Assembly: GCF_947331435.1 (NCBI RefSeq)
Contig: NZ_CAMZOF010000003.1
Span: forward strand, 186,001 to 250,000
Direction: 5' to 3'
DNA length: 64,000 bases
From: Pelagibius sp. Alg239-R121
Lineage (GTDB): Bacteria; Pseudomonadota; Alphaproteobacteria; Kiloniellales; Kiloniellaceae
Each line of letters begins with the position of its first letter. The stretch's first letter is position 1. The notes beneath the pieces are model-generated. The model was not told the origin of the DNA. It ran no database searches and saw only the letters and a program-made list of their open reading frames with translations. The position numbers and the translations under genes are program-made. This document shows, piece by piece, positions 1-64,000 of the stretch.

Positions 1-689
1 CACTGAGCGAATTGGCGCAGCGCGCTGATATGGCGCCTTCGACCACCCATCGCTTGCTCAGCACGCTACAGGGCCGGCACTTTGTCGATCTTGACGAAGA
101 AACTAGCCAGTGGCAGATCGGCGTGAAGACTTTTCAGATCGGAAGCACCTTCGCGAGACACCGAAAGCTGGTCACTATGGGGCGTGGTATCATGCGCGCA
201 CTGATGGAAACCTGCGAAGAAACGGTGAACCTGGCGATCGAGGACGAGGGTGACGTGGTCTTCATTTCGCAATTCGAGAGCCATTCGCCCATGCGGGCAT
301 TTTTTCGGCCTGGTCACCGCGGTGCCATTCACGCCTCGGGCATAGGCAAAGCCCTGATGGCGACTTGGGAAGAGGGCGCGGTCCGTAAGCTCGTTCGCAA
401 GAAACAGCTCGTTGGCTTTACCGATAAGACCCATCGTGACGCAGGGTCACTGTTGGCCGATCTAGAACGAATTCGTGACCGTGGATGGTCGGTCGATGAT
501 GAAGAGCATACCCTCGGCATGCGTTGTATCGCGGCGCCGATTTTCAATGAATACGGTGAAGCGATCGCTGGTGTTTCCGTTTCCGGGCCCACCATCCGCA
601 TCCCCGATGACCGCGTCGACCGTATTGGCCCTGAGGTCCAGCATGCCGCCGACCGGATCACCGACTCCATCGGCGGTATCCGGCCCTGA
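1..689 (+). CDS. IclR-family transcriptional regulator, 5' end cut by window
   Basis: The reading frame is open from base 3 to the stop at 689, so the true start lies upstream of the window. The visible part begins inside the winged helix-turn-helix (…APSTTHRLLSTL…), the usual IclR recognition-helix region, and continues into the effector-binding domain with the typical segment around GMRCIAAPIFNEYGEAIAGV and a C-terminal helix. IclR proteins bind small carboxylate or aromatic effectors and usually control neighbouring catabolic or transport genes. Here the next genes on the same strand are a TRAP transporter and an amidase, so control of that operon is a reasonable inference; the effector is unknown. 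Confidence 0.9.
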   Translation, partial: LSELAQRADMAPSTTHRLLSTLQGRHFVDLDEETSQWQIGVKTFQIGSTFARHRKLVTMGRGIMRALMETCEETVNLAIEDEGDVVFISQFESHSPMRAFFRPGHRGAIHASGIGKALMATWEEGAVRKLVRKKQLVGFTDKTHRDAGSLLADLERIRDRGWSVDDEEHTLGMRCIAAPIFNEYGEAIAGVSVSGPTIRIPDDRVDRIGPEVQHAADRITDSIGGIRP

Positions 690-1092
690 AATGTATGGCG
701 GAATGTTGACACAGTATTGATTTACCGGGCCGGGAGTTTACGAGGTTTGTGGATTATGTTCAGCACCTGTTGGGTTGCAAGGAGTGTGGAATCGCAACTT
801 TTAGAACAGTCTGTATAAATGCCGATATATTTATTCCAGTTTGGTATTTTGTCTTTACCAATTACTTCACGGTTGCGTGAAAATTGGCAACTTAATCGCC
901 TATTTTCACGTGTTTGATCTCGTTTCCACCATGCGGAACCAGGTTTTATTGCGCAGCAAGCTAAAGTCTGCTTAAACTGAATTCAGTTCCTAGGTTTGGA
1001 AAGGCCATGCCTGCGCATGGCAATGATTGCGTGACTGACAAGCGTGCTCTGCCGTGAAGCGGTGAGAATAAAAGTCAACCAGGGAGGAAAGT
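690..1092. other. 403-bp intergenic region before TRAP operon
   Basis: No gene was found. The stretch is AT-richer than its neighbours. It carries a short inverted repeat TTCACG-gttg-CGTGAA at 866-881 and a further TTTTCACG at 902-909, which could be regulator sites. A strong ribosome-binding sequence (GGGAGGAA) lies just before the ATG at 1093. I assume the promoter of the TRAP operon lies here but could not place it. Confidence 0.5.
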
Positions 1093-2229
1093 ATGTCCAA
1101 AACTACAGATTCGAAAAAGGTCAACCGTCGTCGGTTCCTTAAAGGCGGTGCCGGCGTGGCCGGTGCGGCGACTGCGGCTCTTGCGATGCCGCAGGTTTCG
1201 CGCGCCGATACCATAACCTTGAAGATGCAGGGCTCCTGGGGGCCTTCTTCGATCTTCTCCGACATGGCGAAACAATACGCCGAGCGCGTCGGCAAGATGT
1301 CGGGCGGCCGTCTGAAAATCGATTACCTGCCCTCAGGCGCGGTCGTGAAGGCATTCCAGGTTCAGGATGCTTGCCACGACGGTATTCTCGATGCAGCGCA
1401 TACCGTGACGGCGTATTGGTATGGTAAGAACAAGGCAGCATCCCTGTTCGGTACGGGTCCGGTTTTCGGTGCCAATGCCTCGCAGATTCTTGCTTGGATC
1501 CACTATGGCGGCGGTAAAGAGCTCTATCAGGAACTGGTTCAGGATAAGCTCGGCCTGAACTTGGTCGGCTTCTTCGCAATGCCCATGCCGACGCAGCCGC
1601 TTGGCTGGTTCAAGAAGGAGATCAAATCCGCCGACGACATGCAGGGCCTGAAGTATCGCACGGTTGGTCTTGCCACAGACATCATGCAGGGCATGGGCCT
1701 TAAAGTAACCCAGCTTCCCGGTGGTGAAATCGTTCCGGCTCTGGAGCGTGGCGTGATCGAGGCTTTCGAGTTCAACAACCCAACCGCCGACCGTCAGTTC
1801 GGCGCGCAGGATGTTTCGAAAGACTACATGATGGGCTCGTACCATCAGGCAGCTGAATTCTTCGAAATCATCTTCAACAAGCAGCGGTTCGATTCGTTGG
1901 CCGACGAGCAGAAGGCGATTCTCGAATATGCTGCGGAGGCCACCAACACCGCCAACTATGGCATGGCCATGGACAGCTATTCCAAAGACCTGCAGACCTT
2001 GATCAATGATGACGGCGTCAATGTTCACCGCACGCCGAGCTCGGTGATGAAGGCGCAGCTCGCATCCTGGGACAAGGTGCTGGAAGGTCTCCTGAAAGAC
2101 GAGTTTTTCAAGAAGGTCGTTGACAGCCAGAAGGCCTGGTCTGAGCGGGTGGCCTTCTATGACCTCATGAACTCAGCAGACTACAAGCTTGCCTACGAGC
2201 ACTATTTCCCGGGTAAGCTCGGCTTCTAG
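1093..2229 (+). CDS. TRAP transporter substrate-binding protein (DctP family), Tat-exported
   Basis: Periplasmic solute-binding component of a tripartite ATP-independent transporter, 378 aa. The N-terminus has a twin-arginine motif (NRRRFLK at residues 11-17) followed by an Ala/Gly-rich hydrophobic stretch and a cleavage site near VSRADT, so export through the Tat system is predicted. The rest matches the DctP fold, including the conserved region around MQGLKYRTVGLATDIMQGMG that contains the arginine which usually salt-bridges the carboxylate of the ligand. The start is supported by GGGAGGAA eight bases upstream. It is followed by a hairpin and then by both permease genes. The substrate cannot be deduced; 2-oxo- or hydroxy-acids are typical for Tat-exported members. 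Confidence 0.93.
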   Translation: MSKTTDSKKVNRRRFLKGGAGVAGAATAALAMPQVSRADTITLKMQGSWGPSSIFSDMAKQYAERVGKMSGGRLKIDYLPSGAVVKAFQVQDACHDGILDAAHTVTAYWYGKNKAASLFGTGPVFGANASQILAWIHYGGGKELYQELVQDKLGLNLVGFFAMPMPTQPLGWFKKEIKSADDMQGLKYRTVGLATDIMQGMGLKVTQLPGGEIVPALERGVIEAFEFNNPTADRQFGAQDVSKDYMMGSYHQAAEFFEIIFNKQRFDSLADEQKAILEYAAEATNTANYGMAMDSYSKDLQTLINDDGVNVHRTPSSVMKAQLASWDKVLEGLLKDEFFKKVVDSQKAWSERVAFYDLMNSADYKLAYEHYFPGKLGF

Positions 2230-2321
2230 AGTGTGCTGGTTCTTGATCGATTGAACAAGAACGTGAACGGCCCTCTGGCATCTCCCGATGGCCTGTGAAA
2301 GTAGGGCCTGAGTAAAATGGG

Positions 2322-2348
2322 TAGGGGCGGCAATCCTTGCCGCCCCTA
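2322..2348 (+). terminator. Intercistronic hairpin between TRAP binding protein and permeases
   Basis: A perfect 12-bp stem (TAGGGGCGGCAA / TTGCCGCCCCTA) encloses a 3-nt loop (TCC). It lies 93 bp after the binding-protein stop and 70 bp before the small-permease start. There is no long T-run behind it. It is therefore more likely a partial terminator or an mRNA-stabilising element that allows high expression of the binding protein relative to the permeases. Confidence 0.7.
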
Positions 2349-2417
2349 TTGCCATATCTTCCTGTGATGACGGGAGCGGCGGCGGCTGACTCGTGACCGG
2401 CCGCATTCGGAGCTGAA

Positions 2418-3041
2418 ATGGAACGCTTTATCGAAATCGTGGACGGCATCTCGGCTTGGTTCGGGAAGGCCTTCTCCTGGTGCATTCTGATCATGACCTT
2501 CGGCGTCGGTTATGAAGTCTTCGTCCGATACATCCTGAATGACCCGACCGCTTGGTCGTTCGACATTAGTTACATGATGTATGGCACGCTGTTTATGATG
2601 GCGGGCGCTTACACACTGTCCCGGGACGGCCATGTGCGCGGTGACTTTCTGTACCGTCTTTGGAAACCGCGGACGCAGGCGAAGGTCGAACTCGTTCTCT
2701 ACATCCTGTTTTTCTATCCCGGCATCATTGCGCTTATCCTCGCCGGCTGGAAGTACTCGTCACGGTCCTGGCGCTACAGTGAAGTCAGTGTCATGAGCCC
2801 CGCGAACGTTCCGATTTTTCAATTCAAGACCATCATCGTCGCGGCCGGCGTCCTGCTGTTTATTCAGGGGTTGGCACAGATCTGCCGCTGCTTGATCTGC
2901 ATCCGCGAAAATGAGTGGCCCAAAGCCCACGACGATGTCGAAGAAATGGAAGATGTTTTGCTGAAACAGCATGAGCATGAAATTTTGAAGCATAGCAGCG
3001 AGGCCGTCGATGTGATCGCGCCCGATGGAGAGCGCAAATGA
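2418..3041 (+). CDS. TRAP transporter small permease (DctQ family)
   Basis: Small inner-membrane subunit, 207 aa, with four hydrophobic segments (about residues 15-35, 50-70, 90-115 and 135-155). The typical N-terminal signature is present: a long helix ending in VFVRYILNDPTAWSFD, then a small-residue-rich second helix and ARDGH-like SRDGHVRGDF. It pairs with the large permease, which starts inside its stop codon (ATGA overlap at 3038-3041), showing translational coupling. The charged 45-residue C-terminal tail (EEMEDVLLKQHEHEIL) is longer than in many family members and is probably cytoplasmic. Confidence 0.92.
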   Translation: MERFIEIVDGISAWFGKAFSWCILIMTFGVGYEVFVRYILNDPTAWSFDISYMMYGTLFMMAGAYTLSRDGHVRGDFLYRLWKPRTQAKVELVLYILFFYPGIIALILAGWKYSSRSWRYSEVSVMSPANVPIFQFKTIIVAAGVLLFIQGLAQICRCLICIRENEWPKAHDDVEEMEDVLLKQHEHEILKHSSEAVDVIAPDGERK

Positions 3042-4390
3042 CCGACCCTCAAATTGCCGTCATGATGCTCGGCATCTTCATCATGACGATTTTCCTTGGT
3101 TTTCCGATCTGCTTCACACTGATGGCCATGGGCGTCGGCTTTGGCTACTACGCCTATTACGACCCGGAACGGATGCAGACGATTTTCGATAACCGGATCT
3201 TCGATCTTTTCGTCAATCAAACCTATTCCGTGATGGCGAACGATGTGCTCACGGCGATCCCCCTATTTCTATTTATGGGGTATATTGTTGAACGGGCGAA
3301 CATCGTCGATCGCCTGTTCACGACCCTCTATCTGACGGCTCGGCGGTTGCCAGGCGCCATGGCGGTGGCGGCGTTGCTGACCTGCGCTATGTTCGCGACT
3401 GCGACCGGTATTATCGGCGCGGTGGTGACGTTGATGGGCATGCTGGCCTTCCCGGCCATGTTGAAAGCACGCTATGACACCAGCTTCGCCAGCGGCGTTA
3501 TATGCGCCGGTGGTTGTCTGGGGATTCTGATCCCGCCGAGCATTATGCTGATCGTCTACGCGGCGGCCTCCAACGTTTCCATCGTGAAGCTTTATGCCGG
3601 TGCACTGATACCCGGTTTCATGCTGGCGGGACTCTATATGGCTTATGTGGTCGGCAGGGCCATGTTCAATCCATCGTTGGCACCCAAGGCAACTGATGAA
3701 GAAGCGGGAACATACACCGGCCTGCAAGTAGCCTGGATGTTGCTGACCTCGTTCTTTCCGCTGGCGATCCTGATCCTTTCAGTGCTGGGGGCGATTCTGT
3801 TCGGTCTTGCCACGCCGTCGGAAGCCGCGTCCATCGGTGCGCTGGGCGGCTTGTTCCTGGCTGCTGTCTATCGTTCACTGACTTGGAGCCGTTTGCGCGA
3901 ATCCGTCTATCTGACCGTTCGGACCTCCGCGATGGTCTGCTGGTTGTTCGTCGGCTCCTGGACTTTCTCCTCCGTCTTTTCGTATCTGGGTGGCGAACAC
4001 CTGGTCAGTGAATTCGTGCTCGGCCTGGAGCTTTCACCTATTATGTTCCTGATCCTGGCGCAGCTGATCATCTTCCTGCTGGGATGGCCGCTCGAGTGGT
4101 CCGAGATCATCATCATCTTCGTGCCGATCTTCCTGCCGTTGCTGCCGCATTTCGGGGTCGATCCGTTGTTTTTCGGCATTCTGGTCGCCTTGAACCTGCA
4201 GACGTCGTTTTTGACCCCGCCAATGGCGATGGCGGCGTACTATCTGAAAGGAGTGGCGCCGCCTCAGGTCACGCTGGTACAGATCTTCAAGGGGGTCATG
4301 CCGTTCCTCTCCATGATCGTACTGGCAATGGTCCTGCTGTACCTCTTTCCGGTCCTGGCGCTGGGCCTTCCGGAACTGGTCTACGGCTGA
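3038..4390 (+). CDS. TRAP transporter large permease (DctM family)
   Basis: Large inner-membrane subunit, 450 aa, with about 12 membrane segments. It forms the transport channel and uses a sodium gradient. Family signatures are visible: the helix pair around AIPLFLFMGYIVERA, the motif GGCLGILIPPSIMLIVYAAASNV split over residues 160-185, and a second inverted copy near TSFLTPPMAMAAYYLKG. Together with the two preceding genes it completes one transporter. Its start overlaps the DctQ stop by four bases. The downstream amidase begins 61 bp later and may share the transcript. Confidence 0.93.
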   Translation: MTDPQIAVMMLGIFIMTIFLGFPICFTLMAMGVGFGYYAYYDPERMQTIFDNRIFDLFVNQTYSVMANDVLTAIPLFLFMGYIVERANIVDRLFTTLYLTARRLPGAMAVAALLTCAMFATATGIIGAVVTLMGMLAFPAMLKARYDTSFASGVICAGGCLGILIPPSIMLIVYAAASNVSIVKLYAGALIPGFMLAGLYMAYVVGRAMFNPSLAPKATDEEAGTYTGLQVAWMLLTSFFPLAILILSVLGAILFGLATPSEAASIGALGGLFLAAVYRSLTWSRLRESVYLTVRTSAMVCWLFVGSWTFSSVFSYLGGEHLVSEFVLGLELSPIMFLILAQLIIFLLGWPLEWSEIIIIFVPIFLPLLPHFGVDPLFFGILVALNLQTSFLTPPMAMAAYYLKGVAPPQVTLVQIFKGVMPFLSMIVLAMVLLYLFPVLALGLPELVYG

Positions 4391-4451
4391 CGGAGGCTCA
4401 TGATACAAGGCGCGGGTTTATGAGAATCTTTAAAGTGTTGGAGGTCATTTG

Positions 4452-5795
4452 ATGGAGCCTTTGGCCGATCTGACAGCCAGCGAACTGCGTCCTCGTCTGG
4501 CGAAAGGCGACATCCAGGCGAGCGAACTGGTCGAGGCCTGCCTTGCGCGAATCGAAGAGCGGGAGCCACAGGTTGAGGCCTGGACGTTCCTCAATCCCGA
4601 CTTTGCACGTGCGCAGGCTAAAAGCGCGGACGAAAAGCGCGTGAGCGGCCGGCCGATCGGGCCGCTTCACGGTTTACCTGTCGGCATTAAGGATATTGTA
4701 GATACCAAGGGTATCCCGACCGAAAACGGTACGCCGTTAGATGCAGGGCGCCGCCCGGGAGACGATGCTGCCTTGGTGGCGAAGTTGCGCGAGGCCGGGG
4801 CGATTATCATGGGAAAGACGGTTACCACCGAACTTGCCTATTTCGCACCGGGTAAGACAAAAAATCCACATGACTCCGCTCGGACGCCAGGCGGATCTTC
4901 GTCGGGTTCCGCTGCCGCCGTTGCCGCCGGGATGGTGCCGTTAGCCATTGGCACGCAGACAACCGGTTCAGTCATTCGTCCGGCAGCTTTTTGCGGTGTT
5001 GTCGGATACAAGCCGACCTATGGATTGATCCCCCGCAGCGGGGTCGTTACACAGGCGCCGCATCTGGATACCATCGGCGCGTTCGGTCGCTGTGTTGAGG
5101 ATGTGGCCTTGTTGGCCGAATGCATCAGTGGTTTTGACCCGCGGGACCGGGCGACAAGTGCGATACCCAGGCCACCACTGCAGTCCCAGGCGGTTTCTGA
5201 ACCGCCGCTGACGCCAAACTTTGCGTTTGTGAGGTCACCGGTCTGGGATCAGGCCGAAGAGGTGACCAAGGAAGCCTTTGGCGAATTGGCTGCGTTCCTG
5301 GGCGGCAATTGTGATGAAGTGGTGCTGCCGAGCCCCTTTGCCGAAGGACACGCTATTCACCGCACCATCATGCTGGCGGAACTTTCCAAGAATTTTGGTC
5401 ACTACTATCAACGCGGCAAAGATCAATTGAGCCCGCAAATGTGCGCAGCAGTGGAAGAAGGGCGATCGATTCTGGCCCATGATTATATGGCCGCTCTCGA
5501 CTGGATCGAAGTTTTGAACGCAGGCCTGGACGAAATCTTCGACCGCTACGACGCCCTGATCACACCCGCTGCACCCGGAGAAGCGCCGCTTGGATTGGAG
5601 GCGACCGGTAATCCGGCTTTTTGCGCACTCTGGACGCTTTGCGGCACGCCGGCGGTAACACTGCCGTTGCTGGAAGGGGAGAATTCGCTGCCAATGGGGG
5701 TTCAGCTTATCGGTCCGCGCCATGACGATGGCCGACTATTACGCACGGCCAACTGGCTTTCGAGGCATGTATCAGAGCAAAGTGACGATGCGTGA
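4452..5795 (+). CDS. Amidase (amidase-signature family)
   Basis: Hydrolyses a carboxylic amide with a Ser-cisSer-Lys triad. From the ATG at 4452 the protein has 447 aa; a TTG three bases earlier is possible, but GGAGG at 4440-4444 is better spaced for the ATG. The triad is complete: Lys80 in PVGIKDI, the Ser pair in PGGSSSGSA (about 149-150), and the nucleophile Ser173 in GTQTTGSVIRP. The residue after TGS is Val-Ile-Arg rather than the Ile-Arg-Xaa of GatA, and no gatB or gatC is adjacent. It is therefore a catabolic or detoxifying amidase rather than the tRNA amidotransferase subunit. Its position behind a TRAP operon suggests its substrate or product is what the transporter imports. Confidence 0.9.
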   Translation: MEPLADLTASELRPRLAKGDIQASELVEACLARIEEREPQVEAWTFLNPDFARAQAKSADEKRVSGRPIGPLHGLPVGIKDIVDTKGIPTENGTPLDAGRRPGDDAALVAKLREAGAIIMGKTVTTELAYFAPGKTKNPHDSARTPGGSSSGSAAAVAAGMVPLAIGTQTTGSVIRPAAFCGVVGYKPTYGLIPRSGVVTQAPHLDTIGAFGRCVEDVALLAECISGFDPRDRATSAIPRPPLQSQAVSEPPLTPNFAFVRSPVWDQAEEVTKEAFGELAAFLGGNCDEVVLPSPFAEGHAIHRTIMLAELSKNFGHYYQRGKDQLSPQMCAAVEEGRSILAHDYMAALDWIEVLNAGLDEIFDRYDALITPAAPGEAPLGLEATGNPAFCALWTLCGTPAVTLPLLEGENSLPMGVQLIGPRHDDGRLLRTANWLSRHVSEQSDDA

Positions 5796-5846
5796 GAGCC
5801 ATGATTAATGATCTGGAGCGGACCATCGCGCGGAAGGAATTGATAG

Positions 5847-6020
5847 ATGTTTGATAAATTTTTCGCGACCTTTTCCATGCTTTGCATGATTGCGTTCGTC
5901 ACAATTATCATCTGGTTCGTTGATGCCTGGGACCTTCGAGTTATCTCGATTGTTGTGCTCTGCATGGCGTCCTATGATTTCTATCTGCTGGCCTTCAAGA
6001 ATCATAAGGACAACAGCTGA
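5847..6020 (+). CDS. Small membrane protein, 57 aa, unknown family
   Basis: A short ORF starting MFDKFFATFSMLCMIAF with GGAAGGA nine bases upstream of the ATG. It encodes two probable membrane segments (about residues 7-25 and 31-48) joined by WFVDAWDLR and ends in the basic/polar tail FKNHKDNS. It lies 51 bp after the amidase on the same strand, so it may be the last gene of the TRAP-amidase operon. I do not recognise the family. The good ribosome-binding site, clean hydrophobic periodicity and position make it more likely real than random. Confidence 0.6.
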   Translation: MFDKFFATFSMLCMIAFVTIIIWFVDAWDLRVISIVVLCMASYDFYLLAFKNHKDNS

Positions 6021-6164
6021 TGTCAGTGTCTGACTGTTTCCACTGATATCGCGAAGACAGATTTCGATCCCGTCCGTATCACACAGATGTCGCGATTGTT
6101 TGATTTCCATTTGCCGGCTGTCACCCAAGATCTCGAATAGCGTATTTTTTGGTGTTCGAGGCCT

Positions 6165-7049
6165 ATGATGTTTCTTGGTAAAGACCCCTCTTTGGTGTTT
6201 GGCGTAAGTAGGCGCCTGCTTCTTTCATTCGCCTTGATCATCCCGCTTAGCGGCTTTACCTCAGTCGAAAACCTCTTTGCACCATCAGCCGACCTCTGGC
6301 CCCGTTGGGAACGGCACGATCCAAACTCTACAGCCAAGATCGATTTCTCGGATTGGGACGGATTGCTCAAGCGCTTCGTGCAGGTGAGTTCCGACGGAGT
6401 GAATCGGGTCGACTACGCTGCCTTTCGTTCGGGGGGTAAGGGAGCACTTGCCAAAGTCATTGCGGATCTGACCGCACTGCCGATTAGCCGCTACACCCGG
6501 GACGAACAGCTGGCGTATTGGATCAATCTATACAATGCCGTGACGGTGCAGGTCATTCTCGCTCACTATCCGGTCGAGAGCATCCGGGATATTGACATCT
6601 CGCCAGGCCTTTTCTCAGATGGCCCTTGGGACAAGGAACTGGTTTCAGTCGAAGGCGAGGCGCTCAGCCTCAACGACATAGAGCATCGAATTTTACGCCC
6701 GATCTGGAATGACCCGCGGCTGCACTATGCGGTCAATTGCGCGTCAATCGGGTGTCCGAATCTTGCCAGGGATGCCTATGATGGTGCAGAGGTGGGGAAC
6801 AGGCTGGATTCAGCCGCTAAAGATTACATCAACGATCCGCGCGGTGTCTCAGTGGCAGGCAGTAAAGTGACTGTGTCCAAGATCTATGACTGGTTCCAGG
6901 AAGACTTCGGCGGTTCGACGCATTCGGTGCTGGCACATCTGAAGCGATACGCCGCCCCCGCGTTGGCGGAGCGGTTAGACGCGATTGGCGACATCGAGGA
7001 TACTCGTTACGACTGGAGTCTTAACGACGGCACCTCCCCACAGGGATAA
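6165..7049 (+). CDS. DUF547 domain-containing exported protein
   Basis: A 294-aa protein (two consecutive ATG codons at 6165 and 6168) with an N-terminal hydrophobic signal segment (LLLSFALIIPLSGFTSVE) and a DUF547 domain over about residues 60-285. Characteristic motifs are LAYWINLYNAVTVQVIL and the cysteine-containing LHYAVNCASIGCPNL. DUF547 is widespread in proteobacteria; a papain-like fold has been proposed but no reaction is settled. It ends 72 bp before the convergent DMT transporter. No strong Shine-Dalgarno sequence precedes the start. Confidence 0.85.
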   Translation: MMFLGKDPSLVFGVSRRLLLSFALIIPLSGFTSVENLFAPSADLWPRWERHDPNSTAKIDFSDWDGLLKRFVQVSSDGVNRVDYAAFRSGGKGALAKVIADLTALPISRYTRDEQLAYWINLYNAVTVQVILAHYPVESIRDIDISPGLFSDGPWDKELVSVEGEALSLNDIEHRILRPIWNDPRLHYAVNCASIGCPNLARDAYDGAEVGNRLDSAAKDYINDPRGVSVAGSKVTVSKIYDWFQEDFGGSTHSVLAHLKRYAAPALAERLDAIGDIEDTRYDWSLNDGTSPQG

Positions 7050-7121
7050 AGACAATTAGAGTCGAACGGAGATATTTGCTCCGCCGTTTCAATGAACGGC
7101 TCTTGCGAGGTAACGTAGGTA

Positions 7122-8042
7122 TTAGTCTGCGACGGCCCGTTTTCCGGTCAAACGATTGATCACGCGGCCATCGATGAACAAAAGCCCAGCTCCAATTATG
7201 ACAGCACCTATAATTTCTTTCGATTGGACAGGTTCACCCAGAAAAACATTTCCCAAGACAAGCGCCGTCACCGGTATTAGCAGGGTTACGAGCATGACAT
7301 TGCTTGCGCCGGCGCGAACCAGGATTTTGAAAAAGACGATATAGGCGACGGCAGTTCCAAAAACAGCAAGCGCGACCAGAGACGAAATTGTGCTCTGGCT
7401 TGGTGCGGCAAGAGTCCAGGGCTTGTCAATAAAACAAACAACCACGCCTATGATCAGCGTCGAGCAGATCAACTGACATGTTGCGGACTTTAGAGGCGGA
7501 ACACCGACCAGGAACTTGCGCCCCCAAAGTGCTGCAAAACCATAACTAAGAGCACCAGCCAGACACAAACCTATGCCAAGTGTCTGGCTAACGTCTAAGG
7601 GACCATCGAACCCGCGCAGCACTGCGACACCTACGACACCCAGTATTACTCCGATAACGCGGTTAACGGTTAAGCGCTCTTCTAAAAATATGGCCATCAC
7701 AACAACAGTGAACAACGGCGTCATGGCGTTGATAATGGAGGAAAGACCGACTGTGATTTGAGTCTGACCCGCAAATATGAATCCGAATGGCAGTACATTG
7801 TTCAACAAACCCATGCCGAAAAATGGAAGCCAGCCAGAAAGAGATTTCGGCAGCGAATGACCAAAATACCAAAACAGCGGCAGCAAGGCGATCGCCGCTA
7901 AAAACACTCTGGCCAACACAACGGTGAGCGGCGGCAGTTCTTTCACTGCAACGCCTGCAAAGAAGTAAGCGCCGCCCCACAGAACTGAAAGCAGGATCAA
8001 TAGCCCCCAATCCTGTCCATCCATAGTCTTGGGAGCTTCCAT
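7122..8042 (-). CDS. EamA/DMT-family transporter
   Basis: Inner-membrane drug/metabolite transporter with about ten helices in two EamA repeats of five. The first covers residues 10-140 (WGLLILLSVLWGGAYFF…PLFTVVVMAIFLEERL) and the second 150-295 (…ILVRAGASNVMLVTLLIPVTALVLG…EPVQSKEIIGAVII). The start at 8042 (MEAPK…) is chosen because AAGGA lies at good distance; an ATG at 8063 would add seven residues. Family members export amino acids or other small metabolites; the substrate here is unknown. It converges with the DUF547 gene. Confidence 0.88.
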   Translation of the reverse strand: MEAPKTMDGQDWGLLILLSVLWGGAYFFAGVAVKELPPLTVVLARVFLAAIALLPLFWYFGHSLPKSLSGWLPFFGMGLLNNVLPFGFIFAGQTQITVGLSSIINAMTPLFTVVVMAIFLEERLTVNRVIGVILGVVGVAVLRGFDGPLDVSQTLGIGLCLAGALSYGFAALWGRKFLVGVPPLKSATCQLICSTLIIGVVVCFIDKPWTLAAPSQSTISSLVALAVFGTAVAYIVFFKILVRAGASNVMLVTLLIPVTALVLGNVFLGEPVQSKEIIGAVIIGAGLLFIDGRVINRLTGKRAVAD

Positions 8043-8261
8043 CTCTCGTTCCTTCGCAAGCATTCACTCACGCGGAGACTAGAGACGTAGGGCTAGAGGA
8101 ACTACCCGTTTCTTGCTCTCAAACTCAAACAAAGATCGACTCAAGATTGACAGGTTGAATCATTTGATGCGTGCTTCGAGTCACCAGTCAAATTCGAGCG
8201 CTCAAATAAGCCTGCCCGCATCTAAGAAGCCCGAGACCTTACAGGCTGATTGGATCTGATC

Positions 8262-9002
8262 TTAAACCCGCTCGTTCTGCGGTGTGTTTGTAAGTCTTGA
8301 GAAGCGAGAGGGTAAACCACGCTTTCTAGAGGAATCGTATAGGCTTGCCAGGAGACTCGGCGGCAAGCCGAGATGATAAAGCGCGTGGATCAGTACCCAG
8401 CCACAGACAATTGCCACCGGGCGCCGGCCTTCAAACCGCCGGGACGAGGTTTCGGCTGCTGGCAGATCGATACATACAGTCTTGCCGTGGCGTTCCAGAC
8501 GCCGCGAGAAATCATAATCCTCCATCAAGGCGATTGGCCGAATGCCGCCAATCGCGTCATAAACGCGGCGGCGGACAAATATAGCTGAATCGCCGTAATA
8601 AAGTCCGTGGCCGCGGAACCAGGCATAAAAATCCGTCAGCCACTCTGCAAACTGGGTGTCGCCGTCGAACAGAGTATGAAAATTACCACCGATAACATCG
8701 GGATCTTCCAGCTGCTGTTTTATGGCATTCAGACAGCCTTCGGGGAGGTGAGTGTCAGCATGCAGAAACAGGATAACGTCGCCCGTACAACGCAAGGTGC
8801 CCAGGGCAAGTTGCTGCCCCCGGCCACGGGGGGCGACATAAGCCCATGCGCCAGCTCGTTCCGCCTGCTCACGCGTTCGGTCCTCACTGCTGCCGTCGAC
8901 CACGACAATTTCACAATTCGGATCCTGTTGCCGCAGATCGCGGACGATTTTGCCGATCCGCTCAGCCTCGTTCAACGTGGGAATGACAATTGAGATTTTC
9001 AT
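8262..9002 (-). CDS. TIGR04283-type glycosyltransferase (GT2)
   Basis: A GT-A fold glycosyltransferase of 246 aa, full length. Visible features are the N-terminal SIVIPTLNEAERIGKIV, the nucleotide-binding VVVDGSSEDRT, the DXD-like LFLHADTHLP, and the acceptor-side motifs YYGDSAIFVRRRVYDAIGG and PIALMEDYDFSRRL typical of the TIGR04283 group. That group has been linked in some genomes to rSAM/selenodomain and arsenosugar genes, none of which occur here. It is the third gene of an operon: its start lies only two bases after the stop of the diiron-protein gene. The sugar and acceptor are unknown. Confidence 0.87.
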   Translation of the reverse strand: MKISIVIPTLNEAERIGKIVRDLRQQDPNCEIVVVDGSSEDRTREQAERAGAWAYVAPRGRGQQLALGTLRCTGDVILFLHADTHLPEGCLNAIKQQLEDPDVIGGNFHTLFDGDTQFAEWLTDFYAWFRGHGLYYGDSAIFVRRRVYDAIGGIRPIALMEDYDFSRRLERHGKTVCIDLPAAETSSRRFEGRRPVAIVCGWVLIHALYHLGLPPSLLASLYDSSRKRGLPSRFSRLTNTPQNERV

Positions 9003-9004
9003 AA

Positions 9005-9754
9005 TTAGCTAAATTCCGAGAGAGTGGCGCCGTCGAACAGTCCTGTTGGCTGTAGTGCCAGGATCCAATGGTCCCAACGTTTTTGCATCCAACTGTGGGG
9101 AAGGGCGGTGGCGATTACGCTGCCCAGGCGGCCTTTGGTCAGGCGCGTGGTCCCGTCGAACCAAAGTGCCCGTAACCAGCGATAGATCTCGATCCTCTCC
9201 TGCAATGGAAGACATGGAAGGGTTTGAGACAGATAGAGACGCCCAAAGGCCACGTGACGGGCCTCGTCTCTGGCGATCTGTCGACTTAAGTTGTGGAACA
9301 GAGGGTCTTGAATCCAGTCGCGCGCCTCGTCCAGGAAGGCCAGCGCCTCTCCCTCGACAATGACATGAAACGCGAGAAGAGCCGCTTCCGGTGCACCCTT
9401 CCAGGACAAGGAACGCTTCACCACTTCTTCGAGGAAGTGATGCGCCGACGCCCTGCCGCCTATCCTATTCAGGTAGCGGCGGTAGATGGCGGCGTGATTC
9501 ATCTCATCTTCGACCTGAATCAAGAGACAGTCACGAGCGGACGCAAGGCAGATTCGTGGCGCAAGGTCTCGGCAAAGGCGTGCCGTGGCCTCTTCGCCGC
9601 CGATGAACTGATTCACAATTCCAATGGCCATTCCGCGGCGCCAAGACGTGAGCTTCGGAGGCATTCCCTCCCAATCCAAGGAAGGATGCTCCGACTGTGC
9701 CCTTCCACCCTTGTCCGCCAGGGCTTCGAGTTGGCCGTTCAAAGTCGCACTCAT
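9005..9754 (-). CDS. Ferritin-like diiron protein (putative oxygenase/oxidase)
   Basis: A 249-aa, mostly helical protein with the four-helix diiron ligand set E…ExxH…E…ExxH. The first Glu lies in FIGGEEATARL (about 51-60), the second in VEDEMNHAAIY, the third in IVEGEALAFLDEA, and the fourth in ARDEARHVAFG. This pattern belongs to ferritin-like oxidases and AurF/CmlI-type N-oxygenases. There is no signal peptide, so it acts in the cytoplasm. Its ATG overlaps the stop of the DUF3047 gene (ATGA), and the glycosyltransferase follows after two bases. Translational coupling of all three suggests one pathway. The substrate is unknown; the specific reaction is not claimed. Confidence 0.75.
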   Translation of the reverse strand: MSATLNGQLEALADKGGRAQSEHPSLDWEGMPPKLTSWRRGMAIGIVNQFIGGEEATARLCRDLAPRICLASARDCLLIQVEDEMNHAAIYRRYLNRIGGRASAHHFLEEVVKRSLSWKGAPEAALLAFHVIVEGEALAFLDEARDWIQDPLFHNLSRQIARDEARHVAFGRLYLSQTLPCLPLQERIEIYRWLRALWFDGTTRLTKGRLGSVIATALPHSWMQKRWDHWILALQPTGLFDGATLSEFS

Positions 9755-10482
9755 TTGCTGCCGGGTACTTTAGAATGTCTTGGAGCAGCTGACTTGGCGG
9801 AGAGAAGCTTCAGGCTGTCCAGTCGCGCGACCGAAGTGCCACCGACGTCGTCCGTATCAGCGGATATGGCGATATAGGCCTGAGCCGGTGGTGCCGTCCC
9901 AAAAGCCATTTTGTAATCGGCCGCGATATCGATTTCTTCGTTGAACCAGGTGCCGGTAGGGGTCGTGCCGGATCTGAGGACGATCAACTTCGAATCCTCA
10001 AAGTGTGGATTTGCCATCTCCACGCCGCGTTGTGCGGTGCCGCCCCAGACATAGGTGAGCACTTGCCCGATCATGGGATAGCCGAACAAAGATCCCAGGC
10101 GATCTTTCAAAGTGACATCTTCAGGTTTTGGTGGAAACCAGACATGGACGGCTAGTGGCCGGTCGTCGCGGCCGCCTCTGGACAGATCGGTCGGCGGAAT
10201 ATCCTTGTCCACACGCCAGCGCCACGCCATCCTTTTCGTGGGCGCACCGTCGATCTCCGCATAGAGAAAGCCCACGGCGTCCGTGGCCTCAACCTGAAGC
10301 CCGCCGTCTTTGGAAACCTTGAATTCGGCTGGCTGCTTGTCCGGCAGGACCAGAAGCTTCCAATCGTCAAAGGATGGCGGAACGGTTACCGGCGCTGCCA
10401 GAGCTGGTGCCATCACCAAGGGCGTCGCAACAAGCGCTGCCAGAAGCAAGGTGGTGGATCGTCGAAAAACGGTGAATCCCAA
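9751..10482 (-). CDS. DUF3047 exported protein
   Basis: A 243-aa protein with a clear signal peptide (RRSTTLLLAALVATPLVMAPALA, cleavage near residue 29) and a DUF3047 domain marked by WRWRVDKDIPPTDL…GRDDRPLAVHVWF, VLTYVWGG and the C-terminal AYIAISADTDD. The family has a beta-sandwich-like pattern but no assigned function. The start appears to be TTG at 10482, since no ATG precedes the signal peptide in frame. It is the first gene of the operon with the diiron protein and the glycosyltransferase. A long imperfect inverted repeat lies just upstream. Confidence 0.82.
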   Translation of the reverse strand: MGFTVFRRSTTLLLAALVATPLVMAPALAAPVTVPPSFDDWKLLVLPDKQPAEFKVSKDGGLQVEATDAVGFLYAEIDGAPTKRMAWRWRVDKDIPPTDLSRGGRDDRPLAVHVWFPPKPEDVTLKDRLGSLFGYPMIGQVLTYVWGGTAQRGVEMANPHFEDSKLIVLRSGTTPTGTWFNEEIDIAADYKMAFGTAPPAQAYIAISADTDDVGGTSVARLDSLKLLSAKSAAPRHSKVPGSK

Positions 10483-10490
10483 GGTTTCGG

Positions 10491-10560
10491 TCTCTTGTGC
10501 TGTAAGTTCCGGTCACCCTGGATCTTGGGCTCAGACCCAGATTCAGCAATTCACAAGAGA
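10491..10560. repeat. Long inverted repeat between flavoprotein and DUF3047 genes
   Basis: The arms TCTCTTGTG (10491-10499) and CACAAGAGA (10552-10560) are perfectly complementary. The spacer contains a smaller imperfect hairpin (ATCTTGGG…CCCAGAT). It lies between the flavoprotein stop and the DUF3047 start. It may end the upstream transcript or fold in the 5' leader of the DUF3047 operon. There is no T-run typical of a rho-independent terminator. Confidence 0.4.
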
Positions 10561-10604
10561 TCACCTGCTGTTGAACGCGGCGGACTCGGAACGCACAGCG
10601 TCTT

Positions 10605-11951
10605 CTAGAACATATTCTTCAGGTCGGACGAGAAGGTCGGGAAGGCAAACATGTCGTCCTTGAGTTTGCTGGCTGAAATCCCATGACGCATGGCCATCGC
10701 GAAGTAGTGGATCAAATCCTCAGCCTGATGGCCAACCATATGTGCACCGACAATACGATCGTTGCCCTCATCTACCAGAACTTTCGCATAGGCCACGGAT
10801 TCGGCGTAGGTCTTGCCAGAGAACCATCCCGTCATGTCATTGACGGTGACATTGACGTTCAGACCTTTCTGCTTCGCCTCTTCTTCGGTCAGGCCGACGG
10901 TGCTGAGGGCCGGCACTGTGTAGATTCCACTAGGAATAACGCTGTAATCCGGAGTGGCGCTGGGCCCGTTAACAATATTCTGGCCCACGATCCGCCCCTC
11001 GTAGGTCGCGATGGGCGAGAGCTGAGGTGAAGTGACAAGCGCATCCCCGCAGACCCAGACCGATGGGTTTGATGTCGAACGCAAGAATTCGTCCACCTCG
11101 ACGGCGATCCTGTCGTGCTTGACGTTTCCCGCAGTGAGGTCGAGGGACTCGACGTTGGCAATGCGCCCCGCGCCGTTGACCACCCTGTCGGCGCTGAGGG
11201 TAAGTGCTTGACCCTCGTGTTCGTAGGCGACGCAGAGCTTGCCGTTCTGTTTGGTGATTTCTTTGACCTGAACGCTGGTCTTGACTGTGATGCCGATCCG
11301 TTCGCTCTCGGTCTGCACCGCAGCAACGGCACCTTCTTCTACACGCGGCAACAGCCGGGGCATGACTTCCAGGATCGTTACCTTGGTTCCGGCCCGGGCG
11401 TAGACGTGACTGAACTCCATCGCAATTACGCCGCCGCCGATGAAGACGATTTCGTCCGGCTGGCTTTCTTCCGATAGTACCTCGTTGGATGTGATCATGT
11501 GCTCGGCGCCCACGATCGGCAAAGGCCGGGGCGTCGAACCTGTGGCGATGACGATGTTTTCACCCTCTAAGACCTGGCCGTTCACCTCGATCGAATTCGG
11601 GCTGACGAACTTGGCGGAACCCCTGAAAACATCGCCTCTTTTTTCTGCAAGACCAGCCATGCCGCCGGGCACGCCGCTGACCATCGATTTCGTCCGCTGG
11701 ATGAGGCCTGCCCAGTCAAGTTTAGGTTTGCCCACCGTAATGCAGTGTGCGCTGGCAAGCTCAATCTCATGAAGCGCGTGGGCGGCCGCAACCAGAAACT
11801 TCTTCGGCGTGCAGCCCCGGTTGGGACAGGTGCCGCCGAAGTCCCACTCTTCGACGAATGCGAGTTTCTTGCCGGCGTCCTGTGCGATTGCCGAGACACC
11901 AAATCCCGCATTTCCGCCACCCAGTATGATCACGTCGTATTTGTCAGCCAT
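10605..11951 (-). CDS. Pyridine nucleotide-disulfide oxidoreductase family flavoprotein
   Basis: A class-I FAD-dependent NAD(P)-disulfide oxidoreductase homologue of 448 aa from the ATG at 11951 (the open frame continues 23 codons upstream, but homology begins at MADKYDVIILGGG). It has the FAD dinucleotide-binding GGGNAGFG, the redox pair Cys42-x4-Cys47 in GGTCPNRGCTPKK, a second Rossmann motif IVFIGGGVIAMEF, the FAD motif VWVCGDAL and a C-terminal dimerisation domain. The usual C-terminal His-x-x-x-x-Glu acid-base pair (HPT..E) is replaced by AFPTFSSD, so glutathione- or lipoamide-type chemistry is doubtful. The substrate is unknown. Confidence 0.85.
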   Translation of the reverse strand: MADKYDVIILGGGNAGFGVSAIAQDAGKKLAFVEEWDFGGTCPNRGCTPKKFLVAAAHALHEIELASAHCITVGKPKLDWAGLIQRTKSMVSGVPGGMAGLAEKRGDVFRGSAKFVSPNSIEVNGQVLEGENIVIATGSTPRPLPIVGAEHMITSNEVLSEESQPDEIVFIGGGVIAMEFSHVYARAGTKVTILEVMPRLLPRVEEGAVAAVQTESERIGITVKTSVQVKEITKQNGKLCVAYEHEGQALTLSADRVVNGAGRIANVESLDLTAGNVKHDRIAVEVDEFLRSTSNPSVWVCGDALVTSPQLSPIATYEGRIVGQNIVNGPSATPDYSVIPSGIYTVPALSTVGLTEEEAKQKGLNVNVTVNDMTGWFSGKTYAESVAYAKVLVDEGNDRIVGAHMVGHQAEDLIHYFAMAMRHGISASKLKDDMFAFPTFSSDLKNMF

Positions 11952-12235
11952 GGTTCTTGTGCCCCCAATTCGGACTTTCTGAAGTGCGATCGTTCCTCGC
12001 AGACGTGAGCAAGAACGCAAACCGCCCTCATGATTTATGACTAAGGCTCGGGAGTGTCAGTCTGGGGAGATCCGGCGCTGCGGTCAAATGACGGCTTTGA
12101 GAGTGAAGTGGTTGCCGCAGATGCGGTGTCGGCCTTATGGTTTCCTGCCTTGCGGGTTTGCCGTACAGGTGGCCGCTCATTTGTGTGCCTGAATTTAAGC
12201 TGGCAACACGATTGCTAAAAGAGGATGCGAACTGA

Positions 12236-12634
12236 ATGACCTCTCCCGCATTTCATATGATTGACCGGGCGCCTCAGCCTGTGGCGCCCTTTTCCCATGC
12301 TGTAGAGGTCGACGGCTGGATCTTTCTGACCGGACAGATGCCGACCGATCCGACCGATCCCTTGGCACCGCTGGGCGAAGGGATCGAGGCGCAGACACGC
12401 AGGGTGATGGATAATCTCGTGTTGGTGCTTGAAGGTCTGGGACTGGGTTTGGAGCACGTTATCTCGGCTCGGGCCTTCCTGACTGAATTCGAGAGGGATT
12501 ACACCATCATGAACGACGTGTATCGGTCCTATTTTCCTGCCGACCGGCTGCCGGCTCGAACCTGTGTCGGGGTGACAGCTCTGGCAGTGCAGGCGCTGGT
12601 GGAGATCGACTTCATTGCCAAAAGACCGGCTTGA
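12236..12634 (+). CDS. RidA/YjgF-family enamine/imine deaminase
   Basis: A 132-aa RidA-like protein, full length. The family hydrolyses reactive 2-aminoacrylate and related enamines made by PLP enzymes. The fold signature AFPFSHAVEVDGWIFLTGQMP occurs near the N-terminus, and the C-terminal PARTCVGVTALAVQALVEID contains the conserved Arg that binds the substrate carboxylate and the terminal Glu. It stands alone on the plus strand, upstream of a convergent hemerythrin gene. A specialised subgroup rather than canonical RidA is possible. Confidence 0.88.
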   Translation: MTSPAFHMIDRAPQPVAPFSHAVEVDGWIFLTGQMPTDPTDPLAPLGEGIEAQTRRVMDNLVLVLEGLGLGLEHVISARAFLTEFERDYTIMNDVYRSYFPADRLPARTCVGVTALAVQALVEIDFIAKRPA

Positions 12635-12669
12635 GACCGCAATTCTGGGCTTGCCTCTGTTACACCTGA

Positions 12670-13209
12670 TTACCTGCGGAGCATCTGCCGCAGTGAGTCA
12701 AAGCGCAATTCGCTCTCAGTGGCGGTCAGTGGGTCGTTGAAGCGCGAGACTTTTTTATCGATTGCCTCCCAGTCTACGGGGGTCAGCGCCTTTAGGGCTG
12801 CTGGAAAGAACACCTGTTCCTCCTTGATCATGTGCCGACGCTGTTCCTCGACGAAGTCGCGGGCGATCTTGACGAAGGCATCTCGCGAGACTTCCGCTTC
12901 CATCAGGACCTCAACGACGGCATGAGCAAAATCGTGCAGGCGCGACGAAATCTCGGCATGCTCCCTCTCGATATCACCGACAGGTGCCGCGGCTTCCGGT
13001 GCTTTTCGGCGCAGCACCTCGAGAATCAGATTTTCTTTCGGATGATGATAGAGATCCGGATAGGTCAGGAAATAGTCGATGACTTCCTTCAGCAGATCGT
13101 AATCCGGCTGTTGAGTTTCCTCGAACAGGGTGATTTGGCGCTCGAGCAGGTCGAGCATCCGCGCCGTAGTCTTGTGCTCGGATCGAAGTGTCTGGATCGC
13201 TTCGGTCAT
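12670..13209 (-). CDS. Hemerythrin HHE domain protein
   Basis: A 179-aa cytoplasmic four-helix protein. Candidate diiron ligands are His12 (RSEHKTT), the YHHPKEN motif (about 54-60), IEREHAEI, and FVEEQRRHMIKEEQVFFP. These are the hallmarks of HHE/hemerythrin-like domains that bind O2 or NO or sense iron and redox state. The last 35 residues extend beyond the domain. The upstream side (13210-13280) contains only a short gap before a decayed transporter gene. Confidence 0.88.
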   Translation of the reverse strand: MTEAIQTLRSEHKTTARMLDLLERQITLFEETQQPDYDLLKEVIDYFLTYPDLYHHPKENLILEVLRRKAPEAAAPVGDIEREHAEISSRLHDFAHAVVEVLMEAEVSRDAFVKIARDFVEEQRRHMIKEEQVFFPAALKALTPVDWEAIDKKVSRFNDPLTATESELRFDSLRQMLRR

Positions 13210-13279
13210 GACCTGCTCCGCTGTCTTTAACAGATGGCGGCATGCTATAGGGCCTGGCCATACCCCTCCTTGATTCAGA

Positions 13280-13530
13280 TCAAGTGCTCAGGGTGGTCTT
13301 TCGGTCGGCAATGCCACTGGCGAGTGCGACGCCGAGGCTGATTGCCGTGACGCCGCAGAGGGTCGGAAGATCCGGCTGTTCACCAAGCAGGATCATTCCC
13401 AGGAGTGTGAAGATAACCGGTACCAGCGCAGCGAATTTGAGGCGCCGATCCGATTGACGGCCATGCCATAGGTGTTCCGCCGGCGATCAGCCCGGTTAGT
13501 AATGTCACTAACCTGGAAGCCAATGAGGCC
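13280..13530 (-). pseudogene. Frameshifted remnant of an EamA/DMT transporter
   Basis: On the minus strand the C-terminal repeat of a DMT transporter can be read only by changing frame twice. The pieces in order are SRLVTLLTGLIAGGT, then TYGMAVNRIGAS (about 13440-13475), then KFAALVPVIFTLLGMILLGE followed by GVTAISLGVALASG and a stop at 13280-13282. Each piece matches the family's usual sequence and together they form one continuous protein. The N-terminal half is missing or unrecognisable. It is therefore a decayed gene, not a working one. Confidence 0.65.
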
Positions 13531-13670
13531 GACTGATGGAGCGCCTGCTGCTGTTGCCGATGGTTGAAGACGTGCGCTCGAATTTCACTCTTTGTACGAT
13601 AAAGGCGACGATGCCCTTGCCGTTGAACCACCTAAATGAGGTGGGCGTGCCCGGGAAGGCAGTCATATAA

Positions 13671-13705
13671 AAACCGGCCCGAAGGCGTATGCCCCGGGCC
13701 GGTTT
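13671..13705 (-). terminator. Rho-independent terminator of cytochrome c gene
   Basis: An 11-bp stem (AAACCGGCCCG / CGGGCCGGTTT) has a 13-nt loop that itself can pair GGC with GCC. Read on the minus strand it ends in GGTTTTTAT. It begins 48 bp after the stop of the cytochrome c gene. Confidence 0.8.
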
Positions 13706-13752
13706 CTAGCTTGCACCGCTGCCGGCCAGGCTGCGGTGTTTATGCGTGCGCT

Positions 13753-14166
13753 CTATTGCAGGGATTGCAGATAGGCGACGATGTCTTCGCGAAGCTGAAG
13801 CTTTTTGAATTTGTTCGCCATCTTCGACTTGACTTTGTCTTTGCCAAGAAATGCAGCGAGGTACTTTTTAGGGTTCTCGAGATAAGCGATGAGCATGTCT
13901 GCGTCCCAGACGAGGCCCTTCTCGCCGGCTTCGCCGAAGGCTGACGAATACTTGTAACCCTCGGCGCTCCCGGCTTTGCGTCCAATGATCATATGGAGGC
14001 TTGGTCCGACTTTATTCTTGCCTGCTTCCACAGAATGGCAGGCAGAGCAGCGCTTAAAGGCCTTTTTGCCCTTTGCAGCGTCACCTTCAGCAAAGGCGCT
14101 TCCACTGGTCAAAGCGACCGCGAGTGCCAGTGCAACCGGCGCCATCGCCTTCAAACTTTTTTTCAT
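13753..14166 (-). CDS. Class I cytochrome c, periplasmic
   Basis: A 137-aa c-type cytochrome. The ATG at 14166 is preferred because GGAGAG precedes it and it gives a standard signal peptide (MKKSLKAMAPVALALAVALT, cleavage after SAFA); the open frame upstream has no such features. Haem attachment is at Cys40-Ser-Ala-Cys43-His44, with Met116 in KVKSKMANKF as the probable sixth ligand. The GYKYSSAF and PKKYL segments are typical of the cytochrome c2/mitochondrial-like group. It should carry electrons in the periplasm between respiratory complexes. A strong terminator follows. Confidence 0.92.
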   Translation of the reverse strand: MKKSLKAMAPVALALAVALTSGSAFAEGDAAKGKKAFKRCSACHSVEAGKNKVGPSLHMIIGRKAGSAEGYKYSSAFGEAGEKGLVWDADMLIAYLENPKKYLAAFLGKDKVKSKMANKFKKLQLREDIVAYLQSLQ

Positions 14167-14583
14167 TCGATCTCTCTCCGTTGGGCTATCGTGGCATCCT
14201 GATAGCATAAGAACCCTTCTAAATACAGATTTCTTCCCCTCTTTTGGACCAAGGTCCAAGGCTGAGCTCTTGTTCTGCAACCTGTCGGGAGGCGTGCTCT
14301 TAGGCGGCACCAACCGTTAATTTAGCTTGGGATCCTCTGACTTTCCATGAATGCCGATGCTACGATTTGTCACGCTGTGCCGCGGGTATAGAAATAAGAA
14401 AATTACGGCAGGACCAAGGCAAAGCTGCGTTCGGACATATGGTTCGGCCTTAATTCTCGCCTGCGTTAAGGCGTAGGAAGTTGGACCGAATTCCCTCGAT
14501 GCCGTGTAGGCATGGGGTGATCGTTAGGGCGAGTGTGAATTGCCACAAAATTCGAATATTGGATTTAATTTCAATAAGATAAA
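14167..14583. other. 417-bp intergenic region between cytochrome c and tRNA-Thr
   Basis: No coding sequence could be supported. The first part presumably carries the cytochrome c promoter (transcribed leftwards) and the last part lies downstream of the leftward tRNA-Thr gene. No convincing hairpin with a T-run was found. Confidence 0.5.
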
Positions 14584-14658
14584 TGGTGCCGCCGGCGTGA
14601 ATTGAACACGCGACCCCACCCTTACCAAGGGTGTGCTCTACCCCTGAGCTACGGCGGC
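14584..14658 (-). tRNA. tRNA-Thr (GGT anticodon)
   Basis: A 75-nt cloverleaf with encoded CCA. The acceptor stem is GCCGCCG/CGGCGGC with discriminator A, the D stem is GCTC/GAGC, the anticodon stem CACCC/GGGTG carries loop TTGGTAA (anticodon GGT), and the T stem GCGTG/CACGC carries loop TTCAATT. All stems pair perfectly. It decodes ACC and, by wobble, ACU. Confidence 0.96.
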
Positions 14659-14879
14659 ACTGGGGGCTGATTTGGCGGGAAAATGCCACCAGTGAGGCGT
14701 CATGGCAAGCGCCGAATTTACATGTGGTTTTTTTAAGCGATTCCAGAGGCTTCATGCCATCGGACGGAGAGGGGAATCGGTGACGATCTCAATTCGGGTG
14801 TTAGAAGTGTTTTATCGGTCTGGGAGAGGCGAACTATGGCGCCTTGACCTTGCCACGATCACCTAGCACTCTGCGCGCC

Positions 14880-15077
14880 ATGAGCCAAAATACACCCAGT
14901 CACACACGTTTGTCGGACAAGGGGCGGGCGCAGCTCGACGAGCGGCGCAGCCGGCAGGCGCAGGCGTTGCGCGACAACCTGCGCAAGCGCAAAGCACAGC
15001 TGCGCGAACGTACGGACCCGCCAGATACGGGCTCCGCATCCGCTAAGACCGGGACAGCAGGGGGTGAAGGGGAGTGA
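14880..15077 (+). CDS. Small basic coiled-coil protein, 65 aa
   Basis: From the ATG at 14880 (MSQNTPSHTRLS…) the protein is strongly charged and helical: about residues 12-45 run RAQLDERRSRQAQALRDNL then RKRKAQLRERT, followed by a disordered Gly/Ala tail. Short proteins with this RQAxALRxNLxxRKAQ pattern occur near dcd or murA in many alphaproteobacteria, so it is probably a real conserved gene. Its function is unknown. A start at 14844 is open but lacks the conserved pattern. Confidence 0.7.
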   Translation: MSQNTPSHTRLSDKGRAQLDERRSRQAQALRDNLRKRKAQLRERTDPPDTGSASAKTGTAGGEGE

Positions 15078-15245
15078 TTATCGCAGCTTCTCCTTGAGAC
15101 TCCCCCGATTTTTGCAGTAGAAGACCCGCTGGTGACTTGCACGACCCTTGAGTTGTAGACAAGGAGTGGTGGTCGATGCCGTCACCTGCGAGCACGCAAA
15201 CAAATACGCCCGTCGACCCGTAGGAATTTGAGAGAGACCGCCGAT

Positions 15246-15800
15246 ATGTCGATTTTGCCCGACAGCTGGATCAGAGAGATGGCCGAGACCAAGGCTATGA
15301 TCGAGCCCTATGTCGAAGCGCAGCGCCGCGAGGGCGTCATTTCTTATGGTGTCAGTTCCTATGGCTACGACGCACGGGTGGCCGACGAATTCCGCATCTT
15401 CACCAATGTGGACAACGCGCTGGTTGACCCCAAAAACTTCTCGGACCAGAGCTTCGTCGAACGCAAGACCGATGTCTGCATCATTCCGCCAAACAGCTTC
15501 GTGCTAGCGCGGACCGTAGAGTACTTCAGAATCCCACGTGATGTCCTGGTGATCTGCTTGGGCAAGTCGACCTACGCGCGCTGCGGGATCATCGTGAATG
15601 TTACGCCGCTGGAGCCCGAATGGGAAGGGCATGTCACACTGGAATTTTCCAACACGACGCCGCTGCCGGCCAAGATCTACGCCAACGAAGGCGCCTGTCA
15701 GTTCCTGTTCTTAAAAGGCGAGGGAGTCTGCGAAACCTCTTATGCGGACCGGGCGGGCAAATACATGAAACAGACAGGGGTGACCCTGCCGCGCCTGTAG
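15246..15800 (+). CDS. dcd: dCTP deaminase
   Basis: Deaminates dCTP to dUTP, the precursor of dTMP; a homotrimer in the cytoplasm. From the ATG at 15246 (MSILPDSWI…) it has 184 aa, the standard alphaproteobacterial length; a TTG at 15228 would add six residues. Conserved segments include [39 protein letters not shown] with the catalytic Glu of [14 protein letters not shown], and the C-terminal [19 protein letters not shown]. It stands about 155 bp upstream of murA. Confidence 0.95.
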
Positions 15801-15955
15801 CAAAGGCGGTTTGGCTGCATGCGCTGGGCATCTGCAGTAGCTGGCCAATGATTACACAGGTTCGCGCAATTGGATGAATAGGTCGGAGATAAAGTTCGGG
15901 ATGGCGATGCCGCCATGGGGAAGCCCGGTTCGGAAAGCCCGATGTGGAAGATTGA

Positions 15956-17242
15956 ATGGATAAGATAAGAATACGCGGCGGCCGGCCCCTGAAAGGGCAA
16001 ATTCAGATCAGCGGTGCCAAAAATGCGGCGCTGCCCCTGATGGCTGCCTGCTTGCTCACCGATGAGACCCTGACCCTGTCAAACCTGCCGCATCTGGCGG
16101 ATATCACGACGCTGGCCAACCTGCTGGTCCAGCATGGCGTAGATCTGCACATGAACGGCGCGACCGACGGCGGACACACCGGCCGGGTGTTAGAGATGAC
16201 CGCGCGTGAGATCACCTCGACCCGCGCACCTTACGATCTGGTGCGCAAGATGCGCGCCAGCGTATTGGTCCTTGGTCCGCTGTTGGCGCGGGTCGGTCAG
16301 GCGCAGGTCTCCCTGCCGGGCGGTTGTGCCATCGGTACCCGTCCCGTCGATTTGCATCTGACGGCGCTTGAGCTGCTTGGGGCGGAGATTGAGATCCGCG
16401 AGGGTTACATCTATGCAAAGGCGCCAAATGGCCTACACGGGGCCGAGGTCATTTTTTCTAAGGTTTCCGTTGGGGCGACCGAGAATCTGCTGATGGCAGC
16501 CTGCTTGGCCAAGGGAACGACCCGCCTGATCAATGCGGCGCGAGAGCCGGAGATTACCGATTTGGCGGACTGTCTGGTGAAGATGGGTGCGAAGATCGAG
16601 GGTATCGGCAGCGACACTCTTGTGGTGGAGGGGGTTGAACGCCTTCATGGTGCCGATCACAGCGTGGTACCCGACCGGATCGAAACCGGCACCTATGCCA
16701 TTGCCGCCGCGATCACGAACGGTGATCTTGAGCTCCTTGGCGCGCGGACCGAGCATCTGGGTGCCGTGATCGAAATCCTGACCAAAGCGGGGGTCGAGAT
16801 CACCGAGACAGAAAACGGCCTCAAGGTCCGCCGTCTGAACGGGCGTCTGACCGGAGTGGACGTGATGACCGAGCCTTTCCCAGGCTTTCCCACTGACCTT
16901 CAGGCGCAGACCATGGCTCTGATGTCGGCGTCCGAGGGCGCCGCCATGATTACAGAATCAATCTTCGAAAACCGCTTCATGCACGTCCCCGAGTTGGCTC
17001 GGATGGGCGCGAATGTCAACGTGCATGGCGCATCTGCGATGGTGCGTGGGCAGGAACGACTGACCGGCGCAGAAGTCATGGCGACGGATTTGCGCGCCTC
17101 GGTCTCTCTCGTGCTTGCTGGGCTTGCAGCCGAGGGTGAAACCATGCTGAATCGCGTTTATCACCTAGACCGCGGTTACGAACGGGTCGAAGAAAAGCTA
17201 GCGGCCTGTGGCGCCGACATTGAACGGATCAAGGGTTCCTGA
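15956..17242 (+). CDS. murA: UDP-N-acetylglucosamine 1-carboxyvinyltransferase
   Basis: Catalyses the first committed step of peptidoglycan synthesis, adding enolpyruvate from PEP to UDP-GlcNAc; target of fosfomycin. It is 428 aa, full length. Lys22 in SGAKNAAL and the catalytic Cys124 in [16 protein letters not shown] are both present, so the enzyme should be fosfomycin-sensitive. The two inside-out alpha/beta domains are complete up to [17 protein letters not shown]2948 follows after two bases, indicating co-transcription. Confidence 0.97.
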
Positions 17243-17244
17243 AC

Positions 17245-17847
17245 GTGAATTTAACCGGCGACGTCAAACCCTTGAAGCTGCGCGCGCATGATACAGAAGA
17301 CATGCGCGTTGTAGCCGGTGTCCTGCAGGATGCTCTGGTCCCGCTCAGCGATGTAACCTACTTGAAGGCGGAAAAGCGTTTCGTCTTCGTCGCCAATCGT
17401 TTTCGGTGGGAAACTGTCGATGCTGAATCTGGCGGCGCTGCCGCCGAACCAGCTGATGTGCCTGTTAATACCGCACCAAACGCAGCGACAGCGCAGGCTG
17501 CCGGCGACAGGGAGCCGGCTGCAGAAACCGGACAGGAAGCGCTCGAGCTGGAAGACGCCAGTTTTGCCGAAGATGCGCCCTATGAGCGGGTCAACTGTGG
17601 TGTCTGCTTCGATAAGGTTCGTAATGTGCAGGTCCGAAATATTGATATGAGCCAAAAGGATCAGATCTTAAATCTTCTGACCGTCGCCTCCACGGACAAG
17701 GCCATTGCCCTGCATTTCTCCGACGGTGGCGTGATTCGACTTGAGGTCTCTGCCATTCGTTGCCATCTGGAAGATCTTGGCGAGCCCTGGCCGACCTCAT
17801 CACGCCCGCATCACCCCATGGACGATGCCGGAGCCGGCGTAGACTGA
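17245..17847 (+). CDS. DUF2948 family protein
   Basis: A 200-aa protein starting at GTG two bases after murA. Residues 6-60 (LKLRAHDTEDMRVVAGVLQD…) and 120-185 (ERVNCGVCFDKVRNVQVRNI…IRCHLEDLGEPW) form the DUF2948 domain. A 45-residue Ala/Pro/Glu-rich linker (about 63-112) separates them and is probably disordered. The family is found almost only in alphaproteobacteria between murA and hisG or hisD and has no known function. It has no signal peptide or membrane segment. Confidence 0.85.
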   Translation: MNLTGDVKPLKLRAHDTEDMRVVAGVLQDALVPLSDVTYLKAEKRFVFVANRFRWETVDAESGGAAAEPADVPVNTAPNAATAQAAGDREPAAETGQEALELEDASFAEDAPYERVNCGVCFDKVRNVQVRNIDMSQKDQILNLLTVASTDKAIALHFSDGGVIRLEVSAIRCHLEDLGEPWPTSSRPHHPMDDAGAGVD

Positions 17848-17977
17848 CACCGGCTCTAAAATACTCCGCGACGCAATAATCGGTAGCTGCATCGCGGTAA
17901 AGCCTTAGCCAGGCTACGCGACCTGACCGTAGAGTGCGATCGGACTCTTATCGGATGTTAGACGGAAATAGTTAGCA

Positions 17978-18640
17978 ATGACCGCGAACGAAAAGCTCGT
18001 GCTGGCCCTGCCCAAGGGGCGTATTTTGAAGGAACTCGCACCCTTGCTGTCTGGGGCGGGTATCGAGCCGGAGGCGGCTTTCAACGACGACTCCGCCCGG
18101 CAACTCCGGTTTGCAACCAACCATCCCAACCTCGAAATCGTGCGGGTACGCAGTTTCGACGTCGCGACCTTCGTTGCCTTCGGCGCCGCGCATTTTGGAG
18201 TGGCAGGAAACGACGTTTTGATGGAGTTCGACTATCCCGAGCTCTATGCGCCCGTGGATCTGAATATTGGCTACTGCCGGCTTTCGGTTGCAGCCCCCAA
18301 AGAACTGCTGGCCGAGGAAGATCCGGCACGCTGGAGCCATATCCGCGTGGCCACTAAATATCCGGAGATCACTCGCCGGCATTTCGCGGCCCGCGGCGTG
18401 CAAGCGGAATGCATCAAGCTGAATGGTGCCATGGAGCTGGCCCCGAACCTGGGTCTCTGCAAAAGGATCGTCGATCTGGTGTCTTCAGGCGCAACCTTGA
18501 AGGCGAACGGTCTGGTGGAGGTCGAAGAAATCGCGACAATAACCTCGCGCCTGATCGTCAATCGGGCCGCGCTAAAAACCCGACCGGGCGAAATGAACGG
18601 TTGGATCGAACGTTTTTCGGATGTAGCCGATGCCGCTTAA
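17978..18640 (+). CDS. hisG: ATP phosphoribosyltransferase, short form
   Basis: First enzyme of histidine synthesis, condensing ATP and PRPP. It is 220 aa, the short HisG form that lacks the C-terminal regulatory domain and needs HisZ for activity. No hisZ is seen in this window, so it must be elsewhere. Conserved parts are [32 protein letters not shown] and the PRPP loop [15 protein letters not shown]. Its last 11 bases overlap the start of hisD. Confidence 0.95.
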
Positions 18641-19934
18641 GCTCAACGCAGAGGATGTCGGCTTCGAAGGGGCGTTTCGGGAACTGCTTGGATCCAAGCG
18701 CGAAGACTCTGTCGATGTCAACGAGACTGTGGCGGCCATAATCGCCGACGTGCGGGCGCGCGGCGATGCGGCTCTTATCGATTATACAGCGCGTTTCGAT
18801 CGACAGACGCTGACGACTGAGACTCTTCGGATCAGCGAAGTGGAGATTGCTGCAGCCGAATCGCAATGTGATCCGGCGGATCTCGACGCTCTTCAGGTCG
18901 CCGCCGAGCGGATCCGTGATTATCACCGGCGCCAGGTACCGGAAGATTTGGACTATGTTGATGGCTCCGGTGTACGTCTTGGACACCGCTGGACGGCCGT
19001 TTCGGCAGCGGGTCTCTATGTTCCCGGTGGATTGGCGTCCTATCCTTCGTCCGTCTTAATGAACGCCATACCGGCTGCTGTTGCCGGAGCGGAGCGGGTG
19101 GTGATGGTGGTGCCCACACCGGATGGACTGGTTTCTCCCCTGGTGCTGGCCGCAGCCAAGCTGGCCGGTGTCACGGAAATTTATCGTATCGGTGGCGCCC
19201 AGGCGGTTGCCGCGCTGGCCTATGGTACTGAAAGCATCGCACCGGTCGATAAGATCGTTGGACCTGGCAACGCTTATGTAGCCGCTGCAAAGAAACAGGT
19301 CTTTGGCACGGTTGGCATCGACATGATTGCCGGACCATCGGAAATCCTGGTGATTGCCGACGCCAAGAATGACCCGCGCTGGATTGCGGCCGACCTGTTG
19401 TCTCAGGCGGAACATGATGCCGCAGCCCAGTCGATCCTGATCACAGACGACGCGGAGTTCGCCGAGGCGGTCGAGCGCGCTGTGGAGATACATCTGCAAT
19501 CCCTCGAGCGAACGGAGATCGCTGGTCAGAGCTGGCGTGATCATGGCGCTGTTATTTTGGTGCCAAATATGGGCGTCGCAGTGCAGCTATCTGACCGGAT
19601 CGCACCGGAACATTTGGAACTGGCAATTGAGGACCCGGACGCCGTTGCAGCGCAGGTACGCCACGCCGGTGCAATCTTTTTGGGTCGCCACACGCCGGAA
19701 GCCATTGGTGACTATGTCGCCGGGCCTAACCACGTGCTGCCAACGGCGCGTTCCGCACGCTTCTCGTCGGGTCTTTCCGTGCTCGATTTCCTGAAACGCT
19801 CGTCAATGATTTCCTGTTCTTCGACCAGCCTGGGAGCCATCGGCCCTGCGGCCGTGACTTTGGCGCAGGCGGAGGGGCTTGGGGCGCACGCGCTCTCTAT
19901 CGCTGTGCGCTTGGACGATGACAAATCTGTTTGA
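18630..19934 (+). CDS. hisD: Histidinol dehydrogenase
   Basis: Zinc- and NAD-dependent enzyme that oxidises L-histidinol to L-histidine in two steps. It is 434 aa, full length. Diagnostic segments include [19 protein letters not shown], the NAD/active-site [29 protein letters not shown] with zinc ligands, and [14 protein letters not shown] with the catalytic Glu-His. The start lies inside hisG in another frame, so the two are translationally coupled. Confidence 0.97.
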
Positions 19935-20054
19935 GCGACAGATTCATCTGGGGCGGTTGGATGGGAAGTGATGGCAATTTTCTCGTTCCGGTTTGTGCAG
20001 GATTGATAATCCAGTCTTTCTGAACCAATGTGAGCCGGAATGGGTCCGCCACTC

Positions 20055-20094
20055 AGAGCATCTTAACTGTGTGAGGTTTTTCGAGGGATGCTCT
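20055..20094. repeat. Inverted repeat downstream of hisD
   Basis: The arms AGAGCATC (20055-20062) and GATGCTCT (20087-20094) are separated by 24 nt in the gap between hisD and the UPF0262 gene. No T-run follows. It could be a weak terminator or a small dispersed palindromic repeat. Confidence 0.35.
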
Positions 20095-20191
20095 AAATGA
20101 ATGACGCTGGGTCGAAAGTCGTTTGGCGTTAATCGGGTCCTAAATCGACTGCGGTAAAACCCTGCTTTGAGACGTGCAACGGGGGAACGGG

Positions 20192-20704
20192 ATGAACGAC
20201 GGGCAGGATACCGGAAGCGGGAAATCCATCGAATCTGCGGATCAACGCCTTGTCGATATTGTACTCGACGAGCGCAGCATGGTACGCCGAAATCCTGATG
20301 TGGAACAGGAACGCACCATTGCGATCTTCGATCTGCTGGAGCAGAATTTTTTCTCACCTGCCGGTGATTTCACCGGGCCTTACCGTTTGAAGCTGGGAAT
20401 CGCTGAGAATCGCCTGCAATTCGCCATTTCAAATGAGAAAGAGGAGCACCTGCGCACCATTGAGCTGTCCCTCATGCCCTTTCGGCGCATCGTCCGCGAT
20501 TACTTCAGCGTCTGCGAAACCTATTTCGAGGCCATCAAGGTCGCCAGTCCGGCCAAGATCGAAGCAATCGATATGGGCCGGCGGGGCCTTCACAACGACG
20601 GGTCGGATCTGCTGCGGGAGCGGCTTGCAGAGAAAATCGAGATTGATTTCGAAACCGCGAGACGGCTCTTCACGCTGATCTGCGTCCTGCATATCAGGGG
20701 TTAA
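20192..20704 (+). CDS. UPF0262 family protein
   Basis: A 170-aa cytoplasmic protein of a conserved, uncharacterised alphaproteobacterial family. The ATG at 20192 is preferred because GGGGGAA precedes it; a GTG at 20174 is possible. Residues 18-35 ([20 protein letters not shown]) and 85-130 ([23 protein letters not shown]) are typical. It sits in its usual place between hisD and the low-molecular-weight phosphatase, which starts six bases after its stop. Confidence 0.88.
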
Positions 20705-20710
20705 GCGCGT

Positions 20711-21154
20711 ATGCGCGATCTGCCCGACGCCGTTCTCTTTTCCTGTACCATGAATGCCGTGCGCTCACCGATGGCGGAATCCATCCTAAAACACCTGCTT
20801 GGGCACAGAATTTATGTCGATTCTGCTGGTGTGCGGGGGGGCGTGCTTGATGGGTTCGCTATCGAGGTCATGGACGAGATCGGCATCGATATCTCCCGGC
20901 ACAAGGCAAAAACCTTTGATACCCTGGAAGATACCTCTTTTGATCTGATCATCTCGCTCTCTCCGGAAGCCCAGCATAGTGCGGTTGAATTGACCCGGAC
21001 CATGGCTTGCGACGTCGAGTTCTGGAACACATTTGATCCCTCCATAGTGGAAGGTAACCGTGAAACGCGCCTAGATGCCTACCGGCAGGTCAGGGATCAG
21101 CTCCTGAAGCGGATCACAGATCGCTTCACGTTGGATCTCAAGCCCAACCTATAG
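20711..21154 (+). CDS. Low-molecular-weight protein tyrosine phosphatase-like protein
   Basis: A 147-aa LMW-PTP/ArsC fold protein. The phosphate-binding P-loop C-x5-R-S is intact (CTMNAVRS near the N-terminus), and an Asp for general acid catalysis is likely in NTFDPSIVEG. The conserved gene order with UPF0262 and infA suggests a general cellular role rather than arsenate resistance, but the substrate is not known. It probably shares a transcript with the UPF0262 gene. Confidence 0.83.
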   Translation: MRDLPDAVLFSCTMNAVRSPMAESILKHLLGHRIYVDSAGVRGGVLDGFAIEVMDEIGIDISRHKAKTFDTLEDTSFDLIISLSPEAQHSAVELTRTMACDVEFWNTFDPSIVEGNRETRLDAYRQVRDQLLKRITDRFTLDLKPNL

Positions 21155-21414
21155 ATTTCGCCGGCATTCTCTTTGAATTTAACAGAGATCCGTACATCAT
21201 CTGAAAACCCCCGGAAATTCGCGCTTGGAGGCTCATTTCTTCGGATTTGATGATTTTGCAGGATCTGTTTATGATCCGCGCGCTCGACGTCGCTGTTAAC
21301 TTCCTTTATATAAGCGCCGGCGATATGAGCGTATGACATATTTTCTTGTCGTGGATAGACCGCATTGGGCGGATCCACGCAATGTATGACCGCAAACAGC
21401 GGAAAGCGGAGTGA

Positions 21415-21633
21415 ATGGCGAAGGAAGACTTACTGGAGTTTCAGGGCACGGTTCTCGAACTGCTGCCGAACGCGATGTTTCGTGTGAAGCTCGATAACGA
21501 CCATGAAGTTTTGGCGCATACCGCCGGCAAGATGCGAAAGCACCGCATCCGTGTGCTGGCCGGTGACCGCGTCAACGTCGAGATGACGCCCTATGATTTG
21601 ACTAAGGGCCGTATCACCTTCCGATTCAAATAG
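21415..21633 (+). CDS. infA: Translation initiation factor IF-1
   Basis: A 72-aa single OB-fold protein, exactly the standard length. It binds the ribosomal A site during initiation together with IF-2 and IF-3. The sequence [20 protein letters not shown] and the C-terminal [16 protein letters not shown] are diagnostic. The 260-bp gap upstream presumably contains its promoter; maf follows after 14 bp. Confidence 0.98.
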
Positions 21634-21647
21634 ATCGGGCTCCGGCG

Positions 21648-22232
21648 GTGGCCGAGCGGTCCGTTCCCCTCATTTTGGCTTCCGCGTCGCCGCGTAGGCT
21701 CGATTTGCTGTGTCAGATCGGTGTCGAGCCCGATTCCGTCGATCCGGCGGAGATCGACGAGATTCCGGCGCGCCAAGAATTGCCGGCCGATTATGCCCGG
21801 CGCATGGCACAGGAAAAGGCGCTTGCGGTCGCACCCCGGCATCCGGGTGCTTTTATCCTGGCTGCGGACACAGTTGTCGCCGTTGGACGTCGAATTCTGC
21901 CGAAAGCTGAAGACCTAGCCGATGCGCGTTGCTGCTTGGAGCTATTGTCAGGCAGGCGGCATAAGGTCATGGGCGGGGTTGCGCTGATTGATCCTATGGG
22001 CAAGATGCGCTGGCGCCTAGTGGTGACGGCTGTGATCTTCAAGCGCCTGCACCCAGACGAAATCGACGCTTACCTTGAAAGCGGTGAGTGGCGCGGTAAG
22101 GCCGGCGGCTATGCGATCCAGGGCCGGGCCGCAGCACTTATTCCCACAATCAACGGCTCCTACTCCAATGTGGTCGGTCTTCCCTTGGCGGAAACGACGG
22201 CGCTGTTGACGGGATCCGGTTTCAAGCTATGA
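21648..22232 (+). CDS. Maf-like nucleoside triphosphate pyrophosphatase
   Basis: A 194-aa Maf/HAM1-type house-cleaning enzyme that hydrolyses non-canonical or modified NTPs to the monophosphate. It starts at GTG. Motifs are LILASASPRRLDLLCQIG, ILAADTVVAVG (metal-binding Asp), LSGRRHKVMGGVAL and the late GKAGGYAIQGRAAALI. Its last four bases overlap the RNase E/G start (ATGA). Confidence 0.93.
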   Translation: MAERSVPLILASASPRRLDLLCQIGVEPDSVDPAEIDEIPARQELPADYARRMAQEKALAVAPRHPGAFILAADTVVAVGRRILPKAEDLADARCCLELLSGRRHKVMGGVALIDPMGKMRWRLVVTAVIFKRLHPDEIDAYLESGEWRGKAGGYAIQGRAAALIPTINGSYSNVVGLPLAETTALLTGSGFKL

Positions 22233-23524
22233 CAGGCTCAGAGGATCGCCTGGAACAGGGGGGGCAGGAGCGCAGTCAGGTACCCGCGCGGATAGTGGTT
22301 TCAGCTTTGCCGGGAGAGGTGCGTGCTGCCTGTCTGCGTGCAGACAGGCTTGAGGATCTTCTCATTCTTCGTGCCGATCATCCGCGCATGATGGGGAACA
22401 TCTATCAGGGGCGGGTTCTCGAGATAAGTCCCAGCCTGGACGCGGCATTCGTCGATATTGGCCTGGCGCGGCCAGGTTTTCTGCCGCGCGGGGAGGCTCC
22501 CGGCAAAAAGCAGCTCGGCCGAGCACTGTCTGATGGCGACGCAGTGACGGTCAAGGTCGTGCGCGAGGCCAGCGAGGACAAGGGCGTCCGCCTGACTTCT
22601 CGGATCGACACTCCGCCAGATGATCTTGCGACCCTCGCCACGAACGCGAAGGTTCCATCATTGCTGATGGAGGGGGATGATCCGCTCTTGCAACTGATCG
22701 CCCGGCAAGGGCCAATTGATTCCATTATCTGCGACGACAGCGAGACCTGCAATCGCTTGAAACATAGGATTGCAGCGCTGGGAGGGGATAACAGCCTCGT
22801 CGTCTTTGACCCCGCGCCGCGGCCATTGTTCGAGCAGGAAGGGGCCGAAGAGCAGATCGAGAGCCTTTTGGGGCCGTATGTCGAATTGCCGGGGGGTGGA
22901 AGCCTCTTGATCGAACCGGTGCGAACCCTGACGGCAATCGATGTCAACCTCGGCGCGATGGCAGCAAGTGGGACGGCGCAGGCGCAAGCTCTCACGGTCA
23001 ATCTGGAAGCCGCGGTCGAGATCGCGCGACAGCTCCGCCTGCGGGCAATCGCTGGATTGATCGTGGTCGATTTGCTGGAGTTGCGGGAAAAATCGGCGCG
23101 CGCCCGAGTGATTGCCACGCTGCGTAAAGCATTGGAAGCAGACGACCAACCCTGTCAGGTGGCCGGCATGTCGCCCTCTGGCTTGTTGGAGATGACACGC
23201 CGCCGCGGCGGGCCACCCCTGGCCGATATCTTGACTGAGCCTGCCGGCGAGCAGGGGTGGGGCCGGCAGCGTGATGCCGTGACCCTGGCGTTCGGGGCGC
23301 TACGCGGCGCGCTGGGCGAGGCTGACGCGGCACCGGGCTGTGAGGTCGTGATCACAGCACCTTCGGTGGTTCTGGCTGCCTTGCGGGAAGGTGCTGCCGC
23401 TGAGGCGCGGCAGGTAGTCGAGCGGCGCTTAGGGCGTGCCCTCCGGCTCGAGACGCAACTACCTGTGGCGACAAAGACCGCTCATACCTCTCGGACGGTT
23501 GAGGTTTTGGCTATACGGCGCTAA
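22229..23524 (+). CDS. Ribonuclease E/G family protein (RNase G-like)
   Basis: A 431-aa endoribonuclease homologue without the long C-terminal scaffold of RNase E. An S1 domain is present ([28 protein letters not shown], about 50-95). The two metal-binding Asp positions of the DNase-I-like domain are retained in [11 protein letters not shown] and [10 protein letters not shown]. The zinc-link CPxC cysteines of RNase E are not obvious; the corresponding part reads [12 protein letters not shown]. It is known in alphaproteobacteria between maf and yacG. It probably processes rRNA or mRNA. Confidence 0.88.
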
Positions 23525-23534
23525 AAATTGTTTT

Positions 23535-23762
23535 ATGAGTGACGAATCTAAACAACTCAAAGGGACGGTGGAAGCCGTTCACGCGATCAAGACAGCGGGT
23601 CGTTGTCCTATCTGCGAAGCCCCCGTGGAGCCCAAATACCGGCCTTTCTGCTCCAAACGCTGCGCCGATGTGGACCTGGGGCGCTGGTTTAAGGAAGGCT
23701 ACCGTATTCCGACCGACGAAGCGCCCGGCGATAGCACCTTTGGGGATGGGGACGACTACTGA
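23535..23762 (+). CDS. yacG: DNA gyrase inhibitor / zinc protein YacG
   Basis: A 75-aa zinc-binding protein that in E. coli binds GyrB and blocks DNA binding. The ATG at 23535 gives [10 protein letters not shown]…; the open frame upstream only overlaps the RNase gene. The four zinc ligands are Cys-x2-Cys ([10 protein letters not shown]) and Cys-x3-Cys ([15 protein letters not shown]), followed by the family's GYRIP segment and acidic end. Confidence 0.94.
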
Positions 23763-23766
23763 AAAC

Positions 23767-23782
23767 TACTGCTACGGCAGTA
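23767..23782 (+). terminator. Short hairpin after yacG
   Basis: A 6-bp stem TACTGC/GCAGTA closes a TACG loop, which is a stable C(UNCG)G-type tetraloop. It lies five bases after the yacG stop. The following bases (TCTCTTAGGTTTT) contain only short T-tracts, so terminator activity is uncertain. Confidence 0.4.
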
Positions 23783-23936
23783 TCTCTTAGGTTTTCTGAC
23801 CTGATGCTCACAGGAGATGAAAACTCCAGGAGGATCATGGGACAGACCTAGAAGGGAATGCAACGAATCTCGGCTTTTGCTCTGGACAGAGGGCGGTACA
23901 TTTTCTATAAGCCCTCGTCCGCAACATCGCGGAGAT

Positions 23937-24012
<76 letters not shown>

Positions 24013-24025
24013 TTTTTTCAAAGGC

Positions 24026-24400
24026 TTAGCTGAAGATCACGGCTAGGTCTTTTTTGTATTTGGCGCCGCTTTCGTCGATCGCATTAATTTCAGGATTTGC
24101 GTTGGTTTTGAGCGCATTGCCGAAAAATTTGTCCGCTGCGGTATCACTCCGATACTCGGACAGCTTGAATCCTAAGCTTTTGCCAAAACTCGCCGTCGGC
24201 AGGATAGAGGTAACCATCGAATATAAGCCTCGTCCAGGAGCCAAGATACGCTAGTGGAACATTTTCTTCTATGCGTCTTGGTTGCAATTGACGACGTGAA
24301 TTTCTCCAGCCACCGGTTCGATGCCGTAAGATCTACAACATTGCTCGAGACTCGGACGTACAATTTCTCGCAGTCGTTTGCTCAGTGCTTGCGACAGACG
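24026..24400 (-). pseudogene. Decayed IS6-family transposase fragment
   Basis: Pieces in different minus-strand frames reconstruct an IS6/IS26-type DDE transposase. In order these are RLREIVRPSLEQC, then NVVDLTASNRWLEKFTSSIA with THRRKCSTSVSWLLDEAYIR, then LYSM…FGKSLGFKLSEYRSDTAADKFF, GNALKTNANP and AIDESGAKY. The first catalytic Asp lies in WLLDEAYIR and the second in AIDESGA. At least two frameshifts and loss of the C-terminal part make it inactive. It is squeezed between the tRNA-Phe 3' end and the aldehyde dehydrogenase stop, marking one edge of the accessory region. I could not find its terminal inverted repeats. Confidence 0.7.
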
Positions 24401-24401
24401 A

Positions 24402-25895
24402 TTAGCCTGCCTTTGTCTGGATCCATATGGTTTTTGTCTGGAGGTATTGCTCGAGCGCTTCGGTGCCATTGTCACGTGCCAGCGACCCCGATTGCTTGTA
24501 GCCACCGAACGGAGTTTTGATGTCGCCTTCTGAAAATCCGTTAACCGAGACAGTGCCACAAGGAAGCGCACGGGCCATGTGGATGGCACGGTCAATGTCC
24601 TGAGTGAAAACAGTGGCGTGGAGGCCGTAATCGGTGTCACTGGCCACCGCCAAGGCCTCTTCGGTGCTCTTGGTCGGCATAATGCCCAGAACCGGACCGA
24701 AAATCTCTTCGCGGGCGATTCTCATCTCGGGCGTGACGTTCTGAAAGACCGTGGGCTCGATGAAATAGCCGGGCAGATCGCTTCCGCCGCCCATCACCTT
24801 GTCCGCACCTTCATCAACGCCGCTTTGGATGTAACTCATCACCATATCCTTGTGGTCCTTGGTGATCATCGACCCGATATCGGTGGCAGGATCCAGAGGA
24901 TCGCCCAGCCTGAATGATTTGACCCGATCGATAATGCGCCCGGTGAATTCCTCGACCAGCGGCCGCGCGATCAGCTGGCGCATATTGGCCGAACAATTCT
25001 GACCGCCGTTCCAGAAGGCCGACATCGCGGCATGTTCGATCAACTCGTCGTTGAGGACCGCATCCTCGAGCACGACAAATGGACTTTTGCCGCCCATCTC
25101 GAGACCGACACCTTTGAGGTTACTGTCACCGGAGTAACGCATGAACATCCGGCCGACCTCGGTTGATCCGGTAAAGGACACGGTATCGATATCGTTGTGA
25201 AGACCGATCGCCTTGCCTGCGGTTTCGCCAAAGCCCGGCACGATATTGATGACGCCGTCGGGCACGCCGGCCTCCTGCATCAGCTCCGCCAGCCGGATTG
25301 TACTCAGCGGGGTCTGTTCTGCCGGCTTGATGACGGCGGAACACCCCACCGCAAGCGATGGCGCGATCTTCCAGGCGGCCATGACGAGCGGAAAATTCCA
25401 TGGCAGCACGGCACCCGCGATGCCGGCGGGTTCCTTGGTGATCAGCGCCATGGCGCCAGGGCCGGTCGGCGCGATCTTCCCAAAGGTCTTGTCGGCCAGT
25501 TCCGCGTACCACTGAAAGAAATTCGGAACTTCGCCGCCGATTTCATCCAGGCAGTCATTGATGGTTTTGCCGGTATCGAGACTTTCCAGGACCGCCAGTT
25601 CATGGGTGTGTTCACGCACCAGTGCAGCGATTTTAAGCAACACCTCTTTGCGCACTTCGGGTTCTGCGCGCGACCATGTGCCGGCGTTGAAAACCCTGCG
25701 GGCAGCGGCTACAGCGCGGTCCACATCCGCGGTCTTACAATGGGCGACGCTGGCCAGTACTTGCCCTGTTGCGGGGTTGGTCGTGTCGAATTTCTCGCCG
25801 TCGGCAGCATCACAGAATTTGCCGTCAATAAAGGCCTGCCCGTTGGGGATCAGTCTTCCTGCAATGGCCTTAAACTCGCTATGTGAAAGCGTCAT
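24402..25895 (-). CDS. NAD(P)-dependent aldehyde dehydrogenase
   Basis: A 497-aa ALDH-superfamily enzyme, full length, oxidising an aldehyde to the acid. Catalytic Cys301 (NGGQNCSANMR), general base Glu266 (LEMGGKSP), Asn167 (PWNFPL) and Lys190 for cofactor binding are all present. The sequence resembles the PuuC/gamma-glutamyl-gamma-aminobutyraldehyde or betaine-aldehyde type, but the substrate cannot be fixed. It follows the epoxide hydrolase by 72 bp in the same direction, so the pair probably forms an operon controlled from the MocR/epoxide-hydrolase gap. Confidence 0.92.
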   Translation of the reverse strand: MTLSHSEFKAIAGRLIPNGQAFIDGKFCDAADGEKFDTTNPATGQVLASVAHCKTADVDRAVAAARRVFNAGTWSRAEPEVRKEVLLKIAALVREHTHELAVLESLDTGKTINDCLDEIGGEVPNFFQWYAELADKTFGKIAPTGPGAMALITKEPAGIAGAVLPWNFPLVMAAWKIAPSLAVGCSAVIKPAEQTPLSTIRLAELMQEAGVPDGVINIVPGFGETAGKAIGLHNDIDTVSFTGSTEVGRMFMRYSGDSNLKGVGLEMGGKSPFVVLEDAVLNDELIEHAAMSAFWNGGQNCSANMRQLIARPLVEEFTGRIIDRVKSFRLGDPLDPATDIGSMITKDHKDMVMSYIQSGVDEGADKVMGGGSDLPGYFIEPTVFQNVTPEMRIAREEIFGPVLGIMPTKSTEEALAVASDTDYGLHATVFTQDIDRAIHMARALPCGTVSVNGFSEGDIKTPFGGYKQSGSLARDNGTEALEQYLQTKTIWIQTKAG

Positions 25896-25967
25896 GGGGA
25901 CTCTCCCTCGTCTTTAAGCGTTGTTCGATTTGATCCGGACGCGGGGTCTTAACCGCTGGTTTACGTC

Positions 25968-27140
25968 TTAGCCACGCAGGGTGCGGGCAAATTTACGAAT
26001 GTCATTCACCAGCAGTTCGGGCTCTTCCATTGCTGCGAAATGGCCGCCGCGGGGCATCTCGGTCCAGTGCTGGATGTTGTAAATCCGGTCTGCGTATGAC
26101 CGAGGCGGCCAATTGAGCATCTCGGCCGGAAAGACCGCGCAGCCGGTGGGGACCTCGATGCGCCGTCCCTCGGGCGACAGGATCCGCCCGCCCTCTTCGC
26201 GGCGGCCGTAGTAGATCCACGACGCGGTGTTGAACGTGCGGGTGGTGATGTAGATCATGATATTGGTCAGCAGCTCATCCTTGGAATGGGCTCTTTCGAT
26301 GCCGCCAACCTCGACATCCGACCAGTCATGAAACTTCTCGATCAGCCAGGCCGCGATCCCGACGGGGCTGTCGATCATCGCATAGCTGAGTGTCTGCGGC
26401 CGGGTTGCCTGTTGCGTGCGGTAGCCGTTCTGCATGATCTGATCGTGGTCGAACTGCGCCTCCCACGCCTTTTCCTCAGGCGTCTGCGGGCCATCAGGGT
26501 GGCGCATCGTCAGCACATTGATGTGTATCGCCGAACAGGCAGGGGCGTGGTCGTAGCCCAGCCATGAACAGATCGCCCCGCCCCAGTCCCCGCCCTGGGC
26601 CAGGTAACCGTCAAACCCCAGGGTGTCGGTCATCAGGGCGTTGATGACCGAGGCCATTTTGCGTGGCCCATAGGGCCGCGGCGGCCGCCCGGAGAATCCG
26701 AAACCGGGGAGCGAGGGCGCAATTACGGTAAAGGCGTCCTCAACATCGCCACCGAACCGCTCGGGATGCGCCAAGGGTTCGATCAGGTCGAAGAACTCTG
26801 CCACCGATCCCGGCCAGCCATGACTGATCATCAGAGGCATCGGATTATCACCGCTGCCCTTTTCATGGATGAAATGCATGTCGATGCCGCCAGCCGGCGC
26901 CTTAAAATGCGAGAACGCGTTGATCCGCGCCTCTTGCGCGCGCCAGTCAAAGCCATCAACCCAATAGGCGCACAGCTCTTTCAGGTACGCCATGTTGGTA
27001 CCGTAATCCCAGCCGCCATCATCGGGCATCTCGTGCCAGGGATAGTCCGCGACACGACTCAGGATGTTTTCCAGAACCTCGTCGGGGACGTGAAACTGGA
27101 ACGGCGTCAAATTTGGGTTGGTTGCAATACGGTCATTCAA
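25968..27140 (-). CDS. Epoxide hydrolase (EHN-type alpha/beta hydrolase)
   Basis: A 390-aa enzyme with the N-terminal EHN domain (FQFHVPDEVLENILSRVADYPW, residues 13-110) followed by an alpha/beta-hydrolase core. Oxyanion motif HGWPGS starts at His107, nucleophile Asp185 is in QGGDWGGAI, and the catalytic His367 is in MPRGGHFAAMEEP; Glu340 (FPAEML) is the likely acid. It resembles microsomal/juvenile-hormone epoxide hydrolases, opening an epoxide to a diol. With the ALDH, the MocR regulator and a TRAP importer nearby it may belong to catabolism of an imported compound. Confidence 0.9.
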   Translation of the reverse strand: MNDRIATNPNLTPFQFHVPDEVLENILSRVADYPWHEMPDDGGWDYGTNMAYLKELCAYWVDGFDWRAQEARINAFSHFKAPAGGIDMHFIHEKGSGDNPMPLMISHGWPGSVAEFFDLIEPLAHPERFGGDVEDAFTVIAPSLPGFGFSGRPPRPYGPRKMASVINALMTDTLGFDGYLAQGGDWGGAICSWLGYDHAPACSAIHINVLTMRHPDGPQTPEEKAWEAQFDHDQIMQNGYRTQQATRPQTLSYAMIDSPVGIAAWLIEKFHDWSDVEVGGIERAHSKDELLTNIMIYITTRTFNTASWIYYGRREEGGRILSPEGRRIEVPTGCAVFPAEMLNWPPRSYADRIYNIQHWTEMPRGGHFAAMEEPELLVNDIRKFARTLRG

Positions 27141-27236
27141 AAGGACAATTCCCTAGATTCAAACGGGGACCCTATCCAAGCCGGTGAGCCCGGGGTTTCT
27201 GCCTTTCAGATAACTGGAAATTTGAGAACACGGCGA

Positions 27237-27291
27237 GAGACAGGTGCGGCATTTCGAAGGGACAGATGCTTTTACCTCTGTCTCCTGAAAT
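27237..27291. promoter_or_regulatory. GACAG/TCTGTC motif cluster upstream of epoxide hydrolase
   Basis: On the plus strand GACAG occurs at 27239-27243 and again at 27261-27265, exactly 22 bp apart. The second lies in 27251-27266, whose complement reads TCTGTCCCTTCGAAAT, almost the same as TCTGTCCCTTTCAATG at 28855-28870. A facing TCTGTC copy at 27277-27291 makes an imperfect inverted repeat with it. The cluster lies 100-150 bp before the epoxide hydrolase start, just behind the MocR stop. A MocR operator is inferred; a terminator for the MocR gene is the alternative. Confidence 0.5.
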
Positions 27292-28751
27292 CACAGCATG
27301 GATCGTACTTCCTCAGCGATTACCTTCACCCCTGACTCAAGCCGGGATACAGGCACATAGGCAAAGCCAAGACGGAAACTGCGGCTGTCATTGTAGTTGA
27401 GGTAGTAATCCTGCCCCCGATCCACCAGCACGCCCTTTTCCCGCAGGCGCGCGGCCAAGGCTGTGGCGTCAAAACCCTCCGGCCCGGTCAGCCAGAAAGA
27501 CGTGCCGCCTTCGGACTGCGTCGTTTGCAACATCCCCAGGTGTTTGGTGAGCGCATCGTTCATTGTGTGCCAGCGCTTGTTGTACCGCCGTTCGATATTG
27601 CGCAGATGGGATTCGTAGTGACCCAGCCGAAAGAACAGTGCGGTGATTTCCTGTACGATCGTTGGCGGATGGCGCATCATCACACCCCGGGCGATGCGGG
27701 ACTCACGGATGATGTCCCGATGCGCAACGATGAACCCCAGGCGGATCCCGGGAGAAATGGTTTTGGACAGGCTGCCGACATAAATCACGCGTCCCGATTT
27801 ATCCATCGACCTCAGCGATGGCGAAGACTTGGCGACATAGTTCATCTCCGCCTCATAGTCGTCTTCAATGATCAGGAAATCCTTTTTGACCGCCGCTTCC
27901 AACAGTTCTTCGCGCCGCGACTGGCTCATTGTGACCATGGTCGGGAACTGATGGCTGGGTGTCGTAAAGACCAGTTGGCAGCCGGTCGGAATGGCCGCCG
28001 GGATCAGGCCTTCTCCATCAATCGGAATGCCGATCAGCTTATTGCCCGACAGACGAAACGCATTGCGGGCGCCAAAGAAGCCAGGATCTTCAAGGGCGAA
28101 AGGCTTGCCGGTCTTCGCAAAGATCGTACCCAGAATGAACAGTGCATTCTGTGACCCAAGAGTGACCAGGATCTCGTCATCTTCGGCATATATCCCGCGG
28201 GTGTTCAGCAGCCTCTGACGAAGTTGCTGGACCAGTTGCGGGCTGTCGCTTTCGACGGAATCGCTGGCCCAGACAGGCATCTGTTTGCGCCCTAAAGCTT
28301 GCCGCGTGCATTCGCGCCAGCTGTCGACCGGGAAAAGGTTCGGGTCGATCTGGTTGTAGATGAAGGGATAGGGGTAAGAGTTCCAGTCCAGAGGATTGAC
28401 CACCGGCATCAGATCGTTTGGCTGAAAACGCACCGGACAGGGGATTGCGTCGCGGTTTGCTGCTATCTCGCCGGCTGTTTTTTCAAGCTCTGCCAGATCC
28501 GGATTGACGAAGTATCCCGACCGGTCCCGCGAGACGAGCAGTTCCTGATCCACAAGGCGGTTGTAAGCTGCGAAAACCGTATTCCGGGAGACACCGAACT
28601 GCTCTCCCAACTCCCGGCAGGAAGGAAGGGGACGATCATAAGCCAACGACTTCGAAGTGATCGCTGCGCTGACCACCTCGCATATCTGATCGCGCAAACT
28701 GAGGTTGGAGTTTTCAGGTAACTTCAGAAATCGCGGTGTGGTTGAACTCAA
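27291..28751 (-). CDS. MocR-type PLP-dependent GntR transcriptional regulator
   Basis: A 486-aa fusion regulator. Residues 15-80 form a GntR winged helix (LRDQICEVVSAAI…SCRELGEQFGVSRNTVFAAYNRL). Residues 130-480 form a fold-type I aminotransferase domain with PLP-binding Lys330 (VGSLSKTISPGIRLGF), the ring-stacking/Asp region IEDDYEAEMNY and a C-terminal Arg in the substrate-binding position (SFRLGFAYV). MocR proteins such as GabR and PdxR sense amino compounds or PLP and bind direct repeats. It diverges from the TRAP operon and precedes the epoxide hydrolase-ALDH pair, and probably controls both. Confidence 0.93.
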   Translation of the reverse strand: MSSTTPRFLKLPENSNLSLRDQICEVVSAAITSKSLAYDRPLPSCRELGEQFGVSRNTVFAAYNRLVDQELLVSRDRSGYFVNPDLAELEKTAGEIAANRDAIPCPVRFQPNDLMPVVNPLDWNSYPYPFIYNQIDPNLFPVDSWRECTRQALGRKQMPVWASDSVESDSPQLVQQLRQRLLNTRGIYAEDDEILVTLGSQNALFILGTIFAKTGKPFALEDPGFFGARNAFRLSGNKLIGIPIDGEGLIPAAIPTGCQLVFTTPSHQFPTMVTMSQSRREELLEAAVKKDFLIIEDDYEAEMNYVAKSSPSLRSMDKSGRVIYVGSLSKTISPGIRLGFIVAHRDIIRESRIARGVMMRHPPTIVQEITALFFRLGHYESHLRNIERRYNKRWHTMNDALTKHLGMLQTTQSEGGTSFWLTGPEGFDATALAARLREKGVLVDRGQDYYLNYNDSRSFRLGFAYVPVSRLESGVKVIAEEVRSML

Positions 28752-28832
28752 CTGGTTGCTCCAGGGTGCTGCGGTCTTTCTTCTGCGCCGGATACTAGCC
28801 GATTCCGCGCGCGCGTCTCAGGCATAAACCAT

Positions 28833-28868
28833 TCTGTCACCTTCTTTCAAACTATCTGTCCCTTTCAA
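28833..28868 (+). promoter_or_regulatory. Direct repeat TCTGTC…CTTTCAA in the MocR/TRAP divergent promoter
   Basis: Two copies of TCTGTC start at 28833 and 28855, 22 bp (two helical turns) apart. Each is followed by CTTTCAA (at 28844-28850 and 28862-28868). The site lies between the divergent MocR and TRAP genes, about 80-100 bp from each start. Direct repeats with this arrangement are typical MocR binding sites, and related copies lie before the epoxide hydrolase gene. Operator function is inferred. Confidence 0.55.
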
Positions 28869-28929
28869 TGGCGAATAGTGCGGTGAAAGATGTGGCCAAG
28901 CAAAAATTATTCAACGGGAGACGAGATCG

Positions 28930-29970
28930 ATGAGGATGAAATCCGTTTGCAAGGCGCTATGCATTGCATCAATCGCGGCAATGTTTGCGCAACCTGCTGC
29001 TGCCGAAAAAGTTCTGAAGCTGGGCACGGTAGGCTTTCTGGGCATGCCGATTGGGGACGCCATTGATCAGGCACTGATCCCGACATTGGAAAAGGTGTCC
29101 GGCGGCAAGATGAGCATCGAGCCGCATTACCGGAAGTCGCTGTGCAGTGAGCAATCCTGCGGGGAGCAGGCCAATCAGGGTCTGTTGGCGCTCTGGACGA
29201 GTTCGACCGCGAACTTCGGCAATTTCGGCACTTCCCTGGCGATTTTTGACCTGCCCTATATCTTTAAAAGCATTGAAGACGCAGATCGCATTTCGTCAGA
29301 ATGGCTGGCCAAAAAGCAATGCGATATTGCCGCCGAAGAGGCCGGTCATGTTTGCCTGACCGTTTATTCCAGCGGTGGTTTCCGCCAGCTTGGCAACGCC
29401 CATGGTCCCGTGCATGTGCCCTCGGACATGGAAGGCATCAAATGGCGTGTAACCAAAAGCCCGATCGAATATACGCTGATCAAGAACTGGGGCGCGGTGC
29501 CGGTGCCCTATGACTGGTCACAGCTCTATCAGGGCCTGCAAACCGGGGTGGTCTCGGGCCAGTATGTTGCAACGCCCTGGCAGCATGTCGCCAAGCTGCA
29601 CGAGGTCGCGAAATACTTCACCGAAATCGGCGGTTCTTGGTCTGGCAACCAGTTGTCGATGGACAAGCGCCAGTACGATGCGCTGAGCGACGAGGAAAAG
29701 GCATGGCTGCACGAAGCTGCGCAGGCCTTTGGTCAGCGTGTGCAGGAGCTTGATCGCGCATGGGTCGAAGCCGGCGAGACCGCCATCAAGGCCACGATCA
29801 AAGAATGGTATGTCCCGACAGAAGAAGAGCTTGTGAAATGGCGCGCCGGTGCGATCGACGCCTGGCTCAATGCTAAGGGTACCTTCGATCCTGCAACCGC
29901 AGAGCGCGTTCTGGAAGAACAGGGTATGACCGACTTCATCGCGCAGCTCAAGGAAGCTGGCGCGCTGTAA
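28930..29970 (+). CDS. TRAP transporter substrate-binding protein (second system)
   Basis: A 346-aa DctP-family periplasmic protein with a Sec signal peptide (VCKALCIASIAAMFAQPAAA, cleavage before EKVLKLG). GGGAGA precedes the ATG. The core carries the DctP pattern including MEGIKWRVTKSPIEYTLIKNWGAVPVPYDWSQLYQGLQTGVV, with the conserved Arg in KWRVTKS probably binding the ligand's carboxylate. A paired cysteine segment KSLCSEQSCGEQ (about 70-80) may form a disulfide. It lies divergently from the MocR gene and is followed by a hairpin and two permeases. The substrate is unknown. Confidence 0.92.
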   Translation: MRMKSVCKALCIASIAAMFAQPAAAEKVLKLGTVGFLGMPIGDAIDQALIPTLEKVSGGKMSIEPHYRKSLCSEQSCGEQANQGLLALWTSSTANFGNFGTSLAIFDLPYIFKSIEDADRISSEWLAKKQCDIAAEEAGHVCLTVYSSGGFRQLGNAHGPVHVPSDMEGIKWRVTKSPIEYTLIKNWGAVPVPYDWSQLYQGLQTGVVSGQYVATPWQHVAKLHEVAKYFTEIGGSWSGNQLSMDKRQYDALSDEEKAWLHEAAQAFGQRVQELDRAWVEAGETAIKATIKEWYVPTEEELVKWRAGAIDAWLNAKGTFDPATAERVLEEQGMTDFIAQLKEAGAL

Positions 29971-29995
29971 TCTTCGTCGATATCTTTAGACTAGC

Positions 29996-30027
29996 GGTGG
30001 CGCGGACCCAGCTTCGCGCCACCTTTT
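29996..30027 (+). terminator. Hairpin plus T-run between TRAP binding protein and large permease
   Basis: A 9-bp perfect stem (GGTGGCGCG / CGCGCCACC) with a 10-nt loop is followed directly by TTTT. It lies 26 bp after the binding-protein stop and 49 bp before the large permease. It looks like an attenuator that lets only part of transcription reach the permeases, matching the similar hairpin of the first TRAP operon. Confidence 0.7.
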
Positions 30028-30075
30028 CTATCTGAAATCGGCCTCGTTACCCTGACCACGAATAGGACGCCATCC

Positions 30076-31365
30076 ATGGAAAGCATTGCGCTTCTGATCG
30101 TTCTGGTGCTGCTGATCCTGCTTGGTGCTCCGGTTGGCTTCACGATGATCCTGATCCCGGTGGTCTATATCATGATCACCGACGTCGCTCCGATGATCTT
30201 GATCCCCAGTCAGATGTTCAGCGCCATCGATTCAGTGCCCCTCACTGCGATTCCGTTTTTCATGCTGACCGGTGAGCTGATGACCAGCGCCACCATCACT
30301 GACCGGCTGGTGGAGTTGAGCCAGCGTCTGATCGGCCGGATGCGGGGCAGCATGGCGCAGGCCAACGTGCTGGTCAGCATGTTCTTTGCCGGAATGAACG
30401 GCTCTGTGGTGGCGGATACGGCGACCGTGGGTTCGCTACTGGTGCCGGCTATGAAACGCGCGGGGTATCCGGCCGCTTTTGCTGCTGCGATCACGGCCGT
30501 CAGTTCCACAATTGGCGGGATCATCCCACCCTCGATCATGATGATTGTCCTCGCAAATGCAGGCGGCATTTCGGTGGGGGCGCTTTTCGCAGGTGGAATC
30601 GTGCCGGGTATCCTGATCGGCATTCTTCTGATGGTGATCAACTACATCATTGCCAGACGTAATAATTTCGAACGCAGCGAGGAACCTTTCAGCCTGAAGG
30701 CGATAGCCATCGTCGGCTACAAATCCTCCTTTGCGCTGCTCATTCCTATCGTGCTGGTCGGCTCGGTCGTCTTTGGCATCGCAGGCGTTGTCGAAGCCGG
30801 CGCCCTGACCGCAACAATAGCCCTCTTCGTCGGGCTGTTCATCTATCGTACGATCACCTGGACCAACTGTAAGAGCGCCTTTGTCCGCGCGTTCCGGAAC
30901 TCTGCGATGGTGTTCATCATCATCGCTGCAGCGGGGCCGTTCAGCTGGCTTCTGACGTCGCTCGGGGCGATAAACCAGCTCGAGATGTGGCTGCTAAGCT
31001 ACACTTACAATCCACTTCTCTTCGCGCTGGTGCTGGTTCTCTTCATCTGTCTGCTCGGTATGGTGATGGATTCGGCCGCAAATATCATCGTGGCCGGGCC
31101 TGTGCTGGTAGATGTGATGGTGAAAGCAGGTTATCCCGACGTACAGGCGGCACTTGTCGTCGTTGTCGGGTTCCTGATCGGGTCCGTCACCCCACCCGTG
31201 GGCGTGGCGTTCTTCACCGCAGGTGCAATAGCAGAAGTGCGGTTGGAAAAAGTTGCAATAGCGATGTTGCCCTATCTCGTTGCGCTTTTTGCCCTATTGT
31301 TTGTTCTGATCGTCATTCCGGACATCACGATGTTTCTTCCCCGTGCTTTTGGCTTCTCGAATTGA
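30076..31365 (+). CDS. TRAP transporter large permease (second system)
   Basis: A 429-aa DctM-family integral membrane protein with about 12 helices. Family signatures are IPFFMLTGELMTSA, MNGSVVADTATVGSLLVPAM, TIGGIIPPSIMMIVLA, and the second-half counterpart VGFLIGSVTPPVGVAFF. Unlike the usual order, the large permease comes directly after the binding protein and before the small permease. Confidence 0.93.
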   Translation: MESIALLIVLVLLILLGAPVGFTMILIPVVYIMITDVAPMILIPSQMFSAIDSVPLTAIPFFMLTGELMTSATITDRLVELSQRLIGRMRGSMAQANVLVSMFFAGMNGSVVADTATVGSLLVPAMKRAGYPAAFAAAITAVSSTIGGIIPPSIMMIVLANAGGISVGALFAGGIVPGILIGILLMVINYIIARRNNFERSEEPFSLKAIAIVGYKSSFALLIPIVLVGSVVFGIAGVVEAGALTATIALFVGLFIYRTITWTNCKSAFVRAFRNSAMVFIIIAAAGPFSWLLTSLGAINQLEMWLLSYTYNPLLFALVLVLFICLLGMVMDSAANIIVAGPVLVDVMVKAGYPDVQAALVVVVGFLIGSVTPPVGVAFFTAGAIAEVRLEKVAIAMLPYLVALFALLFVLIVIPDITMFLPRAFGFSN

Positions 31366-31441
31366 TGCGCGCCGGAGCTCTCAAACTCCCCTGTAGCAGC
31401 ACACGGGCATGTGCTGTGAAAAATCGCCGGAGGTCTTTAAT

Positions 31442-31999
31442 ATGCTAGCTACTGTCGGTTTCGTAGATCGCACGGTCAAAAAGACTCTGACTGCCTTTTG
31501 CGCCATTCTTCTTTTGTTGATGGTGGTCTTTACAGTCTACTCCGTCGTGATGCGTTATGTTTTTGAAAACCCACCTGTGTGGGGAGATCTCCTGACCGTT
31601 CTCAGCAACATCTGGTTGGTCTTTTTTGCTCTTGCACTGACGGTGCGGGACAAGGATCACATCGCGTTGGACTTGATCTATTCCTGGCTCCCCCTGAAAG
31701 CCGCGTTCGCCATTCAACAATTCTGGTCACTGATCATATTTGGCCTGGGTCTCATCATGATCATTTACGGAATGGAAGCGGTTTCCACCATGGGCGGCAA
31801 ATACTGGGAGATGTGGTATTTCGCCTGGGAGGACGGCGGGTTCGTTTTTAAACCGAACTACATGCCCAAAAAATATGCTATCGCCATCGTTCCAATCTCA
31901 GGATTGCTTGTCAGTATTGCAGCGCTGGCTTCGATCATCGAAGACAGTATGCGATTGAGAGCGGGCAAGTACGAATTAGTTAAAGATCTGGAAAACTAA
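31442..31999 (+). CDS. TRAP transporter small permease (second system)
   Basis: A 185-aa DctQ-family protein with four membrane segments. The ATG at 31442 is preferred because GGAGG lies eight bases upstream; the open frame extends to an ATG at 31409 without such support. Typical features are YSVVMRYVFENPPVWGDLL, FALALTVRDKDHIALDL and the late helix AIAIVPISGLLVSIAALAS. It completes the second TRAP transporter. Confidence 0.9.
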   Translation: MLATVGFVDRTVKKTLTAFCAILLLLMVVFTVYSVVMRYVFENPPVWGDLLTVLSNIWLVFFALALTVRDKDHIALDLIYSWLPLKAAFAIQQFWSLIIFGLGLIMIIYGMEAVSTMGGKYWEMWYFAWEDGGFVFKPNYMPKKYAIAIVPISGLLVSIAALASIIEDSMRLRAGKYELVKDLEN

Positions 32000-32243
32000 A
32001 CCGAGGCCGATTGGTTCTAGGATTGTTGTAAGCTTTGAACCATTGATGCTGTGAAGTGATATGAGTGGGTCTTGACCGATGGTTTCCAATATGTTGGGCA
32101 CAGACAATGGGCTCGTTGGCATTGTCAGATGAAATCAATGTGAAAGGTAGGATTACTCTGCCGACAGGCTCTATGCCGCCAAGATTCTGAAAATACCTGT
32201 AGAGCTTTTCAAACCCTAGTTTCAGGGGGGCAAGCATTTTCTT

Positions 32244-33056
32244 TCAAGCATCGCCCCGATGGTGCCCAATCTCGAAATTGTTGCGGCCGGTTCGGTCTTT
32301 TCCACGCAACAGCCATAACGGTCGTTCAGCGAAGTTGACAGGAACGCCGCTCTTTCCATCCAAGGGATTGAGGTTTCGTTCGAACACGGAAGTCGCAGGC
32401 ATGTAGCGGATCGCCACACCCGCGCGTCGTCTTGGCGAGCTATTCGCCGCAGCACCGTGGATCATGTAGACGTCGTGCATGGACATTTGGCCGGGCTCCA
32501 AAACTAGATTTACAGCCTTCTTTTCATCAAAGGCATTCTGAACAGTACTGTCGCTCAGGGCGATATCTTCACGATCGTCCCGTACATGACCGAACAGCGT
32601 TTGTTCCTTGTGCGATCCCGGAACAACCCTCAAGCAGCCGTTTTCAATCGTGGAATGGTCCAATGCAATCCAGACCGTGCAGGTGGCAAGCGGCCTGATT
32701 GGCCAGTAATGTCCATCCTGATGCCACGGTGTTTCGTAGCCCGTACCACCGGGTTTGCAGAATATGTGGCAGCCCCAGAGGATGATGTCCTCGCCGATCA
32801 GATTGGATACGAGATCGATGATGTCCGGACGCTGGGCGAGCTGCAAAAACGTACCACTGCCATATACACCTTCCGAGTTTCGCCCCTCGATATGGGCGCT
32901 CACAAGTTTCTCCGGGCGGACGTCCGGGTTCGCTCTGATGAGTTCGTCCAGTGCCGAACGCAGATGTTTGATTTCTTCATCCGGCAAGCGGAAGTGCGGA
33001 ATTACATAGCCGTCGCTGCGATATTTTGCGACTTCATCGGGCGTTAAGCGAGGCAT
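32244..33056 (-). CDS. Phytanoyl-CoA dioxygenase (PhyH) family protein
   Basis: A 270-aa Fe(II)/2-oxoglutarate-dependent oxygenase homologue, full length. Metal ligands His112 and Asp114 (WHQDGHYW) and His200 (MIHGAAANSS) are present, as is Arg211 for 2-oxoglutarate. Members hydroxylate diverse small molecules (for example ectoine or phytanoyl-CoA), so no substrate is assigned. It faces the second TRAP operon convergently, with 244 bp between the stops, and could act on the transported compound; that is speculative. Confidence 0.88.
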   Translation of the reverse strand: MPRLTPDEVAKYRSDGYVIPHFRLPDEEIKHLRSALDELIRANPDVRPEKLVSAHIEGRNSEGVYGSGTFLQLAQRPDIIDLVSNLIGEDIILWGCHIFCKPGGTGYETPWHQDGHYWPIRPLATCTVWIALDHSTIENGCLRVVPGSHKEQTLFGHVRDDREDIALSDSTVQNAFDEKKAVNLVLEPGQMSMHDVYMIHGAAANSSPRRRAGVAIRYMPATSVFERNLNPLDGKSGVPVNFAERPLWLLRGKDRTGRNNFEIGHHRGDA

Positions 33057-33261
33057 CCATTCTTCCTCCGGCGAGAAAGGGGCTTGGAGGTGAGCGAAAT
33101 TTCAGGCGAGTAATCACTATTCATCTCCTCTTTATTCGATAACGCTAGGCCAATTGAGGATGGCGTGCAATTGGGCTCCTGTTCGGAGCTAGTGTAGCGA
33201 ACCCTTCTTTACCATGAGTTTTTTCGGGGCTGATTTTTTCGTGGCACCTTATCGACCCTGA

Positions 33262-34173
33262 TCAACGATGGCGGAACGTGCGGATCACCGCATCAAACGA
33301 CAGGGAGAGGCTTTCCCGCGCTTTTACCCTGTCGCGTGCTTCCGCGCCCGACTTGCGGCCATGGGGCGTCATCTCCAGGAGATCTATAAGCAGGTCGGCG
33401 TCATGGACTGTCTGTTCGAAGCGGGTCGAGGTTTCGGAGACAAGCTCATAGCTGTTTGCTGTAGCGCCCTCGTGTACGGGCGGTTCGTGCACTTGCAGCG
33501 TCGGATAGATGATCTCGCGCAATTCGATCAGGTGGCGTGGTCCGGCATCCACGACGATTACAGACTGACCCGCATTCTGCAGTTGCGCCCAGTCCGGCCA
33601 GGTCTCAAAGCCGAAGAGGCTTGTGATTACCTTCGGGGCGCCCTGAAGCAACGGCAGCCGTTTGTTGCTTGCCACCACCCAAGCAATGTTCTTGTGGCGC
33701 TTCGCAGCCGCCATAACGGCCCACTTGGAAATATCGACGCCTAGGGCCTTTGGCGCGCGCTCCTTCAAGTTGTCCTGCAGATGCGCCGCCAGACGAGCCG
33801 TGTAGAAACCTTCCCCGCAGCCAGCATCCACCAGCAGCGGTTGCTCGTCCTCACCGGTCCCAGTCTGCCCGGTGGCCTCCCTCCCGCTACCGGTGATCTC
33901 GCTGCCCACAACCTCGCAAAGCACATCAGCCAAAGGGTCGAACAGGCCCGCGTCCAGCACCTGGCGGCGCGCGGTAACCATGGACTTGCTGTCCCCTGGA
34001 TCGCGCGACTTCTTATATTGAACCGGCAAGAGGTTGATATAGCCGCTTGCGGAAATGTCAAAGCTATGCCGGTTCGCACAGATAAGGCTGCCAACCTCCG
34101 GCGCGAGCGGGAGACCGTCAAGCGGGCAGATGAAGGGAATAGCGTGCAGGGCTGAGGGCGGGGGCGTGGTCAT
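33262..34173 (-). CDS. RlmA-like RNA (guanine-N1) methyltransferase
   Basis: A SAM-dependent methyltransferase of 303 aa resembling RlmA, which methylates G745/G748 of 23S rRNA. The N-terminal zinc-finger part reads FICPLDGLPLAPEVGSLICANRHSFD: two Cys and the His remain, but the second Cys of the first CxxC is Asp, so zinc binding may be altered. Then come GYINLLPVQYKKSRDPGDSKSM and the SAM motif VDAGCGEGFYTARL. The start at 34173 fits the family's N-terminus; the frame is open to 34236. Confidence 0.82.
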   Translation of the reverse strand: MTTPPPSALHAIPFICPLDGLPLAPEVGSLICANRHSFDISASGYINLLPVQYKKSRDPGDSKSMVTARRQVLDAGLFDPLADVLCEVVGSEITGSGREATGQTGTGEDEQPLLVDAGCGEGFYTARLAAHLQDNLKERAPKALGVDISKWAVMAAAKRHKNIAWVVASNKRLPLLQGAPKVITSLFGFETWPDWAQLQNAGQSVIVVDAGPRHLIELREIIYPTLQVHEPPVHEGATANSYELVSETSTRFEQTVHDADLLIDLLEMTPHGRKSGAEARDRVKARESLSLSFDAVIRTFRHR

Positions 34174-34585
34174 AAGGATTCGAACATCCGTGAGATGGTG
34201 ATCATCTTGTGGGCTCAATTCGATATTTTGTCTCATGCCTTGGCCGAGTGGCCTCTAGATACAGCGCTATATCGATTTTTATAGGCAAGTCGTACTTTGC
34301 GCCATAGCCGTTTTCACTGTTGGGTTACTCACCAGTCCATGCTCGGCCAATCCGGAAAACCACAGAGCAGCCGCAAGAGAAAAAATCCCCCGCAGGCGAG
34401 TCGTAACAAGTGAATTTGAAAAATCACAGGAACGGCTAAGTCGGGCGAACCCCTTCCTTTTAGACAAATCTACGGTTGTATAAAGTCGGTAGACTCCTTA
34501 AAATCCGAGGAGTTTATAACTATTTGATTGTAATGCGAAGTGAACCCTGTAGATAAATTTCCCAACTGAAAGAGTGAGAAAAATA
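34174..34585. other. 412-bp intergenic region between methyltransferase and carbonic anhydrase
   Basis: No gene could be supported. The part next to the carbonic anhydrase is AT-rich (34490-34580), consistent with a promoter. A weak GAAAGAG precedes the downstream start. Confidence 0.45.
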
Positions 34586-35455
34586 ATGGTTAGATTCTCT
34601 CCGGTTATCACGGCCGTAGTAACATCTTTGTTACTTGTAAGCAGCGGAGTAAGTGCGGAATCAGGCAAGCATGACCAAGTGCCGGATCAAACCATCGCGC
34701 AACAGCGCCAGGCGCTGGCAGCAAGCACAAAGGGCGCGGGCTTTGGGCCTCAGTCGCCCCGGGATATCGACTCTTCGGGAGGCAGCAATGGCCGCGCATT
34801 TGGATCGGCACCCGCCTATACCGAGATGAACTTGTGCAACATCCACTTCCACGAGAATGCCGAGCACAAAGGCGGAGAGTTTACTAAGTACGCCGGCAAT
34901 GGCGATGGTCATGGATATGGGACCGGCTACACCTATTCCGGCGATTTGAGTGTCGCGGAGTTAAGTAAACTCAACAAGGAAATCGGCAAGACCGAACACG
35001 GCGACCTGGTGCCTGGCGATACGATCGAAGTCCATTATGTTCATACGACGGCGCAGGTTGCACCGGGGCCGACTTTGGGTTCCTGCCTAAGCGACTCCAT
35101 CAAGAACCCTCAGTTGCGCGTTGAAACGCAGGTCTTTGTTCTCGTGAACGATGATAGTGCTCTGAATTTCGTCGAGCTCACGAAACATGAGGTAAGAAAC
35201 GGCGTGCACCAAGCGATCAATATCCCGGCGAATACGGGCGCAGCCATTCAGTACGAAGGCTCAACGACAGGTCCGGGCTACAATGAAAAGGGATCTCCTT
35301 TCCAAGTGTCATGGAGTGTGCGTCCAAGGGTCGCGAAAGTGAACATCGAGACCGTGGACAAATGGCTCAAGGACAATGTCTTCGACGAAGACCATGCGCA
35401 TGGCGTTCGCAATCTGGTGACCAACCCGGATCTCCTTTCGAAAATCGCTGAGTGA
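34586..35455 (+). CDS. Delta-class carbonic anhydrase-like exported protein
   Basis: A 289-aa protein with a signal peptide (PVITAVVTSLLLVSSGVSA). It resembles the delta-carbonic anhydrase family (CA_like), first described in marine diatoms, which hydrates CO2 with a His-coordinated zinc. The diagnostic region is NLCNIHFHENAEHKGGEF (about 91-108), rich in candidate zinc-binding His, followed by GDLVPGDTIEVHYVHTT. Two Cys (in NLCNIHFH and LGSCLSDS) may form a disulfide in the periplasm. The C-terminal part contains SPFQVSWSVRPRVAKVNIE. The ATG at 34586 is chosen over a GTG at 34574. No bicarbonate transporter is adjacent. Confidence 0.8.
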   Translation: MVRFSPVITAVVTSLLLVSSGVSAESGKHDQVPDQTIAQQRQALAASTKGAGFGPQSPRDIDSSGGSNGRAFGSAPAYTEMNLCNIHFHENAEHKGGEFTKYAGNGDGHGYGTGYTYSGDLSVAELSKLNKEIGKTEHGDLVPGDTIEVHYVHTTAQVAPGPTLGSCLSDSIKNPQLRVETQVFVLVNDDSALNFVELTKHEVRNGVHQAINIPANTGAAIQYEGSTTGPGYNEKGSPFQVSWSVRPRVAKVNIETVDKWLKDNVFDEDHAHGVRNLVTNPDLLSKIAE

Positions 35456-35868
35456 TTCGATTCGGCCGTTTTCCTGTGCCGTCCGAACTTGCGCTCAAAC
35501 TGGGCTCTTGATGCGGGCGATTGAAAATTCAGGCGAGCGGCCGGCGTTATTACATGAACGTCTTGAGCTAGGGCAAATATAGGCTGCTGTAGCGTTCATT
35601 CGTCATGAAGTTGACGGATGCTTCCTGACCCGTCCCCGATTAAGTCCTGTGGCATCGGGGCGGGTATCGTCAGGTCTGTTCCGGTATCTTCATGAAACGC
35701 AAACTTCGAGACCTGACCCTTACTGCAAGCTTCGTGCGATTGAGCAGTCTTCAAGCCTGTTTGCGCCGTCCGGTGAACGGCCTCGATGACGGGCACTCTT
35801 TTGTGCCGGGATTTTGCACACAAATTCGAACCTAACCTTCGGGCCAAAAATGTATAGCCAACGCATAG

Positions 35869-36096
35869 CCATTATTTATACGATATTCTCAATCATCAGG
35901 TGAGGCGAAAATCTTAGATGGGCGCGAATCAGAGTTCGAAGAAAAATTCAAGAAGAACAGTCAACTGATCAGTCGCATCAAAAGCAAGGAAAGACAAGGG
36001 TTCGTTGATCTGTGCGATGAACTAGATTCGAGTGCTGTTCGGGAGGTCGGTGGCTTCACTCGCGATTTCCTTCGCAACAACAAGCGCACCGACTGA
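35869..36096 (+). pseudogene. Short ORF without start codon (possible broken small gene)
   Basis: In one frame 70-odd codons run without a stop and read like a real helical protein: EFEEKFKKNSQLISRIKSKE, then RQGFVDLCDELDSSAVREVG and GFTRDFLRNNKRTD. No ATG, GTG or TTG exists in this frame. An ATG with the good upstream sequence AGGTGAGG lies at 35918 in a neighbouring frame and stops after 16 codons. A single-base indel shortly after that ATG would join the two, so this may be a frameshifted small gene. It lies 41 bp before the Lys-rich small protein. Confidence 0.35.
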
Positions 36097-36137
36097 TGGC
36101 CTCCGATATCCGATAAATTCAGATAGGAGACAGGTTC

Positions 36138-36257
36138 ATGTCGAAGAATTCAAAAATCAAAGACCTGAAAAAAGAGGTCAAGAGCCGAAAAGCCAAGGTG
36201 GCGAAGCAGACCGCGAAATTGAAGAAAGCAAAAAAGGCGCTAAAGAAAGTTGCCTAG
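36138..36257 (+). CDS. Lysine-rich small coiled-coil protein, 39 aa
   Basis: The ORF starts at 36138 with AGGAGA seven bases upstream. The protein (MSKNSKIKDLKKEVKSRKA… to KKALKKVA) is one long basic helix with about 17 lysines, resembling small histone-like or nucleic-acid-binding tails. I do not recognise a family. The ribosome-binding site and strong helical periodicity favour a real gene, but short size keeps confidence moderate. Confidence 0.5.
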   Translation: MSKNSKIKDLKKEVKSRKAKVAKQTAKLKKAKKALKKVA

Positions 36258-36589
36258 AACGGGCGCGCTTTGGCGGCTCATGCGCACAAGCAACCGGCGT
36301 TGGTTTTCAATGCGAACGCCGATTGCTTTCCTCTATCGAGCTTTGCCGCCATTAAGGTCCGAGCCATGTCGGAGTAGGTGTGCATGAAGAAGGGATTTAG
36401 GGTGAACCTTTGTCACTCATCATTCTCTCTCTCCGCGCACGGACCGGTATTTATGACATAACATCTAAATGAAAATCATGTAGAATCCTAATTAGTTATT
36501 ATGTCTACGAGATATTATGATCTCAAGTTCTGCATACTCGATTCAGCTGCCTGAATTGGTCAACACCCATCGGCGAGGCTTGAGCAAGA
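36258..36589. other. 332-bp region without recognised gene
   Basis: An AT-rich stretch (about 36440-36520) without a supportable ORF. It lies between the Lys-rich small gene and the terminator hairpin of the PEP-CTERM gene. Confidence 0.4.
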
Positions 36590-36619
36590 AAAACGGTGAT
36601 TCGAAAGAATCACCGTTTT
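36590..36619 (-). terminator. Perfect 13-bp hairpin behind PEP-CTERM gene
   Basis: The stem AAAACGGTGATTC / GAATCACCGTTTT is perfectly complementary with a GAAA loop on the plus strand. It begins 28 bp after the stop of the leftward PEP-CTERM gene and ends in TTTT in both directions, so it can act as a bidirectional rho-independent terminator. Confidence 0.85.
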
Positions 36620-36647
36620 GCAGGCGACAGGCGTTAAAGCCTTCTAC

Positions 36648-37283
36648 TCAGATCGCCCGACGCCGCCGGGCAACGCCGAACCCTACAAGGCCGAGACTCA
36701 GGATGGCCAGCGAGCCCGGTTCGGGGACGGAGACGGTCCGCGGTGTGACTCTGAATCTCAAGTCGCATCCGGCATTATCGACTCCACATCCGGGAACGTT
36801 GCTGTCGGCGAGCATTTGCCCGCTGGCATAGGGATCATCTCGCGATAACCGCAGGCCCCAACGTTCACTGCCGCCGGGAATGAAAGCCGCCGCTGTGTAG
36901 GTCTGCCCAATGGTCAGCGCCACTGAACTCAAGTCGACATTATAAAACGCATCGAAATCCTCAGCCAGACCGAAGCCGTGGCTGAAGAGCAGTGGGCCGC
37001 CGGTCCCGGCACCATCGTAAAGCCGGAACTCCAAAGGATCGTTCGGAGAGCCCAGATTTAACTCGCGGTACCAAAAGGCGAAGCTCACCAGCGCGTCTTC
37101 GGCGACAAAAGACTGGCCAAGCGGTTCGGAAAATTCGATCTGAGCAGTGATAGTGCCTTCGTCCTGCAGAATAACGGCAGCATCCACTTGATGAGGGGTG
37201 GCCAACATCCCGAACAATGCCAGGCCGAACAGCACCGATAAAAAATTCTGAAAATGTACTAAAATCAATTCTCTGACTTCCAT
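36648..37283 (-). CDS. PEP-CTERM sorting-signal protein
   Basis: A 211-aa exported protein. It has an N-terminal signal segment (LSVLFGLALFGMLATPHQVDA) and a beta-rich middle domain (DDALVSFAFWYREL-like region, RLYDGAGTGGPLLFSHGF). It ends in a canonical PEP-CTERM tripartite tail: VPEPGSLAILSLGLVGFGV followed by ARRRR. Such proteins are cut and anchored by an exosortase (EpsH/XrtA), usually with exopolysaccharide secretion. No exosortase or polysaccharide genes are in this window. The terminator behind it supports independent transcription. Confidence 0.87.
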   Translation of the reverse strand: MEVRELILVHFQNFLSVLFGLALFGMLATPHQVDAAVILQDEGTITAQIEFSEPLGQSFVAEDALVSFAFWYRELNLGSPNDPLEFRLYDGAGTGGPLLFSHGFGLAEDFDAFYNVDLSSVALTIGQTYTAAAFIPGGSERWGLRLSRDDPYASGQMLADSNVPGCGVDNAGCDLRFRVTPRTVSVPEPGSLAILSLGLVGFGVARRRRAI

Positions 37284-37361
37284 AGTTCCATTCCGTTGTT
37301 TGTCAAAACGCCACCTGCGCCCTGATGTTGTGAATTCGAATATGAGCGGAGCGTGGGCCTG

Positions 37362-37498
37362 TTCCGCGCTCTATAGCGTTTTGCGTTTTCCCTGATCCAC
37401 CGAACCTCGAATTAGGTTTTCGAAATCGGCTACCTGTTGACTGAGAGGCAGCGGTTTTTTGAATCAACCTTTACGTAAACGCTCTAGAGCAGCGCGGA
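37362..37498. repeat. Imperfect inverted-repeat element, about 137 bp
   Basis: The arms TTCCGCGCTCTATAGCGTTTT (37362-37382, less its last base) and AAACGCTCTAGAGCAGCGCGG (37477-37497, less its last base) are near reverse complements with a 3-nt insertion. They flank about 94 bp with no ORF. The arrangement resembles small non-autonomous palindromic elements common between alphaproteobacterial genes. The stretch 37284-37761 holds no gene. Confidence 0.4.
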
Positions 37499-37761
37499 TA
37501 CAGCGCTCCAAACTAAAAATCTTTTGCTATTTCCACTTTTTAAATTCGGCTCCTCTTGCGCCTGAATGGGCGCCTTGCCGCATCACCTGCATCCCAACCT
37601 CTGTTAAAATGCCTTAGAATCGCTTGATATACGCGCGGGCAACGATATTCCGCGCAGACGCGTTGCACTTGAGTCTCGTGGTACACCTAATTTTTCAGGA
37701 CTTGAACCCGCGAAACCGCAAAGTGATCATGCAAATTTGTAGGTTTGGGAATGCGGGAGCC

Positions 37762-37893
37762 TTAAAAGACTCGGAGATGTTTGGCGATTGCTTCCTTGGC
37801 GCGGGCCGCAAGAAGTAAGTCAAGATCTTGCCAGGCTGCCGTATTCGCGCAGGTTTTCAGATAGGCTGCCGGGTTGGGCGGTTCCGTCGTCAT
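37762..37893 (-). CDS. Candidate small helical protein, 43 aa
   Basis: The minus-strand ORF begins at ATG 37893 with GGAAGG six bases upstream and encodes MTTEPPNPAAYLKTCANTAA followed by WQDLDLLLAARAKEAIAKHL and RVF. The composition (Ala/Leu/Lys helix, one Trp, one Cys) looks protein-like. I do not recognise it. It stands alone in otherwise non-coding DNA. Confidence 0.35.
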   Translation of the reverse strand: MTTEPPNPAAYLKTCANTAAWQDLDLLLAARAKEAIAKHLRVF

Positions 37894-38165
37894 CGCCTTC
37901 CGTCTTTAGTTCCAGACACTCGTCGAAACGACAATGCACCTCCGGCAAGTACATAAACCAACCCGAGGTACCGGTCGAACGACGGGCCTCTTATTCTTCG
38001 ATCCGCAATTGCCGGATGCAGAAAACCACCCTGACCACTGACCTGGAAGCTGAAGGCGCTGAATACCCTCTAAGGGGATGATCGCAGAAACAACGATCGC
38101 CGCCAGGGGACGCTTCGGGGACTCCGGGGTGGGAGAATGGCGTTTTTGGACAAGGAGAAATCCAA

Positions 38166-38933
38166 ATGCCATTCGTTTCCAATGACGGTGTCCGCATTCA
38201 CTACGAGGTCGAGGGCAAGGGGTCGCCTCTGGTGCTTCAGCATGGCTTGAGCGACAGCATGGAGAGCTGGTACGAATTCGGGTATGTGGAACAGCTGAAG
38301 AATGATTATCAGCTCATCATGATTGAGGCGCGTGGCCACGGCGAGAGCGACAAGCCCCATGATACCGCTGCCTATGATTTGAAGTTGATGGCAAGCGACG
38401 TTCTGGCTGTGCTGGACAGTCTTGATCTCGCGCGAGTCTGTTACTGCGGCTATTCATTGGGCTGTCGTATCGGGTTTGAAATAGCCAGGCACGCACCAGA
38501 GCGAATTCACGCTTTCATGATGGGCGGACATCACCCCTATTTTTCGAGCACAGAATTTTACCGCAATATTTTTAAAGACGGGCTGGATGCATGGCTTAAA
38601 GTCATCGAGGCTTCGGCCGGGCCTCTGACACCGTCGACACGTGACAGGCTTCTGAGCAACGACGTCGAGGCCTTGCGCGCGGTCGTCGCCAATGACCGGC
38701 CTGATATCTCGAGTGTTCTACCGACGATAACCAGGCGTTGCCGATTGTTCGCCGGCAGCGAAGATGTGCTGTATTTTGAGAAGGTGAGAAGGGCTGCCTC
38801 CGGATTGTCCAATGGAGATTTCGTTCCATTGTCAGGTCTGAACCACTTTCAGACGTATCTGCGAGGGGACCTCGTCGCACCGCTGCTCACGCCGTACATT
38901 CTCCAGCTCAAGGGGGACATGAAACAGAACTAG
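38166..38933 (+). CDS. Alpha/beta hydrolase
   Basis: A 255-aa alpha/beta-hydrolase-fold enzyme, full length. AAGGAG precedes the ATG. The oxyanion motif QHGLSDSM, nucleophile Ser in CGYSLGCRIG (about residue 98), acid in FAGSEDVLYFE and His in GLNHFQTYL form the catalytic set. The short cap region fits esterases or lactonases; the substrate is unknown. It stands alone, with no operon partner. Confidence 0.88.
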   Translation: MPFVSNDGVRIHYEVEGKGSPLVLQHGLSDSMESWYEFGYVEQLKNDYQLIMIEARGHGESDKPHDTAAYDLKLMASDVLAVLDSLDLARVCYCGYSLGCRIGFEIARHAPERIHAFMMGGHHPYFSSTEFYRNIFKDGLDAWLKVIEASAGPLTPSTRDRLLSNDVEALRAVVANDRPDISSVLPTITRRCRLFAGSEDVLYFEKVRRAASGLSNGDFVPLSGLNHFQTYLRGDLVAPLLTPYILQLKGDMKQN

Positions 38934-39098
38934 CACCGCCCTATGGGAGGCCGTTGCGGTTCAATTCGGCTGACAGAGATCTTCTCCCCTGTAGCGCTCG
39001 TATGATCTAAGGGGCAGGTTCGATATTGCCTAATCGTGTTGATTTTTTATGCAAATATTCGGACCAGACCCCTTAAAAATCGATTACGCAAACGAACG

Positions 39099-39713
39099 TC
39101 ACATTTGAAACATTGGTCCGTCGCCGACTGGTTCGTAATCATACACGTAGACAATCACGTTCTCTTCGTTTTTGGGAAGAACAGTGTTCCAGATATTGAA
39201 GACCTGGCTTTCGTCAGCCACGATGCAAGCGATAGAATTTTCTGGTTCTTTGCCTTTGTGAATGAATACCCCATCGGCAGTCGTCGTGCCATTGTTGGCG
39301 GGGAGCGGAGTGGCGGTGAGAGGCGCCACATCTGGAAGATCCTGCACGATGTTATGTGCCCCGAAGGAGATTTTCCTTAGCAGAAAGATACCTTCTCTCT
39401 TCGTAATCCCATTTCCATCCTTCGTTCGCCCATCAAGACGGTTGTCCATGCGTGTGGCGGTGGCGATATAGACGCCCGGATCGACGCGCTTTTTGCTCCA
39501 CCAGCAGGGCGTGTTGATCCGCAATGCGCCATGCTGAAATTCCATATAGCCTTGATTGAAGAAACCGCCGCCCGGTCCGACAGAGGTTGGGCGATAGACT
39601 TTAATGCTGTAAGCCGCGTTTGCGTTGAGCACAGCATTATTGTTCTCTCTCGCCGCGACGATACTGTTGTTTCTTGCCGCCGCCGCGGCCGTGGGTATAT
39701 TCGGTGTCGTCAT
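39099..39713 (-). CDS. Protein with L,D-transpeptidase/DUF5675-like features, unknown
   Basis: A 204-aa protein whose ATG at 39713 has AAGGAGA in front. The N-terminus is Ala/Asn-rich with no signal peptide. The central part (YSIKVYRPTSVGPGGGFFNQ, then MEFQHGALRINTPCWWSKKR) is beta-rich. The segment GVFIHKGKEPENSIACIVA resembles the His…Ser-x-Cys pattern of L,D-transpeptidase-like or DUF5675/Tlde1-type domains. Assignment to one of these families is uncertain. No type VI secretion genes are nearby. Confidence 0.55.
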   Translation of the reverse strand: MTTPNIPTAAAAARNNSIVAARENNNAVLNANAAYSIKVYRPTSVGPGGGFFNQGYMEFQHGALRINTPCWWSKKRVDPGVYIATATRMDNRLDGRTKDGNGITKREGIFLLRKISFGAHNIVQDLPDVAPLTATPLPANNGTTTADGVFIHKGKEPENSIACIVADESQVFNIWNTVLPKNEENVIVYVYDYEPVGDGPMFQM

Positions 39714-40076
39714 TTCCAATCTCCTTCCCCCGGCTCCCACCGGGTAATATGTCCTACTCCAACTGGCGTTGGAGGTAGTCCGGGGACGTTGTGTTCGTCC
39801 GCTTGGTCTGCGAACCAGGCTGTTGGAACGCGAAGCTGAAATAAGCTTCCAACTGGCCCCTCAATAATTTGACCTGAATCATCTCCCGTTCATCCCTGTG
39901 GCCAAACGGCTGAATGAAGTCAGGTCAAGGTCTTTGAATCTGCAATTTAATATTGCGTTCGGGGCATCAGCCCGCGGGGCTAAAAGCCCTCAAATTTCGC
40001 GTATTCGAATTCCCCGATACTCTCTTAACGGGTTGCGTCAGTCAAGAAAATTATATGTCTACATATGAAAAAAGGA
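39714..40076. other. 363-bp intergenic region with distant inverted repeat
   Basis: No gene was found. TTGACCTGA (39869-39877) and TCAGGTCAA (39920-39928) form a 9-bp inverted repeat 42 nt apart. GGGCT-aaa-AGCCC near 39980 is a short hairpin. Function is unknown. Confidence 0.4.
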
Positions 40077-40456
40077 TCACTCAGAAGGCATCGGAAGCCG
40101 CGAGCGGGAGCCGGTATCCTGTTCGGCGTTGATCAGCGCCAGTTCCCACACGCGGGCCACGACAGGCCGCGTCCTGATGTCCATGGGCTTAGCACGCCGT
40201 AGAGCTGCTGGTGAATCTGCTGACAGAGCACCGAGCCCTGGATCCACCAATGCACGGATGTCGAAACGCCTAGATCCCCGGGGTGGAGGATCACGAAGCC
40301 CAGGCCGTCGTCGTCGCCTTCCGCGGCGACCACCGGCAGCACCTCTTCGCGAACGAAGCTCTGCCCGCGCGTCACCATTTCGGTGCTGATTTTCTGCCCT
40401 TCCGCCAGCAGTCCGTAGACCTTCAGCTTGAGGCCCTCGATCTCCCAAAACCCCAA
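40077..40456 (-). pseudogene. Frameshifted conserved hypothetical gene
   Basis: The first frame encodes FWEIEGLKLKVYGLLAEGQK through GLGFVILHPGDLGVSTSVHW and CQQIHQQLYG. It then loses sense near 40195, where the next frame continues AKPMDIRTRPVVARVWELAL with INAEQDTGSRSRLP to a stop at 40077. Joined, the two give about 125 residues of coherent protein. No ATG exists (TTG at 40456 follows a stop codon), so the gene may also lack its start. Either a decayed gene or a sequencing error. Confidence 0.6.
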
Positions 40457-40750
40457 ATCGGAAACCGCGCGCGGTTTTTAGATTTTAATCATGACGAAGC
40501 CCGGTGTCTTGCCTCAGACGCGGGAGGCACGATTATAATTTTAGCCGGAATCAATTCAGAGATACTGTATACAACTAAGGTTCTTTGCCTGATCGCGCAG
40601 TCTTGTTTCCTCGCGCATTCGGGGTTGTCGGTATTTCCCCATCCGCATTTTGGAACAACGTAAAATGCCCCCGGAATTCCTCCCGGGGGCATCATCATGC
40701 GGCACCAGACAGGTGCCGCATGACAAATACCGTTCTCGGTGCCTCAGAGT

Positions 40751-41275
40751 TTACTGAGCGCCGATGGTCAGGCCCTCCGGCGGGGAGGATTCGAGCGAGG
40801 CATCTGCAACGCTGCGGACGATCGGCCAGTTGTTCTCGGAACCCTTGACGAAGCCCGGGATGTCCTTTACCCAGCGCGCCTGGATCTTCTTGTTGAGGTT
40901 CAGGTAGAGCTCGCCGTCAACGATCTTCCAGGCATTAGGATCGCCGTCGAACTTCCGGCCCATGGCGAGACCGAAAGCGCAGTAGCCGCCGTACTTCGGC
41001 GCGTACTTGCCCGGATCGCCGGCGAACTTGTCGCGGTTGGCCGCGCTGGCGAAACGATAAGTTGCACCGTCATGCTGAGCGACGAAGCGGTCGTCACCGA
41101 TCACCGGCTTGTCTTCGGTGAAGTAAGCTACGACGTCGTAGCCGTGCACGGCGTAACCGTCGACAATGTTGTTTTCAGTCGCGGCATTCGCGACCTGGAC
41201 GCTGGCCGGAATGACGGCGAAAGCCAGGCCGACGGAGAGAAGAGCGTTACGAAATACTTTGAAAACAGACGACAT
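40751..41275 (-). CDS. Exported YHS domain protein
   Basis: A 174-aa periplasmic protein. The ATG at 41275 has GGAGG eight bases upstream. The signal peptide runs NALLSVGLAFAVIPASVQVANA, followed by a YHS-like domain (VHGYDVVAYF…GATYRFASAANRDKF…KYGGYCAFGLAMGRKF). YHS domains are suspected metal-binding modules; here a single Cys (YCAFG) is kept. A 102-bp gap separates it from a divergent AraC regulator, which may control it. Confidence 0.87.
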   Translation of the reverse strand: MSSVFKVFRNALLSVGLAFAVIPASVQVANAATENNIVDGYAVHGYDVVAYFTEDKPVIGDDRFVAQHDGATYRFASAANRDKFAGDPGKYAPKYGGYCAFGLAMGRKFDGDPNAWKIVDGELYLNLNKKIQARWVKDIPGFVKGSENNWPIVRSVADASLESSPPEGLTIGAQ

Positions 41276-41376
41276 TAGGGTACCTCCATAGGATTCTATC
41301 ATAAGCGGGGCACAGGCTGGTGGGTGACGCCGTGGCCCGCCCTCGAGAACACAGGTAAGCCATCAGGTCTGATCTT

Positions 41377-42237
41377 TTGTCCGAAGAAACACGCAGTTCG
41401 TCCGAAGACCCCGATCTTTTTCCCTGGCTCAGCGGCCGCAACCTCAGCGCAAACGTCTTCTTTTCCGGATCCCTCTGCGGAACCTCGGACCTCGGCGAAG
41501 ACGGCGCGCAGGGCCATTTGCACTTGCTGCGCCGCGGGCCGCTCCGGCTGCATAGCCGGGGGGAAGAGGCCGTGCAGATCGAACGGCCAAGCCTCATCCT
41601 CTTCTCGCGAGCCCGCGGCCACCGTCTGGAGGCCGACGAGCGGACCGGCAGTGAACTGGTCTGTGCCCGCCTGAGCTATGCGGGCCCCGAGGCCGAGTTT
41701 CTGCTGCTCGGTCTGCCGGACCCGCTCATCGTCCCGCTCGAGGATCTGGCGGGCTTGGGCCCAGTGCTCGAGCGCCTGTTCGATGAGGCCTTTACGACCG
41801 CGTTCGGTCACCGTGCGGCGGTCGACCTGCTCGTGGAGCTGCTGATCGTCATGCTGCTGCGGCATTGCATCGCCGAGGGCTGGATTGAGAAGGGACTGCT
41901 GGCCGGCCTGGCGGATCCCAAACTGGCCAGATCTCTCGCCGCCATGCACGCCGATCCGGCCGCGGAATTGAACATCGAGGAACTGGCACGGATTGCCGGC
42001 ATGTCTCGCTCGAACTTCGCGGCGGCTTTCAAACAGAGCGTCGGGGCCTCGCCGGGCGACTACCTGACTGCCCTGCGTCTGGAGCTTGCCAAGCAAAATC
42101 TCCTGCGTGGCCGGCCCCTGAAGGCCGTCGCGCCTATGACCGGCTACAAAAGCCCGACCGCCCTGGCGCGCGCCTTCGAGCGCCGCTTCGGCTGCGGCCC
42201 GCGCGAGTGGCTGCTCCAACAGCGGGAAGGCGGTTAG
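41377..42237 (+). CDS. AraC-family transcriptional regulator
   Basis: A 286-aa regulator with an N-terminal cupin-like sensing domain (AraC_binding type, about 10-170) and a C-terminal double helix-turn-helix (LNIEELARIAGMSRSNFAAAF and KAVAPMTGYKSPTALARAFE). Only a TTG at 41377 can start the frame, because a TAA lies eight codons upstream and no ATG occurs early. It is divergent from the YHS gene, so that gene is the likely target. The ligand is unknown. Confidence 0.85.
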   Translation: MSEETRSSSEDPDLFPWLSGRNLSANVFFSGSLCGTSDLGEDGAQGHLHLLRRGPLRLHSRGEEAVQIERPSLILFSRARGHRLEADERTGSELVCARLSYAGPEAEFLLLGLPDPLIVPLEDLAGLGPVLERLFDEAFTTAFGHRAAVDLLVELLIVMLLRHCIAEGWIEKGLLAGLADPKLARSLAAMHADPAAELNIEELARIAGMSRSNFAAAFKQSVGASPGDYLTALRLELAKQNLLRGRPLKAVAPMTGYKSPTALARAFERRFGCGPREWLLQQREGG

Positions 42238-42468
42238 CGCACCGATTTAATTTGAGCGTTGATGTTTTGCAGCTCGGAAGAAATTTACGCTACTTCGTGT
42301 GACCGGAGTCAGGTCCAAAACTGAGCGTCAGCCACCGACGTATACTGCACAAATTCTGATCTGGCCCCATCGACATTCTATAACGCAGTGACAGGCAATC
42401 TAACCCGCTAGGTGAGCCACTCAGCTCAAAAGCGGGCATAGCGGGCGAGACCTCGATCCGCCCAACCC

Positions 42469-44379
42469 TCAAAACCCAAACATATGATCAAAGCTGAACG
42501 CGCTCTCCCCGTTCACCAGCCCGTGGTACCCGAACAATCTGCAGGTCACGTCTCGGATCAGCACGTAGCCGTCCTCACCCGCCGCGCTAACCTCGTCGGC
42601 CTCAAACATCTCCGACACCCGCCACAATAACGACCCGCCGCAGGCGATCTGCACCTCCCGCGTCGCCAGCGCTTCGCCCTGGCCGTTGTGCAGGATCAGT
42701 TTGGTGTCGCTCTTTTCGTGCCAGGGGGTGGAGGCCGGGTAGATCAGGTGGCAGATGGCTTCGTAGGGCGCGGGGCCGAAGCTCAGGAAGAGTCGGCTGC
42801 TCAGGCCCGGCGGGCGGCCGACGTAGGATTGCGGCTCGCCCTTGTAGGTCAGGACCGTGTTGAACATATGGGCGCCGAAGCTGGTCTCGGCGGCGTGGCC
42901 GGACGCGCTGTCTTCGTAGCGGAAGAGAGCGTGCAGCCAGCCGTCTGCCTCGCCGCCCTCGGCGAAGTCGTAGACCAGTTCCATGTGGCCCCAATTGGCA
43001 CCGGAATCAGCCAGGGCGCCATTCACCGCTTGCGTGGCGTCGAAGGTCTCGGCGTGGTCGCGCGGCAGCTTGCCGAAGCGGTGGGCGGCGATCTCCTTGC
43101 CGTCCGGATCGTAGACCAGCGCGGCGACCGGCATGTTGCTCTGGCAGGTTGCCATAGGGGTCGGCAGCATGATCGAGCGGTAGCGGTCGGTCGGCAGCAG
43201 CGGCGCAGGCAGGATGAAGCCCTTGCCCATCAGGTTGGCGAGTTCCGGAATCCCGGGATCGGGTTTCAGATCGACCCGCTCCACGTTGGCGTGGGCGATG
43301 CGCTGCCGCCCGTCGGGAGCGTGGACCTCATAGCGCGGCCGCACGAAGTGCTTACCGGACTGGATCTCGATCTGCTCGGGCCAGCGCGCGTCGGGCAGCA
43401 GCTCGGCGGTGTCCAGGGCCAGCAGGCCGAAGCCCGGGACCTCACGCTCCAGGCGCACGATCTCCTCCTTGCCCATCATGTTCAGGCCGACCGAGCCGGC
43501 GGGGATCGGCGAGGGGTGGCTGTTCTGGACCCAGAGGACGACCTTTTCGCCTTCCTTGGGGGCCGGCAGACCGGCGTAGAGGTCGGCGGGCCAGGGGTTG
43601 GCGTCGTGGGTGCAGGACAGGACATCATCGCTGTCGCCGTAGGTGTCCAGCGCGTACTTGACGATGTCGTGGCCGGCGGGCTTCAGGATGTGAATGAAGA
43701 GCTGGCCGGTGAAGTCCGGCAGGCCGAAGCGCGCGCGGATGTCTTTTGAGTCGATCACGACCGAAGCGTTGGCGCCGGGCAGCGGGTCGCGCCATTCGGC
43801 GATGGGTTCGCCGTCCTCATCCATCAAACAGCACCAGATCTCCGGTGACTTGGCGCCGTAGGCCGACCAGTAGTCGGCGGTCGCCAGGCGGGTGTGATGG
43901 CCGCCCGCGTCCCGGAACAGCACGAAGTTGGTGGCGAAGTTCAGGCCCTGCAGGTAGTTGCGCTTGTTCAGCAGCATGTCCTCGGGAATGCGCAGGGCAT
44001 CCAGCGAGACCACCTCCATGCCCGCGGGGACCAGATGGCGGATGTGATCGATCAGGCGTTCGGCATCGAAGGCGGTGACGAAGAGTTTTGTCGCCTGGGA
44101 CTCGCGCAGCTCGGTGACCGGTTGCGCGGCGCGGCCTTGAATCGATTTCCCGATTTCCGAGAGATCCTGCACGTAGGCCTCGGTGACCTTCAGGCCCGAC
44201 AGATCGTAGAGCTCGCCCAGGGCGCCGGAAAAACCCAGCGGGTCGTAGATTGCGACCGGGCCCGTCGCAAGATCGGCGAAGAAGCCGGCGGCCTTACGCG
44301 CGGCGAGGGGATGTCCGATTGCTTTGAAGAAGGCGTTGCCGCCCTTGTCGTTGCTGAAGGTCTCGATGTTCAGGGCCAT
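42469..44379 (-). CDS. Large protein of unknown family, 636 aa
   Basis: A single long intact ORF starting MALNIETFSNDKGGNAFFKA. It has no signal peptide and no membrane segment. The sequence alternates beta-rich segments with conserved-looking aromatic and Gly motifs (VLWVQNSHPSPIPAGSVGLN, TDRYRSIMLPTPMATCQSNM, DGWLHALFRYEDSASGHAAE). The C-terminal half may contain repeated beta-sandwich units. I do not recognise it. Intact length and codon use consistent with neighbours show it is real. It is followed by 231 bp without a gene and preceded by an intergenic stretch of 245 bp. Confidence 0.8.
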   Translation of the reverse strand: MALNIETFSNDKGGNAFFKAIGHPLAARKAAGFFADLATGPVAIYDPLGFSGALGELYDLSGLKVTEAYVQDLSEIGKSIQGRAAQPVTELRESQATKLFVTAFDAERLIDHIRHLVPAGMEVVSLDALRIPEDMLLNKRNYLQGLNFATNFVLFRDAGGHHTRLATADYWSAYGAKSPEIWCCLMDEDGEPIAEWRDPLPGANASVVIDSKDIRARFGLPDFTGQLFIHILKPAGHDIVKYALDTYGDSDDVLSCTHDANPWPADLYAGLPAPKEGEKVVLWVQNSHPSPIPAGSVGLNMMGKEEIVRLEREVPGFGLLALDTAELLPDARWPEQIEIQSGKHFVRPRYEVHAPDGRQRIAHANVERVDLKPDPGIPELANLMGKGFILPAPLLPTDRYRSIMLPTPMATCQSNMPVAALVYDPDGKEIAAHRFGKLPRDHAETFDATQAVNGALADSGANWGHMELVYDFAEGGEADGWLHALFRYEDSASGHAAETSFGAHMFNTVLTYKGEPQSYVGRPPGLSSRLFLSFGPAPYEAICHLIYPASTPWHEKSDTKLILHNGQGEALATREVQIACGGSLLWRVSEMFEADEVSAAGEDGYVLIRDVTCRLFGYHGLVNGESAFSFDHMFGF

Positions 44380-44624
44380 GGGAACGCTACTCTTTGTCTG
44401 GACAAGGACCGCCGGGCGCCGTTTGCACTGAGCCGGGCAGCGGAACGGCGGTCACAGGAATTCAATACAGATTGGCCCCCACAAGATCAAACACGCGGAA
44501 GATCAAACACGCACAAGATCAAACCTTGGGCCTCTATCTAACAGGACGCAGCGAATTTAGAGACCTTGTCGCCGTCCGGAATTGATGAAGCTCAATGCCG
44601 CAGACTTTTCGAGTGGTCTTCGGA

Positions 44625-45683
44625 TCAGGCGCCGAGTCGCGCCCGCAGTTCCTCCGGCATGCGCGCGCGGATTTCCGCGGCGATCCGGCTGGTTTCCTGA
44701 AGCGCCGGATAGTCCCAGCTTTCCAGTTGGCCTTCGAATGCCCGGGTGATGCCGTCCTTGCGCAGAGACTCATGAAAGCGCCGGAACTTGGCCGAGCCGC
44801 CTTCCAGTTCCACAACATGCACCGGCTTGCCGGTGGTGGCAGCTTCCGAAACCATGTTGACGGAATCGCAGGTCACGATGAAGGCGTCAGCCAGAGCGAG
44901 AATGCCGAAGTAGGGATTGGCGTTTTCGCCGTCCCAGATCTTGGCCGGCGTATTCGCCAGCGTCCGGCGCAGGGTCGCCTCGTTCTCCGCGCCCGTCCTG
45001 CGTGAGGGCGTAACCGCCAGTCCGGCGCCATTGGCTTCGGCCAGCTCCGCCAGTTGCCTGGCCAGCCGCTCGACCACCGGGCCGTCCATTGTATAGACCC
45101 GGTTGCTGCCGCCGATGATCACCCCAATCAGCGGGCGGGGCAGGTGGGCGTAGAGCGGGGCAAATTCCTCCGCAGCCTGGGCCAGGCGCTCCAGTGTGAT
45201 GCCGTTGATGCCGCCGCGCCCCGTGATCACGTTGGGGCCCGAGACCTGATCGTGTTCCGGGGCGACGATCACGTCGAACCAGCCGAAGGGCACCTTCGGG
45301 TCCTGGATGTGGATTGCGAAGGTCGAGCTCTTTCCCTGGTCCTTCGATGCGCGCCGGATTGCGGCGGCGGGCGCGACCACCTGCCGGCCGCAGGTGATGA
45401 TCACATCGGGCCAGGGCGGCGCGAGGGCGTCGCCCCCGGGACCGGGTCCCGAAAGCGGCAGTGGCAGGAAGCGTGGCGGGATCCAGCGCCAGGGTTTGCG
45501 AATCCTGACCCGCTTGATGACCGGCTCCAGGCCCAGGGCGCGGGCCAGTGCCACCGCCTGGATTTCCATGCCCGCATGCCCCTCGCTGAGCGCCCAGCAG
45601 GTCGGGGCCGGATCGCCTGGGACAGACTGGTTTGGATTGTTTCCGCGTGTTTCGGCGGGACTGGATTGAGGTTTCTGCGTCAT
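44625..45683 (-). CDS. ELM1/DUF1022-family protein
   Basis: A 352-aa protein from the ATG at 45683 (MTQKPQSSPAETRG…); the frame stays open to 45758. It matches the family of mitochondrial fission ELM1 homologues with TCWALSEGHAGMEIQAVALA, the mid-region IHIQDPKVPFGWFDVIVAPE and VIIGGSNRVYTMDG, and the late ADAFIVTCDSVNMVSEA. The fold resembles GT-B glycosyltransferases, but bacterial function is unknown. It faces the divergent Lrp gene. Confidence 0.87.
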   Translation of the reverse strand: MTQKPQSSPAETRGNNPNQSVPGDPAPTCWALSEGHAGMEIQAVALARALGLEPVIKRVRIRKPWRWIPPRFLPLPLSGPGPGGDALAPPWPDVIITCGRQVVAPAAAIRRASKDQGKSSTFAIHIQDPKVPFGWFDVIVAPEHDQVSGPNVITGRGGINGITLERLAQAAEEFAPLYAHLPRPLIGVIIGGSNRVYTMDGPVVERLARQLAELAEANGAGLAVTPSRRTGAENEATLRRTLANTPAKIWDGENANPYFGILALADAFIVTCDSVNMVSEAATTGKPVHVVELEGGSAKFRRFHESLRKDGITRAFEGQLESWDYPALQETSRIAAEIRARMPEELRARLGA

Positions 45684-45882
45684 GGAATCTTCATCTCGTG
45701 GCGCGCGACTATCGCCCCTTGGCGCGGCTGGAGCAAGCCTCGGGAGTAAGGGCGGCATCCTGCCGCTGTCGCTCGAAAAGACAGTACGCCTGCGCCATCA
45801 CTTCTGCTTATGGAAGGCCCCTTGCGGGCTTGCGTAATGAACCCTGCTGGGTAATATTGTTGCGCGAAACTGCGAGTGAGTA

Positions 45883-45915
45883 ATACCAATGATCGTTATT
45901 GACGATCATTGGTAT
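45883..45915. promoter_or_regulatory. Perfect palindromic site upstream of Lrp/AsnC gene
   Basis: Two 14-bp arms (ATACCAATGATCGT, 45883-45896, and ACGATCATTGGTAT, 45902-45915) are exact complements with a 5-nt spacer. It lies 29 bp before the regulator's ATG. AsnC/Lrp proteins often repress their own gene through such palindromes, so this is the best operator candidate. Confidence 0.6.
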
Positions 45916-45944
45916 GAGCTGAAATTAGTTCTAAAGGATGGCCT

Positions 45945-46442
45945 ATGCGCCGGGTAAAGCTCGATCGGATCGATCTGCGGATCCTACAGGATCTCCAAGA
46001 AGACGGTCGGATCACCAACGTGGAACTGGCGCGCCGTGCTGGAATTTCCGCGCCTCCCTGTCTGCGGCGTGTCCGTGCGCTGGAGGAAGCCGGTTATATC
46101 CGCGGCTATCATGCAGAACTGGATTCCGAGGAACTGGGCTTTGAGGTCAGCTTTTTTGCGCTGGTCGGGCTCGACAGCCAGTCCGAAGCCGTGCTTGCGG
46201 AATTCGAAGCGACCCTGGATGACTGGCGCGAAGTGCGCGAGTGCAATATGGCGCGCGGGCCGCACGATTTTGTCCTTAAATTGGTCGCCCGTAATACGGC
46301 GCACGAGAATGAGTTGACCACACGCCTGACCGCGCTTCCGCACGTGGTCACGGTTCAGACGATCCAGGTGATCCGGACATCGAAGTGGCGCCCGGGTGTG
46401 CCGATAGATCTCGAATCCGGCCTGGAGCCGGTAGAAGAATAG
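45945..46442 (+). CDS. Lrp/AsnC-family transcriptional regulator
   Basis: A 165-aa feast/famine regulator. Residues 4-60 are the helix-turn-helix (LDRIDLRILQDLQEDGRITN, VELARRAGISAPPCLRRVRA), and residues 68-150 the RAM ligand domain (FALVGLDSQSEAVLAEFEAT and VLKLVARNTAHENELTTRL). Effectors are normally amino acids. A perfect palindrome upstream suggests autoregulation. In related genomes this type often lies near thioredoxin reductase and greA; greA indeed follows convergently. Confidence 0.93.
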   Translation: MRRVKLDRIDLRILQDLQEDGRITNVELARRAGISAPPCLRRVRALEEAGYIRGYHAELDSEELGFEVSFFALVGLDSQSEAVLAEFEATLDDWREVRECNMARGPHDFVLKLVARNTAHENELTTRLTALPHVVTVQTIQVIRTSKWRPGVPIDLESGLEPVEE

Positions 46443-46495
46443 GCGTCTGGTAGGGTGGAGTTGCCGGGAAAGCTCTGGCGACGTGCCTGGCTCAA

Positions 46496-46522
46496 CAGAC
46501 GAAGGTGCAATGACTTCGTCTG
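46496..46522. terminator. Hairpin between convergent lrp and greA
   Basis: A 9-bp perfect stem (CAGACGAAG / CTTCGTCTG) with a 9-nt loop lies 54 bp behind the lrp stop and 121 bp from the greA stop. A second small stem (CCGTCT…AGACGG) follows near 46568-46581. Neither has a long T-run, so factor-independent termination is only possible. Confidence 0.45.
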
Positions 46523-46642
46523 CAATGGCAAGCGATGTTACGGTGAACTTTTGCCGCGACAAATTGCCGTCTAAAAGACGGTGTAAACCTCAGGTCGTAC
46601 CCAAGATTACGAGCTCACTGAGCAGGGGCCGCAGCCCCGGCA

Positions 46643-47119
46643 TCAGATATATTCGATGGAGAGAATTTCGTAGCTTTTTTCAGCCGCCGGCGTGCTCAGT
46701 TCGACCGAGTCACCGACTTCCTTGCCGATTAGCGCACGGGCTAACGGCGCGCTGATCGCCAGGCGCCCCTGCTTCACGTCGGCCTCGACGTCACCAACCA
46801 GCTGGTATTTCAGCTCTTCCTCGGTGTCTTCATCGACCATCGTCACTGTCGCGCCGAATTTGACCGTGTCGGCGGAAAGTTTTGAAACATCAATAACTTC
46901 CGCTCGCGAGATCTTATCTTCGAGCTCCATCACGCGGCCTTCGACAAAGCTCTGGCGTTCGCGGGCTGCATGATACTCGGCGTTCTCGGAAAGATCGCCG
47001 TGCTCACGGGCCTCGGCGATTGCGCGGATGATTGCCGGCCGTTCAACGGTTTTCAACTGTCTCAACTCATCCTGCAGACGGTTCAGTCCGTCTGCACTCA
47101 TCGGGAATCTTTCGCTCAT
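46643..47119 (-). CDS. greA: Transcription elongation factor GreA
   Basis: A 158-aa protein from the ATG at 47119, the standard GreA length; an open frame to 47152 is not conserved. It stimulates RNA polymerase to cleave backtracked RNA. The N-terminal coiled coil has the acidic tip motif [20 protein letters not shown], and the C-terminal FKBP-like domain ends SPA-like [17 protein letters not shown]. It follows carB by 72 bp and probably shares its transcript. Confidence 0.96.
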
Positions 47120-47191
47120 GGGCGTACGTCCGCCACCTAACTTATCCAACAAGGTTTGAAGAAAGTTCGCGCGTCTATCAAATGGATCGCG

Positions 47192-50100
47192 CTAAAACGA
47201 ACTCCTAAAATAAGACTGTAGCGGCGCAACATCAAGCTGACCAGCTTTCATCGCATTAATTGCCTGCACTGCTGCGGCCGCGCCGGCCACCGTCGTATAG
47301 TAGGGGATTGAGTTGTTGAGCGCACCGCGGCGCAGCTCAAAACTGTCGGCAATGGCCTTGGCGCCCTCGGTCGTATTGAACACCAGCTGAACTTCGCCGG
47401 ACATCATGGCATCCACGATATGCGGACGGCCTTCACGGACTTTATTGACCCCTTGGATCTCAAGGCCCTGCTCGGCGAAATAGGCGGCGGTACCGTGGGT
47501 GGCGATGATCTTGTAACCGAGGTCGATCAGAGCTTTGGCAACCGGTTTCATTGCCAGTTTGTCGCCGTCCTTCACGGAGATGAAGATGGTGCCTTCCTCT
47601 GGCAGCGGTGCGCCGCACCCGATCTGTGCTTTCAGGAACGCGCGATCAAAGGAACTGTCGAGCCCCATGACCTCGCCAGTTGAACGCATTTCCGGGCCCA
47701 GCATAACATCGACACCGGGGAAACGCGCGAACGGAAAAACCGCTTCCTTGACGGCAACATGACCGTCTTTGACTTGACCAACACTGCCGTGACTCAGCTC
47801 GAACTCTTCCAGTTTGCTTCCGGCCATGACGCGGGCTGCAACTTTGGCAATGGGAACGCCGGTGGCTTTGGCGACGAAGGGTACGGTCCGGCTGGCGCGC
47901 GGGTTGACTTCCAGGATATAGATGTCGCCGTTCTGAACGGCGAACTGCACATTCATCAGGCCGACGACCTTCAGCCCGAGCGCAAGTTTCTCGGTTTGCC
48001 GGCAGATTTCCTCGACGATGTCCTTCGCCAGAGTATGTGGGGGCAGGGCACAGGCAGAATCACCGGAGTGAATTCCGGCCTCCTCGATATGCTCCATGAT
48101 CCCGGCGATATAGACCGTCGCACCGTCCGAGACTGCATCCACGTCGACTTCGGTGGCATCACGCAGGTAGCTGTCGATTAGGACCGGGTTCTCGCCGGAC
48201 ACCTTGACCGCCGTCGCGATATAGCGTTCCAGCTGGGCCGCATCGTGGACGATCTCCATGGCCCGGCCGCCGAGCACATAAGAGGGGCGGATAACGATCG
48301 GAAAGCCAATGCGTTCGGCCACGGCGTGGGCTTCGTCGCGGCTGGAGGCGGTGCCGTTGTTCGGCTGCCTCAGTTTCAGGTCCTGCAGCAGCTGCTGGAA
48401 CCGTTTCCGGTCCTCGGCGAGATCGATGGCTTCCGGCGAAGTACCGAGAATGGGGATCTCAGCCTCTTCCAGCGCCTGCGCAAGTTTCAGCGGAGTCTGG
48501 CCGCCGAACTGTACGATCACACCCTTCAGCTTGCCTTTGCGTTGTTCGACCCGTGCGATTTCAACGACGTCTTCCGCGGTCAGGGGCTCGAAGTAGAGGC
48601 GGTCTGAGGTGTCGTAGTCGGTGGACACGGTTTCCGGATTGCAGTTCACCATGATCGTCTCGATCCCTGCGTCGCTGAGGGCATAGGCCGCATGGACGCA
48701 ACAGTAATCGAATTCGATGCCCTGGCCGATCCGGTTCGGGCCACCACCCAGTATCATCACCTTATCGCGCTCGGTTGGATCAGATTCGCAATCGGCGGCC
48801 TGTATACCGTCACCTTCATAGGTCGAATACATATAGGGTGTCGCCGAAGGAAACTCGCCTGCGCAAGTATCGATGCGCTTGTAGACCGGCGTCACCTCAA
48901 GGCTGCGCCGCCGGGCCGCAACCGCCGCCTCACTCTTTCCGGTCAAGGCCGCGAGACGCGCGTCTGAAAAGCCCTGCATCTTCAGGCGCAGAAGCTCCTG
49001 CCGCTCCTCGGGCAGACCGTGGGTCTTCAGAGCGGATTCTCTGACGACCAGATCCTCGACCTGACGAATGAACCAGGGGTCGAATTTTGTGGCGGCGAAA
49101 ACCTGCTCCACTGACATGCCGTGACGCAGCGCCTGGGCGATGGTCAGCAGGCGGTCTGGTGTTGGTTTGGTCAGATGACTGTGGATAGCTTCAAAGTCGA
49201 CGGCGCCTTCCAGGCCGATGGCGCCGGGGATTTCGACCTCGTCGAGACCATTCAGACCGGTTTCCATGGAGCGCAGAGCTTTTTGCAGGGATTCAGCAAA
49301 GGAGCGGCCGATCGCCATTGCTTCGCCGACCGACTTCATGGAGGTCGTAAGATAGGGATCGGAGCCGGGAAACTTTTCGAAGGTGAAGCGCGGGATCTTG
49401 GTGACCACGTAGTCGATGGTCGGCTCGAAGGAGGCCGGAGTGACCTTGGTGATGTCGTTGTCCAACTCGTCGAGGGTGTAGCCGACGGCGAGCTTGGCGG
49501 CGATCTTGGCGATCGGAAATCCGGTTGCTTTGGACGCCAAAGCCGAGGATCGCGAGACCCGTGGGTTCATCTCGATGACCACCAACTCACCGGTTTCGGG
49601 ATTGAGCCCGAACTGCACGTTGGAGCCGCCTGTGTCCACGCCGATTTCCCGCAGGCAGGCCAGCGAGGCATCGCGCAGGATCTGGTATTCCTTGTCGGTC
49701 AGGGTCAGGGCAGGAGCCACGGTGACCGAGTCGCCGGTGTGAATACCCATGGGATCGACGTTTTCAATCGAGCAGACGATGATGCAGTTGTCAGCGCAGT
49801 CGCGCACGACCTCCATCTCGTACTCTTTCCACCCGAGGACAGATTGTTCGACCAGGACTTCGGTAACGGGTGACGCGCGGAGGCCACCCGAAACGATTTC
49901 CTCGAATTCATCTCGGTTGTACGCAATGCCGCCGCCGGTGCCGCCCAACGTGAAGGAGGGGCGGATGATCGCGGGCAGACCGACGAATTCCAGCGCCGCA
50001 ACGCCTTCATCCAGTGTCCTGACCACGCGCGAGCGTGGGCTGGAGAGACCGATCTTGTCCATTGCCTCGCGAAACAGTAGTCGGTCTTCCGCCTTTTCGA

Positions 50101-50467
50101 TGACGTCGGCCTTGGCACCGATCATCTCGACTCCGTGGCGCTCAAGAATGCCGCGGCGGGCGAGCTCCAGACCGGTATTGAGCGCGGTTTGTCCACCCAT
50201 GGTCGGCAGAAGCGCGTCCGGCTTTTCTTTTGCGATGATTTTCTCGACGACTTCGGGAGTGATCGGCTCAATGTAGGTTGCGTCGGCCAGGCCGGGGTCG
50301 GTCATGATCGTGGCTGGATTGGAATTCACCAGGACAACGCGATACCCCTCTTCCTTCAGTGCCTTACAGGCCTGAGCGCCGGAGTAATCGAATTCGCAGG
50401 CTTGACCGATAACAATCGGGCCGGCGCCGATGATGAGAATCGAGTTAATGTCTGTGCGTTTGGGCAT
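47192..50467 (-). CDS. carB: Carbamoyl-phosphate synthase large subunit
   Basis: A 1091-aa protein that makes carbamoyl phosphate from bicarbonate, ATP and ammonia delivered by CarA, for arginine and pyrimidine synthesis. The two ATP-grasp halves (about 1-400 and 550-935) each contain the carboxyphosphate/carbamate signature ([36 protein letters not shown]). A C-terminal MGS allosteric domain (about 935-1091) binds effectors such as UMP and ornithine. It is full length and 66 bp behind carA. Confidence 0.98.
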
Positions 50468-50533
50468 CTTAGCTAGTTCCGCTGGCGTTCCAGTCGGCTT
50501 CCGATTGACGTCTGCGTTGCAGGAGTCGGGTTG

Positions 50534-51790
50534 TCAGGTCTTCTGCGCGCGCTCGTCCAACAGGTTAACGAAGCGTTTGAAGAGATAGTGGCTGTCCTGT
50601 GGTCCCGGGCTGGCCTCCGGATGGTACTGCACCGAAAAGACCGGCCGGTCTTTGACGCGCAGGCCCTCGTTGGTTTTGTCAAAGAGAGAAATGTGTGTTT
50701 CCTCGACCCCGTCTGGAAGGGACTTGGCGTCGACGACGAAACCGTGGTTCTGACTTGTGATCTCGACTTTTCCGGTGGTCAGGTCCTTGACCGGATGGTT
50801 CCCGCCACGGTGGCCCAGGTGCATTTTGTGAGTTTTTGCGCCCAGCGCCAGTGCCAGGATCTGATGCCCCAGGCAGATACCGAAAACAGGCAGGTTTTTG
50901 TCAAGCAGGGCCCGAAGCGTGGGAACTGCGTAGAGTCCGGTTGCAGCTGGATCGCCTGGCCCGTTTGAAAGGAAGATGCCGTCCGGCTCGTGGCTTAAGA
51001 TTTCTTCTGCGGTTGCGGAAGCGGACACGACAGTGACCCGGCATCCCTCCGACGCAAGGCAACGCAGGATGTTACGTTTGGCTCCATAGTCGACCGCCAC
51101 GACGTGATGCTTGGCATGCGCGAGACTGCCGTAACCATCGGCGATCGACCAGCCGGTCTGGTCCCAGCTATAGGTTTGCCGCGTTGTCACTTCAGCAGCA
51201 AGGTCCATCCCCTCCAACCCGGCCCAGGCAGATGCTTCGGATTTGTAGTCGTCGATCGCCAGATTGCCGTCCGCGGAATGTGCGATGCAGCCTTGCGGGG
51301 CGCCGAGATCGCGGATGCGGCGGGTCAGTGCGCGGGTATCGACGCCGGCAATGCCCACGAGGTTCTGCGATTTCAGCCAGGCATCGAGATGCTGAACTGC
51401 GCGCCAGTTTGACGGTTCGGTCACGTCCATGCGGATGACAACACCGCGGGCGGCGGGCGTCGTGGTCTCAATGTCTTCCGGATTGGTCCCAACATTGCCG
51501 ATATGCGGAAAGGTAAAGGTAATGATTTGCCCGGCGTAGGAAGGATCAGTGATTATTTCCTGGTAGCCGGTCATCGAAGTATTGAAACAGACTTCGCCGA
51601 CCGCGGTGCCGGTTGCCCCAAGGCCCTTACCCCAAAAGACTGTGCCGTCGGCAAGCACCAATGCGGCGGTTGCCCCGCTGGGTTGCTGTCGGGATAGAGG
51701 GGTGGATGCAGATTGCCCAGACACGGGACGTGCAGAAAGACTGGCCCCGGTCTCATCCGACGGGGGCGATTCAATTTGTGTTTGCGGCAT
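50534..51790 (-). CDS. carA: Carbamoyl-phosphate synthase small subunit
   Basis: A 418-aa glutamine-hydrolysing subunit. The C-terminal class-I glutaminase has the nucleophile Cys in FGICLGHQILALALG and the His-Glu pair in QYHPEASPGPQD. The N-terminal domain has DGTVFWGKGLGATG and VCFNTSMTGYQEI. The first about 38 residues (to GATAAL) are a Ser/Pro-rich extension not seen in E. coli CarA and may be disordered or reflect a start chosen too early. Confidence 0.97.
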   Translation of the reverse strand: MPQTQIESPPSDETGASLSARPVSGQSASTPLSRQQPSGATAALVLADGTVFWGKGLGATGTAVGEVCFNTSMTGYQEIITDPSYAGQIITFTFPHIGNVGTNPEDIETTTPAARGVVIRMDVTEPSNWRAVQHLDAWLKSQNLVGIAGVDTRALTRRIRDLGAPQGCIAHSADGNLAIDDYKSEASAWAGLEGMDLAAEVTTRQTYSWDQTGWSIADGYGSLAHAKHHVVAVDYGAKRNILRCLASEGCRVTVVSASATAEEILSHEPDGIFLSNGPGDPAATGLYAVPTLRALLDKNLPVFGICLGHQILALALGAKTHKMHLGHRGGNHPVKDLTTGKVEITSQNHGFVVDAKSLPDGVEETHISLFDKTNEGLRVKDRPVFSVQYHPEASPGPQDSHYLFKRFVNLLDERAQKT

Positions 51791-52064
51791 GACGGCACGT
51801 CTTTCAGATTTACGCAGGGATCATCACCGATGAAACTGCGGTCGATCGAAGCTTTGATCTGGGCGATACGGAGCGGTTGTCAGCAAATTTGCGCGACCGC
51901 CAATAATCGCGGCCTTTGTTTACGGGAAAGGTCCTATTGGGTCAAGTGGAAGACGACTATAAAAATTCAATAAAAACAGATAGTTATAAAATTCAGGATC
52001 TTTTGCATTTTCTGAGTCTATCGGCTAGGCTCTGCGCCTTTCCCGATCCGCTGGAGCAAAACGC

Positions 52065-52520
52065 ATGTTGCGTAGCCGTTTAAACGATGCCCTTAAAGAC
52101 TCGATGAAGTCGCAGGATAGCCTTGCCGTGTCCACGCTTCGTCTGATTTTGGCGGCGTTAAAAGACCGTGATATCGCGGCACGCGGTAAAGGCGAGAACG
52201 ACGGCATTGTTGAGGACGAGATTCTTGAGATGCTGCAAAAGATGGTTCGTCAGCGTCGTGATTCCATTGAGATGTATACCAAGGGTGGGCGCGACGAGCT
52301 TGCCGAGCGGGAAGCCAATGAAATCACTGTGATCGAGCGGTTCCTGCCGCAGGCCCTGGGCGAAACCGAAATGCGAGCTGCGATCGACACTGTGGTTGCT
52401 GAGCTCAATGCTTCTAGCATAAAGGACATGGGACGAGTCATGGGCGAGCTGAAGCAGCGCTTCGCCGGCCAAATGGACTTTGGCAAGGCCAGTGCCATCG
52501 TTAAGGAACTGCTCGCCTGA
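52065..52520 (+). CDS. GatB/YqeY domain protein
   Basis: A 151-aa YqeY-like protein (MLRSRLNDALKDSMKSQDSL…). It contains the helical YqeY domain also found at the C-terminus of GatB; such stand-alone proteins are thought to bind tRNA or tRNA-like substrates. Conserved stretch: EEILEMLQKMVRQRRDSIEM-like EDEILEMLQKMVRQRRDS and GRVMGELKQRFAGQMDFGKA. It stands directly upstream of dnaG, a common arrangement in alphaproteobacteria. Confidence 0.92.
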   Translation: MLRSRLNDALKDSMKSQDSLAVSTLRLILAALKDRDIAARGKGENDGIVEDEILEMLQKMVRQRRDSIEMYTKGGRDELAEREANEITVIERFLPQALGETEMRAAIDTVVAELNASSIKDMGRVMGELKQRFAGQMDFGKASAIVKELLA

Positions 52521-52664
52521 ATCTGCCCCGCAGAATTTATCCGCGAAGCTCTTAAGTAATCGCGGGGATGAAGCTGCGTCGCTGACATGGCGCACAGTCT
52601 TTTGCTAAGATAGACCGCTTGCCGCGAGATTGGCGCCGATGAACAGCGAAGGCGTTCCAAAGCT

Positions 52665-54638
52665 ATGACCCTCTCCACTGAATTTCTTGACGAAATTCGC
52701 GCCCGCGTTTCGCTGGCGGATGTTGTGGGGCGAAAGGTTAAGCTGGTTAAGCGCGGGCGGGAACATTCCGGCCTATGCCCCTTCCACAGCGAGAAGTCTC
52801 CCTCTTTCACGGTCAGCGAAGACAAGGGCTTTTATCATTGCTTCGGCTGTGGCGCTCATGGTGACGTGATCGGTTTCGTGATGCAGAGCGAGGGCCTGGT
52901 CTTCCCCGAAGCTGCGGAAAAGCTGGCGCTTGAGGCTGGTCTTCAACTGCCCGTTTCGACTCCAATGGACCGAGAGGCTGCGCAAAAGCGCGCTGATCTG
53001 TACGAAGTGCTGGATGCGGCGACCGGCTGGTTTCAAGAACGGCTCTATGCGCCAGAGGGCGCAGATGCGCGTGCGTACCTTGAGCGTCGTGGCGTGGTTC
53101 CTGAGACGACGGCTGTCTTCCGTCTCGGATTTGCTCCGGATAGCCGTGGCGCCTTGCGCAAAGCGATGAATGCGCGTGGGTATGATGACGATCAACTGGT
53201 CGATGCGGGCCTGATGAAGCGTCCGGAACCTGATGATGGACCCGCGCGCGGTCCGCAGGATCTCCGGGACTATTTCTTCAATCGGATCATTTTCCCCATC
53301 ACAGACCGGCGCGGAAGGGTTGTTGCGTTCGGCGGCCGGGCATTGGGCGATTCAAAGGCTAAGTATCTGAATTCCCCCGAAACCACTCTGTTCCATAAGG
53401 GACGGGTGCTCTACAACATGGCGCGCGCCCGTCAGGCCGCTCACGACACTGGCGAGGTGATTGTGGTCGAAGGCTACATGGATGTCGTGGCTTTGGCTCA
53501 GGCCGGTTTTCCTGCGGCGGTCGCTCCCCTGGGAACCGCCGTGACCGAGGAGCAGATTGAGGAGCTTTGGCGGATGGCTTCGCGTCCGACCATGTGCCTG
53601 GACGGCGACGCCGCGGGCCAGCGGGCAGGTTTTCGCGCGGCTGCGCGGGCCTTGCCGCTGCTGAAACCCGGCCGGTCGCTGGGATTTGCCGTACTGCCAG
53701 CTAACGAAGATCCCGACAGCCTCGTCAATAGCCGTGGCGCAACCGCCTTTCGGCAGGTTCTGGACAGCGCGCAGCCTCTTGCGGACGTTGTCTGGCTCAT
53801 GACTGTCGGTGACAAGCCATTGAATTCACCCGAAGACCGGGCCGCGTTGCGTGTTGAGTTACGCAAAACCGTCGCGCAGATCGGCGACCCGGATTTGAAG
53901 GCTGAATATGGCCGCGAAATGGATCATCGCGTGCAGCAGGCCTTCGGACATAGTTCTTCCGGCGGATTCTCCGCCCGACAGCGCGACGGCGGCGGAAATC
54001 GGGGCGGAAATTGGGGGAGTAATCGAGGGGGCGGCGGAAAGTGGAGCGGCGGAGGCACCAAAGGCAGCTACGGTGACCGCCGTGGTACTTGGGGCAGTCA
54101 ATCAACCACGATGCGGATCGGTGCATTGCAGTCGCCAGAATTTTTGCGGCGCCGTCAAGATCAGGTTCTCCTCGCAACCCTGGTTAATCATCCCGCCGTT
54201 TTGCTGGATTATGCTGAGGATATGGCCGTTCTGAAGCTGGAATCTGCGGATCTCGATCACTTCCGTCAGGTCTTGGTCGATGCAATTGCACGTGAACCAG
54301 ATCTTGACACTGATGCTCTGAAGTGCCACCTCTCCGAACAAGGGTATTCAGGGCTTCTGGGTGAACTTTTGAGCTCAGACGTCTATGTGCATGGAAAATT
54401 CGCTCGCCCCGCCACGGATTCCCTGGCGGCCCGCGAGGGTATTGGCCATGTTCTTGCGGTGTTTCGGGAGCGGCAGGCAGCTGCAGATACCGAGGAGGCC
54501 GCACGGCAACTGGCGGTGGATATGAGCGAAGATCACCTCGCGCGTATACGGGCAAAGCAAGCGCTCGGGCATGAGGACGAGGGTCGAACGATCGATCTCG
54601 ATCGCGTGACGGCCGCGGGATCAAGCGAAATAGATTAA
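52665..54638 (+). CDS. dnaG: DNA primase
   Basis: A 657-aa primase that synthesises RNA primers at the replication fork. Zinc-binding CHC2 ligands are Cys38, His41, Cys59 and Cys62. The TOPRIM catalytic residues Glu269 (VVVEGYMDVV), Asp313 and Asp315 (CLDGDAAGQ) are present. The C-terminal helicase-binding domain covers about 480-640. A Gly/Arg-rich linker (about 430-478, e.g. DGGGNRGGNWGSNRGGGG) separates the catalytic and C-terminal parts and is longer than in E. coli. Confidence 0.97.
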   Translation: MTLSTEFLDEIRARVSLADVVGRKVKLVKRGREHSGLCPFHSEKSPSFTVSEDKGFYHCFGCGAHGDVIGFVMQSEGLVFPEAAEKLALEAGLQLPVSTPMDREAAQKRADLYEVLDAATGWFQERLYAPEGADARAYLERRGVVPETTAVFRLGFAPDSRGALRKAMNARGYDDDQLVDAGLMKRPEPDDGPARGPQDLRDYFFNRIIFPITDRRGRVVAFGGRALGDSKAKYLNSPETTLFHKGRVLYNMARARQAAHDTGEVIVVEGYMDVVALAQAGFPAAVAPLGTAVTEEQIEELWRMASRPTMCLDGDAAGQRAGFRAAARALPLLKPGRSLGFAVLPANEDPDSLVNSRGATAFRQVLDSAQPLADVVWLMTVGDKPLNSPEDRAALRVELRKTVAQIGDPDLKAEYGREMDHRVQQAFGHSSSGGFSARQRDGGGNRGGNWGSNRGGGGKWSGGGTKGSYGDRRGTWGSQSTTMRIGALQSPEFLRRRQDQVLLATLVNHPAVLLDYAEDMAVLKLESADLDHFRQVLVDAIAREPDLDTDALKCHLSEQGYSGLLGELLSSDVYVHGKFARPATDSLAAREGIGHVLAVFRERQAAADTEEAARQLAVDMSEDHLARIRAKQALGHEDEGRTIDLDRVTAAGSSEID

Positions 54639-54708
54639 CTGGTGCATGGACACACGTCGGCCGCTCGGGGGGAGCGCCGCGTAATTAAGGTATGGGGTAA
54701 GAAACCGT

Positions 54709-56838
54709 ATGGCGAGTAAGGCAACCGAAAGCGCCGAAGCAACTGAGACGCGCGAAGAAGCGGCCGATGGACCGCTGATGGACGGTATGTCTGCGTCGGT
54801 TAAGAAGATGATCCAGAAGGCCAAGGAGCGCGGTTACGTCACCTATGACGAACTGAACCAGGTCTTGCCACCGGATCAGATGTCTTCCGAACAGATTGAA
54901 GATACCATGGCGATGTTGTCCGAAATGGGCATCAACGTCATTGAGAATGAAGAGCAGGAAGAAGCGCCCGCGGATGAAGAGGCTTCTGAGAGCTCTTCGC
55001 GTGCGACCGGCAATCTGAACGACGATGACATTGGCCGTACCGACGATCCGGTTCGAATGTACCTGCGTGAGATGGGTTCGGTTGAACTGCTGTCACGCGA
55101 AGGCGAAATCGCGATCGCGAAGCGCATCGAGGCCGGCCGCGAAAAGATGATCGGCGGGATCTGTGAAAGCCCCCTGACCATTCGCGCTCTGCTGGAATGG
55201 CACGAGTCGCTGATTGAAGGCCGTATGCTGCTCCGTGACATCATCGATTTGGATGCCACCTATGGCTCGGGCCCCTCGGTCGAGGAGATCACGGGCGATG
55301 ACGAAGAAGGCGGCGAAAACGGCGAATCTGCAGAGGGCGAAACCGCGGATGCCGGTGCAGCGGCTGACGCGCCCGCCGCAAAGGTGGCTGAAGCGCTGAA
55401 AGAGGCAACCGCCAAGGCCGGCGATGCCGCCAAGGTGGGAGATGCAGCTAAGCCTAAGGAAGAGGGCGCATCGGACGCCGACGGCGAGGGTGCGGCAACT
55501 GGAGAAGGTGGCGCAGAAGGCGAAACCAACGGCAACGCTGATGGCGACGATGAGGAGGAAGAGGAAAACAATATTTCTCTGGCCGCCATGGAGCAGGCTC
55601 TGCTGCCCGTCGTCATTGAGATGCTGGAAGAGATTGCAGACACCTACAAAAAGCTCTCCAAAGTTCAGGAGAAGCGTCTTCTAAGCCTTCAGAAGGGTGA
55701 AAAAGCGGCCTCGGCGACGGAGAAGAAGTTCGAGAAGTTGAAGTCCGAGCTCGTTGATCTGATGGAGGGCGTGCACTTCAACAACAATCGGCTGGAGCAG
55801 CTGGTCGATCAGCTTTACGGCTTGAACCGTGGATTGGTCGGGCTTGAGGGCAAGCTTCTGCGCATGGCGGAAAAGCGCGGCGTAAACCGCAGCCAGTTCC
55901 TGGACGAATATTTCGGGCACGAACTGGACCCGACCTGGACCGAGCGGATCAAGACCATGCCGGGCAAAGGCTGGGCTTCATTCTCTGAGCGTCACGCCGA
56001 TGACATCGTCTCCATTCGATCGCGTGTGTCCGAGATTGCCGACCTGACCGGCCTGCCAATCGGCGAATTCCGCAGGATCGTCAAGACCGTGCAGACCGGC
56101 GAGCGCGAAGCCAGCAAGGCGAAGACCGAAATGGTCGAAGCCAACTTGCGACTCGTGATCTCCATCGCTAAGAAATATACCAACCGTGGCCTACAGTTCC
56201 TCGATCTCATTCAGGAAGGTAATATCGGCCTGATGAAGGCGGTCGATAAGTTTGAGTACCGCCGCGGTTATAAGTTCTCGACCTACGCTACTTGGTGGAT
56301 TCGTCAGGCTATCACGCGATCGATCGCGGATCAGGCCCGGACCATCCGTATCCCTGTGCACATGATTGAGACGATCAACAAGCTTGTGCGGACCAGCCGG
56401 CAGATGCTGCACGAAATCGGCCGCGAGCCGACTCCCGAAGAGCTTGCTGAACGCCTGGTAATGCCGCTGGAAAAAGTCCGCAAGGTCCTGAAGATCGCTA
56501 AGGAGCCGATTTCTCTGGAGACGCCGATCGGCGACGAAGAGGATAGCCATCTTGGCGATTTCATTGAGGACAAGAATGCGGTTATTCCCCTGGATGCAGC
56601 CATTCAGGCAAATCTGCGTGAAACCACGACCCGGGTTCTCGCTAGTCTGACCCCGCGGGAAGAGCGTGTACTACGCATGCGCTTTGGTATCGGCATGAAT
56701 ACCGACCATACCCTGGAAGAGGTCGGTCAGCAGTTCTCGGTTACCCGTGAACGCATCCGGCAGATCGAAGCAAAAGCATTGCGTAAATTGAAGCATCCGA
56801 GCCGTTCGCGGAAATTGCGCAGCTTCCTGGATACCTGA
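54709..56838 (+). CDS. rpoD: Primary sigma factor RpoD (sigma-70)
   Basis: A 709-aa housekeeping sigma factor. Region 1.1 is at the N-terminus, region 1.2 at [19 protein letters not shown] (about 110-130). An acidic non-conserved insert follows at about 190-288 with Ala/Glu-rich runs ([24 protein letters not shown]). Regions 2.1-2.4 contain [20 protein letters not shown] and [20 protein letters not shown], and region 4.2 contains [20 protein letters not shown]. It follows dnaG by 70 bp and is followed by a terminator. Confidence 0.98.
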
Positions 56839-56903
56839 TTTTCCTGAGAGTCGTTGGCGGCGGTCGTCGACCAACCGACGCATCAGATGCTGATCTGTGA
56901 TCG

Positions 56904-56930
56904 AAAAAGGGGGCGTTTGCCTCCTTTTTT
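56904..56930 (+). terminator. Rho-independent terminator of rpoD
   Basis: The stem AAAAAGGGGGC / GCCTCCTTTTTT closes on GTTT, with one G-T wobble, and ends in a T6 run. It starts 65 bp after the rpoD stop. Confidence 0.85.
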
Positions 56931-56984
56931 CTTGTCTTGCTCTCAGCTTGGATTGTTCTCGAACTGGCGTGATGCCGGCCCGGT

Positions 56985-57725
56985 TTATTTCTTCGTTACG
57001 CCGGCAAATACTGTATGCAGGTCGATCGGTGGTTCCTCGCCGTCCAGGTTCAATTGTGCTTCGCAATGATCCAGGTGTGCTGCCATCGCCTGGGCGGCCT
57101 TGTCGTCATCGCCGCTTGCCATTGCGTCGACGAGCTTGCCGTGTGTTGCGGGGGAGCCGATCGCTCGGCTCGTAGAATCATATCTGGCTACGACCAGAGA
57201 GCTTCGTGACAACAGTTCCCTGAGAAAGCTCAATAGCGTCTCATTACCGGAGGTTTCGGCCAGTTGAAGATGGAAGCGGTTTGACAGGCGAATCCAGCCA
57301 GTCCGGTCGCCCCGTGTCATGCAGGCTTCTTCTTCCGCTACGATCCGGCGCAGGCTTTCCAACTCCGATGGACTGATCACCGCGCTCGCTGTGCGCACGA
57401 TCGCACCTTCGATGGCCCGGCGCGCCTCGAACACTTCGTGCGCGTCCTTAACCGATGGATTGGCAACGGCAGCGCCTCGGTTCGGCCGAATTTGCACGAT
57501 CTTTTCATAAGCCAGGCGTTGCAGGATTTTTCGAACGACGGTCCGACTGACATTGAAAATATCGCACAGCTTGTCCTCTGCCAGTCTGGTATCTGGGGCA
57601 AGACGCTGCTCGATGATCGCGTCGAAAATCTGACCATAGATCTGGTCTTCGCTGAAACCCGCTTTGCGGCCGCGAATGCCGACACCACGGAGGTCTTCAC
57701 TTGTTGTGTGTTCGCTCGATGTCAT
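56985..57725 (-). CDS. GntR-family regulator with FCD domain (FadR type)
   Basis: A 246-aa repressor from the ATG at 57725. The winged helix is at about 30-95 (DQIYGQIFDAIIEQRLAPDT, EDKLCDIFNVSRTVVRKILQ), the helical FCD ligand domain at about 105-230 (FEARRAIEGAIVRTASAVIS; SNRFHLQLAETSGNE; AQAMAAHLDHCEAQL with metal-binding His residues). The GTATAC palindromes at 57760 and 57933 lie in the gap to the divergent purine genes, which it probably represses. Confidence 0.9.
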   Translation of the reverse strand: MTSSEHTTSEDLRGVGIRGRKAGFSEDQIYGQIFDAIIEQRLAPDTRLAEDKLCDIFNVSRTVVRKILQRLAYEKIVQIRPNRGAAVANPSVKDAHEVFEARRAIEGAIVRTASAVISPSELESLRRIVAEEEACMTRGDRTGWIRLSNRFHLQLAETSGNETLLSFLRELLSRSSLVVARYDSTSRAIGSPATHGKLVDAMASGDDDKAAQAMAAHLDHCEAQLNLDGEEPPIDLHTVFAGVTKK

Positions 57726-58114
57726 GCCGCGCTTCCACAAAATGTAATCGATTCAATTTATTGTATACAATGACATTGAAAATCGTACTTCTTGCGCCTG
57801 CGAAACTCAACAGGGATCTGGTGGCGCACGGTTAGACCGGCTTGTATTGCGTCGACAATTGCCGGTTTACTACCAAATTCGATGCTACCCGCTTTAATAA
57901 TTTGAGGCGCTTTCAAATTTTATCGAATGAAAGTATACAAAAAACGTCTTCTATGTATTCAATTTCTGTGAGATATGTAGACACTGTTAAATTCACATGG
58001 CATAAATTACTGAGCGAAAGCCCGCGCCGAAAATGGCGCTAAATAAAAAATCGCCGTATGTGAACAAGGCTTTACTATGGAGGCGGAGCGTTCCGGCGCT
58101 CCCGTAGAAGGCGA
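57726..58114. promoter_or_regulatory. Divergent GntR/uraH control region with two GTATAC sites
   Basis: A 389-bp AT-rich gap without a gene. ATTGTATACAAT (57760-57771) is a perfect 12-bp palindrome fitting the FadR-type GntR consensus T-GT-AC-A and lies 35 bp before the regulator's start. A second GTATAC core (57933-57938, within AAGTATACAA) is 170 bp away, towards the purine operon. Two sites could allow looping or separate control of both promoters. Confidence 0.65.
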
Positions 58115-58480
58115 ATGGGCCGTTTGACAACGCATGTCTTGAACACTGCCGACGGGGTTCCGGGGGCCGGCATTTCGCTAGCGCTCTATTATGAGCAGCC
58201 CGCAAATGGTGTCGCCGAGCGGATTCTAATCAAGACAGCGGTTACGAATGACGATGGTCGTTGTGACGAACCCCTGCTCGAGGGCGTTGCATTTGTCAAA
58301 GGCACCTACGAGCTCCATTTTATGGCCGGAAGTTACTTCGAGGCGCGCTGTGGTGCGGCTGAAGAGCCGCGGATTTTAGACCGGATTGTATTGCGCGTCG
58401 GTCTTTCCGACCCCAATCAGCACTATCATGTTCCACTGCTGGTCTCGCCTTACAGCTATTCAACCTACCGTGGGAGCTGA
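58115..58480 (+). CDS. uraH: 5-hydroxyisourate hydrolase
   Basis: A 121-aa transthyretin-like enzyme that hydrolyses 5-hydroxyisourate, the product of urate oxidation, towards allantoin. The family N-terminus GRLTTHVLNTADGVPGAGI contains the active-site His, the middle LIKTAVTNDDGRCDEPLL the Arg, and the C-terminus ends in the hallmark YSTYRGS. It lies 66 bp before xdhA and likely heads the operon. Confidence 0.95.
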   Translation: MGRLTTHVLNTADGVPGAGISLALYYEQPANGVAERILIKTAVTNDDGRCDEPLLEGVAFVKGTYELHFMAGSYFEARCGAAEEPRILDRIVLRVGLSDPNQHYHVPLLVSPYSYSTYRGS

Positions 58481-58546
58481 ATTGGTCGTGCCTAACATTT
58501 TTAGCAAGCCCACGCTGATCTTTGATCTTGCCTTGAGAGTGATGCC

Positions 58547-60058
58547 ATGACTGCGGAAAAGGCTGACACTATTCGATTTTTGATGGGCGATGAGCTCCAG
58601 GAGTTGAGGGAAGTCAATCCCACCATGACCGTCCTGGAATACCTGCGAGATACAGCAGGTCGTTGCGGCACGAAAGAAGGCTGTGCAGAAGGCGACTGCG
58701 GCGCCTGTTCGGTGGTGCTCGCCGAGCTGGATGGTGAAAAGAGATTGAGCTACCGGGCGGTCAATGCCTGCATACAGTTTGTGCCAACCCTGCATGGCAA
58801 GCAGCTCATCACCGTTGAGGATCTGAAGTTACGGCTGCGGGACGGCAGCGACACAGAGGCATTGCATCCGGTTCAGCAAGCCATGATCGAGTGTCATGGC
58901 TCGCAATGCGGCTTCTGCACGCCCGGCTTTGTCATGTCACTTTTTGCGATGTTCCATGATGATAGGGCCGGTAAGGCTGGCTGGGATCGTCCGGGAATCA
59001 ACGATTCCCTTGCGGGAAACCTTTGCCGTTGCACCGGATATGGCTCGATCGTCCAGGCCGCACAGACGATGCGCAACTATGGAACGACGGATCAGTTCGA
59101 CCGGCGTTCGGCGGAAACCATCCAGGCCTTGGACGGTTTGAGAGATGGTCAAACCTTGAGTTTGACTCACGAAGGGCGCAAATACTTCGCGCCGACGACG
59201 GCTGATCAACTGGCTGAGTTGGTGATGGCCTATCCGGATGCCTGCATACTGGCAGGCGGGACGGATGTGGGTTTGTGGGTGACCAAGCAGCATCAGATCC
59301 TCGAGACAGTGATTTACACCGGCGATGTTGCTGAGCTTCATGAGGTTCGTGAGACCGAAGACACCGTCGAGATCGGTGCCGCCGCGACCTATACAGAGGT
59401 TCAACGTATTCTTGCCGGAGAGTACCCGGACTTCGGTGAACTGATCCGCAGGTTGGGTTCGGTTCAGATTCGCAACAGCGGTACCATTGGCGGCAACATC
59501 GCCAACGCCTCTCCGATCGGGGATTCCACGCCAGTGTTGATTGCCGCCGGGGCACGTATTGTCCTGCGGCGCGGCGGCGAGCGTCGTGAAATACCCCTGG
59601 ATCAATTCTTCCATGCTTATCGCGAGACCGACCTGACACCCGGCGAGTTCCTGGAAAGCATTATTTTGCCGAAGCGAAAACCTGCCACCAAACTGCGGTG
59701 CTACAAGATCAGCAAGCGGTTCGACCAGGACATCTCTGCGGTCTGCGCAGCCTTTGCGTTAGTGCTGGAAGGTGAAACGGTCAAATCGTTCCGCACAGGT
59801 TTCGGCGGCATGGCGGCAACACCCAAGCGTGCCACGGCCTGCGAAGAGGCACTGACCGGTAAGGCCTGGACACGAAATTCGGTTGAGGCGGCGATGGCTG
59901 CTCTGGAAAGCGACTTCGCGCCTATGAGCGACATGCGGGCCAGCAGCGACTACCGCAGGACCGTTGCCGGAAATCTGCTGCTTAAGTTTTTCCTGGAAAC
60001 CTCGGGCGACACCGCCGAAACCCGACTGGTCGGCGACAAGGAGTTGGCTCATGCCTGA
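58547..60058 (+). CDS. xdhA: Xanthine dehydrogenase small subunit (FeS/FAD)
   Basis: A 503-aa subunit carrying two [2Fe-2S] clusters and FAD. The first cluster ligands are around GTKEGCAEGDCGACSVVL (Cys46, 51, 54) with a fourth Cys in AVNACIQF. The second cluster has SQCGFCTPGFVMSL and NLCRCTGYG. The FAD domain (about 210-380) has ILAGGTDVGLWV and IGGNIANASPIGDSTPVL. The protein passes electrons from the Moco subunit to NAD. Its stop overlaps the xdhB start by eight bases. Confidence 0.96.
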   Translation: MTAEKADTIRFLMGDELQELREVNPTMTVLEYLRDTAGRCGTKEGCAEGDCGACSVVLAELDGEKRLSYRAVNACIQFVPTLHGKQLITVEDLKLRLRDGSDTEALHPVQQAMIECHGSQCGFCTPGFVMSLFAMFHDDRAGKAGWDRPGINDSLAGNLCRCTGYGSIVQAAQTMRNYGTTDQFDRRSAETIQALDGLRDGQTLSLTHEGRKYFAPTTADQLAELVMAYPDACILAGGTDVGLWVTKQHQILETVIYTGDVAELHEVRETEDTVEIGAAATYTEVQRILAGEYPDFGELIRRLGSVQIRNSGTIGGNIANASPIGDSTPVLIAAGARIVLRRGGERREIPLDQFFHAYRETDLTPGEFLESIILPKRKPATKLRCYKISKRFDQDISAVCAAFALVLEGETVKSFRTGFGGMAATPKRATACEEALTGKAWTRNSVEAAMAALESDFAPMSDMRASSDYRRTVAGNLLLKFFLETSGDTAETRLVGDKELAHA

Positions 60059-62426
60059 CACCCGCACTGTTGCACCGGCACCAATCACCGACTCCGAAAG
60101 CATTCAAGGCGGTGTGCATCGCGCACTGAAGCACGACTCCGCCCACAAGCATGTGACTGGCGAAGCGATCTACGTCGATGACATACCGCAGCCCGCCCAA
60201 CTTCTCCATCTTGCCTGCGGTCAGTCGGCACGGGCGCACGCGAAGATTATCTCCATGGATCTGTCTTTGGTTCGTCAGGCGCCGGGTGTCGTAGCGGTCT
60301 TAACCGGCGAGGACATTCCCGGTGAAAACGATGTCGGCCCGGTAATTCATGACGATCCGGTATTTGCCGACGGAAAAGTCGAATTTATCGGGCAGTCGAT
60401 CTTCGCCGTCGCCGCCGAAACTCGCGAGCAAGCCCGGCGCGCGGCACTCCTGGCACAGGTCGAATATGAGGATTTGGCACCGGTATTGAGCGTCGAAGAC
60501 GCGCTCGAGCAAAAGAGCTTCGTGCTGCCGGATCACGTGATCCGGCGTGGCGATTCAAAGGCGTCACTCGATCGTGCGAAACGCCGTTTGAGCGGCACTC
60601 TACAGGTCGGTGGTCAGGACCACTTCTATCTGGAGGGCATGGTGTCGCTGGCGATCCCTGCTGAGGACGGAGACGTGCAGGTCTGGTGCTCCACCCAGCA
60701 TCCGAGTGAAGTCCAACACAATGTCGCTCGTGTGCTCGGCCGTCCCTCCAATGCGGTGACGGTAGACGTACGCCGGATGGGTGGTGGTTTCGGTGGCAAG
60801 GAAACCCAGTCTGCCCTCTTTGCCGCCATCGCCGCGCTGACCGCCGTTCGGACCGGACGTCCCGCCAAGTTCTGTGTCGACCGCGACGACGACATGACCA
60901 TGACCGGAAAACGCCACGACTTTCAGATTGACTACGACGTTGGCTTTGACGATGAGGGGCGGATCGAGGCAATCGAGTTCATGCAGGCTTCGCGTTGCGG
61001 CATGTCGGCCGACCTCTCCGGCGCCATCAGCGACCGGGCGATGTTCCATGCGGATAACGCCTATTTCCTGGGTGATGTCACAATCACTTCCCATCGCTGC
61101 AAGACCAACACTGTCTCCAATACAGCGTTTCGCGGTTTCGGCGGCCCACAGGGTATGGTCGGGATCGAGCGCGTCATCGACGAGATCGCCTTTACGCTCG
61201 GCAAGGACCCGCTCGAGGTGCGTAAGCTGAACCTTTATGGCGGCGAAGGCCGCAACGTGACACCCTATTCCATGATCGTGGAAGACAACGTTCTGCCGGA
61301 AATCATCGAAGAGCTCGAGGTTTCTTCGGACTATGTGCGACGGCGCGAGGATGCGCGGGCCTTCAACGCAAAAAGCCCTGTGATGAAGAAGGGGATTGCC
61401 CTGACTCCGGTCAAGTTCGGCATTTCCTTTTCGACCACCCATCTCAATCAGGCCGGTGCATTGATACACATCTATGCGGACGGCAGCGTGCATCTGAACC
61501 ACGGCGGCACCGAGATGGGGCAGGGTTTGTTCACCAAGGTGGCACAGATCGTCGCCGAAGAGCTGCAGGTTGATCTGGATCGGATCAAGATCACGGCCTC
61601 CAGTACGGGTAAAGTACCCAATACCTCCGCAACTGCGGCGTCTTCTGGAACGGATCTCAATGGCAAGGCGGCACAAGCGGCAGCACGTACGATCCGTGAA
61701 CGTCTCGTCGGATTTGCGGCGAGCAAGTACGACGTCAAACCGAGCGAAGTCCGGTTCCGTGCCAATAAAGTGCATATCGGCGATGAGGCAATCACTTTTG
61801 ACGAGCTGATCGGTCAAGCCTATCTAGCGCGAGTTTCTCTGTCTTCTACCGGCTTCTACAAGACGCCCAAGATTTTTTATAATCGCGAAACCGCGAGTGG
61901 GCGGCCGTTTTACTACTTTGCCTATGGTGCGGCGGTCTCCGAGGTGATGATCGACAGTCTGACCGGTGAGCATAAGCTGCTGCGAGTCGATATCCTTCAC
62001 GATGCGGGCCGTTCCATCAATCCGGCGATCGATCTGGGACAGATCGAAGGCGGCTTCATACAGGGTTACGGGTGGCTGACGAGCGAAGAGCTGGTCTGGG
62101 ATGAAAACGGGCGTCTGCGCACCCACGCACCTTCGACTTACAAAATTCCTGCCTGCAGCGACCGTCCGGAGGATTTCCGGATGAAGCTGCTGGAGAGCGG
62201 CCGCAATCGTGAAGACGTCATTCATCGTTCGAAGGCTATCGGCGAGCCGCCACTCATGCTGGCAATCTCGGCGTTGTCGGCCTTATCTGACGCTGTCGCA
62301 AGTGTCGGCGATTATCAGCTCCCTCCCGGACTCGATGCGCCGGCGACACCGGAAAAAGTCCTGATGGCGGTCGAAAGACTTCGTCGGACGCAGGCAACGA
62401 ACGGTCAGACTGAGGCCGTGCAATGA
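60051..62426 (+). CDS. xdhB: Xanthine dehydrogenase large subunit (molybdopterin)
   Basis: A 791-aa Moco-binding catalytic subunit from the ATG at 60051; the frame stays open further upstream inside xdhA. It oxidises hypoxanthine and xanthine to urate. Moco-binding motifs are RMGGGFGGKETQ, NTAFRGFGGPQGM, and HGGTEMGQGLFTKV. The catalytic Glu is in the late KAIGEPPLMLAIS. Translationally coupled to xdhA. Confidence 0.96.
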   Translation: MPDTRTVAPAPITDSESIQGGVHRALKHDSAHKHVTGEAIYVDDIPQPAQLLHLACGQSARAHAKIISMDLSLVRQAPGVVAVLTGEDIPGENDVGPVIHDDPVFADGKVEFIGQSIFAVAAETREQARRAALLAQVEYEDLAPVLSVEDALEQKSFVLPDHVIRRGDSKASLDRAKRRLSGTLQVGGQDHFYLEGMVSLAIPAEDGDVQVWCSTQHPSEVQHNVARVLGRPSNAVTVDVRRMGGGFGGKETQSALFAAIAALTAVRTGRPAKFCVDRDDDMTMTGKRHDFQIDYDVGFDDEGRIEAIEFMQASRCGMSADLSGAISDRAMFHADNAYFLGDVTITSHRCKTNTVSNTAFRGFGGPQGMVGIERVIDEIAFTLGKDPLEVRKLNLYGGEGRNVTPYSMIVEDNVLPEIIEELEVSSDYVRRREDARAFNAKSPVMKKGIALTPVKFGISFSTTHLNQAGALIHIYADGSVHLNHGGTEMGQGLFTKVAQIVAEELQVDLDRIKITASSTGKVPNTSATAASSGTDLNGKAAQAAARTIRERLVGFAASKYDVKPSEVRFRANKVHIGDEAITFDELIGQAYLARVSLSSTGFYKTPKIFYNRETASGRPFYYFAYGAAVSEVMIDSLTGEHKLLRVDILHDAGRSINPAIDLGQIEGGFIQGYGWLTSEELVWDENGRLRTHAPSTYKIPACSDRPEDFRMKLLESGRNREDVIHRSKAIGEPPLMLAISALSALSDAVASVGDYQLPPGLDAPATPEKVLMAVERLRRTQATNGQTEAVQ

Positions 62427-63478
62427 CCAGCCGAACTTCTAATTTCCGAGCGTCCGGCATGACCTGGCTTGCTGATTTGAAACGACTTGCAGATGCCGGA
62501 GAGTCGGCCGTTCTGGTGACGGTAACAGCCGCGCGCGGATCGACCCCCCGGGAGGCCGGAACCAAGATGGTCGTAACGCGCGATCGCTTCTTCGGCACGA
62601 TTGGTGGCGGGCATCTGGAATACCGTTGCCTCGAGATTGCACGGGAAATCTTGGGTGCTGAGCCGGTTGCACGTATTCGCCGCTTTGAGGTTTTTCCACT
62701 TGGTCCGGCCTTGGGGCAATGCTGTGGGGGAGCCGCGGACGTATTGTTCGAAGCTGTAGCAGCACAAGATCTGCTGGAGATCGATCCGTCGAATGCGGAG
62801 ACACCGTCAGTTCTTGTGACCCCGCTCGCGACGGAGGGTGGTGCGATGTATCTGAGGTCAGGCTATCCGGCCGATGATCTCGAACAAATGCCCTGTGTTA
62901 CGAGCGAAGGGGGCCGAGCGGTTTTGATCGAGCGGGTTTGCGACGATCGCACGCAAGTTCTTTTGTTTGGTGCAGGACATGTTGGACAAGCCGTTGTTGC
63001 AGCGCTTGCGCCTCTACCTTTTGCTGTGAGCTGGATTGACAGCCGCGCCGACAGCTTTCCGCCAGAGATGCCGTCTAACACCGTCATCGAAGTTGTCGAC
63101 AGGCCGACGCTCGAAGTCGATTACACATTGCCTGGTGCTTTTTATCTGGTGATGACCCACAGCCATCAGCTTGACCTTGAGATCTGCGAGGCGGTTTTGC
63201 GCCGGGGGGATTTCGCTTATCTCGGTTTGATAGGTTCTGCGACCAAGCGCGCGCGTTTCAATCGCCGATTGCTGGCGAAGGGATTGCCGGCAGATCGCCT
63301 GGGACGCTTGACCTGTCCGATTGGCATTGCCGGAATTTCTGGGAAGCATCCAGCGGAAATCGCCGCTTCCGTTTCCGCGCAGCTGTTGGCCGAACGCGAA
63401 GCCCAAAGCCTGTTTGAAGCGCGTGAAGCGCCGGATAGAGATGGATTGAAGAGAAACATTTCGGGACAAGGATCATGA
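62423..63478 (+). CDS. xdhC: Xanthine dehydrogenase accessory protein XdhC
   Basis: A 351-aa chaperone that binds and sulfurates molybdopterin cofactor for insertion into XdhB. The N-terminal XdhC/CoxI domain has VTVTAARGSTPREAGTKMVV and FGTIGGGHLEYRCLEIA; the C-terminal Rossmann part has LLFGAGHVGQAVV and FAYLGLIGSATKRARF. It overlaps xdhB by four bases (ATGA) and guaD by four bases. Confidence 0.95.
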   Translation: MTSRTSNFRASGMTWLADLKRLADAGESAVLVTVTAARGSTPREAGTKMVVTRDRFFGTIGGGHLEYRCLEIAREILGAEPVARIRRFEVFPLGPALGQCCGGAADVLFEAVAAQDLLEIDPSNAETPSVLVTPLATEGGAMYLRSGYPADDLEQMPCVTSEGGRAVLIERVCDDRTQVLLFGAGHVGQAVVAALAPLPFAVSWIDSRADSFPPEMPSNTVIEVVDRPTLEVDYTLPGAFYLVMTHSHQLDLEICEAVLRRGDFAYLGLIGSATKRARFNRRLLAKGLPADRLGRLTCPIGIAGISGKHPAEIAASVSAQLLAEREAQSLFEAREAPDRDGLKRNISGQGS

Positions 63479-63945
63479 GCCGGGAAGATTTTATGCGACA
63501 GGCGATCGATCTGTCCGGAGAACGTATGCGCGCTGGCCTGGGAGGCCCCTTTGGTGCCGTGATCGTCAAGGACGGCAAGGTGATTGCCGAGGGATCCAAT
63601 CAGGTCACTTCGACCAGTGATCCGACGGCTCATGCTGAGGTGGTCGCGATTCGTGCCGCCTGCAAAGTGCTCGATAGTTTCAGCCTCGAAGGCTGCGAAA
63701 TCTACACCAGCTGCGAGCCTTGCCCCATGTGTCTCAGCGCGATCTATTGGGCGCGGCTCGATCGCATTTTCTATGCGAACGGGCGTGAGGACGCGGCTGC
63801 GATCGGATTCGACGACGATCATATCTACCAGGAAATTCCGAAGGCGCTTGAGTTGCGGGAGATCCCGACAGAGCGCCTGCTTGCGGGCGAAGCCTGGTTG
63901 GTCTTTGCGGAGTGGCAGGAAAAAACCGACAAAATCATGTACTGA
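63475..63945 (+). CDS. guaD: Guanine deaminase (CDA-fold nucleoside deaminase)
   Basis: A 156-aa zinc deaminase. Zinc/catalytic residues are His53-Ala-Glu55 (TAHAEVVAIRAA) and Cys83-Pro-Met-Cys86 (EPCPMCLSAIYWARL). The length and the C-terminal segment fit B. subtilis-type guanine deaminase, converting guanine to xanthine. Its place behind xdhC supports this role in purine degradation; cytosine or tRNA adenosine deaminases are less likely. The remaining 55 bp of the window show nothing further. Confidence 0.87.
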   Translation: MSREDFMRQAIDLSGERMRAGLGGPFGAVIVKDGKVIAEGSNQVTSTSDPTAHAEVVAIRAACKVLDSFSLEGCEIYTSCEPCPMCLSAIYWARLDRIFYANGREDAAAIGFDDDHIYQEIPKALELREIPTERLLAGEAWLVFAEWQEKTDKIMY

Positions 63946-64000
63946 TCGAGCAACTATTAGCCATACGGCCGGAAGATCGCGTTAAGCGGCGGCAGGTGTA

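Follow-up and report, generated by a model that had tools for sequence, protein, structure and literature searches.

A CTGTC direct-repeat motif as predicted operator of a MocR-type regulator beside TRAP transporter and epoxide hydrolase genes

Two pairs of CTGTC half-sites, one on either side of a mocR gene in Pelagibius sp. Alg239-R121, are with high probability the operators of the MocR protein encoded between them and would form one regulon, as judged from comparative evidence. The first pair, R1, would serve the divergent dctPMQ operon of a TRAP transporter, and the second, R2, the operon behind mocR, which encodes an epoxide hydrolase (EH) and, where present, an aldehyde dehydrogenase (ALDH). 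The window stands here for the whole analysed stretch of DNA, 64,000 nucleotides in length; its features are collected in Table 1.

Repeat pairs in the window and in orthologous loci

The pattern CTGTC-N17-CTGTC has exactly two matches in the window, where 0.08 are expected, and these are R1 and R2. Hence, the claim of the first-pass annotation that CTGTC pairs at 22 bp occur at the MocR/TRAP promoter and in front of the EH gene was confirmed, and they are the sole pairs of this kind in the window. R1 is located in the 178-bp gap between mocR and dctP, while R2 is found on the EH coding strand within the 150 bp that separate the mocR end from EH, and each of them is oriented toward its own target gene. 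Two further details of the annotation had to be corrected. First, TCTGTC had been taken as the core, but the second EH-side box reads CCTGTC, so the core is CTGTC; the hexamer alone occurs at chance frequency in the window (30 observed vs 29.4 expected). Second, the long context TCTGTCCCTT shared by both regions was dropped as a regulon signature, because its two copies are out of register, one surrounding the second box of its pair and the other the first box. Among orthologues the box contexts are site-specific, with ATCTGTCCYTT...ATCTGTCACTTTC on the dctP side and CTGTCCCTTCGAAA...ACCTGTCTCTCG on the EH side. The bare pair is likewise at chance level across the 8.0-Mb genome, with 17 matches as compared to 17 for the reversed pattern. 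Hence, the repeat alone defines no site, and the case has to be made by position and conservation.

Table 1. Coordinates of genes and predicted regulatory elements in the window.
Feature	Position	Strand	Remarks
Aldehyde dehydrogenase (ALDH), PuuC/KauB-like	24402..25895	-	PF00171; omega-amino-aldehyde type by similarity
Epoxide hydrolase (EH)	25968..27140	-	EHN domain; HGWPG and GGDWG motifs
Putative -10 of EH gene, TTATCT	27208..27213	-	Same offset from R2 as dctP -10 from R1; conserved columns 51-57; predicted
Operator 2 (R2), predicted	27239..27265	-	CTGTCCCTTCGAAATGCCGCACCTGTC; boxes 27265-27261 and 27243-27239; precedes EH
MocR/GabR-type regulator	27291..28751	-	GntR wHTH and fold-I aminotransferase domain; PLP lysine in SLSKT
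Putative mocR promoter	28792..28820	-	-35 CTGAGA 28820-28815, 17 bp, -10 TAGTAT 28797-28792; predicted
Operator 1 (R1), predicted	28834..28860	+	CTGTCACCTTCTTTCAAACTATCTGTC; boxes 28834-28838 and 28856-28860; between mocR and dctP
Putative -10 of dctP, AAAGAT	28886..28891	+	52 bp past box 1 start; conserved columns 50-57; predicted
TRAP solute-binding protein DctP	28930..29970	+	PF03480
TRAP large permease DctM	30076..31365	+	PF06808
TRAP small permease DctQ	31409..31999	+	PF04290; ATG near 31442 may be the true start

A scan of genomes yielded 57 loci, and about 50 cassette loci became available in all, counting the additional G011, G213 and G405. In these cassettes dctPMQ is divergent from mocR, which is followed by EH, and ALDH is present in about two thirds of them. 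The hosts, mostly marine bacteria, belong to the Rhodobacterales, Rhodospirillales, Hyphomicrobiales and several gammaproteobacterial orders, together with one metagenome-assembled genome labelled Acidimicrobiales. The exact pair was found in all 49 mocR-dctP regions of the orthologues and in 46 of the 50 mocR-EH regions, and [C/T]TGTC-N17-CTGTC matches 50/50 of the latter. The four EH-side exceptions, which form a subgroup (L062, L065, L066 and L071), carry TTGTC as first box at unchanged spacing; in the mocR-EH regions of L066 and L071 a third CTGTC box follows 26 bp further on. After removal of similar loci, the exact pair was still present in 42/42 mocR-dctP and 38/42 mocR-EH regions. Loci lacking the 22-bp motif were looked for among the homologues and none was found, since all 47 orthologous loci with both regions carry both sites.

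The probability that the repeats appeared in two promoters by chance is practically nil. CTGTC is a short sequence and the bare pair is no more frequent genome-wide than expected, which would be compatible with such an origin, but effectively all of the 99 orthologous regions, belonging to two classes, have kept the pair. In the aligned rows with the exact pair the boxes are 100% identical, whereas the flanks are only 24-34% (about 30%) identical between loci. Moreover, of all direct 5-mer repeats the most frequent is CTGTC at a distance of 22 bp, present in 95 of these regions, as compared to 0.03/99 in shuffled regions, and the runner-up, the overlapping TCTGT, is far behind (37/99). A chance origin was examined within the window, across the genome, among orthologues and against shuffled regions, and it was the orthologue comparison that ruled it out.

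Close MocR and EH orthologues are absent from three other species of the window's genus, and within the family they were found in G011 only. This scattered occurrence and the intact operators point to possible movement of the cassette as a unit.

The extent of the regulon was examined with the extended pattern CTGTCMY-N13-AYCTGTCNC in 37 cassette-bearing genomes. It matched in 36 of them, with about two matches each, almost all of which are cassette sites. The reversed extended pattern, used as control, gave no match in these genomes, and a control pattern with 23-bp spacing gave two, neither in a cassette. About two extended sites per genome indicate that the regulon is local. An extra operator-like site was observed in alpha proteobacterium HTCC2255 (L169:8943-8969), a near-copy of its own dctP-side site; this third site precedes a gene for a DAO-type oxidoreductase and, after it, those for a PotA-type ABC transporter, and a cupin gene with DMSP-lyase domain lies on its opposite side.

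The regulator and its relatives

The protein encoded between the operators has an N-terminal GntR wHTH and a C-terminal aminotransferase-like domain, i.e. the MocR/GabR-type architecture (Pfam PF00392 at residues 20-82 and PF00155 at residues 170-477), and it matches the structure of GabR (4n0b, E=1.4e-41). The operators also have the MocR-type arrangement, being direct repeats separated by whole helical turns in the divergent gap as well as before EH. The SLSKT-type motif, which aligns with the S-x-S-K region of solved aminotransferases, occurs in all 50 MocR orthologues, and the PLP lysine together with a C-terminal arginine is retained in 50/50. Their retention makes an amino-carboxylate effector plausible by analogy with GabR.

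Among the 69 MocR proteins placed on a tree, there is a single change of motif label, and the clade with the CTGTC motif has a support of 100. Sister MocRs of the same clade (46-56% identical) adjoin other genes and yet keep the CTGTC-22 pair; their neighbours are a class III aminotransferase with a DAO oxidoreductase and an ABC transporter, or a choline-sulfatase-like gene in L084. No pair was present within the stretches examined for eight relatives of the EH (56-74% identical) that have neither mocR nor TRAP genes. In two cassettes mocR and EH are separated by inserted foreign genes, several kilobases in L034 and about 0.8 kb in L039, and the pair is still found immediately before EH. No pair was seen upstream of mocR in L068 and L073; the TRAP genes are also absent from the stretch of L068, and the upstream sequence of L073 is short. 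Hence, the motif goes with the MocR clade whatever the target genes are, which makes one regulon under this MocR the best reading, and the proposal of a single regulon made in the first-pass annotation gains support from this distribution and from the joint occurrence of both sites. The conservation of the pairs shows that they have a function and are linked to the MocR clade.

It is highly improbable that the repeats are unrelated to MocR and serve either as conserved elements of the promoters or as the binding site of another regulator. Their fixed distance from -10-like elements would fit such an origin, but they segregate with the MocR clade and persist where the target genes differ, they are missing at the EH relatives without mocR, and TauR-type MocRs combine another half-site with a spacing that is equal or almost equal. 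In Rhodobacteraceae bacterium Alg231_04 (L084:7971-9516), a MocR paralogue belonging to the CTGTC clade has CTGTC-22 pairs on either side, which precede the class III aminotransferase and the choline-sulfatase-like gene.

The name given to the regulator by the NCBI family model is PdxR, which would imply control of vitamin B6 genes. This assignment is extremely improbable. The protein scores 351.8 with the equivalog model NF052282 (cut-off 320), but the xsc-adjacent TauR (L160:7870-9327) also passes this cut-off with 348.5; furthermore, the operator sites are situated at TRAP and EH genes, and no pdx gene is found in the cassette or its conserved neighbours. Membership in PdxR was rejected because NF052282 captures TauR as well and is hence over-general, and the NCBI name PdxR appears to be applied too widely.

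Of the neighbouring clades whose role is known in part, TauR is the nearest, and it shares the MocR architecture and the two direct repeats with the cassette regulators. At the TauR loci L157 and L160, which adjoin xsc, direct repeats of CTGG[AC] are spaced by 22 bp; in further TauR-like members the period is 22-23 bp, although not all of these showed a pair of this kind in the stretch examined. However, the half-site is CTGG[AC]C in TauR and CTGTC in the cassette orthologues, the cassette MocR is 37-39% identical to the xsc-adjacent regulators and belongs to a separate clade with a support of 100, and its targets are TRAP, EH and ALDH genes and not tau/xsc genes. No tau/xsc gene was found in the conserved cassette, and a direct connection to taurine gained no support, the xsc genes being located elsewhere. 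Membership in TauR was rejected on half-site, clade and targets, and on this comparison CTGTC is a sister code to CTGG[AC]. In the DNA-binding domain, cassette MocRs have R20, C24, E25 and F60 at positions where the TauR group has Q, R, R and V/T; residue 60 probably lies in the recognition helix. GabR of Bacillus subtilis uses the half-site ATACCA at a spacing of 34 bp and targets gabTD, so half-site, spacing and target are unlike those of the cassette MocR, whereas the two-domain family, the retained PLP lysine and the direct-repeat operator between regulator and divergent target are common to both.

Direct repeats separated by a whole number of helix turns are well described as MocR operators, and the TauR half-site is given as CTGGACYTAA in PMC5320631. 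The same source contains a predicted TauR2 regulon (Suvorova and Rodionov 2016; PMC5320631) with TRAP transporters of unknown specificity, an ALDH (COG1012) and a COG596 hydrolase. TauR2 resembles the present system in its TauR-like motif and in these TRAP, ALDH and hydrolase members, but tauE, oppABCDF, COG523 and COG1574 are also listed there and none of them occurs in the cassette. The TauR2 regulon may thus include the cassette in part. The annotation had stated that a pathway with exactly this gene set was not known to it, which has to be qualified in view of the members listed for TauR2 in PMC5320631. A literature search for sets of MocR, TRAP and epoxide hydrolase, including Roseobacter, returned nothing. 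Because of this possible overlap the regulon is not claimed as unseen, and direct-repeat operators of MocR proteins were already known.

Taken together, it is quite possible, if still tentative, that MocR proteins of a clade separate from TauR, having CTGTC-22 as a code of their own, control an undescribed catabolic module. In it an amino-carboxylate would enter through the TRAP transporter and would be hydrolysed, as such or as a derivative, by an epoxide-hydrolase-type enzyme; this module would be widespread in mostly marine Proteobacteria, and sister regulators would use the code for aminotransferase operons. The co-occurrence of operator, regulator and a compact gene set in dozens of genomes makes the substrate findable, and a compound that induces dctP or EH, or that binds DctP or MocR, would name the pathway. 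Moreover, the natural pair of half-sites CTGTC and CTGG[AC], with near-equal spacing and few clade-specific residues, makes the DNA specificity of MocR proteins directly testable.

Promoter geometry and sign of control

In both target promoters, a -10-like element is found at a constant offset from the boxes (columns 50-57 after the box 1 start). The -10 assignments are weak, the hexamers differing between both promoters, and they may be offset by one base. The mocR promoter was read from the sequence, its TA and TNTCA columns being conserved in orthologues, and the R1 boxes lie upstream of its putative -35. The predicted start sites would place box 2 at roughly -40 and box 1 at roughly -62, with -35 hexamers of poor quality. 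An activator that touches RNA polymerase is usually positioned near -40 at a promoter with a poor -35. Hence, the fixed distance between boxes and -10, box 2 near -40 and the poor -35 suggest activation from about -40/-62, and it is likely from this geometry that MocR, given that it binds, acts as activator. A MocR dimer would probably contact both boxes of a pair, which are on the same DNA face about two helical turns apart, and activation, the mode of action of GabR and TauR, would follow the binding of an amino-carboxylate effector to the aminotransferase domain with its PLP.

It is unlikely, though to be taken seriously, that MocR works at the same operators as a repressor of dctPMQ and EH-ALDH and is released from the DNA by the effector. 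Box 2 abuts the -35 region, and a bound protein could hinder RNA polymerase there; against this, a position near -40 at a poor -35, like that of box 2, is usual for an activator. Among relatives, the MocR-type regulator of ectoine use, EnuR, represses according to PMC8739950, whereas the direct-repeat relatives with data, GabR and TauR, are described in PMC5320631 as activating from their direct repeats.

Target genes and possible chemistry

With activation by MocR as the preferred reading, the whole would represent a local, substrate-induced module for uptake and catabolism, in which the TRAP transporter imports a small acid, this acid or a derivative is hydrolysed by EH, and an aldehyde formed later is oxidised by ALDH in the loci that have it. 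DctP aligns through the arginine typical of carboxylate binding in TRAP binding proteins, where this residue usually holds the carboxylate. The nearest solved relatives were searched for a DctP ligand and are too distant to name one.

The EH is a predicted epoxide hydrolase with an EHN domain (PF06441, 3.6e-32), an HGWP oxyanion motif, the nucleophile Asp in GGDxG and a catalytic His, and it matches PDB 5f4z over its full length (1.5e-84). HGWPG and GGDWG are present in all 47 cassette EHs, and GGHF[AS] in 40 of the 47. The HGWP and GGD motifs and the full-length match are shared with the EHN-type epoxide hydrolases 5f4z and 4i19; the known enzymes of this type serve other pathways, while the cassette EH is tied to a TRAP transporter and MocR. 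The ALDH scores below the cut-off of the PuuC model, and its best solved relatives include KauB (6b4r) and the PuuC-type 4lih.

The product of an epoxide hydrolase is a diol, which must become an aldehyde first, so a direct sequence of EH and ALDH is chemically incomplete. ALDH is absent beside EH in about a third of the loci, and since it is not constant, the proposed chemistry is not forced by the gene content. A constant extra enzyme downstream of EH/ALDH was searched for in the orthologous loci, and none was found beyond the cassette.

Some neighbouring genes of the window were also noted. A PhyH-family dioxygenase gene (32244-33056, minus strand) adjoins the TRAP operon and is not a conserved part of the cassette. 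The protein encoded at 34574-35455 matches PF10563 (E 6.8e-82), the delta carbonic anhydrase family, which is known best in algae of the sea. Finally, a small exported protein is encoded at 36648-37283 on the minus strand, and its C-terminal VPEPGSLAILSLGLVGFGVARRRRAI is a PEP-CTERM-like sorting signal.
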